Assembly: GCF_001904615.1 (NCBI RefSeq) | Contig: NZ_MRBY01000033.1 | Coordinates: forward strand, 1 to 45,104 | Origin: [Limnothrix rosea] IAM M-220 | Lineage (GTDB): Bacteria > Cyanobacteriota > Cyanobacteriia > Cyanobacteriales > MRBY01 | Reading direction: 5' to 3' | Length of the DNA stretch: 45,104 nucleotides | Shown here: piece after piece, positions 1 to 45,104 of the stretch | Layout of the letters: the number at the start of each line of letters is the position of its first letter | How positions within the stretch are numbered: position 1 is the first letter of the stretch | Made by a program: the position numbers and the translations under genes | The notes under the pieces: model-generated | Told to the model about the DNA's origin: nothing | Databases searched by the model: none | The model's input: only the letters and a program-made list of their open reading frames with translations

Positions 1-60
1 GCTCTCCCATTCACCGCGTCGTACTTCCGAGCATGCTTAAGCAAAACTCACGTTAAGTAA
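1..60. repeat. Right half of a dispersed repeat, cut by the window edge
   Basis: Positions 2-8, 14-20, 25-30 and 52-59 match positions 12178-12184, 12190-12196, 12201-12206 and 12229-12236 in the same order and almost the same spacing, with one single-base shift near the end. Shared blocks include CTCTCCC, CCGCGTC, TTCCGA and GTTAAGTA. The left half of the element would lie before base 1. No coding potential is visible. The match is seen directly; that it is a genome-wide family is inferred. Confidence 0.7.
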
Positions 61-465
61 ATTAATTATTGAGCCACAAAAAACTTTTTTTAGAGAACCA
101 CTATCTAGATAGTTGTTGTTAAATAATGTAAAATTTCATCTCCTTAAAAATACGTAAAGAATTCGGTATCTTCACTACAATAAACCTGAAACAATATTAA
201 CTTGAAAAAAAATATTTTAAGGCCTTATCTGCCCTATATCAAAGGCTTTGGGGATTTTTTTGCAGCGGCTATCATGAATGTCAATGGTGGCTTTCGCTGA
301 ATAAATGTACCGATATTTCATCTTTTAGCTGATAAAAGACAGTATAAAAACTGGCATAACATCATAGAATTTCTTTTATGTTTCAGACATAATGAAAGTA
401 TAGAGAGCAGGGACATAAGTTCAAGGTTTCTGTCCTCAAAATTATTCCTTTTGGAGCGACGAACA
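61..465. other. Intergenic stretch, no gene seen
   Basis: This AT-rich stretch has stop codons in all frames and no RNA gene I can recognise. Around 230-262 a GCC/GGC-rich segment is followed by a run of T on the plus strand, which could be a weak terminator of an upstream gene. The last 100 bases probably hold the promoter of the small gene at 466, but no confident -10/-35 pair can be assigned. Confidence 0.4.
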
Positions 466-567
466 ATGACCCATGATTTAATCACTCTGCTTGAATTTAA
501 CGCCTTGATTGTTCTTTTTTGTGTAATCTACACGCCAATTATGAGCTGGGTGCTCTCCACTCACTAA
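466..567 (+). CDS. Possible 33-residue single-span membrane peptide
   Basis: A short open frame of 33 codons starts with ATG at 466. A GGAG motif at 453-456 lies nine bases before the ATG, a good ribosome-binding distance. The peptide has a short acidic N-terminus (MTHDLITLLEF), then one hydrophobic stretch of about 20 residues (roughly 12-30) containing Y22, P24 and W28, and ends in STH. This is the size and shape of the small subunits found in cyanobacterial photosynthetic and NDH complexes, but I do not recognise it as a known one. A hairpin at 684-712 could end its transcript. Chance occurrence cannot be excluded for so short a frame. Confidence 0.45.
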   Translation: MTHDLITLLEFNALIVLFCVIYTPIMSWVLSTH

Positions 568-683
568 GAGAGTTATTCTGTGTATTTTTCGACTTGTTTT
601 AACTGTTTGTTCTAAAGACGAAAATATCACGGCGCAACGTACTCAAATTTCCTCTAACAACAACTAAGTTTTTTTAGCATTGC

Positions 684-712
684 AAGGCTTCTCAAATCTG
701 GGAAGTCTTTTG
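684..712 (+). terminator. Possible rho-independent terminator
   Basis: AAGGCTTC at 684-691 pairs with GAAGTCTT at 702-709 with one G-T pair, and a short T run follows. It lies about 120 bases after the small frame at 466-567 and before hflX, so it could separate the two units. Confidence 0.4.
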
Positions 713-834
713 GTATTTGAGGGATGGGCGATCGCCCAGTGGGAGAAAGTTAGGGATTTATTGCAGAAGCTTGACGCAAGGCTGACAATTTCGCCACCAT
801 ATTAAATACAGTCGAATTCCTCAGAAAAACGCCT

Positions 835-2520
835 ATTAGTACCCCTATCCACGGCAGCCTTAAAGGTCTTAAGAGCAGCCAACTGAAACAACTTCAACGG
901 CTCTATCAACAGTCTGTACCGAGCGATCGCCTCACGACCCCGGAGCTAGCTCAGCGGATTGCGGCTTTGAGTACCGAGCTAAACCAAGCCGTATGTGTCT
1001 ATCTCAACCGACGCGGCAAAGTGATTCGAGTGGGTGTGGGTTCACCACGACAAACCCAAATTCCTGCCATCGAGTTACCCCGTTATGGTGCCGAACGTTT
1101 ATCCGGTATCCGCTGTCTGGCGGCAACTCCCAAAGATATTCCTCCGAAGGAATCTAGCCTCACAGCAATGGTTTTACAGCGGCTGGATGCTTTGGTCACT
1201 TTTACCTTGACCCAAACCGGAACCACGAAACGGGGTCGCGGCGCTGCGGGCTATGTCAAACAGGGTTATGTGGCTCATCTTTTACCCCAGACCCACCCGT
1301 CCCACGAATATTGGGAAGTTTCGACGGCGCAAACTCTTGAAGATATTGCTGAGCAAGATTTCCTTGATCTCGTTGAGGGTTTAGAGGAAGAATTTCGACG
1401 GGAATTTACAGCTCAAAAGGTTGATCAAACCCATGACCGGGTCATTTTGGTGGGTCTGCAAACCGATGGTGTCAAAGATCAACGTTTTACTGACGGCTTA
1501 ACGGAATTAGCGCGCCTCGTTGATACCGCTGGCGGCGAAGTGCTTTTGACCATAGAACAGCGGCGATCGCAGCCCCATCCCCAAACCCTAGTCGGTGCCG
1601 GTAAGGTCGATGAAATTGCCCTACAAATCCAAACTTTAGGGGCGAGCTTAGTCGTCTTCGATCAGGATTTATCTCCAGCCCAGAGCCGTAATCTCGAACG
1701 AAAATTTGGCATCAAAGTCTGCGATCGCACGGAAGTGATTCTTGATATTTTTGCCCAGCGCGCCCAGTCCCGTGCCGGAAAATTGCAGGTCGAACTAGCC
1801 CAACTTGAATATATGTTGCCCCGCCTCACGGGTCGCGGCCAAGCCATGTCTCGTCTTGGGGGTGGTATCGGCACCAGAGGTCCCGGTGAAACCAAGCTAG
1901 AAACTGAACGCCGTACCATTCAAAGCCGCCTTAGTCGTCTCCAAAAAGAAGTGGATCAGCTGCAAGCCCACCGCTCACGGATGCGAAATCAACGCCAACG
2001 TCAGGATGTGCCGACTTTTTCCATTGTGGGCTATACCAATGCAGGCAAATCGACCCTGATTAATGCCCTCACCAATGCCGAAGTCTATGCCGCAGACCAA
2101 CTGTTTGCGACCCTAGACCCCACCACTCGTCGTCTGACTCTCACCGATGATGACCATGAAACCCGCACCATTCTCCTAACGGACACAGTGGGTTTTATTC
2201 ACGAACTGCCGCCGGCTCTAGTGGATGCCTTTCGCGCCACCCTTGAGGAAGTTACCGAAGCTGATGCGTTAATTCATGTCATTGATTTATCCCACCCGGC
2301 TTGGCAACATCAACTCTTTTCTGTGGAAAAAATTCTCGGCGAAATGCCCATCATGCCTGCCCAAGCATTGATTGTTTTTAATAAGCTTGATCAAGTGTCT
2401 AGTGAGGCCCTCGAAACGGCCAAAACCCTTTACCCTAATGCAGTCTTTATCTCCGCCGGCGATCGCCTCGGCTTTGAAACATTACGTCAACGGTTAGTGC
2501 AAATGTTAAAACATCTGTAA
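835..2520 (+). CDS. hflX: GTPase HflX, probable ATT start
   Basis: Ribosome-associated GTPase of the HflX family (Obg-HflX superfamily), which splits or rescues stalled 70S ribosomes. Numbered from a TTG at 967, the G1 loop GYTNAGKS is at residues 355-362, DTVGF (G3) at 406-410 and NKLD (G4) at 472-475. A Gly-rich segment with GGGIGTRGPGETKLE and a coiled helix precede the G domain, as in the family. The frame stays open upstream of 967 to a stop at 772-774 and encodes an N-terminal helix (IHGSLKGLKSSQLKQLQRLY) that I recognise from cyanobacterial HflX. No ATG, GTG or TTG occurs in frame between 775 and 966. ATT at 835 would give MSTPIHG and about 561 residues, a normal cyanobacterial length. 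There is no strong Shine-Dalgarno before it. The function is certain; the start is inferred. Confidence 0.9.
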   Translation: MSTPIHGSLKGLKSSQLKQLQRLYQQSVPSDRLTTPELAQRIAALSTELNQAVCVYLNRRGKVIRVGVGSPRQTQIPAIELPRYGAERLSGIRCLAATPKDIPPKESSLTAMVLQRLDALVTFTLTQTGTTKRGRGAAGYVKQGYVAHLLPQTHPSHEYWEVSTAQTLEDIAEQDFLDLVEGLEEEFRREFTAQKVDQTHDRVILVGLQTDGVKDQRFTDGLTELARLVDTAGGEVLLTIEQRRSQPHPQTLVGAGKVDEIALQIQTLGASLVVFDQDLSPAQSRNLERKFGIKVCDRTEVILDIFAQRAQSRAGKLQVELAQLEYMLPRLTGRGQAMSRLGGGIGTRGPGETKLETERRTIQSRLSRLQKEVDQLQAHRSRMRNQRQRQDVPTFSIVGYTNAGKSTLINALTNAEVYAADQLFATLDPTTRRLTLTDDDHETRTILLTDTVGFIHELPPALVDAFRATLEEVTEADALIHVIDLSHPAWQHQLFSVEKILGEMPIMPAQALIVFNKLDQVSSEALETAKTLYPNAVFISAGDRLGFETLRQRLVQMLKHL

Positions 2521-2619
2521 AATTTGAAGTTGATGTAGAACTGTAAAGAAACTAGCAAACCCCATCGAAATCATCGATTAGCTTAGAAATATACCCACAC
2601 AAATCCCAAGGAGGTCTAG

Positions 2620-3036
2620 ATGAACGCTGCCGAACGAGCTTTAGGAGTTGATGTCGCCACGAAGATCGCCTCTGTCGTCAACCTTTTTCGCACCGAATTT
2701 CCTGACGCAAAGGCAGATCTCAAACCCTGGCGCAATGACCCCGATACTCGCGAATGGATGGATCCAGACTCCATTGATATCGGTTTTCATCTTCCCGGTT
2801 GGAGCCCCCGTTTCCAGAGCCGTAGTATGCTCGTCCAGATCCGTTTTTTCACCGATCCCCTAGAAGAAGTGCAGCGGTTTATCGGCATTGAGACGGCTGG
2901 TTTTAACCACGAAGGAGAGGCATGGCGGCTCTCGACTATTGCCCAGTGGCAACTCGTTGGCAACTATGAACCCGCCAAAGATGTCCGCGATCGCCTCCAG
3001 CGTTTTTCAGAGCGAGCCTTTGAACTTTTTTCCTAG
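2620..3036 (+). CDS. Conserved cyanobacterial protein of unknown function
   Basis: A soluble, acidic 138-residue protein with no signal peptide or membrane span. It is rich in Trp and aromatic residues (PWRNDP, REWMDPDS, FHLPGWSPR) and has a C-terminal helix. A perfect AAGGAGG at 2608-2614, five bases before the ATG, fixes the start and suggests strong translation. It lies 99 bases after hflX and runs convergently towards the hybrid kinase gene, whose stop is only 26 bases beyond its own. It resembles small hypothetical proteins conserved among cyanobacteria, but I cannot name a family or function. Confidence 0.8.
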   Translation: MNAAERALGVDVATKIASVVNLFRTEFPDAKADLKPWRNDPDTREWMDPDSIDIGFHLPGWSPRFQSRSMLVQIRFFTDPLEEVQRFIGIETAGFNHEGEAWRLSTIAQWQLVGNYEPAKDVRDRLQRFSERAFELFS

Positions 3037-3062
3037 ATCACTTCACCCTTTAAATACCCTTT

Positions 3063-6000
3063 TTAAATAACAGAAAAAATTGTTTTAAACACCCGCAGAA
3101 TGGATTTACTCTTAAAAGGTTTACGCACAAAACTAGCAATATGTGCTTCAACTTCCTTAGGGATATCACCTGTGCGAGCCGTCAAAACCATTACTGGAAT
3201 ATTACTTGTTTCAGGAAATGCTTTCAGGCGCTTTAATGCTTCAGAACCATTTAAAACAGGCATTAATAAATCCAATAAAATCACATCTGGCTGATACTTT
3301 AAGGCCATCTGAATCCCTAGTTCACCATTTTCTGCCTCAAAAAATTGATGCTTCGTTCTACTAAATATTGATCTAAGTAAAAGACGATTAGTGACATTAT
3401 CATCGACACATAAAATCGTCAGTTTTGGCAGCGCATTAAATTGTTGAGAACAGTCAAGATTTTGAGATAAATTTTTCTCTTTACTGAGTAGAGGATGGGC
3501 AACCTCTGGAAAAACAACATTCGAAAAAACTAGCGAAAAGGTAGAGCCTTGATCTACTTCACTTTCTACAGAAATTGTGCCCTGTAACATTTCGGTCAGG
3601 CGACTGGTAATATTTAGCCCTAAACCGGTTCCGCCATATTGGCGGTTATCTTGTTTTTCCCGTTGGGTAAAGGCCTCAAAAATAAACTCTTGATCTGCCA
3701 CTGGAATACCAATACCCGTATCAATAATGTCAATTTTCAGCTCACAGCTATCTTCGCCAATATTTGCTGCTGAAATAACGACTTTAACGGAGCCTTTATT
3801 CGTAAATTTAACGGCATTACTAATAGTATTAAACAAGATTTGTCGTAGTCGAACTTCATCGAAAATAATTAGTTCAGGCACAGATTCGGCTACGGTAATG
3901 GAAAATTCTAGCCCTTTTTCTGCAGTTTTTGGCATGAACATTTTCTCAATATTTTCGCCAAGTTTTAATAAATTCAGTTCGTCATAGCATAATTTCAGTT
4001 TGCCCGCTTCCATTTTAGAAAGGTCAAGAATATCATTTAAAATTACGAGTAATGAGTCGGCGCTAGAGTAGATGATTTTTAGATAATCATAGGCCTCAGG
4101 ATTGTCTTTTAAATCTTCCTGTAGGAGTTCTGTAAAACCCAAAATCGCTGTCATTGGTGTGCGGATTTCGTGGCTCATATTTGCCAAAAATTCATCTTTG
4201 GCTACATTTGCGGCTTGGGCTTTTTCGGAGATTTCTGTTAGTGCTAAATTTTGCTGGGCTAATTTTTCTTGTTGTTCTTTTTCGGCGGTGATATCGTAGC
4301 TAACGCCTGCTAAACCAATTAGCTTGTCTTCGGAATCGGTGAGTGGTTCCATACGAATATTGAAATATTGTGGTTCTTGGTTCGCGCCACGGTTTGGTAA
4401 AACTAGCTGTAAACAATCGCCTTGTTTTTTGTTTAAAATTTCTTGTTTACAGGTTACAAGTTGCTCGGCGATCGCCTCAGGAAATAGCTCGTAATCCGAT
4501 TGACCGATAATATCTTGTGTTGAAAAAATTATTGGATTATAAACCCAGGTGTAACGTAAATCTAAGTCTTGGGTAAATACCGTAATACTGGATTGATCTA
4601 AGGTTAAGCGAAATAGAGATTCTTGTTTTCGGAGTTTCCCTTCAGCAATTTTGCGATCGCCAATATCTAATAAAAAACCAACATATTCAATGGGAGTTCC
4701 ATCACTATCACGAATGAGTTTGAGATTCGCCGATAGCCATTTATATTCCCCAGAGGCACACCGGAACCGATATTCCTGTTGGATATTTTCCCTTGGCTCA
4801 CGGTTTGAAAATGAGCGGATCACATTGGCCTGATCCTGCGGCGCAATATGTTCTAACCAAGTATTGCCTGTTTCTAAAAAATATTGGTCTTCAAAGCCAA
4901 CGAGATCATGAATATTTTTGCTAATAAAATTCAAGCGATAGGGTGCTGTGGGATGGCAGGTGAAAACGCTTCCCGGCGAGGCATTTTGTAAATATTGCAA
5001 ACGCCGTTGACTCTCTTGGATTGTCTTTTTCGCTTGGGCTAATTCTGTGATTTCGTTAACGACCACACCCACACCGCGATCGCCCTTGTGAAAGCGAACA
5101 GGATAATAATTTACCAGCCAATGCCCTTCTATATTAGGGTCAGCCGGTGTTGTGCCATGAATCAACACACTAAAAATATTTTCCCCTGTTTGAATGACCT
5201 TGGTGAGTAGCGCTTCAATTTGGTCGCCGATTTCTGGTAAAACATCCCTCGGCGTTTTTCCTAAATGTTCACTGACAGAACAGCCATTCATTTCAGCAAG
5301 CTGCTCATTAATCTTTAAATATTTGAGATTTTGATCAAATAGTGCGAGGCCAACAGGGGCGTGGCGGTATAGAGACTCTAGAAAATTATTGCTTTCGGCA
5401 AGGTCAAGCTTGGTATTTTTTAGCTCACTGATATTAACGAAACTCAGAACAATGCCGTCGTAAGTCTCTAAACTTGTCCTGTAGGGATGGACGCGCATCA
5501 GCAAGTGGGTATCGGGGCGATCGCGGAGGGTAACTTCTTCTTCTAGTGGTTCTTTGGTAGAGAGGACTTGCTGCAAAGGCTCGGTCAAATCACCATAGGT
5601 GAGATTGTGGGTAATGTGATGCAGGGGACGATCAATATCTGAGTCTAATAAATTAATGGCGATCGCCGCCGCCTGGGTAAATTTGCGAATGCGCAATTCC
5701 TGATCAAGGAAAACCACCCCAATCTCAGTACTGCGCAATAGATTATCAATATCGCCGGTCAACTCCGTCAACTCAGCAATTTTGTTTTGGTACTCAATAT
5801 TAAATGTATATAACTCTTCATTGGTACTTTGGAGTTCCTCATTAAAAGCAAGCCGTTCTTCATTGGTGACCTGCTGTTCTTCATTGGTTGTCTCTAATTC
5901 TTCGATGGCCGTTTGTAGATTTTCACGCGTTTGCTGTAGCTCGCGCTCTAGTTCCAGCACCCGCTGGGTTATATCTTCATTGAGCTGCGAATTCGTTGCG

Positions 6001-7952
6001 CTTTCTGGAGACAAAGAACTGTTGGCTGGCCTCTGCAGGGACTCGGCCATTTTTTCGATCACCACAGTAAAGGTACTGTCCTCTGATGTTTCTCCTTTGT
6101 TGTGCAAAACAGTGAGCACCACAGTAATTATTTCGTGACTAAGATTCAATGTAATGTCGGAATAGGTCAAAAATTCTTCGCTACGTTTGGCACGGTTAAT
6201 GGCGATATTGATGGGAATCTTGAGAGCAGGGGGCAACATTTCTGTAACGTCTTGGGTCAGCTCTCCCTTAGGGACGCGCATCAGATCAAGTTTATCGGTC
6301 ACTGTATGGACAAGATTTACTGATCTATCGACAATCAAACAAGTGGCCTGACGATGTTTATATAAAGTCTGTAAGGCAAAGCCAAGCACATTATTCAGAC
6401 GCTGCACGCGATGGTCTGGTAGTTCTCTCGTGGGGAGATTTGATGGGGGCAGTGGTAAATAGTTAAAGGCTGGGAGATTATTGGTGGAGATGATGGGTAA
6501 ACGAACGTCACGGCGTTTTTGGTAAATTTTCCACTTTTTATCGACTGCAATAAATTCGTCGGCGATCGCCCCCGGCGTTTCCGCTTCCCCAAGGAATAAA
6601 ATCCCCTTAGCAACCAAAGAAAAATGAAACATTCGTAGTACCTGTTGTTGCAGCGGCGATCGCATATAAATCAACACATTACGACAGGTAATCAAATTCA
6701 TCTGGGTAAAGCCCACATTTTTGATGAGATTATGGGGCGCAAAGATGATCATTTCGCGAATCTTACGGGCAATATGAAAAAAGCCATTGCGAAAATCAAA
6801 ATACCGAGCTAAAAACTCCGCCGGCACATCATTGACGATACTACCGGGAAAAACGCCTTCCGAAGCTTTGGCGATCGCTTCACTATCAATATCCGTCGCA
6901 AAAATCTTAATCGGAAACACCCGATGCAAACGATCCATGAGATGGTCAATCAAAATCGCCAAAGAATAGACCTCTTCTCCTGTGGCACAGGCAGCCACCC
7001 AAACCCTAAACTGCGCACCTTCCTTGTGATTTTGGATGAGCTGCGGCAAAGTATGCTGCTCAAGGATTGTCCAAGCCTCCTTATCCCGAAAAAATTGCGT
7101 CACCCCGATCAGGAGATCATCCTTAAGAAGAGCCTGCTCCTCAGGGGAAACCGCTAAAAAATCAATATAATCTTGCAAATTTTCATGACCCGTCAGGGAA
7201 GCACGACGACAAATACGGCGGGAAAGAGTTGTAATTTTGTAATAGGAAAAATCTAAATTCTCAGCCTCACACAAAAGGGCAATCACATGTTGAACTTGCT
7301 CGGTACTAAGCTCCTTTTCCATTAAAGATATCCGTGTCATATCTGGTTTATTTAAAGTGACGCGATCATAAATAACTTGGGCTAATTGCTGGGGAGAAAA
7401 AACACTATCCACCAATCCTCTGGCAATCACACTTTGGGGCATACCCTCAAACTCAGCTGTCGATGGCGACTGCACCAGACTCAAACCCCCTTGAGCACTA
7501 ATACTTTCTAGACCCTCAGTGCCGTCACTACCCGTGCCCGAAAGCACCACACCAATGGCTTTATCGCCGCAATCTTCGGCTAACGAATGAAAAAATAAAT
7601 TTATCGGAAAATTTGAGTGAGACCGAGGATTTGATTCTTGTTCCCGTAAAGATAAGTGGCGATCGCGCACCGTCAGATTATAACCAGGGGGAATCAAATA
7701 AATATGATTTGCCCCTAACGCCATACCCTGTTCAACCCGATGCACCACCATCGAAGTGTGACGCTCTAAAAGCTCTTTCATCAAACTTTTAGAGTCTGGA
7801 GATAAGTGCTGAACCACAACAAAAGCAGCACCACTATCACCCGGCATACACTCAAAAAACGCCTCTAGGGCATGCAGTCCACCAGCAGAAGCCCCGACAC
7901 CGACCACATAAAAATCATCCTTCTCCTCATTAGACAAATTAGTTAGTGACAT
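3063..7952 (-). CDS. CheB-CheR-PAS hybrid histidine kinase with C-terminal receiver
   Basis: This is a very large multidomain signalling protein of 1629 residues. A CheB methylesterase domain (about 10-195) has its catalytic triad S22, H49 and D143. A CheR methyltransferase (about 210-485) carries the SAM-binding AACATGEEVYS motif. Next come a long coiled coil of repeated NEEL-type heptads (about 665-735) and PAS domains near 736-850, 862-980, 985-1105 and 1112-1235. HisKA follows with phospho-accepting H1261 in MSHEIRTP, then a HATPase domain with DTGIGI and GGTGLGL. The C-terminal receiver (about 1508-1629) has phospho-acceptor D1561. All catalytic residues I can check are present. No chemoreceptor, CheA or CheW gene is nearby, so the substrate of the methylation module and the output of the receiver are unknown. 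There is no membrane segment, so it should be cytosolic. It appears to be transcribed alone. Confidence 0.95.
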   Translation of the reverse strand: MSLTNLSNEEKDDFYVVGVGASAGGLHALEAFFECMPGDSGAAFVVVQHLSPDSKSLMKELLERHTSMVVHRVEQGMALGANHIYLIPPGYNLTVRDRHLSLREQESNPRSHSNFPINLFFHSLAEDCGDKAIGVVLSGTGSDGTEGLESISAQGGLSLVQSPSTAEFEGMPQSVIARGLVDSVFSPQQLAQVIYDRVTLNKPDMTRISLMEKELSTEQVQHVIALLCEAENLDFSYYKITTLSRRICRRASLTGHENLQDYIDFLAVSPEEQALLKDDLLIGVTQFFRDKEAWTILEQHTLPQLIQNHKEGAQFRVWVAACATGEEVYSLAILIDHLMDRLHRVFPIKIFATDIDSEAIAKASEGVFPGSIVNDVPAEFLARYFDFRNGFFHIARKIREMIIFAPHNLIKNVGFTQMNLITCRNVLIYMRSPLQQQVLRMFHFSLVAKGILFLGEAETPGAIADEFIAVDKKWKIYQKRRDVRLPIISTNNLPAFNYLPLPPSNLPTRELPDHRVQRLNNVLGFALQTLYKHRQATCLIVDRSVNLVHTVTDKLDLMRVPKGELTQDVTEMLPPALKIPINIAINRAKRSEEFLTYSDITLNLSHEIITVVLTVLHNKGETSEDSTFTVVIEKMAESLQRPANSSLSPESATNSQLNEDITQRVLELERELQQTRENLQTAIEELETTNEEQQVTNEERLAFNEELQSTNEELYTFNIEYQNKIAELTELTGDIDNLLRSTEIGVVFLDQELRIRKFTQAAAIAINLLDSDIDRPLHHITHNLTYGDLTEPLQQVLSTKEPLEEEVTLRDRPDTHLLMRVHPYRTSLETYDGIVLSFVNISELKNTKLDLAESNNFLESLYRHAPVGLALFDQNLKYLKINEQLAEMNGCSVSEHLGKTPRDVLPEIGDQIEALLTKVIQTGENIFSVLIHGTTPADPNIEGHWLVNYYPVRFHKGDRGVGVVVNEITELAQAKKTIQESQRRLQYLQNASPGSVFTCHPTAPYRLNFISKNIHDLVGFEDQYFLETGNTWLEHIAPQDQANVIRSFSNREPRENIQQEYRFRCASGEYKWLSANLKLIRDSDGTPIEYVGFLLDIGDRKIAEGKLRKQESLFRLTLDQSSITVFTQDLDLRYTWVYNPIIFSTQDIIGQSDYELFPEAIAEQLVTCKQEILNKKQGDCLQLVLPNRGANQEPQYFNIRMEPLTDSEDKLIGLAGVSYDITAEKEQQEKLAQQNLALTEISEKAQAANVAKDEFLANMSHEIRTPMTAILGFTELLQEDLKDNPEAYDYLKIIYSSADSLLVILNDILDLSKMEAGKLKLCYDELNLLKLGENIEKMFMPKTAEKGLEFSITVAESVPELIIFDEVRLRQILFNTISNAVKFTNKGSVKVVISAANIGEDSCELKIDIIDTGIGIPVADQEFIFEAFTQREKQDNRQYGGTGLGLNITSRLTEMLQGTISVESEVDQGSTFSLVFSNVVFPEVAHPLLSKEKNLSQNLDCSQQFNALPKLTILCVDDNVTNRLLLRSIFSRTKHQFFEAENGELGIQMALKYQPDVILLDLLMPVLNGSEALKRLKAFPETSNIPVMVLTARTGDIPKEVEAHIASFVRKPFKSKSILRVFKTIFSVI

Positions 7953-8666
7953 AATTTATACATAACTTGTACAAGATATTTTTAGATTTTTTCTTTCAAT
8001 ATAAATGCCAGTCTCATCACCACTCTAAAACATAATTTTAGAAGTAGTTTAATTTTAATAGTTGTTTTTTAATATCTACTATCAACCGTGGAAAGCTCTG
8101 TTTTTTTTATAAAATCTTCAAACCATAAGAAATCTCATTACAAAATCACTTTTTTTAGGTCAAAGTCAAACTCTATTTCCCTAGAAGTTTTTATCGAGAA
8201 TTCAAGGCAAAAACTGCAGTATTTTTTTGAATATGCTCGTAAAAGTACAGATCTCAGCTCAATCTTTATCAACTTTTCACACTGCTATTTTGGTTTAATA
8301 TATTCCCTTTACCGCTATGAAGACTATATTTTTACGGCGTTTTTTCTAGCTCCGTTAAGTAGCGAAACATACATTTTTACGGCTAGGGACTTCTAATAAG
8401 ATAAAATCACCTGAGTCAAATCTAGAGCCAAAGCATAATAAACAATATTAATCTTCTATTTTTTCTCGCAGGATATGGAAGTATTTTGGAAGGGAAAAAT
8501 AAGTATGGCAGCAGGGGTTTTCAGGACAGATCCTCAGTTAAAAAGAATCATGAGGTCAACAAGTATTATCAAATATTGACTATAAATTTGTTTTTTACAG
8601 TTGATAAAAATCAGTTCTTCAAGGTTTTTAAATTGGTTATTTTCTCAAACAAAAATCGGTTAATGA
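7953..8666. other. AT-rich spacer of about 700 bases
   Basis: This spacer lies between the hybrid kinase start and the ruvX stop, and contains many T and A runs. The undecamer ATTTTTACGGC occurs twice within about 50 bases near 8327-8384. A 34-codon frame at 8475-8579 begins with ATG after GCAGGAT but has nothing else to support it. Longer frames at 8088-8396 and 8486-8695 have AT-driven composition unlike the neighbouring genes. I see no RNA gene. The part near 7953-8090 should hold the kinase promoter. Confidence 0.5.
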
Positions 8667-9077
8667 TTAGGAATCTAGCCATTGTTTCAGAATAATTTTT
8701 GCGGCCACTTGGTCAACTAACCCTTTATCTTGGCGAGAATATCTTTTTTGTGCTTTAAGTTGGTTCTCTGCTTCAACGGAGGTCAGTCGTTCATCGACAT
8801 ATTCAACGGGTAAATCAAAGTGTTGACGCAGTCTACGGGCAAACTTTTGGGTGGCTTTAGCTTGTTTACCCAGAGTGCCATCCATTTGGTAGGGCAATCC
8901 GACGACAAAAATCTCAATCTGTCGCTCTTCAACGAGTTTGGCGATCGCCGCAAAATCTTGCTCTAAGGTTGTGCGGTGAATGGTGGTTAATTCTGTCGCG
9001 AGTAAGCCTAGGCCGTCACATCCGGCGACCCCGATGCGTTTACGGCCAACATCTAAACCAAGGGCGGCGATCGCCAT
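8667..9077 (-). CDS. ruvX: Holliday junction resolvase-like protein RuvX (YqgF)
   Basis: A 136-residue protein of the YqgF/RuvX family, which has an RNase H-like fold and acts on nucleic acid (16S rRNA 5'-end maturation in E. coli, and proposed Holliday junction resolution). The N-terminal motif GLDVGRKRIGVA holds D9. VVGLPYQMDG is near 58-67, VDERLTS near 95-100 holds E97, and D122 lies in the last helix, so the three acidic active-site positions are present. Length is typical. Its ATG directly follows the TAA of the upstream GNAT gene with no gap, so the two genes are almost certainly co-transcribed and translationally coupled. Confidence 0.95.
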   Translation of the reverse strand: MAIAALGLDVGRKRIGVAGCDGLGLLATELTTIHRTTLEQDFAAIAKLVEERQIEIFVVGLPYQMDGTLGKQAKATQKFARRLRQHFDLPVEYVDERLTSVEAENQLKAQKRYSRQDKGLVDQVAAKIILKQWLDS

Positions 9078-10259
9078 TTAGTTTTCAGGCAAAAAGTCTT
9101 GTTTCCTTGGGGTCTTGGGCAACTTTAAAGTCGGGTGATTTTTAAACCAATTTATCCGACTAGGAATCGGCGTATTAATCGGCTGTAACCCCTGTAGAAC
9201 ACCAGACAACTGCCATGCCTCCTGGGGTTTTGTTTCGCGGACTTTATGCCAGACCGAGCGGGACATCAGCAAAGTGTGCTCGATTTGCGACGCGCCAACG
9301 GTTTCAAAGAATTCTTCACGCTCCGGCTGATAATCAGTAGAAGTCATATATAGTGGCTGTTCTGGTCGGATTTGCGCCACTTGGGACATTTTGATCATCA
9401 GTTCTGGGTAGAGCCATGTATAGGCGGGGTGAACGGTCAAACGACCTTGGTGGGGATGTTCATCTTGGCGGGCTAGCTGCACGGCAAAATAACCGATCGC
9501 CGCCTTGCGCTGGGGTTCAAAGACATAGCCTTCAACAACATCTACTTGCTGAGACCAATTTTTGACGCGGCACACCAAATTATCGACTGGATTTGTTTTG
9601 AAATCTTGGACATGGCGATCAAAGACTTGACGCAACATCGGCGGCATTGACGCGGTATCTAGCTGATACAACAGTCGCGCATCGGCATTACCGACGGGCA
9701 TCAAATTTGGAATGGCAGGTTCTTGTAAGGCCAGCTCACTCAAAATCTCAGGGGCGATCGCCCAATAGGTTAGCTTTGCGAGGGGTTGAAAGCCATTTTG
9801 TCGATACAGACTGAGGGTTTGCTTGGCATTTACATTAACTTCTAAAAGCCAGTTGCGCGCTTCCACAACGTGGTCAAAACAATACCGCAGCAAAGTCGAA
9901 CCCGGATGGCGGGCACTGCCATGGTATTCCAATTTCGGGAAGGACGAATCAACGACTATTTGATCGACACGCCATGTACTTTGGGACGAATTAAAGGGCG
10001 AAATTTTAACAAAAGCAACCAGCTCGCCGTTCACTTCCAATACATAACCATGGAAGCTGTATTGGTTTGGATTGGGAAAAACATCAAACAGCTTTACTAG
10101 GCCATAGTAGTTTTTTGTATTCTCAATATGCTCTTCTAAACTCGTTTCTAAAGGCGATGCCACTTCCACGGCCTCTTGCTGCACTAATCTGGCGATCGCC
10201 GAAAGATCACGATATTGGACTTGGCGGATGGATACCTTCGCTTGCTTTGTCATGCCCAC
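9078..10259 (-). CDS. GNAT family N-acetyltransferase
   Basis: A 393-residue soluble protein. The N-terminal 170 residues look like a GNAT acetyltransferase fold: VRQVQYRDLSAIARLVQ as the first strand and helix, VAFVKISPF, and a core ending in HPGSTLLRYCFDHVVEARNW followed by LEVNVNAKQTLSLYRQNGFQ. That pattern fits acetyl-CoA binding and the usual C-terminal signature (N then Y..NGF). Residues about 190-365 look like a second, more degenerate GNAT-like half. The protein is conserved in cyanobacteria next to or near ruvX as far as I recall, but its substrate is unknown. Its TAA abuts the ruvX ATG, so it is the first gene of that pair. Confidence 0.8.
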   Translation of the reverse strand: MGMTKQAKVSIRQVQYRDLSAIARLVQQEAVEVASPLETSLEEHIENTKNYYGLVKLFDVFPNPNQYSFHGYVLEVNGELVAFVKISPFNSSQSTWRVDQIVVDSSFPKLEYHGSARHPGSTLLRYCFDHVVEARNWLLEVNVNAKQTLSLYRQNGFQPLAKLTYWAIAPEILSELALQEPAIPNLMPVGNADARLLYQLDTASMPPMLRQVFDRHVQDFKTNPVDNLVCRVKNWSQQVDVVEGYVFEPQRKAAIGYFAVQLARQDEHPHQGRLTVHPAYTWLYPELMIKMSQVAQIRPEQPLYMTSTDYQPEREEFFETVGASQIEHTLLMSRSVWHKVRETKPQEAWQLSGVLQGLQPINTPIPSRINWFKNHPTLKLPKTPRKQDFLPEN

Positions 10260-10482
10260 GCTCGAAAATGGAAGTTTGCTGGTCGATAAAGTCTATTTCG
10301 CTCCTATCTTAACGATTTTCCGCATGAGACGAAGTTGATCCGCTACAAAAAGCATGACTTTGCTGCATTTTTTTCACGGCGATCGCCCATTAAAACTCCA
10401 CAATTGTGTAACTAAATTATGGGATTAAATTTTGCGACTAATTTTATTCACATAGCAAATGATTACAAAACAGTCAGAGCAA

Positions 10483-11412
10483 TTATTGCGCTTTATCCTG
10501 AAACTCCTCATAGCGACGCACAATGACTAGGGCATCACCAACAACGGGATTCCGCGCCACAAAATTGCCTTTGAGATCTTCTACTCGCAACTTTTTAAAA
10601 TCAAGTATTTGCGAGAGCTCCAACACATCAGAACCCAAACGATCCTGCAAACCCTCCCGCAATAAATACCAAGCATCGCCGACGGTAATTTGCAGCAAAC
10701 TATTGTCAAAATCAGCCTCTACCGCCCGCACGATATTGTCGCCGTAGGGCTGGGTCACATCATCAATTTGACGCTGAATCGCCGCAACCAATCGCTGTTC
10801 AGGTGTTAGAGGTCGCGCTGGCTCTGGCTTTGGCGTAGGGGTTGGCTCTACAGGAGCTGGTTTGACTTTTGGTGCTGGCGCTGAAGGTTCTGGCTGTGAT
10901 GGATCTGCTTCGGGCAAGACTACTTCAGTGGGTGGTGATGTGTTACTGCTTGGCTGTGTCACTTGTAAGGTCACTGCTGCTGGTTTTGTAGAGATCTTCC
11001 ACACAAAAATAATGGCGATCGCCACCGAGACTGCCCCAATCAGAACTTTTTGATCTTGCCACCAAGGACGGGTAGGCCGTCGCCGCACTGTTTGGGAGAC
11101 CCGTTGACGTTCTGGCGCTTTAGGCTGGCGCTCTGGCGTGGGTTCAACCTCTTCAAAGATATCGCTGTCCCATTCATCCCCAGTGGAGGCTGACTCATCA
11201 GATGGAGATGCGACGGCCATGGATGCATCGGTCGAGGCACTAGGCGGCGCGGTTAATGCCGCAGCTAATTTAGCAGTATCAGTCGCTAAATCTGCCAAGG
11301 CAGTTTCTGAAAGACGAATATTGTCCTTTTCAAGGGATGTGGCGATCGCCTGTAGTTGGGCAATGGTTTCCTGTAGACGCGCGAGGGCATTTTGGGGGTC
11401 AGCTTGGCTCAT
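10483..11412 (-). CDS. Single-span membrane protein with coiled coil and Pro-rich linker
   Basis: A 309-residue protein that I cannot assign to a named family. It has an N-terminal helix with coiled-coil character (about 8-55), an acidic low-complexity region, a basic stretch RRRPTRPWW just before one membrane span (about 124-141), a Pro/Glu/Lys-rich linker (about 150-205), and a folded C-terminal domain of about 100 residues beginning LTPEQRLVAAIQRQIDDV. The positive-inside rule puts the N-terminal part in the cytosol and the C-terminal domain across the membrane. The C-terminal domain resembles regions of other cyanobacterial membrane-anchored proteins. It is on the same strand as the GNAT-ruvX pair but separated by 223 bases, so it probably has its own promoter. 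Confidence 0.75.
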   Translation of the reverse strand: MSQADPQNALARLQETIAQLQAIATSLEKDNIRLSETALADLATDTAKLAAALTAPPSASTDASMAVASPSDESASTGDEWDSDIFEEVEPTPERQPKAPERQRVSQTVRRRPTRPWWQDQKVLIGAVSVAIAIIFVWKISTKPAAVTLQVTQPSSNTSPPTEVVLPEADPSQPEPSAPAPKVKPAPVEPTPTPKPEPARPLTPEQRLVAAIQRQIDDVTQPYGDNIVRAVEADFDNSLLQITVGDAWYLLREGLQDRLGSDVLELSQILDFKKLRVEDLKGNFVARNPVVGDALVIVRRYEEFQDKAQ

Positions 11413-11578
11413 GGCAAGTGATATAGATCACGATAAAACGGCGGTGTCGTCACTATTTTAGGCGATCGCCTTCACCAGCACATAAAGACATGGTCACGGT
11501 ATAAATTGCTAGTTTTTTGAATAATAAATGTCATAGGTATTCAACAATTTCAATCCTAGCGACATCAGCACTCCAGCC

Positions 11579-11788
11579 ATGACCTTTTCTCATATTCCCC
11601 CAGCCAAACTTCTCCCCGGCGCAGTTAATCAAATGCTGGCCGACATCACCTATTCTGGCAAAGTACATGAAGGCGATCGCTACGGCCTCATGGTAGCTTG
11701 CTGCGATGACTGCCTCGAAGAAGAAGAACGATTAGTCATCAATCGCCTACTCCGCTCGATTGTTCGCGGCAAATTTCAAATCTGCTAA
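11579..11788 (+). CDS. Conserved small cyanobacterial protein
   Basis: A 69-residue protein with a Cys-rich acidic centre (VACCDDCLEEEE) and a basic C-terminal helix ending RGKFQIC. There is no signal peptide or membrane span. The Cys cluster might bind a metal or be redox active, which is a guess. It stands alone, divergent from the membrane protein at 11412 and about 95 bases before the initiator tRNA. Codon use and composition are like the neighbouring genes, and small proteins of this type are conserved among cyanobacteria. The function is unknown. Confidence 0.7.
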   Translation: MTFSHIPPAKLLPGAVNQMLADITYSGKVHEGDRYGLMVACCDDCLEEEERLVINRLLRSIVRGKFQIC

Positions 11789-11843
11789 AACGTCCCACAC
11801 AGAATCTTTTACAGACAGGCTCTAGAAAATATTTCTCCAGCGG

Positions 11844-11872
11844 TTGCAGTTCTTTAATTAAGTTGCTATACT
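11844..11872 (+). promoter_or_regulatory. Sigma-70 type promoter of the initiator tRNA
   Basis: TTGCAG at 11844-11849 and TATACT at 11867-11872 are separated by 17 bases, a near-consensus pair. Transcription would start close to 11879, a few bases before the mature tRNA at 11884. The sequence and spacing are seen; activity is inferred. Confidence 0.75.
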
Positions 11873-11883
11873 CGTAGAGGCGA

Positions 11884-11960
<77 letters not shown>

Positions 11961-11975
11961 AATCAAGAATAAAGA

Positions 11976-12008
11976 AGGGGTTTCAGCTTAATGTTGAGCC
12001 TCTTTTTT
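11976..12008 (+). terminator. Terminator of the initiator tRNA gene
   Basis: GGGTTTCAGC pairs with GTTGAGCCTC, with three G-T pairs and one mismatch, around a short TTAAT loop, and is followed by six T. It lies 16 bases after the encoded CCA. Confidence 0.7.
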
Positions 12009-12036
12009 ATTGTTCAATGAAGTTTTTATTTGAGTA

Positions 12037-12237
12037 ACGTCAGTTCGCGTGAAGTATTTGGCCTGAAATACCTTAGAGACAAGAGACACATGGAGAGAAG
12101 GAGACACGGAGAATCCGTCAGAACTCACGCTTTTTGATGCCTATGGTTGTTGGTATGAAAAATCTCCCCCTCTCACACTCTCCCTTTCGCCGCGTCATTA
12201 TTCCGAACTTTGTTTAAACCGCACTTAAGTTAAGTAG
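12037..12237. repeat. Complete internal copy of a dispersed repeat with GAGA and TCTC arms
   Basis: The left part (ACGTCAGTT at 12037-12045, TTAGAGA at 12073-12079, then purine-rich GAGA blocks to about 12112) matches the right edge of the window (45051-45104). The right part (CTCTCCC at 12178-12184 to GTTAAGTA at 12229-12236) matches the left edge (1-60). The purine-rich left arm and pyrimidine-rich right arm are roughly complementary, so the element could fold into a long imperfect hairpin around a centre near 12145. No open frame is present. It fills the gap between the tRNA terminator and the ATP-grasp gene. Confidence 0.7.
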
Positions 12238-12273
12238 TAGGGCTAAGCGATCGCCCTCCAGTTTTTCAAAAAA

Positions 12274-13827
12274 TCACCAAGTCATCGGCAAATTACTAGA
12301 AGTCGCATAATGCCCCGAAGTTTCAAGATCAAGCACTTCTTCCACTTGCTGATAAATGGCTTTAGCTTCCGACAGCGAATTACCAATACTCGTTAATCCC
12401 AATTTGCCATGTTCTGATAGAGTTCCCATGAGGTGAAAAATTGTGCCGGTTTTCGTGCTGCTATCAAAGTGCAAACCATGAGCCGCAATAATATCCATCA
12501 AATCACTGGGCAACAGACCTTTGTATTGCGGTTTTTGGAGATTGTCGGAGGCAATGTAGTATTTTTCCTGTCCCTGCGGTGTAAAAAATAAACCTGTATT
12601 GTAGTCGTATTGCCCGTTGGTCAAGAGCTTCAGCGTCATCAGGGGATGGGTTGTGCCACCCTTGCGTAGGTTAATTTCGATCGCCTGCATATCCCATGTT
12701 TGATCGGGCCGTTGCGTCACCACAAAATCAACGCCAAATCGCTCCATTGCTCCCTGCTTTGCCAAAACTTTTCCGACTTTTAAGCCCAAAGTCTGTAACT
12801 CTAAGCGGTAGTCGGCAGCGGCAGGAAAGGTACAGCCTAAATAGATTTGTCCGTCTGCACCGCCTAATATTTGATCGTGGGTGGAGAGAATTTCCACTTT
12901 TCCGCTCGGCAAAATCAACCCTTGCACGCTGGGCGATCGCTTAATTTCTCCTTCAATAAAAGCTTCGGCGATCGCCCCTAACTCTGGAATGCGCGACGAA
13001 AAATTTTCCCAAGTTTCTGCTGCGGCTTGGAAACTGAGATGGGAAAAAGCATTGGCGATCGCCCCTTGACGTTCACCTAGGGTTGAAACCTCTGGTAATT
13101 CGCGCAGATCTAAAACCGCATTACCTTCCCCCGAAAACCCTTCATTTAACTTAATCACAATGCGTTGGAGAGTAGGATTGCGATGCCACAGTGCTGCGGT
13201 CACCGTCACCAATTCTTCCACAGTTTTAACCAGCTGACTGCCATCGGGAAACGGGATATTTGCCAGCTCAAATACCTTGCGGCTACCACTTTTTGAACCC
13301 CAATAGCTGAGATCTGGACTGGCCGCAAATAATGGGATTTGTAATTTTTCGGAAAGCTCCTTCTCTAATTCTGTTGAGTTGTAGCAAATCATGTGAGACT
13401 TGTTTGGCCGTAATGCGCGCCGCAGTTTCGAGACAAGTCGCGGACGATCAAGGATTTTCTGGGTAAGGGCTTTATAGGAATTATCGTAGGTGGTAATTAA
13501 CAGCAGGCGATCGCGAGCATGGGAAAACGGAATACCCGACAACAGCTGGAGGTAATAATCAATAATTAACGGCGCGAGGGGTTGGGCGGTCACGTAAATT
13601 AAACGAGTATGGGGATTACGCAGGCGGATGAGGGAAAACAACAAACGCTCTTCATAGTGAAGAAATCCCGGGACATTCTGACCAACTTGCTGGTCAATGC
13701 TAAAGGAAGGCACAACCAAGATATCTTGATCACTCGTTTCAAATTCCTCTGAGTCCTGCCAAGAATTTTTGAGCTGGTTTTGTAAAACATCAAAGGTTTG
13801 AAAGTTGTCGGACTGTTGTTGTGCCAT
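12274..13827 (-). CDS. ATP-grasp family carboxylate-amine ligase (PGM1-related)
   Basis: An ATP-grasp enzyme of about 517 residues. The family couples ATP hydrolysis to joining a carboxylate to an amine or thiol. Visible features are the VIKLNEGFSGEGNAVLDL strand-loop-strand typical of the ATP-binding lobe, GVDFVVTQ, and the metal-binding segment QAIEINLRKGGTTHP. NCBI-style names for this cyanobacterial group are 'peptide ligase PGM1-related'; its substrate is not known to me. The frame extends 16 codons further upstream to 13875, but the ATG at 13827 (MAQQQSDN) is preceded by GAGAGG at a short distance and is the likely start. No biosynthetic cluster surrounds it, so a housekeeping role is more likely than a natural-product one. 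Confidence 0.85.
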   Translation of the reverse strand: MAQQQSDNFQTFDVLQNQLKNSWQDSEEFETSDQDILVVPSFSIDQQVGQNVPGFLHYEERLLFSLIRLRNPHTRLIYVTAQPLAPLIIDYYLQLLSGIPFSHARDRLLLITTYDNSYKALTQKILDRPRLVSKLRRALRPNKSHMICYNSTELEKELSEKLQIPLFAASPDLSYWGSKSGSRKVFELANIPFPDGSQLVKTVEELVTVTAALWHRNPTLQRIVIKLNEGFSGEGNAVLDLRELPEVSTLGERQGAIANAFSHLSFQAAAETWENFSSRIPELGAIAEAFIEGEIKRSPSVQGLILPSGKVEILSTHDQILGGADGQIYLGCTFPAAADYRLELQTLGLKVGKVLAKQGAMERFGVDFVVTQRPDQTWDMQAIEINLRKGGTTHPLMTLKLLTNGQYDYNTGLFFTPQGQEKYYIASDNLQKPQYKGLLPSDLMDIIAAHGLHFDSSTKTGTIFHLMGTLSEHGKLGLTSIGNSLSEAKAIYQQVEEVLDLETSGHYATSSNLPMTW

Positions 13828-13957
13828 AGCCTCTCTCTTTAACGCGCTAATTCGGGGCGATCGCCCAACCCCCATTCGTTACAACATGGGGCGATCGCCC
13901 GTATTTCTATTCTAAAATTTTGATTTTTCAGTTTAATCCTGCAAGCCGACAATGCCG

Positions 13958-14164
13958 TTAGACAAAACTGAAGCCAAGCATTGCTCGCAACGTAAAATAG
14001 AAAAAAGCCAAGACACCAGCCAACAAGCCCACCGAAACCGTCGTTGTTAGCTTATTTTTAAAGAATACAGGCTTAAGCCAATCAAAAACACTAATAAATA
14101 CCCCAAGGATCAAGGCGATCATGTAGCGGGGGTAACGGGCGACATTTTCAAAAAATTCTTGCAT
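13958..14164 (-). CDS. ycf33: DUF751 family protein (Ycf33)
   Basis: A 68-residue membrane protein with the characteristic N-terminus MQEFFENVARYPRYM, two hydrophobic spans (about 14-30 and 42-62) and the C-terminal TLRAMLG signature. This matches the DUF751 family, known as Ycf33 in plastid genomes, from cyanobacteria and algae. Its function is unsettled, with proposals around cyclic electron flow. It is divergent from the permease gene at 14330 and about 130 bases upstream of the ATP-grasp gene on the same strand. Length is normal. Confidence 0.9.
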   Translation of the reverse strand: MQEFFENVARYPRYMIALILGVFISVFDWLKPVFFKNKLTTTVSVGLLAGVLAFFYFTLRAMLGFSFV

Positions 14165-14329
14165 GGTTGAAATTAATTAAGACAAAAAAGAGAAATTAAA
14201 AATAGATATTTTGAAGCTGGAAATATGGCTTCAAATTGTAGCATTACCAATTGCTTTCGCAGTTGCCCCCTTGCGGGTTAGTCTGTTGTGTGAACTTGCA
14301 ATACCATCTGACCCACTTTCCCAGTCTTT

Positions 14330-15220
14330 ATGGATATTATCCAACTTGTTTTAAATGGTCTCTCCATCGGCAGCATTTTAGCTTTAGCAGCAGTTGGCCT
14401 GACTTTAACCTACGGTATTTTGCGGCTGTCAAATTTTGCCCACGGTGACTATATGACCCTCGGTGCCTACGTGACGTGGCTCACTAATTCGTTTGGTGTG
14501 AATATTTGGCTATCGATGGTTGTGGGAGCCTTTGGTACCATCGGTGGCATGCTTATGGCCGAAAAGATCCTGTGGCAACCGATGCGCGATCGCCGGGCAA
14601 CCTCAACAACATTGATTATTATTTCTATCGGTCTCGCACTATTTATTCGCAGTGGCGTGCTGTTTATCTGGGGAAGTAGCAACCAACAGTACGATTTACC
14701 CGTGGTGAGAGCCATTAACCTGACGGAAATGTTTGGTCTGCCGGAAACAGTGCCAGATATTCGTATTGCGTATTATCGCGTTGTCGTTATGGTGATGACG
14801 CTACTTGTTATTCTCGGACTACATTTTGTGTTGCAAAATAGCAAGATTGGTAAAGCAATGCGCGCCGTAGCAGACAATATCGACCTTGCGCGAGTGTCGG
14901 GGGTTGATGTCGAACGGGTTGTCCTCTGGACTTGGATCATTACTGGCACATTAACGGCGATCGCCGGTAGTATGTATGGCTTGATCACCACCGTTCGTCC
15001 CAATATGGGTTGGTTTTTGATCCTGCCCATGTTTGCCTCAGTAATCCTTGGCGGCATCGGTAATCCCTACGGGGCGATCGCCGGGGCGTTTGTCATTGGT
15101 ATTGCCCAAGAAGTCAGTGTTGCGTTTCTTGGGCCAGACTATAAGCTGGGTGTAGCACTACTCATTATGGTTGCATTGCTATTTATTCGTCCCCAAGGAT
15201 TATTTAAGGGCACAATGTGA
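14330..15220 (+). CDS. natD: Branched-chain/neutral amino acid ABC transporter permease (LivH/NatD type)
   Basis: A 296-residue integral membrane permease of the LivH family, with about eight spans. Typical elements are NGLSIGSILALAAVGLTLTYG at the N-terminus, LSNFAHGDYMTLGAY, the cytoplasmic coupling segment SKIGKAMRAVADNIDLARVSGVD, and GGIGNPYGAIAGAFVIG near the end. In Synechocystis the equivalent subunit is NatD of the N-I neutral amino acid uptake system. No ATPase, second permease or binding protein lies nearby. This fits the scattered nat genes of cyanobacteria, so the partners should be elsewhere in the genome. The symbol follows that homology and is less certain than the family. Confidence 0.85.
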   Translation: MDIIQLVLNGLSIGSILALAAVGLTLTYGILRLSNFAHGDYMTLGAYVTWLTNSFGVNIWLSMVVGAFGTIGGMLMAEKILWQPMRDRRATSTTLIIISIGLALFIRSGVLFIWGSSNQQYDLPVVRAINLTEMFGLPETVPDIRIAYYRVVVMVMTLLVILGLHFVLQNSKIGKAMRAVADNIDLARVSGVDVERVVLWTWIITGTLTAIAGSMYGLITTVRPNMGWFLILPMFASVILGGIGNPYGAIAGAFVIGIAQEVSVAFLGPDYKLGVALLIMVALLFIRPQGLFKGTM

Positions 15221-15305
15221 TGTGATGCACAACACTGCATTACCACAGCCCAAAATTTATCTTTGATGGAACAGACTTTATCCGATTACTTATCGTTAAA
15301 CTTGC

Positions 15306-16385
15306 ATGGCTATTAAAAAAGCGCTTATCACAGGCATTACGGGGCAGGATGGCTCCTATCTCAGTGAACTTCTATTAGAAAATGGCTACGAAGTCCATGG
15401 CATTATCCGCCGCACTTCCACATTTAATACAGATCGCATCGACCATCTCTACGTTGACTCCCATAACCCCGATGCGAAATTATTTTTGCACTATGGTGAT
15501 TTAACTGACGGCACTGGTTTAGGTCGTCTCATCGAACAAATTGAACCTAACGAAGTTTATAATCTCGGTGCCCAATCCCACGTTCGTGTTAGTTTCGACT
15601 CGCCGGAATATACGGTCGATTCTGTTGGCATGGGAACCCTCAGAATCCTTGAAGCCATTCGTGATTATCAGCAGCGTACTGGTAATGAAGTCCGTTTTTA
15701 TCAAGCGGGTTCTTCGGAGATGTACGGCAAGGTTCAGGATGTTCCCCAGAAAGAGACAACGCCTTTTTATCCCCGTAGTCCCTATGCCTGTGCCAAGGTT
15801 TATGGCTATTGGCAAACGGTGAACTATCGTGAGTCTTATGACCTCTTTGCTTGTAACGGTATTTTGTTTAATCACGAAGGCCCCCGCCGTGGTGAGACTT
15901 TCGTCACTCGCAAAATCACCCGGGCGATCGCCAAAATTATCGCAGGCAAGCAAGACAAGCTTTTCCTAGGCAATCTCGACTCAAAGAGAGACTGGGGCTA
16001 TGCGAAGGATTATGTCCGTGCGATGTGGCTAATGCTCCAGCAGGAGAAGCCCGACGATTATGTTGTGGCGACGGGGGAGACATACTCTGTTAAGCAGTTT
16101 TTAGAGTTAGCTTTCGATTACGTCAATCTAAAGTGGGAAGACTATGTGGAGTTTGACCCCCGTTATCTGCGTCCGGCAGAGGTTGATTTATTGATTGGTG
16201 ATCCAACAAAGGCGAAAAAGCAACTCAATTGGGAACCGACGATTGATTTTCCTACCCTTGTTTCTATCATGGTTGAGGCTGATCTTGCGATCCTCGGTTT
16301 GCCGCCTCAAAACCCAGAGATGAGTAAGCTCTACCAAGCAGATCGTGCCTATGTTCGTCAGGCGATCGGCAGCATGGTTGACTAG
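15306..16385 (+). CDS. gmd: GDP-mannose 4,6-dehydratase
   Basis: Short-chain dehydrogenase family enzyme (359 residues) that converts GDP-D-mannose to GDP-4-keto-6-deoxy-D-mannose, the first step to GDP-fucose or GDP-rhamnose for polysaccharides. The NADP-binding loop TGITGQDGS is at 9-17. The catalytic residues by comparison with the E. coli enzyme are S136 (Thr in E. coli), E138, Y160 and K164. The family motifs [31 protein letters not shown] and [10 protein letters not shown] are all present. The usual partner, GDP-fucose synthase, is not adjacent. It starts 85 bases after the permease gene, and a strong terminator follows at 16411-16458. Confidence 0.96.
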
Positions 16386-16410
16386 AAATATTCAACATTA
16401 TGGCAAGCAA

Positions 16411-16458
16411 AAAGATCTACTAAAGATATTCGTGTTATCTCTCTGTAGATCTTTTTTT
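16411..16458 (+). terminator. Strong rho-independent terminator after gmd
   Basis: AAAGATCTAC at 16411-16420 pairs perfectly with GTAGATCTTT at 16445-16454 and is followed by further T. The 24-base loop is rather large, but the ten-base stem is perfect. Confidence 0.75.
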
Positions 16459-16516
16459 ATTCTGATTTTTTAAACGCCTAGATTCACAAATTATACCGAT
16501 GCTGGCCATTGACGGC

Positions 16517-17596
16517 TCAGGGTGTGGTCATTAATTCTTGAAAACGAAAATTGTCGCGCAGATCGTTAAAGTCAATATCTGTTTCAGCGAAGTTACGATT
16601 AACGGGATCAAGTTCAATGGCAATCTGAAGGTTATCAAGGGCTTCATTGACTTGCCCCAGACGCGCATGGGAAATCGCAATATTGTAAAGTGCCACATCT
16701 TTATTGGGATTAATCTCGATGGCTTTGTCATAGCTGGCGATCGCCTCTAGTTCACGACCCATGTCACTGAGGGAAATCCCCCGGTTATACCAAGCATCTT
16801 CATCCAATGGATTAATTGCTAAAAGACTGTCATAGCTGGCAATTTCCTGCTCAAAGTCCCCTAACAGACCAAAGGCAATCCCCCGGTTATACCAAGCATC
16901 TTCATGTGCTGGATTCTGGACAAGGGCTTCATCGTAGCTCGCAATTTCCTCTTCTGGGCGACCAAGATCCCCGAAAGCCACACCACGGTTGTACCAAGCG
17001 TTATCATTCGTCGGGTCTATGGAGAGGGAGGTATCATAACTCGCGATTTCTTCTTCGTAGCGTCCGAGAGTTCCTAGTAAAATACCGCGGTTATACCAAG
17101 CTTCTGCATCATTCGGATTTAGGCGACCCGCCTGTTCATAGCTCAAAATTGCCGCCTCAAGGTCACCCAGACTTTCGAGGGCAAAGGCGCGATTAAACCA
17201 GATATCACCATTGTCTGGCTCTAGGGCGATCGCCTCGTCATAGCTGGCGACTTCTTCTTCATAACGGCCTAAAGCACCCAAAGCAATACCGCGATGGAAC
17301 CAAGCATCATAGAAAACTGGCTGAATGGCGATCGCCTGATCATAGCTGGCGATCGCCGCTTCATAACGGCCTTGCTCACTGTAATCTAGCCCCTGTTCCA
17401 ATAGAATTTGAGCATCACCTTCAGCAACACTATTTTCTTTAATTTGGATATTTGCAGCAACTGACGCACAAAGAGATCCTTGACAAGATGAAATAAAATC
17501 TTCCGCCAAAACAGTGTGCCGCTGGAGCTGTGGCAAGACAAGCAAACCAACGGACAAAGGCGCTAATAAAAGTTGTTTAAACATTGCATACCACAA
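16517..17596 (-). CDS. Exported TPR-repeat protein
   Basis: A 359-residue protein with an N-terminal signal peptide (about 1-31, hydrophobic core LLLAPLSVGLLVL, likely cut after VLA) and eight consecutive tetratricopeptide repeats of 34 residues between about 60 and 335. The repeats are unusually alike: most begin AWYNRGI or AWFHRGI and continue with LG..EEEIASYDEA. At the DNA level this gives a 102-base periodicity. TPR arrays bind other proteins; here the place would be the periplasm or thylakoid lumen. It is followed on the same strand by no close gene, and the M48 protease gene lies 71 bases upstream on the same strand, so the two may be co-transcribed. The partner is unknown. Confidence 0.85.
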   Translation of the reverse strand: MWYAMFKQLLLAPLSVGLLVLPQLQRHTVLAEDFISSCQGSLCASVAANIQIKENSVAEGDAQILLEQGLDYSEQGRYEAAIASYDQAIAIQPVFYDAWFHRGIALGALGRYEEEVASYDEAIALEPDNGDIWFNRAFALESLGDLEAAILSYEQAGRLNPNDAEAWYNRGILLGTLGRYEEEIASYDTSLSIDPTNDNAWYNRGVAFGDLGRPEEEIASYDEALVQNPAHEDAWYNRGIAFGLLGDFEQEIASYDSLLAINPLDEDAWYNRGISLSDMGRELEAIASYDKAIEINPNKDVALYNIAISHARLGQVNEALDNLQIAIELDPVNRNFAETDIDFNDLRDNFRFQELMTTP

Positions 17597-17667
17597 TTTT
17601 CTTTTTGCGAAACAAACAGCTAGCTCAACTTCGCCAAGGGCATTATTGATTGATTTAATTAATTGAT

Positions 17668-18546
17668 TTACCGCAGCGGTGAAATCTTATTTCGATAATG
17701 CTGTTCGTTGAGGCCAATGTCATGGCGGGCTCCCTTGGCGTTCGCTGCAGTATAGGTATTCGCTTCCGCTTGCAAACTAATAATGCGCTCGTCTGTACCA
17801 GGATGTGTACTCAAAAAGGAGGCTCCACCGCCACCCGTTTCATTCTTGAGGGTCGTCATAAAGGAAGCCATTGCTTCTGGTGCATAGCCCGCTTGGGTCA
17901 AGAGATCAAAGCCAATGGCATCAGCCTCTCGCTCGTCATTACGACTATGGGGGAAGTCAAAGGCGATCGCCACACCAAGCTGGACAATCTGACTACTATC
18001 CAAACCAGTCGCTGCTAAAATCCCTTGATTACGAGCCTGAGCCTTCATTTGCTCAATAGAATGCTTGCCTTCGATATGGGCAATTTCGTGACCAATCACA
18101 CTAGCTAGCTCTGCCTCATTAGCCGCGGCCTTAATTAAACCTGTATTAACATAGTTGTAGCCACCCATTGTGGCAAAGGCATTGATACTATCATCTTCAA
18201 CAACAAAAAAATTATATTTAATCCCCGGTCGTTCACTGTTTTTCGCTAATCTTTGACCAATTTCGCTAATATAGTTCGTCACTTGAGAGTTGTTATAGAG
18301 GCGAATTTGCCCTGAATTAACTAACTCCTGATGGATCTGTTTACCAAAATCCATCTCATCTTTATCCGATAGATTTGAGAGCTGATAACTTTGCACACCC
18401 CAAATCAACACCCCCCGCAGGAGATTATCTAGCCAACCTGCTTGGCTGACAGCAGGTGTTGCAAGGTTAATACTGACGGCCATAATGCATGCCATACAAC
18501 CATATAGCCAACGATTTCTTGTCCGATGCCGCATGAGTTTTGCCAT
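17668..18546 (-). CDS. Exported M48 family zinc metalloprotease
   Basis: A 292-residue peptidase of the M48 family (BepA/LoiP/HtpX relatives), which in bacteria works in envelope protein quality control. The N-terminus is basic with a hydrophobic signal segment (about 13-36, AVSQAG near the cut). The zinc motif HEIAH covers H153-H157 with catalytic E154, and the third ligand is E207 in NDEREADAIG. A C-terminal THPGTDERI segment is typical of the family. A GAGAGG box lies immediately before the first ATG, so translation may instead start at the second Met four codons later (18534). It precedes the TPR protein gene on the same strand; BepA-like proteases often carry their own TPR domain, so a functional pairing is possible. 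Confidence 0.9.
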   Translation of the reverse strand: MAKLMRHRTRNRWLYGCMACIMAVSINLATPAVSQAGWLDNLLRGVLIWGVQSYQLSNLSDKDEMDFGKQIHQELVNSGQIRLYNNSQVTNYISEIGQRLAKNSERPGIKYNFFVVEDDSINAFATMGGYNYVNTGLIKAAANEAELASVIGHEIAHIEGKHSIEQMKAQARNQGILAATGLDSSQIVQLGVAIAFDFPHSRNDEREADAIGFDLLTQAGYAPEAMASFMTTLKNETGGGGASFLSTHPGTDERIISLQAEANTYTAANAKGARHDIGLNEQHYRNKISPLR

Positions 18547-18642
18547 CCTCTCGCTCTGATACCGTAGATCTTACATTTAGAGATGCTAATCCTGTTTTAA
18601 AGCAAAATATTCATCTCTGTTATTAGGTTTTTAGACGGTAAG

Positions 18643-18729
18643 TCACAGCATCGATGTTCCCAAAATGAACAAGATGAAAACAGAGGTGCTTGCCACAACT
18701 GTCTCTGGATCTTTATTGACACCAATGAT
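18643..18729 (-). CDS. Doubtful small membrane peptide with a non-AUG start
   Basis: A short frame reads as a charged segment (GVNKDPE) followed by a hydrophobic stretch (TVVASTSVFILFILGTSML) and a TGA. AGGAG lies seven bases before an ATC codon (18727-18729) and ten before an ATT (18724-18726). No ATG, GTG or TTG starts this frame in a suitable place. The frame is open back to a TAA 38 codons before the stop, so it might instead be the end of a decayed gene. The shape resembles small single-span photosynthetic subunits, but I do not recognise it. Low confidence. Confidence 0.2.
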   Translation of the reverse strand: MIGVNKDPETVVASTSVFILFILGTSML

Positions 18730-18762
18730 TTTACTACTCCTAATTGCGAAAAAAGGCGGTTA

Positions 18763-18774
18763 GAGTGATCACTC
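18763..18774. repeat. Perfect 12-base palindrome
   Basis: GAGTGATCACTC is a perfect palindrome between the stop of the small membrane protein gene (18793) and the short frame at 18643-18729. It could be an operator for a dimeric regulator, or chance. It occurs only here that I noticed. Confidence 0.4.
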
Positions 18775-18792
18775 AATGGGTAAGACGAAGTG

Positions 18793-19074
18793 TTAATTTG
18801 TATTTTGGTAGTAGTAGAAGTTAAAGGCTTCAAACATGCCGCCGACAAAGCCAAAGGTAATGGCGATCGTCAAAATACCTTCTACCGCACTACCGTTGCC
18901 AAAAACTTGTAAAAATTCTTTGAGTCCATCCTGGGGAATCGCAGCAGTAACACCGGGACAAGACCATAATACTGAGCACAGAGCCAAGATCAAGCCGCAA
19001 ATCATCACGGGCGCTAGGGAGCTCATGACAATTGTCACAAACAGTGATGGTAGTAGCTTAAGTGTGCTTTTCAT
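18793..19074 (-). CDS. Small membrane protein of unknown function
   Basis: A 93-residue protein with a hydrophobic N-terminal half (about 8-38, with LFVTIVMSSLAPVMICGLILAL) and a second span (about 63-82), separated by a polar loop containing PQDGLKEFLQVFGNG. The tail FNFYYYQNTN is aromatic. It could be a two-span inner or thylakoid membrane protein, or have a cleaved signal peptide. I do not recognise a family, although composition and codon use match the surrounding genes. It lies alone, about 250 bases upstream of the M48 gene on the same strand. Confidence 0.65.
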   Translation of the reverse strand: MKSTLKLLPSLFVTIVMSSLAPVMICGLILALCSVLWSCPGVTAAIPQDGLKEFLQVFGNGSAVEGILTIAITFGFVGGMFEAFNFYYYQNTN

Positions 19075-19442
19075 TGGGTAAAATTCTCAAACGGAGAACG
19101 ATAGTGACCTAGATTCGTATAGTCTTGGGTCTGATTGCCTTAAGAGTAACGAAGGAAGCTGGTCATAAACGGCTTTGCAAACAAATCTTAAATCTTTATA
19201 AAATTTCTTTGGCTGCTGGTTTTGGTTTCACGGGTCAATTTTGCAGGAAGATGATTGTTTTTGGGAAAAAATAAGGGGCTTCGTTTTATTTTTTAAAGTT
19301 TGGCATTACATTCTGTATTGTTTGCCTAAGGACAGGTGCGTGATTTCAACGTGGTATAAAAAAACGACAAAAGTTCAGGCGATCGCCTGTTCTTCTGCCG
19401 CCTTAGTTTTGATCAAAAAGCGTGATCAATAAACTGCCACAA
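19075..19442. other. Intergenic stretch, no gene seen
   Basis: About 370 bases between two minus-strand genes. A 63-codon plus-strand frame at 19241-19432 has no ribosome-binding site or recognisable sequence and looks accidental. An extended HIP1 palindrome, CAGGCGATCGCCTG, lies near 19377-19390. The part next to 19075 should hold the promoter of the small membrane protein gene. Confidence 0.45.
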
Positions 19443-19736
19443 TTATTCTGCTGGCACTGTTTCGCCGTTCGCTTCCTTCATCATGTCCACGAGTACTGTA
19501 TGGGCATCCTTAGGGTTGGTGAGGGTTGTGGGAAAAGGAATACGCAATGTTTCTGGTTGTTTGTTTACGGTGATCTCTAGATCCATACCCACTTCGTCAA
19601 GACCCAGCATTTGCGCGGCTTCAGCGTCGGTACGTTGACCAAAGTGCTTGGCGTAGGTCAAAACAGCATCGGCATGATCTTTATTCATGTGGTTACAGAT
19701 GCGATCGCTTACGGCGGACGTGATAATTTCTGACAT
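19443..19736 (-). CDS. DUF2470 domain protein
   Basis: A 97-residue soluble protein made almost entirely of a DUF2470 domain, the C-terminal domain of HugZ-like heme-utilisation proteins, which also occurs alone in cyanobacteria and plastids. The signature is ICNHMNKDHADAVLTYAKHF, followed by an LGLDEVGMDLEI strand and the C-terminal FPTTLTNPKDAHTVLVDMM. A role in tetrapyrrole binding has been proposed for relatives; whether this stand-alone form binds heme is unknown. It lies about 95 bases downstream of the ThyD-like gene on the same strand, so the two may be co-transcribed. Confidence 0.88.
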   Translation of the reverse strand: MSEIITSAVSDRICNHMNKDHADAVLTYAKHFGQRTDAEAAQMLGLDEVGMDLEITVNKQPETLRIPFPTTLTNPKDAHTVLVDMMKEANGETVPAE

Positions 19737-19830
19737 AGGACTTTTGTTGAAAATTTAAATCAATTAGAACTAAAGCTAGTTTAAAAGAACTAATTGGACT
19801 TTTGAAATTACGTCAATGATCTTTTTTTGT

Positions 19831-20748
19831 TTATAGCAAATCCTGTAGCGCCGCTTGCACTTCAGGAAACCGAAAGTTAAACCCAGCGGCTTGGGTACGG
19901 GTCGGTAGGACTTTTTGGCCTTCTAAAACAACTTTTGCACCATCACTCAGTAGTAGTTCAAGGACAAAACCCGGTACTGGCAGCCATGAGGGGCGGTTGA
20001 CTACGCGACCTAATGCATCGGCTAGTTGTTGCATAGTGACTGGGTTGGGGGCTGTGGCGTTGTAGGTACCTTGCCATGACTCTGCTAGCAATGCCTGTTC
20101 GATTAAATTCACTAAATCGTCGCGGTGAATCCACGAAACCCACTGTTTGCCTGTGCCGAGGGGGCCGCCCACAAAGGTATTAAATGCTAATAACATTTTT
20201 GCGAGGGCTCCTCCTTCTTTGGCGAGGACAATGCCAAAGCGCAAGATTACGGTGCGAGTATTGCATTCGCGGGCTTTTTCAGCGGCGGCTTCCCATTTTT
20301 GACAGATGTCGGCGAGAAAGTCGTTGCCCATCGGGCTAGTTTCGTCCAAGGTCGCGGTTTCGCTGGTGCCGTAATAACCCACGGCGGAAGCGTTAATTAA
20401 TGTTTTGGGTTTGTCTGTTGCTTTGGCGATCGCCTCAACGATTTTTTCTGTTCCCCCTTGACGGCTGGTCAAGATTTCTTGCTTATAACTTTCTGTCCAG
20501 CGTTGTTCGGCGATCGGTGCACCAGCTAAATTTACAACAGCGTCACAGCCCGAAATACTATCTTGCCATGCGCCCGTCGCAGTGGGTTGGTACACCACAA
20601 TGTCTAGGTTGGGATAGCTTGATGCCGGAAAGATCTTTTGAGCCTTTGACTCACTGCGGGTAAAAACAACGACCTGATGGGATTTATGAAGGCGATCAAC
20701 GAGACGTTGACCGACTAAACCTGTGGCTCCAGTAATAGCAACTTTCAT
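19831..20748 (-). CDS. thyD: TIGR01777 family NAD(P)-dependent epimerase-like protein (ThyD type)
   Basis: A 305-residue extended short-chain dehydrogenase. The N-terminal nucleotide-binding motif is ITGATGLVGQRL (about 4-15). The family signatures AVVNLAGAPIAEQRWT, SAVGYYGTS and the C-terminal FRFPEVQAALQDLL identify TIGR01777, called YfcH in E. coli and SulA or ThyD in Synechocystis and plants, where it is linked to thylakoid organisation or cell division. The catalytic reaction is not established. It faces away from the HNH gene at 20914. The gene symbol rests on family membership only. Confidence 0.88.
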   Translation of the reverse strand: MKVAITGATGLVGQRLVDRLHKSHQVVVFTRSESKAQKIFPASSYPNLDIVVYQPTATGAWQDSISGCDAVVNLAGAPIAEQRWTESYKQEILTSRQGGTEKIVEAIAKATDKPKTLINASAVGYYGTSETATLDETSPMGNDFLADICQKWEAAAEKARECNTRTVILRFGIVLAKEGGALAKMLLAFNTFVGGPLGTGKQWVSWIHRDDLVNLIEQALLAESWQGTYNATAPNPVTMQQLADALGRVVNRPSWLPVPGFVLELLLSDGAKVVLEGQKVLPTRTQAAGFNFRFPEVQAALQDLL

Positions 20749-20913
20749 AGCAAAAAAGGAAACAATTTTTTAGGTGTAAGGGGCAACAAAAATTAGGCGA
20801 TTTCAACAGAGCCTTCGGACAGGATACAACATCCAACCCTTTCAGTGGGGCTATGCTAGCATAGGCAGAAAAGCTTGAAACCGCTGGATTTCCTAGATAA
20901 TAGAGAGGAAAAG

Positions 20914-21414
20914 ATGGGCAAAGTATTGGTTCTCAATGCCTCCTATGAGCCGCTCAATATTACGAGTTGGCGTAGGGCTGTTGTGCTATTACTAAAAGAC
21001 AAGGCCGAAAGCTTAGAACATAATGGTCGCGTAATCTACCGAGATTTTCCCCTGCCGACCGTCATCCGCCTACGCCACTACATCAAAATTCCCTACCGCG
21101 AAATTCCCCTAACACGCAAAAATATCCTCGAGCGCGATCGCCATACTTGTCAGTATTGTTTAAAACGTGGCGAACAGCTCACTTTAGACCACATTCTTCC
21201 CAGATCACGGGGAGGTGTCGATAGCTGGGAAAATCTCGTGACTGCATGTATGCGTTGTAATGTACGCAAAGGCAATCGAACGCCCAAGGAAGCGGCAATG
21301 GATCTGAATATTCAACCGCGCAAACCCTTTAGTAGTCTTTATTTTGAGCTTCTTAAACATACCCGCGGCGATGCCAATAATGAGTGGAAAAAATACGTAA
21401 TTGGCATGAATTAG
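20914..21414 (+). CDS. HNH endonuclease family protein
   Basis: A 166-residue stand-alone HNH protein. The start is set at the ATG at 20914, because GAGAGG at 20903-20908 lies five bases before it; the frame continues upstream to a TTG at 20875. The N-terminal 65 residues (VLVLNASYEPLNITSW, RLRHYIKIPYR) form the conserved front part seen in cyanobacterial HNH proteins. The HNH motif follows: C79-x2-C82, D92-H93, N107, C112-x2-C115-N116 and K119, complete for metal and zinc binding. There is no intron, toxin or restriction partner nearby, so this looks like a conserved housekeeping nuclease of unknown target. Confidence 0.88.
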   Translation: MGKVLVLNASYEPLNITSWRRAVVLLLKDKAESLEHNGRVIYRDFPLPTVIRLRHYIKIPYREIPLTRKNILERDRHTCQYCLKRGEQLTLDHILPRSRGGVDSWENLVTACMRCNVRKGNRTPKEAAMDLNIQPRKPFSSLYFELLKHTRGDANNEWKKYVIGMN

Positions 21415-21474
21415 CCAGAGCTTAGGTACACTGCTGACTCTTTAATCTCCATGGCCGAAGCACAGATTACAGAT

Positions 21475-22767
21475 TTAAGAGGCCATGTCACTGTCATCTA
21501 CCGGCGTAATGGGTACACCGTCATTCAGGTTTAAAATGCCCGTCGTAATTACTTTATCTCCTAGACTGATCCCTTCAATCACTTCATAGCGATCGCCTTC
21601 GATTTTGCCGAGTTTGACAGGTTTTTGTACCGCGACCATGGCCGGGGCAGATTCATCTTGAGCCTCAGGATTTGATTGGGCAACAAAAACAAACGTCTCC
21701 CCGCCAATGCGCGAAATTGCGGTGACGGGCACAGAAACGCCGATATTTTGCCGCCAAATCACCTTGGCCTTCACCAGCTGTCCTGTAAATAAGCGGCCTT
21801 CGGGATTATCAAAACTCGCCTTTGCCAGGATGGTTTGGGACGTAAAATCAACCTCTGGTGAAATAAAACTCACCCGCCCAGTACCAACGGTTTCGAGGGT
21901 GCGATAGTCAATGAGCTCTACGGGAAGATTGAGATTTAGCCGCGGTGCTTGCTCGATGGGGACGAAAAAGTTGAGATTGAGACTTTGGTTTTGGGTAATT
22001 GTGCCTAATGTTTCCGCCCGTTCGACATAATCTCCTTGTTTGATGCTTAAGTCTCCAACTCTGCCGGATACGGGGGCAATAATACTGGTATCCTGTAGCT
22101 CTTCTGAGGCGATCGCCACCGAGTTATTATTTTGAACCAAGGTTGCTTGGGCTTGATTAATATTCGCCGCCGCGGCGGCAATCCGTTGCTGAATTGTATC
22201 GATACGGGCTTGGGCAACGGCGACATCCCGTTGACTTTGATCCAGCTCCCGCTCCGCCAAGGCTCCGGTATCTACTAATTCTTTAATGCGCACGAGATCC
22301 TGCTGTCGTAATTTCAGATCCGCTTCTGCCTCGATTTTTTCTGCCCTGATCGCACTTAATTCGGCCTCGGCACTAAGCTTGGCTGCCCTAGAGGCTTCGA
22401 CACTGGCGATCGCCTGTCGTAACGAGGCCTGATCCCGTTCCGCCTTGAGCTGCACAATGGGCGTGCCCGCCTCAATAAAATCCCCTTCTTGGATCAAAAT
22501 ACTTTGGACAACACCATCCACTTCCGGCTTTAGCGTGACTAGATCATCCGCCTCAAGCACCCCCACATATTCCGTTGTGGTTTGGATAATATCCTCTTGA
22601 ATCGATTCCATTTGGACAGGCACACCCATAGGTGCTTGTCCCTGCTGCTGCGGCGGCTGACCACAACTCACAATGCCGACCAGCCCCACACCAATTGCCG
22701 TAGACCAGAAAAAAGGCGATCGCCACTGGCTAACTCGATAACCCACAGGACTTCCCCAACAGAACAT
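21475..22767 (-). CDS. RND efflux periplasmic adaptor lipoprotein
   Basis: Membrane fusion protein of the AcrA/HlyD type (about 430 residues), which links an inner-membrane RND pump to an outer-membrane channel. After a hydrophobic signal segment a lipobox I-V-S-C gives a likely lipidated C35. Then come the first lipoyl half (LKPEVDGVVQSILIQEGDFIEAGTPI), a long alpha-helical hairpin (about 105-200), the second lipoyl half (SIIAPVSGRVGDLSIKQGDYV) and beta-barrel domains. A GTG two codons earlier overlaps the AAGGTG box, so the ATG at 22767 is the likely start. No RND pump gene is adjacent; the upstream neighbour, 35 bases away on the same strand, is an AI-2E family permease. The pump must be encoded elsewhere or not be cognate. 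Confidence 0.9.
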   Translation of the reverse strand: MFCWGSPVGYRVSQWRSPFFWSTAIGVGLVGIVSCGQPPQQQGQAPMGVPVQMESIQEDIIQTTTEYVGVLEADDLVTLKPEVDGVVQSILIQEGDFIEAGTPIVQLKAERDQASLRQAIASVEASRAAKLSAEAELSAIRAEKIEAEADLKLRQQDLVRIKELVDTGALAERELDQSQRDVAVAQARIDTIQQRIAAAAANINQAQATLVQNNNSVAIASEELQDTSIIAPVSGRVGDLSIKQGDYVERAETLGTITQNQSLNLNFFVPIEQAPRLNLNLPVELIDYRTLETVGTGRVSFISPEVDFTSQTILAKASFDNPEGRLFTGQLVKAKVIWRQNIGVSVPVTAISRIGGETFVFVAQSNPEAQDESAPAMVAVQKPVKLGKIEGDRYEVIEGISLGDKVITTGILNLNDGVPITPVDDSDMAS

Positions 22768-22802
22768 TTTCACCTTATCTAGAGTGACATAAACTTTCAG
22801 AT

Positions 22803-24017
22803 TCAGGTATCGCTCGGTGGTAAAGTTTCCCCCGGCTGCGGCCGATTAGACTCTGCCGTCTCCACCGGAGTCTCCGATTCCGTGACAACATACGCCGTTT
22901 CCATTACCACAGAAGTATTTTGCGGCGGCAAATCATGAATTTCCTGCCAAGGATCAAGAATATCTTTCACCAAAATTTCCCTCACCAGCACCTGAGCAAT
23001 CACAGTCAAAGGTAGCGCCAAAAATAAACCCAAAAATCCCAACTGGAGCGAGACAGCAAACAAAACCTGAGCAAGCAAAGTAATCGCCGGCAATAGAGAA
23101 ACCTGCCTCGACATGACCAAAGGCGTGAGTAAATTACCCTCGATCTGCTGAATACCAAAATACAAAATAATCACAGCCCAAACCTTCCACGGCTCTTCAA
23201 GGAGGGCAATCATAATCGGCGGAATCACACTCAAAGCGGGGCCAATATTCGGAATAAACGTGAGCAGCCCAGCCAAAATCGCTTGGGGCAAGGCCAAGGA
23301 TAACCCCAATAGCGAGAGGCCAAGGAAACTACAAATGCCAATACAAAGCATATTGAACATAATGCCCGCGACCCAACCCCGCAAATCAACAGCGCACAGG
23401 GTCAAGATTTCATCAATGCGGCGGCGATAAAACGAGGGAAATAATCGAATAAAACCACGGCGGTAGGGTTGTGGATCCGCAAGGAACATCAGCGTCAGCA
23501 CCAGCAGCAGCAATAGATTGAGCAGCACTTTTAGGGTATCGGAAAAAAATGTCCAACCCCGACTCAATAGCTCATTAAATAAAGTTGGAATTTGATCAAT
23601 TAAGCCACTTAAATCCGGAATTTGCTGGCTAATTTCCACATTTAAATTTTGCTCAATTTGCACGAGTCGGACTTCAACCCAATCATCCAGTTGGTATAAA
23701 CCAGAATTTAATTTTTCGAAGAGTAACTGGACTTGCTCAATAAATGGGGGCACAACGATGGTAAATGCCAGCCAAATAGTAAAGCCCACTAGCAGTAATG
23801 ACACTACAACGGCATAGGGTCGCCCAAGGCAAAGACGGGGCTGCTTAAATTTTTTAGCGAGGGCGGTGCTGAGATTTTGGAGTTTGACGACCAGTACATT
23901 CAGGGCGTTGGCCAAAATAACCGCAGTGAGCAGCAGTAATAGAAATTCCCGGAGTTGCCACAAAATGTAGAGGGACCCGAGGAAGACAATAAAGCCACTC
24001 CATTTGCGAAAATTCAC
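22803..24017 (-). CDS. AI-2E family transporter (PerM/UPF0118)
   Basis: A 404-residue integral membrane protein of the AI-2E/PerM family, with an N-terminal pair of spans (VFLGSLYILWQLREFLLLLLTAVILANAL region), a central amphipathic segment and a C-terminal bundle containing GLLTFIPNIGPALSVIPPI and FGIQQIEGNLLTPLVMSR, both family hallmarks. Members export autoinducer-2, act as Na+/H+ antiporters or have unknown substrates. The last 60 residues are polar. The start is a GTG. It is followed after 35 bases by the RND adaptor gene, so the two probably form one transcript. Confidence 0.9.
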   Translation of the reverse strand: MNFRKWSGFIVFLGSLYILWQLREFLLLLLTAVILANALNVLVVKLQNLSTALAKKFKQPRLCLGRPYAVVVSLLLVGFTIWLAFTIVVPPFIEQVQLLFEKLNSGLYQLDDWVEVRLVQIEQNLNVEISQQIPDLSGLIDQIPTLFNELLSRGWTFFSDTLKVLLNLLLLLVLTLMFLADPQPYRRGFIRLFPSFYRRRIDEILTLCAVDLRGWVAGIMFNMLCIGICSFLGLSLLGLSLALPQAILAGLLTFIPNIGPALSVIPPIMIALLEEPWKVWAVIILYFGIQQIEGNLLTPLVMSRQVSLLPAITLLAQVLFAVSLQLGFLGLFLALPLTVIAQVLVREILVKDILDPWQEIHDLPPQNTSVVMETAYVVTESETPVETAESNRPQPGETLPPSDT

Positions 24018-24097
24018 GTTGTTTGGACTCCCAGCGATAAGCGATCTTTGTTCTGATTATGCAACGGCTAATCTCGGAAACTTGAGGTGATGCAAGA

Positions 24098-24307
24098 TTA
24101 GTTTACGGAGGAAGAATCCTGTTGCGATCGCCACCATAGCAAACCGGCTAAAACGATGGCCGGCAGTAAAATAGCGACTAATGCCCCTGACTGAGACGGT
24201 GAAATTGTTTGGATTTTAAAACTAAAAGGAACACCATATTTGATGATTGCAGAACCGATGGCCGAAAGGGCAACAATCTTGAGAAGCACATTAAGTTGTT
24301 CTGCCAT
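24098..24307 (-). CDS. Small two-span membrane protein
   Basis: A 69-residue protein starting at the ATG at 24307 (MAEQLNVLLK), with GAAGG three bases before it; an upstream ATG at 24340 would add eleven residues. Two hydrophobic stretches (about 7-27 and 40-58) flank a polar loop, and the C-terminus WWRSQQDSSSVN is cytosolic by charge. I know no family or function. It lies between the response regulator and the permease on the same strand, with a gap of about 110 bases to the regulator stop. Confidence 0.7.
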   Translation of the reverse strand: MAEQLNVLLKIVALSAIGSAIIKYGVPFSFKIQTISPSQSGALVAILLPAIVLAGLLWWRSQQDSSSVN

Positions 24308-24418
24308 GAACCTTCGATAGAATCCTAGAAAAATATACAACCATCAAAAAAAATTGTAGATGTAGGGCGATCGCCCACCCTGAATCAAAATAACGAAAAC
24401 GCGCCATGCATAGCCTAA

Positions 24419-24970
24419 TTACTTTAGCTTTTGCTTAATAAAGCTGACTAACTGGCTCATCTGTTTTTTAAGGGTTTCAACCTCACTTTCGAGACGATCA
24501 ATACGCTTCTGCAGCGCTGCAACATCGTTGGCAGCACCACCACCACTCAGATCACCAGAAACATCTTGAGCCGGCGGTGCCACAACCTTAGGATGCTTAC
24601 GCGCCTTCGCCATGGCATCTTTAATGGCATCGATGAGTTGTTTCTGATCAAAGGGTTTTTCGATGAACGAAAATAGTTCAAAGGGTTCCGTCAACTTCTC
24701 TGTGACTTCTTCCTTACGCCCAGACATCAGAACTAAGGGAATGACCTTCAGTTCTGGACGCTTTTGAATCTCTTGGTAGACTTCCCAGCCGCTCATTTTC
24801 GGCAGTAGAAAGTCCAGCATAATTAAATTTGGCTGCTCGGTATTAATGAGATTAAAGCCTTCAAGGCCATTTTTCGCCTCAATCACTTCAAAATTACCAT
24901 CGGGCAACATGTCTTTCACCCGCATGCGGATGACTTTGCTATCGTCGATCACAAGGATTTTGTGGGCCAC
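24419..24970 (-). CDS. Response regulator with receiver and C-terminal coiled coil
   Basis: A 183-residue CheY-like regulator. The receiver domain (about 4-122) has acidic pocket residues D9-D10, phospho-acceptor D53 in MLDFLLPKMSG, a Ser in LMSGR and the conserved Lys in IEKPFD. A short Gly/Ala linker and a C-terminal coiled coil (about 150-183, VAALQKRIDRLESEVETLK) follow; there is no DNA-binding domain, so the output is probably through protein contacts. The start is the GTG at 24970, six bases after AAGGAG; an earlier GTG at 24985 would overlap that box. No histidine kinase is adjacent. It is divergent from lipA. Confidence 0.88.
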   Translation of the reverse strand: MAHKILVIDDSKVIRMRVKDMLPDGNFEVIEAKNGLEGFNLINTEQPNLIMLDFLLPKMSGWEVYQEIQKRPELKVIPLVLMSGRKEEVTEKLTEPFELFSFIEKPFDQKQLIDAIKDAMAKARKHPKVVAPPAQDVSGDLSGGGAANDVAALQKRIDRLESEVETLKKQMSQLVSFIKQKLK

Positions 24971-25166
24971 AATACACTCCTTCACAAAAAGAATGGCAGA
25001 TTAGATATCTTTACTCTATTAATTCCTTCGGCGGAAAGTGTAAAGACGAGACCATGTTTTATGTTTAACATAAGCCTGACGCTCAACATACACAGTGTAA
25101 GCTAATTTTAAAAATCCAGAAAAAATCTCAAACCGTTCCAGTGTATTTTTTCCTTAAAAAAGTTTA

Positions 25167-26084
25167 ATGACTACTTTCGGCGATCGCCCTTCTCCCTTAC
25201 CGACTCAACCTTTGCCAAAATGGGTTAAAGCCCCCCTTGGTAAGGCTAGCGAAATTTCAACGGTACAGCGCATCATCAAACAGCGAGGTATCCATACCAT
25301 TTGCGAAGAGGGAAAATGCCCAAACAGGGGTGAATGCTACGCCAATAAAACGGCAACGTTTCTGTTGATGGGACCCACCTGCACCCGCGCCTGTGCTTTC
25401 TGCCAAGTGGATAAAGGTCATGAGCCGATGCCCCTCGACCCTGAGGAACCGACAAAGGTTGCTGAATCGGTGCGGTTGCTGGGATTGAATTATGTTGTGC
25501 TCACATCGGTGGCACGGGATGATTTAGCAGATGGCGGAGCAGACTGGTTTGTGCGAGTAATGACGGCTATTCGTGAGGAAAATCCCCAGACCCAAATTGA
25601 GGTTTTAACGCCTGATTTTTGGAGTGGCAAGGGGGGCGCGGTCAGTCAACGGGAGCGGGTTCAAACGGTCGTTACAGCCCAACCGGCTTGTTTTAATCAC
25701 AATATTGAAACGGTCAAACGTCTACAGGATAAAGTCCGACGTGGGGCAAAATATCGGCGATCGCTGCGGGTTTTAGAGCTCGTTAAAGAATTTAATGCAG
25801 CGATTCCCACCAAATCAGGTTTAATGCTCGGTCACGGCGAAACAAAAGATGAAATTATCGAGGCAATGCAAGATTTGCGGGAAATTAATTGCGATCGCCT
25901 CACCCTCGGTCAATATCTCCGGCCTTCCCTTGCCCATTTACCCGTGCAAAAATATTGGACTCCGGCTGAATTTGAGGAATTAGGGGCGATCGCCCGCGAG
26001 ATGGGCTTTAATCACGTTCGTTCGGGGCCGTTAGTACGCAGTTCCTATCATGCTGGCGAGTCAGAAAATCTCGGCAAAAAATAG
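25167..26084 (+). CDS. lipA: Lipoyl synthase
   Basis: Radical SAM enzyme (305 residues) that inserts two sulfur atoms into protein-bound octanoyl groups to make lipoamide for 2-oxoacid dehydrogenases and glycine cleavage. The auxiliary cluster ligands are C46, C51 and C57 (C-x4-C-x5-C), the radical SAM cluster ligands are C72, C76 and C79 (C-x3-C-x2-C), and the C-terminal RSSY motif that supplies the auxiliary cluster serine is present. Length and motif order are normal. Many cyanobacteria carry two lipA genes; which one this is cannot be told here. It has its own promoter region of about 195 bases, shared with the divergent response regulator. Confidence 0.97.
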
Positions 26085-26226
26085 TCTCTCAAAACCATCC
26101 CAAGAATATTGCGTTTCATCAAGGAATGTTGCCAGACAATATGATTCTGGCGGGTTTCGAGTTTTGTCCCGGCCGAAAATCCTAAGCTAGAAATGTAAAG
26201 GTTTTAAATGGTCGTAGAAATTGGAA

Positions 26227-26736
26227 ATGAATACCTCAATTAAACGCCCAGTATTATCCATTGATTGGAATATTGTGGTGATGGCTGCCCTAGGTTTTTG
26301 GCTTAGTGCATCTTTCTTACTCGATGCTGTCATTGTGCCCGTTCTCTTTTCCACAGGCATGATGGCAGACACAGGTTTTATTAGTGCGGGCTATGTCTTA
26401 TTCGGTGTATTTAACCGTCTTGAGCTCGTCTGTGCCGCTATTATCTTGGCAGGATTTGTCATTTTTAAAAATCAAAATCGTTTCGGCGATCGCCTCAGTT
26501 TAAGTGCATTGGTGATGGCCAGTGTTTTACTTAATATTGCCCTGCTCTATACCTACATTTTGACACCGCAACTTAGCGGCTGGGGACTAGAAATGGAAGC
26601 ATTGACCGTAACTCCAACAATGCCAGCAGCCATGGTTTGGCTCCACGGTTGTTATTGGGCGATGGAAATCACTAAATTTGTCTTAGGTATTACCCTCTGG
26701 CGCTGGTGCTACAAGCGTAATTGTGCGATCGCCTAA
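26227..26736 (+). CDS. Four-span membrane protein (DUF4149-like)
   Basis: A 169-residue integral membrane protein with about four spans near residues 16-38, 55-73, 85-107 and 137-157. The pattern of a small polytopic protein with a conserved ALGFWLSASFLLDAVIVPVLF first span and WAMEITKFVLGITLWRW last span resembles DUF4149/TMEM205-like proteins, but the match is from memory and weak. The start is the ATG at 26227; a TTG two codons earlier is also in frame. Function is unknown. A hairpin terminator at 26789-26828 ends the unit. Confidence 0.75.
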   Translation: MNTSIKRPVLSIDWNIVVMAALGFWLSASFLLDAVIVPVLFSTGMMADTGFISAGYVLFGVFNRLELVCAAIILAGFVIFKNQNRFGDRLSLSALVMASVLLNIALLYTYILTPQLSGWGLEMEALTVTPTMPAAMVWLHGCYWAMEITKFVLGITLWRWCYKRNCAIA

Positions 26737-26788
26737 ACCTTAGACCCTCGTTTAGCCGATAAACAAACACTTACTTGTCAGAATTAAG

Positions 26789-26828
26789 AAATCGAGATGT
26801 TGCAATAGACAGCATCCCGATTTTTTTT
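26789..26828 (+). terminator. Rho-independent terminator
   Basis: AATCGAGATG and GCATCCCGATT can pair over about nine bases (one A-C mismatch) around an AATAGACA loop, followed by eight T. It lies about 55 bases after the membrane protein gene. Confidence 0.7.
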
Positions 26829-26919
26829 ACAGTTACTTCAGATAAAAACCAAGTATTCTTTCACTCTTAAGACCTTGATTTAGCAAGGGTTTAACATGTT
26901 AAACCCCTACCAAGTTTAT

Positions 26920-28143
26920 TTACTGAACCGCACAACGAATAGTTCGTAAAGTAGCAGCAGCAGCATAATTACGTTGAGATGGCGTATCTGGTAAGAAGCG
27001 ATTGCCGCTCTCTTGGAAAGGCGTTGCCGCATTACAGTACGCAGACATTTGCTTTGTCAAGTCACCAGCCCAGTGGCCATTCAAATCAACAAAAGAGAAG
27101 GCACTATTACGCGTGGGAAGGGTCGTACCTTTACCCTGAATACTTTGGGCATATTCCGCTGTCCGACGGAGAATCGCCATCAGTTCTGCACGGGTGACTT
27201 GTTGAGTCGGACGGAAAGTGCCATCTCTGTAGCCGCTAACAATATTGTTCTGTTGTGCCCAAGCGATTTTGCCGGCGCTCCAACGGTTTGCAGCCACATC
27301 AGGGAAAGAACCAGCTTGATTGGGGACTTGAATGTTGCTTTCCGGAATAACCTTTAAGCTTTCAATCGCCATCGAAACAAGCTGCTCACGGGTGAGGGAT
27401 TCAGTGGGACGGAAGGTATTGTCATTAAAACCAGCAATAAAGCCAACATTAACCGCTTGTTCGATTTCACTGCGATAAATATCACCGCCGATATCAGTAA
27501 AGCGAGAAGCTGCAACATCAGGTGTGTTATCCACGGGGGGAGTAACGACGACAGGTTCTTCAGTCACGCCAGATTCTAAGGTGACAACTTGAGAGCCATC
27601 AGAGGAGAAGTAGAAATGTCCAAGGGGCTTATTTTCGTAGGTGCGGCGGGTAAATTCCCAGCCGGGGAGCAGGTCAATTTTTAGGTAGTCATCGGCGATA
27701 CCATTAGTTTGGCCAATGAGGATTTCTGGTTTGGAACGATCGCTAGGAGTCGCAATGAGCCGGGCTTTATCTTCAAATCGCTTAATTTGGAGTAAATATT
27801 TGGTGCCGAAGTCTTCGCCATCGATACGCATGGAATAACCATTACTGTCGGTACTACGGCGACAATCGCTGGTAAACGCGAAATTGAGCAGGAGAGGGTC
27901 AATGGTCGTCGGAGCGTTACCGGATTCTGCCCAGCAGGCGCGTTTGTCTTTGAATTGCTCGATCACGAGTAGGTTGAAGTTGCCGGATCTCAGGGGGACA
28001 GCGACGGCAACCATTTGGTTTTGATCGATGGGGTCTTCTCCAAAAATACTTTGGGACTGCACACTTTGGAGTGGCGCAAAGGTTGTCGCAATTGTGGTTG
28101 CGGCGATCGCCAAACATTTGAGAGGTAGAGCAGTTTTAAACAT
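26920..28143 (-). CDS. Exported DUF3747 protein with S-layer homology domains
   Basis: A 407-residue secreted protein. A signal peptide (about 1-30, cleavage near VQSQS) is followed by a DUF3747 domain (about 35-190), recognised by FGEDPIDQNQMVAVAVPL, CWAESG and LLPGWEFTRRTY, a combination typical of cyanobacteria. Two clear S-layer homology repeats follow (about 212-275 and 280-340; FRPTESLTREQLVSMAIESL and FRPTQQVTRAELMAILRR), and a third degenerate one reaches the C-terminus. SLH domains attach proteins to cell-wall polysaccharide, so this is probably a surface or periplasmic wall-linked protein. AGGA lies a short way before the ATG. It is about 100 bases downstream of the mechanosensitive channel gene on the same strand. 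Confidence 0.9.
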   Translation of the reverse strand: MFKTALPLKCLAIAATTIATTFAPLQSVQSQSIFGEDPIDQNQMVAVAVPLRSGNFNLLVIEQFKDKRACWAESGNAPTTIDPLLLNFAFTSDCRRSTDSNGYSMRIDGEDFGTKYLLQIKRFEDKARLIATPSDRSKPEILIGQTNGIADDYLKIDLLPGWEFTRRTYENKPLGHFYFSSDGSQVVTLESGVTEEPVVVTPPVDNTPDVAASRFTDIGGDIYRSEIEQAVNVGFIAGFNDNTFRPTESLTREQLVSMAIESLKVIPESNIQVPNQAGSFPDVAANRWSAGKIAWAQQNNIVSGYRDGTFRPTQQVTRAELMAILRRTAEYAQSIQGKGTTLPTRNSAFSFVDLNGHWAGDLTKQMSAYCNAATPFQESGNRFLPDTPSQRNYAAAATLRTIRCAVQ

Positions 28144-28247
28144 CTTTTGTTTATCCTTCCTGAGTTATTCACTGCTCTTATTAGACTGGATTAAAGCGAT
28201 TTTGAGCCATTTATGCATGACAGTTTTACAATTGTCTGATTTTGCAA

Positions 28248-29918
28248 CTAATCCTCCAATTCATCCGTCAGCTTTTTGATATTGGCCTGATCCTCTGTGG
28301 TTTGATTTTTGAGGATCAGGACTCGCCGCGCAAAGGGAATCTCCACATTTTCCCGGTCAAAGGCTTCTTTAATCAGCTTCCGAACCAAGCGCTGCACAGG
28401 TAAATGTTTTCCCGGTTTGACCTTTGTTGAGGTGCGAATCGTGAGTTCTGACTCAGAGAAATTGTCTAGGCCATCAATGCAAGTCGGCTCTAAAACATCC
28501 GGATGTAGCTCCTTCACTTGCTTGCCGACATCCTCCAGCACACCATAAACATGGTCTAAATTCGAGTCATAATCAACGCCCACATGAACCACGGCGTAAA
28601 CATACTCCTTGGAATAATTCACAATGGTTTTGATATCGCCATTGCGCACAATGTGTAATCGTCCCTCCGGCGATCGGAAACGTGTGACCCGTAGATCCAT
28701 CGCCTCCACCACCCCGGCTGCCGTATCGGTTTCCACAAAATCCCCCACTAAATAGTAGTTTTGCAGCAAAATTGTGAAGCCATTAACAAGGTCATTAATA
28801 AGATTTTGTGCGCCTAAACCAACGGCTAAACCGACAATACCAGCACCAGCAAGGACAGGGGTTGGGTCAATATTAAAGATATGAAGGACGGCAACACCCG
28901 AACCGAAATAAATCAGATAACGGACTGTATTTTGAATGAGGGGAACGAAGGTAAGACGACGGCGACGCTGGAAGGGGTCAAGATTACGGGCACGTAATAA
29001 AAAGCCTTCAATGGTGATGTTTGCCAGTTCTATGCTGATGCCTGTTGCTAAAATGATGGCAATAATTTGATTAATTGTGACAGCGTAAATAGCAAGGGGT
29101 TTCACCCACGGCAGTTGTACACAAATCAGTCCGGCGATCGCCACATAGACAGCATATTCAAAACAACGTTTCGTGAGACCGATGAGATAACGGAAACGCG
29201 GATAAAAGCGAAATAGTGATTTTGGGTGATCTAAGATAAAATCATCAGCTGAAACATCTAGGGTATCGATTAGGGCAAAAATACCATAGACACAAATTGC
29301 CCCAAAACAAACCAACAAATAACACTCTAAGGCAAAGTAAAAATAGGAAATGACTGCCTCTGGCAAAAACAAAAATTCAAGGCAAAGTACTAGCGCCAGT
29401 AACCATAACCCCGTCTCTAAACTAAGCTCTGTCGCCCACAAAAACTTTTTAATACTATCGGCATTAGCCTCATTTTCTTGCCAACTTTTGAGGCGATCGC
29501 CCAGCCGCCTTGACCAAGGACGTAACGAAGCAACAATCAAAGCCGTTAACAACAACAAAAGTATGCTTTTTATAATGCCAATACCGAAGGATTGCCACTG
29601 ATCTCTAGGCACACCAGAAACCAATTCCTTCATATATAAAAATACAGACTCACCAGTGTATAACAAATAAACATTGACAATAAAAACAAAGCCAATACCG
29701 ACAAAGACAATAATACTTAAACCCTTTTGGAATACCACCTTTGTAATCCCTAAAGGATTAAATTCAGACCGGGGATGGAACCACTGGGATAATCGTTCTA
29801 AGGTGTTTAAAACAACGCAGCGAATAATGAAAATAATTGCCAAAAATACAACTATTTGCACGATAAGGGTGAGAATATCAATGCCTAAAGGCTGAAGATA
29901 ATCAAGAAAGTCTGCCAT
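28248..29918 (-). CDS. MscS family mechanosensitive channel
   Basis: A 556-residue protein with about seven membrane spans and a C-terminal MscS domain. The pore helix and beta-domain signature is GAGIVGLAVGLGAQNLINDL (about 365-384), followed by GFTILLQNYYLVGDFVE and the RNGDIKTIVNYSKEY segment. The extra N-terminal spans before the MscS core make it longer than E. coli MscS, as in many cyanobacterial paralogues. It opens under membrane tension during osmotic downshock, or acts in turgor-linked signalling. It seems to be transcribed from the spacer at 29919 upward and possibly together with the SLH gene. Confidence 0.92.
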   Translation of the reverse strand: MADFLDYLQPLGIDILTLIVQIVVFLAIIFIIRCVVLNTLERLSQWFHPRSEFNPLGITKVVFQKGLSIIVFVGIGFVFIVNVYLLYTGESVFLYMKELVSGVPRDQWQSFGIGIIKSILLLLLTALIVASLRPWSRRLGDRLKSWQENEANADSIKKFLWATELSLETGLWLLALVLCLEFLFLPEAVISYFYFALECYLLVCFGAICVYGIFALIDTLDVSADDFILDHPKSLFRFYPRFRYLIGLTKRCFEYAVYVAIAGLICVQLPWVKPLAIYAVTINQIIAIILATGISIELANITIEGFLLRARNLDPFQRRRRLTFVPLIQNTVRYLIYFGSGVAVLHIFNIDPTPVLAGAGIVGLAVGLGAQNLINDLVNGFTILLQNYYLVGDFVETDTAAGVVEAMDLRVTRFRSPEGRLHIVRNGDIKTIVNYSKEYVYAVVHVGVDYDSNLDHVYGVLEDVGKQVKELHPDVLEPTCIDGLDNFSESELTIRTSTKVKPGKHLPVQRLVRKLIKEAFDRENVEIPFARRVLILKNQTTEDQANIKKLTDELED

Positions 29919-30123
29919 ATTTCTCTTATTTTAATAATCAGTCCTAATCATTTAATTTTAATTTATAGAAAATCACTTCTTTGCCATTGAATATGCCTTG
30001 TAATTTCTCTTAAACTCCATAGGAAATATTTGATATTAAAAAGTTTACTAAACTAAAGCCAAATTAAGCTTTTATCTATGGTTTGATGCTACAAAATTGT
30101 AACAGTTCTCTACAAAATTGCAT

Positions 30124-30270
30124 TTATCCGAACAGACCTAAGCGCTTGCGAATATAGAATTTTTCTGCATGTTTTTCATTATGCAGAAATTGCTTGCTCG
30201 GTGTGTCAATGTCAAAAACATCAAAAACTTTGTTCTTAATATTCCCTGCGACTAAATGAAGGGAATGAGG
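30124..30270 (-). pseudogene. Remnant of an unidentified gene (C-terminal piece)
   Basis: A frame of 48 codons on the minus strand ends in TAA at 30124-30126 and is closed upstream by a stop at 30271-30273. It has no start codon, yet it reads like real protein: SLHLVAGNIKNKVFDVFDI, then a polar middle (DTPSKQFLHNEKHAEK) and the tail FYIRKRLGLFG. Balanced composition unlike the AT-rich flanks, together with the missing start, suggests the 3' end of a gene lost by deletion. I cannot name the family. Confidence 0.4.
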
Positions 30271-30284
30271 TTAATATCCCCGAA

Positions 30285-30392
30285 ATGGAGCAACCTGCTC
30301 CTCATGAATCTGAGAACATATCGCCATTGGAAACGGCACTATATTGGAACTATATTAATGTTCAAACAGAGCTAGCCGAACAAGATAGATGA
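30285..30392 (+). CDS. Doubtful 35-residue acidic peptide
   Basis: ATG at 30285 opens 35 codons to a TGA. The product is acidic and soluble (MEQPAPHESENISPLETALY, ending ELAEQDR). The nearest GAGG is 14 bases upstream, rather far. It could be a small gene, a leader peptide of ftsH, or part of the same decayed region as the frame on the other strand. Low confidence. Confidence 0.2.
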   Translation: MEQPAPHESENISPLETALYWNYINVQTELAEQDR

Positions 30393-30680
30393 CCTCAGGT
30401 GATGTTTCACCATGAGCACGGGCTACAGAAAATCAATAAAATAGCGAAATACTCAGCACCTTTAATCTAAAGCCAACGATTTATCTTTTTGATATTACGC
30501 TCGAAAAAAAGTTTGAAAAGCTTTCAAAATAATTCGAAATAAGTTAATTACTGATACAAAAGAGTCTATCTGGAAAGATAAATGGATAGTATCTGTCGGT
30601 TTGGATTCCTATTTCTAAATGAAAACTCTACAATGGTGGGAAATATATCGTTGCTCTGTTTGTGCCCTATGAAGAGATAC

Positions 30681-32570
30681 ATGTCCTTTACCTTTAAGCA
30701 AGGCCAATCTAATCGTTCTCGACGGTTTAAGTGGCGGGCTAGTATGCTCGGACTACTTTTAGGTCAGGCTCTTCTGCTCGGTGCACCGGCGATCGCCCAA
30801 AATACGGAAGAAGAACAGGGTTTAACCTATGGTGAGTTGCTCGGCAAGGTAGAGCGAGAGCGGGTGGAAAAATTTGTGCTTGATCCGGAGACAAATACAG
30901 CGACGGTGACGCTGAAGGGTCAAACAGAAGAAGAGGCAGAAACAATTCAACTGCTCAATAATAATCAAGAACTATTAGACGCGCTCAAGGACAACAACGT
31001 TGATTTTGAGGTAGTACCCTCCCAAGATAATTCGGTGGCGATCGCCCTTTTTACTAATTTACTTTTAATCTTTGTGCTGGTGGGTGGTCTGGCGATGATT
31101 ATCCGTCGTTCTGCGAATGCCCAAAATAATGCCATGAGTTTCGGCAAATCTCGGGCAAGATTTCAGATGGAAGCGGATACGGGTGTCATGTTTGACGATG
31201 TGGCAGGGGTTGAGGAGGCCAAGGAAGAGCTGACCGAAGTGGTGACTTTCCTCAAAGAACCCAATAAATTTACGGCGATCGGTGCAACGATTCCCCGCGG
31301 CATGCTCCTGATTGGCCCTCCCGGTACGGGTAAAACGCTCCTCGCTAAGGCGATCGCCGGAGAGGCAGGCGTGCCATTTTTCAGTATTTCTGGCTCCGAA
31401 TTTGTCGAAATGTTTGTCGGCGTTGGTGCATCACGGGTACGAGACTTATTCCGAAAAGCCCAAGAAAACGCCCCTTGTTTGGTGTTTATCGATGAAATTG
31501 ATGCCGTTGGTCGCCAGCGGGGTGCGGGCATTGGCGGTGGCAACGATGAGCGCGAACAGACCTTAAACCAGCTCCTGACAGAAATGGATGGTTTTGAAAC
31601 CAACTCTGGCGTAATCGTGATTGCCGCGACAAACCGTCCTGATGTCTTGGATAAAGCGCTTCTACGCCCCGGTCGCTTTGATCGTCAAGTAACGGTGGAT
31701 TACCCCGATCACAATGGTCGTTTGGCAATTCTTGAGGTTCATGCCCGCGACAAAAAGGTTGATGACAATATCGATCTCAAGGTTGTTTCCCGCCGTACAC
31801 CGGGTTTCTCTGGCGCAGATTTGGCAAATTTATTAAATGAAGCGGCAATTCTGGCAGTCCGTCGTCGCAAAGAAACCATTTCCATGCCAGAAATTAATGA
31901 GGCGATCGACCGCGTGATTGTGGGGATGGAAGGGAATCCCGTTGCCGACAGTAAGAAAAAACGCTTAGTTGCCTATCACGAAGTCGGTCATGCTCTCATC
32001 GCAACTCTTAATCCGAACCATGATCCACTGGCAAAGGTGACGCTGATTCCCCGGGGACGTACTCTCGGAACTGCTTGGTATTTGCCCGATGAGGAATTGG
32101 GTTTAGAGAGCCGTAAGCAGATTTTGGCCGTCATCGAGTCAGCGTTGGGTGGCCGTGCTGCGGAAGATGTGATTTTCGGGGCGGATGAGGTAACGAACGG
32201 TGCTAGCCAAGATATCCAGCAGGTGACTAAGTTAGCGCGGCGTATGGTAACCAAACTGGGGATGTCTGAGCTGGGTCAATTTGCCCTAGAGGGTAATACT
32301 GGTGAGGTTTTTCTACGCAATGACTGGACAACCCAACGACCTGATTATTCCGAAAAAATTGCTGGGGCGATCGACGAGGAAATTCGCAAAATTGTTTTTG
32401 AAGCCTACGAAAATGCGAAGCAAATTATCCGAGAAAATCGCAACCTCCTCGACAAAATTGTCGATCAGCTCATTGAGCAGGAAACTATTGAGGGTGACGA
32501 ATTCCGTCGCATCGTCGCTGAGGCAACTAATTCAAAGGTAGTTCTGGAAAAACAGGCGATCGCCTCCTAA
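30681..32570 (+). CDS. ftsH: ATP-dependent zinc metalloprotease FtsH
   Basis: Membrane AAA+ protease that degrades damaged or unneeded membrane proteins; in cyanobacteria the paralogues serve photosystem II repair and regulator turnover. From the ATG at 30681 the product is 629 residues, the family norm. The first span ([20 protein letters not shown]) looks like a cleavable signal peptide, then comes a lumenal or periplasmic domain of about 75 residues, a second span, Walker A GPPGTGKT at 212-219, Walker B VFIDEIDA, the SRH region RPGRFDR, and the zinc site HEVGH at 433-437. The frame is open from 30582 with ATGs there and at 30633 and 30669, so the start is uncertain. yidD follows after 22 bases. 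Which paralogue (FtsH1-4) cannot be told here. Confidence 0.95.
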
Positions 32571-32592
32571 TTGATTCACAGAAAAATCTCCC

Positions 32593-32835
32593 ATGAAAAA
32601 AATTGCACTGGGTCTCATTCACGGCTATCGTGTGCTAATTTCACCGCTATTGCCGCCAAGTTGCCGGTTTCAGCCCACCTGCTCCCAATATGCCTTGGAT
32701 GCGGTTGAGTTGTACGGTGTTTGGCGTGGTGGCTGGTTAGCGATGAAGCGCATTTTACGCTGCCATCCCTTTGCCGAGGGTGGCTATGACCCAGTGCCCC
32801 ATAATTGTTGTGAGCATCACCAGTCACCCGACTAA
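32593..32835 (+). CDS. yidD: Membrane protein insertion efficiency factor YidD
   Basis: An 80-residue protein with the full YidD signature: [47 protein letters not shown] and GGYDPVP. The family assists YidC in inserting membrane proteins and is peripheral to the inner membrane. Cys residues in SCRF, PTCS and RCHPF are conserved. It starts 22 bases after the ftsH stop, so it is probably co-transcribed with ftsH, a grouping that makes sense for membrane-protein insertion and turnover. Confidence 0.96.
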
Positions 32836-32931
32836 AATTTACCGAAGTTGCCTTGTTTTTTTGGGGGCGATCGCCCTATAACCAAACAACGAACAAAATT
32901 CCTTAGATATTTTTAACTATCCAGCGCCGCT

Positions 32932-33825
32932 ATGACCATCACTGCGACAGAAGTAACAACCGACAAAACATGGCAATGGCGAGGCTTTAACATCAACTAT
33001 CGCTCTTGTGGCAACCAAGGTACGCCCGTCGTCATGATTCACGGCTTCGGTGCATCCGTCGGACATTGGCGCAAGAACCTACCCGTTTTAGGCGAACATT
33101 ACCGCTGCTTTGCCATTGACTTATTGGGTTTCGGCAAATCCGCCAAACCAGCGCCCTACACAGAAGCAGACTACACCTTCGACACTTGGGCAGCGCAAAT
33201 CCAAGCATTCTGCGAAGAAGTTATTGGCGAACCAGCTTTTCTTATTGCCAATTCCATTGGTTGTGTTGCCGCCATGCAAACAGCCGTCACCTATCCGCAA
33301 TGGGTTAAAGGTGTTGTCTCTCTGAATTTTTCCCTGCGCCTTTTCCACGAACGAAATTTAGCAAAATCTCCTTTTTATCAGCGTTGGGGCGTACCTGTCT
33401 TCCAAAAAATTCTTACAGGCACACCCTTGGGTAAACTTTTTTTCCGACAAATTGCCCGCCCGCAAGCCATTCGGAACGTTTTGTCCCAGGCCTACAATGA
33501 TCAATCTGCCATCACTGACGAACTGATCGATATCCTCCTAACTCCAGCGAAAGACAAAGGAGCAGTCGATGTTTTCCTTGCTTTTATCAGTTATTCCCAA
33601 GGGGCGCTCCCAGATGATTTGTTGCCGTTACTGCCCTGCCCGGCAGTCGTGATGTGGGGCACAGAAGATCCGTGGGAGCCGATCGCCCTCGGTCAAAAAA
33701 TGGTGGAGCAGTACCCTGAAATTGAGTTTATGCGCCTCGAAGGAGCGGGTCACTGTCCCCAAGATGAAGCACCAGACATGGTTAATGCACAGGTCATGCG
33801 CTGGCTCGCAGCCCAAGAAGCCTAA
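32932..33825 (+). CDS. Alpha/beta hydrolase
   Basis: A 297-residue alpha/beta hydrolase fold protein. The oxyanion region is MIHGFGASVGHWR (about 35-47). The nucleophile elbow is A-N-S108-I-G, with Ala in place of the first Gly of G-x-S-x-G. The acid is in MWGTEDPWEP and the His in GAGHCPQDE. This set, with DLLGFGKSAKP, is typical of cyanobacterial and plastid hydrolases related to pheophytinase and haloalkane dehalogenase-like enzymes. The substrate is unknown. It lies about 460 bases before the olefin synthase, which has its own thioesterase of the same fold, but the two are not close in sequence and a link is not shown. Confidence 0.85.
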   Translation: MTITATEVTTDKTWQWRGFNINYRSCGNQGTPVVMIHGFGASVGHWRKNLPVLGEHYRCFAIDLLGFGKSAKPAPYTEADYTFDTWAAQIQAFCEEVIGEPAFLIANSIGCVAAMQTAVTYPQWVKGVVSLNFSLRLFHERNLAKSPFYQRWGVPVFQKILTGTPLGKLFFRQIARPQAIRNVLSQAYNDQSAITDELIDILLTPAKDKGAVDVFLAFISYSQGALPDDLLPLLPCPAVVMWGTEDPWEPIALGQKMVEQYPEIEFMRLEGAGHCPQDEAPDMVNAQVMRWLAAQEA

Positions 33826-33942
33826 TGGGATTTGAGTAACTTTTTTCACGGGTAGCCAAGAAAAACGACTCTCTACATGGCAATGAACGATGTCCTTTTA
33901 CTTAAAATATTGCCTTTCGGTCTTTGGCGAAGCTGGTTTCGC

Positions 33943-34134
33943 TCAATAATCATTCATCCCTGCGGCTAAACATTTCTGGCGATCGCCCCCCAAAGCACGA
34001 GCAGTAAGACCAACAATGATTGGAGAATCGTTATTTCGTTGTGAATTTTGTCGAATTGCTGCTGTTGCTTGGTAACCCCATAGACGCAAAAATTCAACGC
34101 AATCACTAAACGTGATGGGACATTCGCCACAGGC
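33943..34134 (-). pseudogene. Remnant of a response-regulator receiver domain
   Basis: An open frame of 63 codons on the minus strand, closed by stops at both ends and lacking a start codon, encodes the second half of a receiver domain: GYQATAAIRQ (as in the DGYEAT..IR helix), PIIVGLTARALGGDRQKC (beta-4 to alpha-4, with the conserved Thr) and LAAGMNDY, where the frame stops just before the expected L..P Lys motif. The phospho-acceptor half is missing. This is the signature of hybrid-kinase type receivers, so a two-component gene once stood here. Other parts are not recognisable in the flanks. Confidence 0.6.
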
Positions 34135-34285
34135 TCAATCGGAGGAATGATTCCCGCGAATTGCCCATGAACAGGTGACTCAAGGTTTAATATGGTTAAC
34201 TAGGCTGTAAAACCGGATGTTATCCGCGCGAACTGCTAGGATACGGGGTTCAGAATTTCAATTCGCAGGAGTTGCTAAGGCGTAC

Positions 34286-37200
34286 ATGTTTGGTCAATTT
34301 ACAAGTTTCGTCGATCTGCTTCAGTACAGGGCTGAGTCTCAACCCGATAAAACAATTTTCACTTTCCTAGCTGATGGCGAGGCGGAAACTGATTCTTTGA
34401 CCTATGGTGATCTCCATACCCGTGCCCAGGCGATCGCCGCCTATCTCCAGACATACCAAGCCCGGGGAGAACGAGCCTTACTCCTTTATCCCCCAGGATT
34501 GGAGTTTATCTGCGCTTTTTTAGGATGTCTTTATGCGGGAGTGATTGCGGTTCCTGCCTACCCCCCCCGGGCTAACCGGTCTTTCGGGCGGCTTTACAGC
34601 ATTATTCAAGATGCCCAAGCACAATTTGCCTTAACCACTGCAGAGCTCCGGGACAAAATTGCCACGAAGTTTGATGAGCTGGAAAATGCGGCTTTTCAAT
34701 GTTTAGCTACTGATAATTTGAGCCTAGAGTTGGCGGCAGTCTGGCAAGACCCCCACGTTAGTCTCGATGACTTGGCCTTTCTGCAATACACCAGTGGTTC
34801 TACGGGGAATCCAAAGGGTGTAATGGTTGCCCACCGCAATTTACTTCACAACTCCCACATTATTCAAACAGGTTTTAAAAATTCCCAAGATGTACGTGCT
34901 GTGTCATGGTTGCCGCCCTACCACGATATGGGTTTGATTGGTGGAATTTTGCAGCCGATCTATGTGGGGATTTTTCAGGTATTAATGCCGCCTGTCAGTT
35001 TTTTACAAAGACCGTTTCGTTGGCTTAAGGCCATCACAAAATATAAGGCAACGACGAGTGGTGCGCCGAATTTTGCCTATGATCTCTGTGTTGCTCAAAT
35101 TACTGATGAACAAAAGTCGACCTTAAAACTAGAGTCTTGGCAGTTGGCCTTTTCCGGGGCTGAACCGATTCGTAGTGATACTCTTGATAGTTTTAGTCAA
35201 CATTTTGCTGAGGTGGGTTTTAACAAAAAAGCGTTTTACCCTTGTTATGGCATGGCGGAAACGACGCTGATGGTTTCTGGTACTGAGCCACAAACTTTGC
35301 CGAAGGAAATTACGGTTAGTAAGCAGGCCATTGAAGAAAATCAAGTGCGCGAGGCGATCGCCGCAGAACCGACGGTTACTCTAGTGGGCAGTGGTCAAAT
35401 TATTGGGGATTTATCGGTACGGATTGTCAATCCTGAAACCCTAGAACGGTGCGAAGACAATATCATTGGGGAAGTGTGGGTCCATGGCGGCAGTGTCGCA
35501 AAGGGCTATTGGCAAAAGGATGAACTAACTGAAAAAACATTTCAGGCGCAAGTAGATGGGGAAACGGGTTTTCTGCGGACAGGGGATCTCGGTTTTCAGC
35601 GGGATGGTGAGCTTTATATTACGGGTCGTTTAAAGGATCTATTGATTATTCGCGGACGCAATCATTATCCTCAGGATATTGAACTGACGGTTGAGCGAGC
35701 CCATCCGGCGTTACGGCAGGGGGCAGGGGCGGCGGTGTCTATTGAAGTGGATGGTGCTGAACAGCTTGTCATTGTGCAGGAGGTTGAGCGCAAGTTTGTG
35801 CGCCATTTAAATGTGGAGGAAGTGGCTCAGGCCATTCGGGGGGCGATCGCCACGGAGCATCAACTGCAACCCTATGCCATTTGTTTTATTAAAACGGGCA
35901 GTATTCCCAAGACTTCTAGCGGCAAGATCCGTCGCCATGCCTGCAAGCTCGGGTTCGTAGATCATTCCCTCGCGGTAGTGGGGCAATGGTCGGTGGGCAG
36001 TGAACAGGTATCAGTGAGCAGTGAACAGGTATCAGTGAGCAGTGAACAGGTATCAGGTATCAGATATCAGACATCAGATATTGAGGTGGCAGTGGCAGGG
36101 AAAGGCGATCGCCAGCAGCAGGAGTTAGAAGCTTGGTTGGTGGGGAATATTGCGCAGCGGTTGGGCATTGAGACGCACAAAATTGATGTCTTGGAACCTT
36201 TTGCCAGCTATGGTTTGGATTCGGTGCAGGCGGTGCAGGTGACGGCGGATTTAGAAGATCGTCTTAAGCGCAAATTGGAGCCGACATTGGCCTATGATTA
36301 TCCGTCGATTCGATCGTTGGCAGCTTTTTTGATTACGGGTGAAACGGCGACGCAACGGGTGACTATTGCACCGGCAAAAGAACTAAATCATTCAAAAATT
36401 GCGGTCATTGGACTCAGTTGTCGGTTTCCTCAGGCAGACAATCCAGAGGCCTTTTGGTCGCTACTTGAGCAGGGGCAAGAGGGGATCCGCCCTTTAGGCG
36501 ATCGCTGGGGTTCGGAGGAATGGGGTGGTTTTTTAAACCATATCGACCAGTTTGAGCCGAGCTTTTTTGGCATTTCACCACGGGAAGCGGAACAGATGGA
36601 TCCGCAGCAACGGCTTCTGCTAGAAGTCAGTTGGGAAGCATTGGAACGGGCGGGCATTCCGGCTCAAAATCTCGCAAATTCTCCCACGGGCGTGTTTGTG
36701 GGAATTAGTAATAGTGACTATGCCCAGCTTCAGGTACGGGAAAAAAATCCCATCAATGCCTATATGGGAACGGGCAATGCCCATAGTGTGGCGGCAAATC
36801 GGTTGTCCTATTTTCTGGATCTGCGGGGGCCTTCTCTTAGTGTGGATACGGCCTGTTCATCGTCTTTGGTAGCGGTTCATCTGGCTTGCCAAAGTCTCAT
36901 TAATGGGGAATGTGAAAGGGCGATCGCCGCCGGAGTAAACCTCATTCTTACGCCGGATGTTACCCAGACTTTTAGTCAAGCGGGCATGATGAGTGGTGCT
37001 GGTCGTTGTAAAACTTTTGATGAAAGTGCCGATGGCTATGTGCGGGGAGAAGGTTGTGGTGTTGTCATCCTCAAACCCCTAGCGGATGCAGAACGGGACG
37101 GTGATCCGGTTTTGGCGGTAATTTATGGGTCTGCCATTAATCAAGATGGCCGCAGTAATGGTTTAACAGCTCCCAATGGTCTCGCACAACAGGATGTCAT

Positions 37201-40200
37201 TAAACAGGCGATCGCCCGGGCAGGGATTACGGCGGCGGACTTGGACTACGTAGAAGCCCATGGCACAGGGACACCCCTTGGTGATCCGATCGAAATTAAT
37301 TCCCTTAAATCTGTCTTGAAACAGAGTGAGAACTCTCGCGAAGAGCCTTGTATCGTGGGTTCGGTGAAAACCAATATTGGTCACCTCGAAGCAGCCGCAG
37401 GCATTGCAGGACTCATTAAAGTTGTTCTGTCGTTAAACCACGGCAAAATTCCCCAGCATCTCCATTTTCAACAGCTAAATTCCCGCATTGATTTAGAAAA
37501 AATGCTCGCCATTCCGGCAGCGGCACAACCTTGGCAACCATCGACTCAACCGCGCTTGGCGGGGATCAGTTCCTTTGGTTTTGGTGGGACGAATGCCCAC
37601 ATTATTATCGGCGATCGCCCTGCTGTTACCCTTACTGAACCGAAATCGAACAAACGTCCTTGGCACCTCTTAACCCTTTCGGCAAAAGATCAACAAGCTT
37701 TAGGGGCATTACAAGCAAATTACATAAACTATCTGCAAGCCCAGCCAGCTGCAGATCTACAAAACCTTTGTTTGACGGCAAATACAGGGCGCTCCCATTT
37801 CAACCAACGTCAGTCAATTATTTTCAAAGATCATGCCGATTTACTCGCACAATTAACGGCATCACCTCGGCCGTCAACGCCAGTCAGACCCAAGAAAATT
37901 GCCTTTTTATTTACCGGGCAAGGGTCGCAATATGTGGGCATGGGTCAACAGCTTTACGAGACTCAGCCACTCTTTAAGTCAGTGCTCAATGAGTGCGATC
38001 GCCTATGGCAGTCTTTTTCGCCCGACGCGCCGACACTCATCGAGTTGCTCTACGGCGGCCATGATCCGCAGATTGTAAACCAAACCATGTACACGCAGCC
38101 ACTATTGTTTGCGGTGGAATTCGGGATCGCCCAGTTGTGGTTATCGTGGGGAGTTGCGCCAGATTTTTGTATGGGTCACAGCGTCGGGGAATATGTGGCA
38201 GCTTGTTTGGCAGGGGTCTTTTCCCTAGAAGATGGCATGAAGCTGATTACGGCGCGGGGTAAGCTCATGCAAAATTTACCTAGTAATGGTGGCATGGCAG
38301 CGGTTTTCGCAGATAAGACTGTGATTCTGCCCTATTTATCCGAAAATTTGACGGTAGGGGCAGAAAATGGCTCCCATTTAGTGCTCTCTGGGCAAACCCC
38401 TAGTCTTGAAAAAAGTCTCACACAATTGCAAAGCCAAGGTATTAAAACCAAACCCCTAAAGGTTTCCCATGCGTTCCATTCACCATTAATGACACCGATG
38501 TTGGGCGCTTTTCGTCAGGTGGCTGAGCAAATTCAATTCCATGAACCCCGTTTACCTCTCATTTCTAATGTCACTGGGCAGAAAATCGGAGCGGCGATCG
38601 CCACAGCGGACTATTGGGTCAGTCATGTGTCGGAGCCGGTCAAATTTGTCCAGAGTATTCAGGCTCTGGCGGCGGCTGGGGTGAATGTTTTTCTGGAGAT
38701 CGGCGCGAAACCTGTGCTGCTGAGTATGGGTCGCCATTGTTTGCCGGATGTGAAAGCCCTTTGGTTACCGAGTTTACGGCCAAAAAATGACGATTGGCAG
38801 GAAATGTTTACTAGCCTTGGGAAGCTTTATGTACAGGGTTTAGACATTAATTGGTGCGCGGTGGAAGGGGACTATGGTTCCCAGAAACTGACAGATCTAC
38901 CGACCTATCCTTTTCAGCGACAACGATATTGGTTTAGCAAAAAATCTTGGCTCGATGCGGTAACGGTTGAGGCGGATTTTGCCGATTGGTTTTATGGTGT
39001 GCAATGGCAGCCAGTCGCTCTGCCGGAACTGATGGAGCAGGGTGATGGTACATGGTTAGTTCTCGGCGATCGCCACCCCCAGACCTTAGACATCGCTGGG
39101 CAATTTCCCCAGTCACAAATTGTTTATCTCGGTGATGCTTTGACGCAGACATCGGAACATTGGGAAGTGCATCCCGATCAGTTTGATCAACTTTTTGCCG
39201 CCTTAGCTGACACAAAAATTGCGGGTATTATTCACGGTTGGGCGATCGCCGCCGATGCAGAAAATATTGAAGATAGTCAATGGTTAAGCTGTTATACGAC
39301 TTTAAAACTAATCCAAAGCTTGCACAAAATCCAGCGACAAATTCCCTGTTGGTTCCTCACCCGCAATAGTCAAGCCGTTTTAGAGAGGGACAAAGTTGAA
39401 GGTTTTAGTCAAAATTCTCTATGGGGTATGGGTAAGGCGATCGCCCTTGAACATCCAGAATTGTGGGGCGGCATTATCGATCTAGATTTCAACGAAAATA
39501 TCCCTAATCTCGCGGCCATCTGTACCCAGGCGAAAATTCAACAAATCGCTTGCCGTGACGGTGCACTGTATGGGGCACAACTAACCCCCCAAACGGTGAC
39601 GAAAACTGACATGCCCACAATTAAGCCGCAAGCGGTCTATCTGATAACAGGGGGCTTAGGTAGTATTGGTCGTCATTTAGCACAATGGCTCGACGCACAG
39701 GGCGCGACAAAAATCATTTTGTTGACCCGTCGCAGTTTATCCCCTGCTGATGAAATATTGGCGGATTTACCAAAAAGTGCGATCGCCTACACCTGCGACA
39801 TTGCCAAGGAGCATGATGTCCAACATCTCTTCCAGCGCTATCCCAATATCAGTGGTATTTTTCACGCAGCGGGTGTCCTTGAGGATGGTTTGCTCGCAAC
39901 GCAAACATGGGAGAAATTCACGAAAGTTTTTACGGCAAAGATTCAAGGCACGCGGAATTTGCACCATGGCAGTTTGGCGAATCCCCTAGATTTCTTTGTG
40001 ACCTTTTCATCGGTAGCTGCGGTCATCGGGTCTCCCGGCCAAGGAAATTATGCAGCAGCTAATGGCTTTCTAGATGGGATCGCCCGCTATCGTCAGGCAC
40101 AGGGTTTACCGGCTCTCAATATTAATTGGGGACCCTGGGCAACGGACGGCATGGCAACGGCTTTGCGGCATCAAGGTATGACTTTTGTCGCACCAGAACA

Positions 40201-42442
40201 GGGTTTACAAGCGCTCGAAAATGTCTTGGCACAGCACATAAATGTTGGCATTTTTAAGCCTGATTGGTCACAACTTGCTCAACAGTTTCCGGCGATCGCC
40301 CACAGTTTTTATTTCGATAAAGTATTAAATAAAACCGAGACAACGACCACCCAAAATAATGTTTTTGAGCAATTACAAACCTTGCCACACCCGGCGCAGC
40401 AGCAGCAATTAACAGAATATTTACGTGAGTCTATTGCCCGCATTTTAAAACTCGAACCGAGTCAAATTCGGCCTAGTGATAATCTCCTAGATTTAGGGAT
40501 GGATTCGCTCATGGTGATGGAGGCGATCGCCCATTTAAAGCAAGATTTGCGGTTAATGTTGTATCCCCGCGAAATCTATGAGCGACCAAAGTTAGAGGTT
40601 TTAGCGAAATATTTGGGTGATGAATTTCAAAAAGCCCACAATCCCAACTATCAACAAAAAATAACAGCAATTCCCACAGAGTTACCGAGCCAAACAACAA
40701 AAACTTGGCATATTCCTGAGAAGAAAAACGAAAAACCCATTGCCTTTATTTTGTCGAGTCCTCGCTCTGGCTCTACGTTATTGCGGGTAATGTTAGCTGG
40801 ACATCCAGCCCTGTATTCTCCACCAGAACTGCACTTATTGCCCTTTGAAACCATGGGCGATCGCCAAGCAGAATTGGGCTTATCTCACCTCGGCGAAGGT
40901 CTCCAGCGGGCGGTGATGGATCTGGATAATGTCACAGCAGCAGAAAGTCAAAAAATCATTGATCAATGGATGATTGAAAATCGTTCTATTAAAGATATTT
41001 ATGCGGCATTACAAAGTAAAGCCTCAGGAAAATTACTGATTGATAAATCCCCCAGTTATGGCAGCGATCGCCAGACTTTAGAGCATAGTGAAATCTTGTT
41101 TGAGCATGCTAAATATATTCATTTAGTGCGTCATCCCTACGCCATGATTGAATCCTTTAGTCGTTTACGGATGGATAAACTTTTGGGCGATACTAGCGCG
41201 AATCCCCATGGTTTAGCTGAGTCTATTTGGACAAACAGTAATCAAAATATTTTGCAATTTGGAAAACAACTTTCTGACGATAAATATTTACAAGTCGTCT
41301 ACGAAGATCTGGTTAAAAATCCCCGCGTTGTTCTCACTCGAATTTGCGAATTTCTTGGGGTTGATTTCGATGAATCTCTGCTAAATCCCTACAGTGGCGA
41401 TCGCCTCACGGACGGTTTACACCAACAATCCATGGGCGTAGGTGACCCAAATTTCCTCAAACACAAAAGTATTGATCCAGCCTTAGCTGATAAGTGGCGT
41501 GAAGTGACATTGCCGCAAACTCTTAATCCAGCAACAATTCGACTGGCGCAAACGTTTAATTACGAGTTACCGAATGAAGAGTTAGCAGTGAATGAACTGC
41601 CCACAATGACCGAAAGAATGGTAACGGTGCGGGGTTTAGAGTACTGCCTCTGTGAATGGGGCGATCGCCATCAACCTCTCATTCTGTTATTGCACGGCAT
41701 CCTCGAACAGGGGGCATCGTGGCAACTCATTGCGCCAAAATTAGCCGCTCAAGGCTATTGGGTTGTGGCTCCAGATCTGCGGGGTCACGGTAAATCTGAC
41801 CATGCCCAGTCCTACAGTATGCTCGACTTTCTAGCCGATGTGGATGCCCTAGCGAAAGAACTCACTGACCAACCCTTTCACCTTGTGGGACATTCCATGG
41901 GGTCAATTATTGGGGCGATGTATGCGGGGATTCGTCGTGACCAAGTGAAAAATCTCTGTCTCGTGGAAACCATTGTGCCCAATGACATTGACGATGCCGA
42001 AACCGCGGATCACCTTGTCACTCACCTTGACTATTTAGCGACTCCGCCGGAACACCCCACTTTCCCCGATGTGGCGATCGCCGCCCGACGTTTACGACAG
42101 GTGACTCCCGCTTTGTCTGAAGAATTATCTTTGCAATTGGTAGAACGTAGCACCGAAAAAATCAGCGATGGTTTCACGTGGCGTTGGGATGCTTTTTTGA
42201 GAACCCGTGCGGGTATCGAATTTAATGGCATTAGTCGCCGCCGTTACCTTGCCCTTCTCGAAAATATCCAAGCAAAAACCACTTTAATTTACGGAGATCA
42301 AAGCGAATTTAATCGACCTGAGGATTTAAACGCTATCCAAGCAGCAATGCCCAATGCCCAACGCTTAACGGTAGCTGGTGGCCATAATCTCCACTTTGAA
42401 AATCCTGCGGCGATCGCCGAAATTCTTGAGTCGAACCTTTAA
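34286..42442 (+). CDS. ols: Olefin synthase, type I polyketide synthase for terminal alkenes
   Basis: A modular enzyme of 2718 residues. In order: fatty acyl-AMP ligase (1-565; LQYTSGSTGNPKGVMV, GRNHYPQDIE); low-complexity linker (571-599); ACP1 with phosphopantetheine S646; ketosynthase (704-1130) with C857, H992, H1033; acyltransferase with S1299 in GHSVGEY; ketoreductase with GGLGSIG from 1789 and Y1922; ACP2 with S2074; sulfotransferase (from about 2150, SSPRSGSTLLR); thioesterase with S2537 in GHSMG. There is no dehydratase or enoylreductase. This is the Ols layout of Synechococcus sp. PCC 7002: a C16-C18 fatty acid is adenylated, extended with malonyl, reduced, sulfated at the beta-hydroxyl, then hydrolysed and decarboxylated to a 1-alkene. 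The start is the ATG at 34286 (MFGQFTSFVDLLQYRA), matching known N-termini; the frame runs upstream to 34217. All catalytic residues checked are present, so it should be active. Confidence 0.97.
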   Translation: MFGQFTSFVDLLQYRAESQPDKTIFTFLADGEAETDSLTYGDLHTRAQAIAAYLQTYQARGERALLLYPPGLEFICAFLGCLYAGVIAVPAYPPRANRSFGRLYSIIQDAQAQFALTTAELRDKIATKFDELENAAFQCLATDNLSLELAAVWQDPHVSLDDLAFLQYTSGSTGNPKGVMVAHRNLLHNSHIIQTGFKNSQDVRAVSWLPPYHDMGLIGGILQPIYVGIFQVLMPPVSFLQRPFRWLKAITKYKATTSGAPNFAYDLCVAQITDEQKSTLKLESWQLAFSGAEPIRSDTLDSFSQHFAEVGFNKKAFYPCYGMAETTLMVSGTEPQTLPKEITVSKQAIEENQVREAIAAEPTVTLVGSGQIIGDLSVRIVNPETLERCEDNIIGEVWVHGGSVAKGYWQKDELTEKTFQAQVDGETGFLRTGDLGFQRDGELYITGRLKDLLIIRGRNHYPQDIELTVERAHPALRQGAGAAVSIEVDGAEQLVIVQEVERKFVRHLNVEEVAQAIRGAIATEHQLQPYAICFIKTGSIPKTSSGKIRRHACKLGFVDHSLAVVGQWSVGSEQVSVSSEQVSVSSEQVSGIRYQTSDIEVAVAGKGDRQQQELEAWLVGNIAQRLGIETHKIDVLEPFASYGLDSVQAVQVTADLEDRLKRKLEPTLAYDYPSIRSLAAFLITGETATQRVTIAPAKELNHSKIAVIGLSCRFPQADNPEAFWSLLEQGQEGIRPLGDRWGSEEWGGFLNHIDQFEPSFFGISPREAEQMDPQQRLLLEVSWEALERAGIPAQNLANSPTGVFVGISNSDYAQLQVREKNPINAYMGTGNAHSVAANRLSYFLDLRGPSLSVDTACSSSLVAVHLACQSLINGECERAIAAGVNLILTPDVTQTFSQAGMMSGAGRCKTFDESADGYVRGEGCGVVILKPLADAERDGDPVLAVIYGSAINQDGRSNGLTAPNGLAQQDVIKQAIARAGITAADLDYVEAHGTGTPLGDPIEINSLKSVLKQSENSREEPCIVGSVKTNIGHLEAAAGIAGLIKVVLSLNHGKIPQHLHFQQLNSRIDLEKMLAIPAAAQPWQPSTQPRLAGISSFGFGGTNAHIIIGDRPAVTLTEPKSNKRPWHLLTLSAKDQQALGALQANYINYLQAQPAADLQNLCLTANTGRSHFNQRQSIIFKDHADLLAQLTASPRPSTPVRPKKIAFLFTGQGSQYVGMGQQLYETQPLFKSVLNECDRLWQSFSPDAPTLIELLYGGHDPQIVNQTMYTQPLLFAVEFGIAQLWLSWGVAPDFCMGHSVGEYVAACLAGVFSLEDGMKLITARGKLMQNLPSNGGMAAVFADKTVILPYLSENLTVGAENGSHLVLSGQTPSLEKSLTQLQSQGIKTKPLKVSHAFHSPLMTPMLGAFRQVAEQIQFHEPRLPLISNVTGQKIGAAIATADYWVSHVSEPVKFVQSIQALAAAGVNVFLEIGAKPVLLSMGRHCLPDVKALWLPSLRPKNDDWQEMFTSLGKLYVQGLDINWCAVEGDYGSQKLTDLPTYPFQRQRYWFSKKSWLDAVTVEADFADWFYGVQWQPVALPELMEQGDGTWLVLGDRHPQTLDIAGQFPQSQIVYLGDALTQTSEHWEVHPDQFDQLFAALADTKIAGIIHGWAIAADAENIEDSQWLSCYTTLKLIQSLHKIQRQIPCWFLTRNSQAVLERDKVEGFSQNSLWGMGKAIALEHPELWGGIIDLDFNENIPNLAAICTQAKIQQIACRDGALYGAQLTPQTVTKTDMPTIKPQAVYLITGGLGSIGRHLAQWLDAQGATKIILLTRRSLSPADEILADLPKSAIAYTCDIAKEHDVQHLFQRYPNISGIFHAAGVLEDGLLATQTWEKFTKVFTAKIQGTRNLHHGSLANPLDFFVTFSSVAAVIGSPGQGNYAAANGFLDGIARYRQAQGLPALNINWGPWATDGMATALRHQGMTFVAPEQGLQALENVLAQHINVGIFKPDWSQLAQQFPAIAHSFYFDKVLNKTETTTTQNNVFEQLQTLPHPAQQQQLTEYLRESIARILKLEPSQIRPSDNLLDLGMDSLMVMEAIAHLKQDLRLMLYPREIYERPKLEVLAKYLGDEFQKAHNPNYQQKITAIPTELPSQTTKTWHIPEKKNEKPIAFILSSPRSGSTLLRVMLAGHPALYSPPELHLLPFETMGDRQAELGLSHLGEGLQRAVMDLDNVTAAESQKIIDQWMIENRSIKDIYAALQSKASGKLLIDKSPSYGSDRQTLEHSEILFEHAKYIHLVRHPYAMIESFSRLRMDKLLGDTSANPHGLAESIWTNSNQNILQFGKQLSDDKYLQVVYEDLVKNPRVVLTRICEFLGVDFDESLLNPYSGDRLTDGLHQQSMGVGDPNFLKHKSIDPALADKWREVTLPQTLNPATIRLAQTFNYELPNEELAVNELPTMTERMVTVRGLEYCLCEWGDRHQPLILLLHGILEQGASWQLIAPKLAAQGYWVVAPDLRGHGKSDHAQSYSMLDFLADVDALAKELTDQPFHLVGHSMGSIIGAMYAGIRRDQVKNLCLVETIVPNDIDDAETADHLVTHLDYLATPPEHPTFPDVAIAARRLRQVTPALSEELSLQLVERSTEKISDGFTWRWDAFLRTRAGIEFNGISRRRYLALLENIQAKTTLIYGDQSEFNRPEDLNAIQAAMPNAQRLTVAGGHNLHFENPAAIAEILESNL
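35998..36081 (+). repeat. Twelve tandem DNA heptamers inside the olefin synthase gene
   Basis: The stretch is twelve consecutive 7-base units, every one beginning with CAG: types CAGTGAA, CAGGTAT and CAGTGAG recur in a 21-base super-period (35998-36018, 36019-36039, then partial), followed by CAGGTAT, CAGATAT, CAGACAT and CAGATAT. The total of 84 bases keeps the reading frame and encodes a Ser/Gln/Val-rich linker (SEQVSV repeated) between the acyl-AMP ligase and ACP1. Confidence 0.9.
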
Positions 42443-42482
42443 TTTGGGCAATTAATTTGGGCGATCAAGTTTGAGCTATAAC

Positions 42483-43178
42483 CTAAACCTCATTGGGATC
42501 AATACCCAGCTCTCGCAACTTTGCTGCCAATCTGTCCGCACGTTCCCGCTCGACATCCCGTTCCGATTCAGCTTGCTGCTGAGCTAGTTCAGCTTGTTTT
42601 TTAGCATTATCAAGTTCAACAGAAGTTAAAAAAGGACTGCCATCAGGTCGGAAAATTTTTAGCTTTTCCCCCAATGCACTTTTAAATTTAATCTTGAGTC
42701 GCGGGCTAACCCACTGATCCATCTCAGGGATTACTGTTAAATGATCACCAATTCTCTGCCATCCCCCCAAATCCTTCGTGTAGGGATCGTATAGGTAATA
42801 CTCTTCTACTCCGTAGGTTTGGTAAAACTCCAACTTCCCTGCCATTTCCCGGATGGTGTTACCCGGCGATAAAATCTCAAACACCACCTGTGGCGCAATA
42901 TTATTTTCCTCCCATTGTTTATAGGAACCGCGATCGCCTTTTGGGCGACCAAAAACCACCATAGCATCGGGTGCACGCCTCGTTTTGTTATCCCCTTCTA
43001 TCGGATACCAGAGGAGATCTCCCGCGACAAAGACATCGGCTTGATCGGCAAAGATAATTTCAAGATTTTCTTTAATGGTGACAATCCACTCGAATTGCAA
43101 CGTATTGTCTGCCATCGGCTGTCCGTCACTGTCGGGATAAAAAATGCCTGTTTGGTTGGGAGTCAGTTGCTGAACCAT
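42483..43178 (-). CDS. Uma2 family (DUF820) PD-(D/E)xK nuclease-like protein
   Basis: A 231-residue protein of the Uma2/DUF820 family, abundant and multi-copy in cyanobacteria. The restriction-endonuclease-like core has D71 in RAPDAMVVFGRP, E101 in VVFEILSPGN and K115 in GKLEFYQ, followed by YGVEEYYLYDP. The C-terminus is a charged helix with Ala/Glu/Arg repeats (about 195-225) that could form a coiled coil. The start is taken at the ATG at 43178; a GTG eight codons earlier is in frame. Cellular function is unknown; some members are linked to mobile DNA, but there is no transposase here. It is convergent with the olefin synthase. Confidence 0.92.
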   Translation of the reverse strand: MVQQLTPNQTGIFYPDSDGQPMADNTLQFEWIVTIKENLEIIFADQADVFVAGDLLWYPIEGDNKTRRAPDAMVVFGRPKGDRGSYKQWEENNIAPQVVFEILSPGNTIREMAGKLEFYQTYGVEEYYLYDPYTKDLGGWQRIGDHLTVIPEMDQWVSPRLKIKFKSALGEKLKIFRPDGSPFLTSVELDNAKKQAELAQQQAESERDVERERADRLAAKLRELGIDPNEV

Positions 43179-43388
43179 TGCCCGCCCTAGAATTTGCTTC
43201 ACCGACTATTTTAGAAGATGTTTTGGAGAGTATGGGCTTTCCTGCCAAGGACTCATTTTCCCTAATACTAAGCAAAGGGCGATCGCCGACGTGACCCAAG
43301 TCAAATTGCGCTGATATCACCGTTTGAGTCATAGGGCATAATCCCTTATGATTAATCCCTTATTAAGTGATCAGGAAAAGATTTGGAA

Positions 43389-44936
43389 ATGGCACGTCTG
43401 GCTTTATTGAGCGTCTCCGACAAAACTGGCATCGTTGAATTTGCCCGCGCACTGGTCGAAGAATTTGGCTTCGATCTGATCAGCAGTGGCGGCACAGCAA
43501 AGGCTCTCAAAGATGGCGGCGTGCCTGTGGCGAAAGTGAGTGACTATACAGGTTCTCCAGAAATTCTTGGCGGCCGTGTGAAAACCCTCCACCCAAAAAT
43601 CCATGGCGGTATCCTCGCGCGACAGGATTTCCCTGAACACCTCAAAGATTTAGAAGCTAACGATATTCGTCCCCTCAGTCTCGTTGCCGTAAACCTTTAT
43701 CCTTTCGAGCAAACCATTGCCAAAGATGGTGTCACCGTTCCAGAAGCGGTAGAGCAAATTGATATTGGTGGCCCTGCCATGCTCCGGGCGGCGGCAAAGA
43801 ATTTTGGCAGTTTGGCAGTCATTTCTAATCCTAGTTATTACGACGAATATCTTGAGGAATTGCGCGCAAATGATGGCAATGCAACCATCGAGTTTCGGCA
43901 GCGGATGGCAGGGGAAACCTTTGCCTTAACTTGTGCCTATGACCAAGCGATTTCTAGTTACTTTGCAAGTCAGGTGAATGCAGAAGCTGATTTACCGAAA
44001 CGATTTGGCATGGGTGGACAGGCAGTACAAACCCTCCGTTATGGCGAAAATCCCCACCAGAGCGCTACTTGGTACAAAACTGGCACTCAGGATAGTGGCT
44101 GGGCAGCGGCAGAAAAACTTCAAGGAAAAGAACTAAGCTACAACAATCTCGTTGACCTCGAAGCGGCGCGTCGCATTATTGCCGAATTTCCCGATGGTGA
44201 CCCGGCTGTGGCAATCCTCAAGCACACAAATCCCTGTGGTGTGGCGGTTGCAGATACGCTCGTAGAAGCTTATGAAAAAGCTTTTGCGGCGGATTCAGTC
44301 TCAGCATTTGGGGGCATTGTGGCGCTCAATAAACCCCTTGATGGTGCAACGGCGGAGGCGATGAGTAAGGTTTTCCTTGAATGTATTGTGGCTCCGGACT
44401 GTACGCCTGAAGCGCGGGAAGTTATCGCCAAGAAAAAGAAATTACGGGTGTTAACGTTGGCTGATTTATTAACGGGCCCTACCCAAATGGTTAAAGCCAT
44501 TGCAGGCGGATTTTTAGCGCAGGATGCCGACATTCAGATCGAGCGGCCCGAAGACTGGAAATGTGTCACAACAAAATTGCCTAGCCCTGAAGATTTAGAA
44601 GAATTATTCTTTGCCTGGAAGCTGTGTAAGCATGTGAAATCTAATGCGATTTTGGTATCGAAGGATCGCACAACGGTGGGTGTTGGCGCGGGTCAAATGA
44701 ATCGTGTGGGAGCGGCGAAAATTGCCTTTGAACAGGCAGGGGAAAAAGCGAAAGGCGCTTATCTAGCCAGTGATGCCTTCTTCCCCTTTGATGATTCTGT
44801 CCGTAGTGCTGCGGAGGTCGGAATTAAGGCGATCGTGCAGCCCGGTGGTTCCATCCGCGATGAGGATTCGATTAAAGCGGCTAATGAACTGGGCATCATT
44901 ATGATGTTCACCGGTTCCCGCCATTTCCTCCATTAA
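43389..44936 (+). CDS. purH: Bifunctional AICAR transformylase/IMP cyclohydrolase
   Basis: PurH (515 residues) carries out the last two steps of IMP synthesis. The N-terminal IMP cyclohydrolase domain (about 1-195) shows LLSVSDKTGIVEFA, LISSGGTAKAL and GRVKTLHPKIHGGILAR. The C-terminal AICAR formyltransferase domain (about 200-515) shows LRYGENPHQSA, LKHTNPCGVAVAD with the catalytic Lys-His, SAFGGIVALN, and the end FFPFDDSVRSAAEVGIKAIVQPGGSIRDED. The start is ATG at 43389, with AGGAAAAG upstream; a TTG two codons earlier is in frame. It stands alone, divergent from the Uma2 gene, and is ended by the hairpin at 44963-44995. Confidence 0.98.
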   Translation: MARLALLSVSDKTGIVEFARALVEEFGFDLISSGGTAKALKDGGVPVAKVSDYTGSPEILGGRVKTLHPKIHGGILARQDFPEHLKDLEANDIRPLSLVAVNLYPFEQTIAKDGVTVPEAVEQIDIGGPAMLRAAAKNFGSLAVISNPSYYDEYLEELRANDGNATIEFRQRMAGETFALTCAYDQAISSYFASQVNAEADLPKRFGMGGQAVQTLRYGENPHQSATWYKTGTQDSGWAAAEKLQGKELSYNNLVDLEAARRIIAEFPDGDPAVAILKHTNPCGVAVADTLVEAYEKAFAADSVSAFGGIVALNKPLDGATAEAMSKVFLECIVAPDCTPEAREVIAKKKKLRVLTLADLLTGPTQMVKAIAGGFLAQDADIQIERPEDWKCVTTKLPSPEDLEELFFAWKLCKHVKSNAILVSKDRTTVGVGAGQMNRVGAAKIAFEQAGEKAKGAYLASDAFFPFDDSVRSAAEVGIKAIVQPGGSIRDEDSIKAANELGIIMMFTGSRHFLH

Positions 44937-44958
44937 TTCACAAGTAACAGAAAATTTT

Positions 44959-45047
44959 TGTAGGGTGCGTTGATGAAATGTAACGCGCCTTTTTTCTGTT
45001 TATACTCTTAATTAAATGTGCGTTACGCTGTGCTAACACACACTACA
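44959..45047. repeat. Inverted-repeat element after purH
   Basis: TGTAGGGTGCGTT at 44959-44971 and AACACACACTACA at 45035-45047 are complementary at 11 of 13 positions, framing an element of about 89 bases. The inner part holds the purH terminator and a second hairpin (TGTGCGTTA with TAACACACA). Elements with GTAGGGTGCGTT ends are frequent between genes in many cyanobacteria; mobility by a transposase supplied elsewhere is possible but not shown. Confidence 0.6.
44963..44995 (+). terminator. Terminator after purH
   Basis: GGTGCGTT (44964-44971) pairs with AACGCGCC (44982-44989) with one G-T pair, followed by six T (44990-44995). The arm GGTGCGTT belongs to a repeat motif common between cyanobacterial genes. 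Confidence 0.8.
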
Positions 45048-45050
45048 TTT

Positions 45051-45104
45051 ACGTCAGTTATGGATAAGAATTTAGCTGACATTCTTTAGAGAAAGGGAGA
45101 CAAG
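45051..45104. repeat. Left half of the dispersed repeat, cut by the window edge
   Basis: ACGTCAGTT at 45051-45059 and TTAGAGA at 45086-45092, followed by a GGGAGACA block, match 12037-12045, 12073-12079 and the following purine-rich bases in order and spacing. The sequence stops at the point where the internal copy continues into its GAGA arm. Confidence 0.7.

Follow-up and report, generated by a model that had tools for sequence, protein, structure and literature searches.

The window, a 45,104-nucleotide contig of the 4.07-Mb, 92-contig genome of Limnothrix rosea IAM M-220 (rated 100% complete), carries an ordinary, complete olefin synthase (Ols) gene, to which repeats in an interdomain linker add a modest, real and previously unreported feature. 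We are highly confident of a joint explanation in which this gene would encode a single-chain Ols of the PCC 7002 type making a C19 alkene, and in which one linker would have been partly rebuilt from a heptamer family spread through the genome.

The original prediction was of a complete single-protein olefin synthase, and the intact reading frame, the eight domains found by Pfam and the orthology bear it out. The frame is 2718 residues long and uninterrupted (Table 1). The longest possible start, at 34217, gives 2741 residues. We regard this upstream ATG as an alternative, and 34286 appears to be the better start because it coincides with the first residue of the PCC 7117 and G083 orthologues (MVGQFANF versus MFGQFTSF). 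Pfam found all the domains claimed and in the order claimed, FAAL-ACP-KS-AT-KR-ACP-ST-TE, with E values from 1e-89 to 1e-29 for KS, AMP-binding, KR, AT, ST, ACP (two stretches) and the alpha/beta-hydrolase TE. Chance is excluded for this assignment by bit scores of 912 for the FAAL region with a PCC 7002 FAAL structure and 487 for ST with 4GOX. When the C-terminus was aligned, its best three PDB matches were 4GOX, 4GBM (the CurM sulfotransferase) and 3QIT. The first and last are named in their entries only 'Polyketide synthase', and we take 4GOX to be the PCC 7002 Ols sulfotransferase and 3QIT to be the CurM thioesterase. The top FAAL matches, 7R7E/F/G, are assigned in a review to the FAAL domain of a PKS from Picosynechococcus PCC 7002 (PMC11837247).

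Table 1. Features of the ols gene and its upstream neighbour, in window coordinates.
Feature	Coordinates	Strand	Evidence
alpha/beta hydrolase ORF upstream of ols	32932..33825	+	Pfam
ols, olefin synthase, 2718 aa	34286..42442	+	ORF, Pfam, orthologue starts, 42-gene alignment; alternative ATG 34217
FAAL (fatty acyl-AMP ligase) domain	34322..35977	+	Pfam AMP-binding and DIP2-like; top PDB matches 7R7E/F/G
In-frame heptanucleotide array, FAAL-ACP1 linker, aa 570-600	35993..36083	+	Repeat analysis; AlphaFold
ACP1	36134..36331	+	Pfam PP-binding; Ser646
KS (ketosynthase)	36392..37468	+	Pfam PF00109/PF02801; Cys857, His992, His1033
AT (acyltransferase)	37904..38836	+	Pfam PF00698; GHSVGE, HAFH
KR (ketoreductase)	39632..40141	+	Pfam PF08659; Ser1908, Tyr1922, Asn1926
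ACP2	40376..40600 (approximate, hand-set limits)	+	Second PP-binding stretch; Ser2074
ST (sulfotransferase)	40736..41374	+	Pfam PF13469; aligned to 4GOX, 4GBM (CurM sulfotransferase)
TE (thioesterase, CurM kind)	41675..42406	+	Pfam PF00561; aligned to 3QIT over the 3QIT length

To examine the catalytic residues we aligned 42 full-length Ols genes, with numbering from the start at 34286. This set consists of the window and 41 loci; 29 of the 70 Ols-like loci fetched were left out as split, broken, cut by a contig end or without FAAL, and G495, a match in the order-wide search described below, lay outside the fetched loci. In the window protein we found intact the FAAL motif YTSGSTG (168-174) and Lys547, Ser646 of ACP1 and Ser2074 of ACP2, KS Cys857/His992/His1033, AT Ser1299 and HAFH (1395-1398), KR GGLGSIG, Lys1885 and Ser1908/Tyr1922/Asn1926, ST SSPRSGST and LVRHPY, and TE Ser2537/Glu2561/Arg2641/His2700. 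The role of each motif and residue is taken from what we understand of these families. All 42 genes share most of the key residues without change, and the exceptions, which fall in relatives and not in the window, include the first histidine of the AT HAFH motif (40 of 42) and the TE glutamate (41 of 42). Thus every motif that we checked was present, where loss of a catalytic residue had been named as evidence against the assignment.

The nearest relative that we found is the Ols of G386, 85% identical over the whole protein, while the Picosynechococcus PCC 7117 protein is 69% identical overall, 72% in FAAL and 79% in KS. Both genomes are of the same genus as the window, and a full-length single-chain Ols is present in all six genus members examined. 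We take PCC 7002 to belong to the same genus as PCC 7117 and its ols gene to be nearly identical to that of PCC 7117. Like the PCC 7002 Ols, the window Ols is a single chain with eight domains in identical order, its FAAL is closest to the solved PCC 7002 FAAL and its ST is closest to 4GOX. It differs in being about 69% identical, as judged from the PCC 7117 gene, and in having in its FAAL-ACP1 linker a heptamer array that is absent from the linkers of the other five genus members. A gene with Ols domains, NIES208_12590, has been reported for Limnothrix rosea IAM M-220/Oscillatoria rosea NIES-208 (PMC6256058), and the window ols is possibly this gene already in print. The NIES-208 genome is described as marine and 4.0 Mb in size (PMC5334580), with 16S 99% like that of Leptolyngbya PCC 7376 and 98% like that of PCC 7117 according to the two reports (PMC6256058, PMC5334580).

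While the domains, motifs and orthology are observed in the window gene itself, we infer each enzymatic step and the product from the biochemistry of PCC 7002 and CurM. FAAL would adenylate a fatty acid, probably C18, and load it on ACP1, and one KS-AT-KR extension would then yield a beta-hydroxyl that ST would sulfate with PAPS. TE would release the acid, which would lose CO2 and sulfate and become a terminal alkene with one carbon more than the fatty acid that entered (C19). The published scheme runs through FAAL loading, a single KS-AT-KR extension and beta-hydroxyl sulfation to a TE-driven release in which CO2 and sulfate are lost (PMC3903477). C19 is the best guess for the window Ols because PCC 7002 makes C19 alkenes, reported as 1-nonadecene and 1,14-nonadecadiene (PMC6361979). 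Such a product had been labeled medium-chain, which is incorrect as C19 is long-chain. The main products of the window Ols might instead be terminal alkenes of C15-C17, or a mixture of mono- and dienes, if its FAAL/KS or the host fatty acid pool were unlike that of PCC 7002. Other Ols strains are reported to make 1-heptadecene (PMC3903477), and the genome of the window has eight matches to the desaturase family in seven genes, so that unsaturated substrates are likely and dienes are possible as products. The identities of FAAL and KS to PCC 7117 given above argue the other way, since PCC 7002, the studied member of this genus, makes C19 (PMC6361979). We consider a shorter or mixed product unlikely, though the least unlikely of the alternatives, and retain C19 as the expected chain length.

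The proposed absence of ado and aar from the genome was upheld. Neither ado (PF11266) nor aar (TIGR04058) was found in the genome of the window, and the S. elongatus control matched in both searches. The Ols route had also been described as one used by a minority of cyanobacteria, which agrees with our sampling across the phylum. Among 386 genomes, that of the window included, 11 had an ST-TE match of at least 50% identity over both domains, and these comprised eight single-chain Ols, one split Ols and two modules without FAAL. Within the order, 70 of 388 genomes matched at E <= 1e-120. We searched for ado in 66 genomes with such ST-TE matches, G485, G495, G496 and G562 being left out, and the search for aar was confined to the genome of the window. 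No ado was found in the 52 genomes whose Ols bears a FAAL (42 single-chain, four split, five with broken frames and one cut inside FAAL by a contig end) or in the three whose Ols is cut before FAAL by contig ends. In contrast, ado was present in five (G298, G261, G573, G590 and G628) of 11 genomes whose ST-TE module had no FAAL in the sequence retrieved, a group in which FAAL could be missed in two (G514 and G537), where the contig ends just upstream of the module.

The published survey includes 17 Ols strains and reports none with the ado route (PMC3903477). This exclusion holds in our wider sample and is tied to the FAAL-bearing enzyme. Since five of the 11 genomes with FAAL-less modules carry ado, the ST-TE pair alone does not mark the Ols route, and FAAL is therefore the better marker. 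The claim that Ols is a lineage and metabolism marker thus stands for the gene, which in the window marks a lineage on the Ols route and fits the known pattern, but does not extend to the ST-TE pair. Metagenome bins of Hydrogenedentota (loci L002, L003 and L004) encode PKS proteins whose sulfotransferase shares 45-52% identity with that of the window. The L002 protein is KS-AT-KR-ACP-ST-TE with a TE of a different family, and L003 has FAAL-KS-AT-KR-ACP-ST followed by an NRPS gene. These may be non-cyanobacterial relatives of Ols chemistry.

The earlier feature description had the domains right and missed a heptamer array in the FAAL-ACP1 linker. Tandem Repeats Finder detects a 21-bp array at 35993-36056. 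When read in sevens it consists of thirteen heptamers, some of them degenerate, that extend to 36083 and encode SEQVSVS-like residues. An AlphaFold model of residues 1-692, built with 42 sequences, has a mean pLDDT of 83.5, while residues 573-605 fall below 50 and have no secondary structure. The array is presumably tolerated because the linker is predicted to be disordered.

To place the array in its genome we searched for its 21-mer with up to three mismatches and found 51 places, with overlapping places counted apart, versus none for the reversed control. These places form 24 clusters. Fourteen overlap no ORF of at least 100 residues, eight overlap predicted ORFs of 102-421 residues, some only at an end, and two lie inside ORFs longer than 1000 residues, namely ols and a hydantoinase A/B fusion. 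The repeat has a 7-bp period and many genome copies, mostly outside genes as judged from predicted ORFs, and so belongs with the cyanobacterial heptanucleotide repeats (STRR/TAACTGA-type). The copy in the 1270-residue hydantoinase fusion (L058, G000:C4:14700-19700) is in frame at 2571-2616 and occupies residues 734-749, between the A C-terminal domain, which ends at 726, and the B domain, which starts at 752.

Several lines of evidence bear on when the array arrived. A 21-mer differing by one base has no places in G386, two in G388 and none in three other genus members. The linker of G386 has no array and places a different stretch of 30 residues opposite 40 residues in the window. Since the array is absent from this linker and the 21-mer variant from the G386 genome, the array probably arrived after the split from G386. 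Judged on six genus members, this is probably an arrival here and not a loss in the relatives, and the FAAL-ACP1 linker would have been partly rebuilt from a genome-wide family of seven-base repeats. A search of viral contigs for the exact 21-mer found none.

The array shares its 7-bp kind with the TAACTGA-type repeats of Beggiatoaceae and Cyanobacteria (PMC4679880), and the reverse unit TCAGTTA occurs beside TCAGGTA and ACAGTGA in the arrays of the window's genome. According to that report, copies inside ORFs occur mostly in hypothetical proteins or close to the ends of proteins, and tolerance of repeats between the parts of modular proteins is no more than suggested (PMC4679880), whereas the copy in the window sits in the linker of a named megasynthase. 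A report on archaeal Borg elements has a title that likewise describes tandem repeats creating disordered protein stretches, in different organisms (PMC9879509).

We found that 7-bp tracts are a recurrent feature of Ols genes. A tract was called significant when none of 200 codon shuffles of its gene equalled its periodicity, and by this measure 16 of the 42 full-length genes contain 7-bp tracts, 30 tracts in all. The tracts sit at poorly conserved sites, with a mean percentile of 8.7 versus 49.9 for random sites and none of 2000 draws reaching this value (the 26 tract-free genes served as reference, uncorrected for shared ancestry). Preset domain limits put 17 of the 30 tracts in linkers, and widened bins put 21 there, from 14 genes in four interdomain linkers: FAAL-ACP1 (6), ACP1-KS (6), KS-AT (5) and ACP2-ST (4). 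The others fall in the AT loop (4), at the AT end (2), after AT (2) and in KR (1), so that the AT loop and KR together account for five. Heptamer sequences differ from species to species, and some tracts look inherited, such as that in the AT loop of G070, G455 and G498 (75-87% identical).

The linker tracts could be mere low-complexity codons that look periodic, as few kinds of residue dominate the linkers, and tracts also appear at lag 8 in eight of the 42 genes and at lag 16 in 2-7 genes at six fixed settings. This is very unlikely, since the tracts exceed every codon shuffle of their own gene and the signal is concentrated at lag 7, with 16 of 42 genes versus two for each of lags 10, 11 and 13, and 13 for lag 14. 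At the six fixed settings, with 11 lags compared, lag 7 was the highest in all (10-17 genes), followed by lag 14 (8-12), with lag 8 at 4-7. In addition, all four heptamers tested are abundant in their own genome, at 51-670 places versus 0-2 for the reversed control. Besides the window array, these are the heptamers of G398 (577 places, control 0), G187 (670, control 1) and G507 (93, control 2), counted with up to two mismatches. Comparison genomes gave 0-6 places, except G565 with 32 places of the G507 heptamer, and two of their counts were not above control (G498, two places, control 5; G455, one place, control 39). The other ORFs of at least 250 residues in the Ols loci had no tracts at a score of 24/35 in 79 ORFs (97 kb), versus 25 in 351 kb of Ols, the ORFs being unmatched for domain number.

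Ols linkers have repeatedly taken up 7-bp repeats. A wider reading is evenly balanced in our judgment: species-specific heptamer families may recur as raw material for the interdomain linkers of Ols, and perhaps of fused enzymes generally. They would enter at the joints, survive through disorder, and quickly rewrite the length and composition of a linker while the domains stay conserved, and could tune the transfer from FAAL to ACP1. Such uptake would make linkers vary naturally in a way that can be tested, a matter of interest to polyketide synthase engineering and to the question why heptamers persist in these genomes. Among the matches listed in a search of the open-access literature, no title concerned repeats in olefin synthase or PKS linkers.

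Another role considered for the array was that of a switch, in which gain or loss of one 7-bp unit would shift the frame and turn alkene synthesis off. The frame is preserved only if three units (21 bp) are gained or lost at a time, and Cyanothece PCC 8801 and 8802 are reported to differ at such repeats mostly by 7-nucleotide steps (PMC4679880). We looked at nine joins between open stretches in seven Ols-related genes, among them one that separates two ORFs of a module without FAAL (G603) and one that is an in-frame stop (G562). The best nearby 7-bp score was 19/35, below the cut-off of 24 used for tracts, and some joins sit at homopolymer runs. The nine joins thus lend no support to a phase switch, and we hold this role to be highly improbable.

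That the window gene serves instead as the CurM-like last module of an assembly line for secondary metabolites has next to no probability: its ST and TE are of one kind with those of CurM, the terminal module of curacin A, and ST-TE modules with no FAAL in the fetched stretch occur in sampled genomes, several beside other PKS ORFs, but the window gene carries its own FAAL and ACP1, which CurM is described as lacking (PMC3903477), no other PKS or NRPS gene appears in the 26 of 34 window ORFs of at least 100 residues scanned by Pfam (the remaining eight overlap larger ORFs), and the full FAAL-bearing protein recurs throughout the genus members examined. A terminal module of this type, without FAAL or ACP1 and downstream of another PKS module, is largely refuted by the architecture.

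By ORF order and sequence starts, which were compared without alignment, the ols genes of PCC 7117 and G083 are immediately preceded by a 299-residue ORF resembling the alpha/beta hydrolase. In PCC 7117 ols comes after a 688-residue ORF and then the 299-residue ORF, an arrangement that parallels FtsH and the hydrolase in the window. Inspection of this neighbourhood in PCC 7117 and G083 found no evidence for a role of the hydrolase. The downstream neighbours differ between the window and PCC 7117. A Uma2-family gene (42483-43202, minus strand) lies just after ols, and PCC 7117 has a 638-residue ORF in that place. In the distant genomes G131 and G358 a DUF6208 gene (PF19713) adjoins the Ols genes (L027:827-1744, L034:76-999), and Pfam found no such gene among the scanned ORFs of the window. 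Elsewhere in the window, an imperfect 21-bp direct repeat of 1.9 copies (17326-17365) lies in a TPR-repeat ORF on the minus strand, and positions 3063-7952 encode a single-chain hybrid of 1629 residues with CheB, CheR, several PAS, histidine kinase and response regulator domains.
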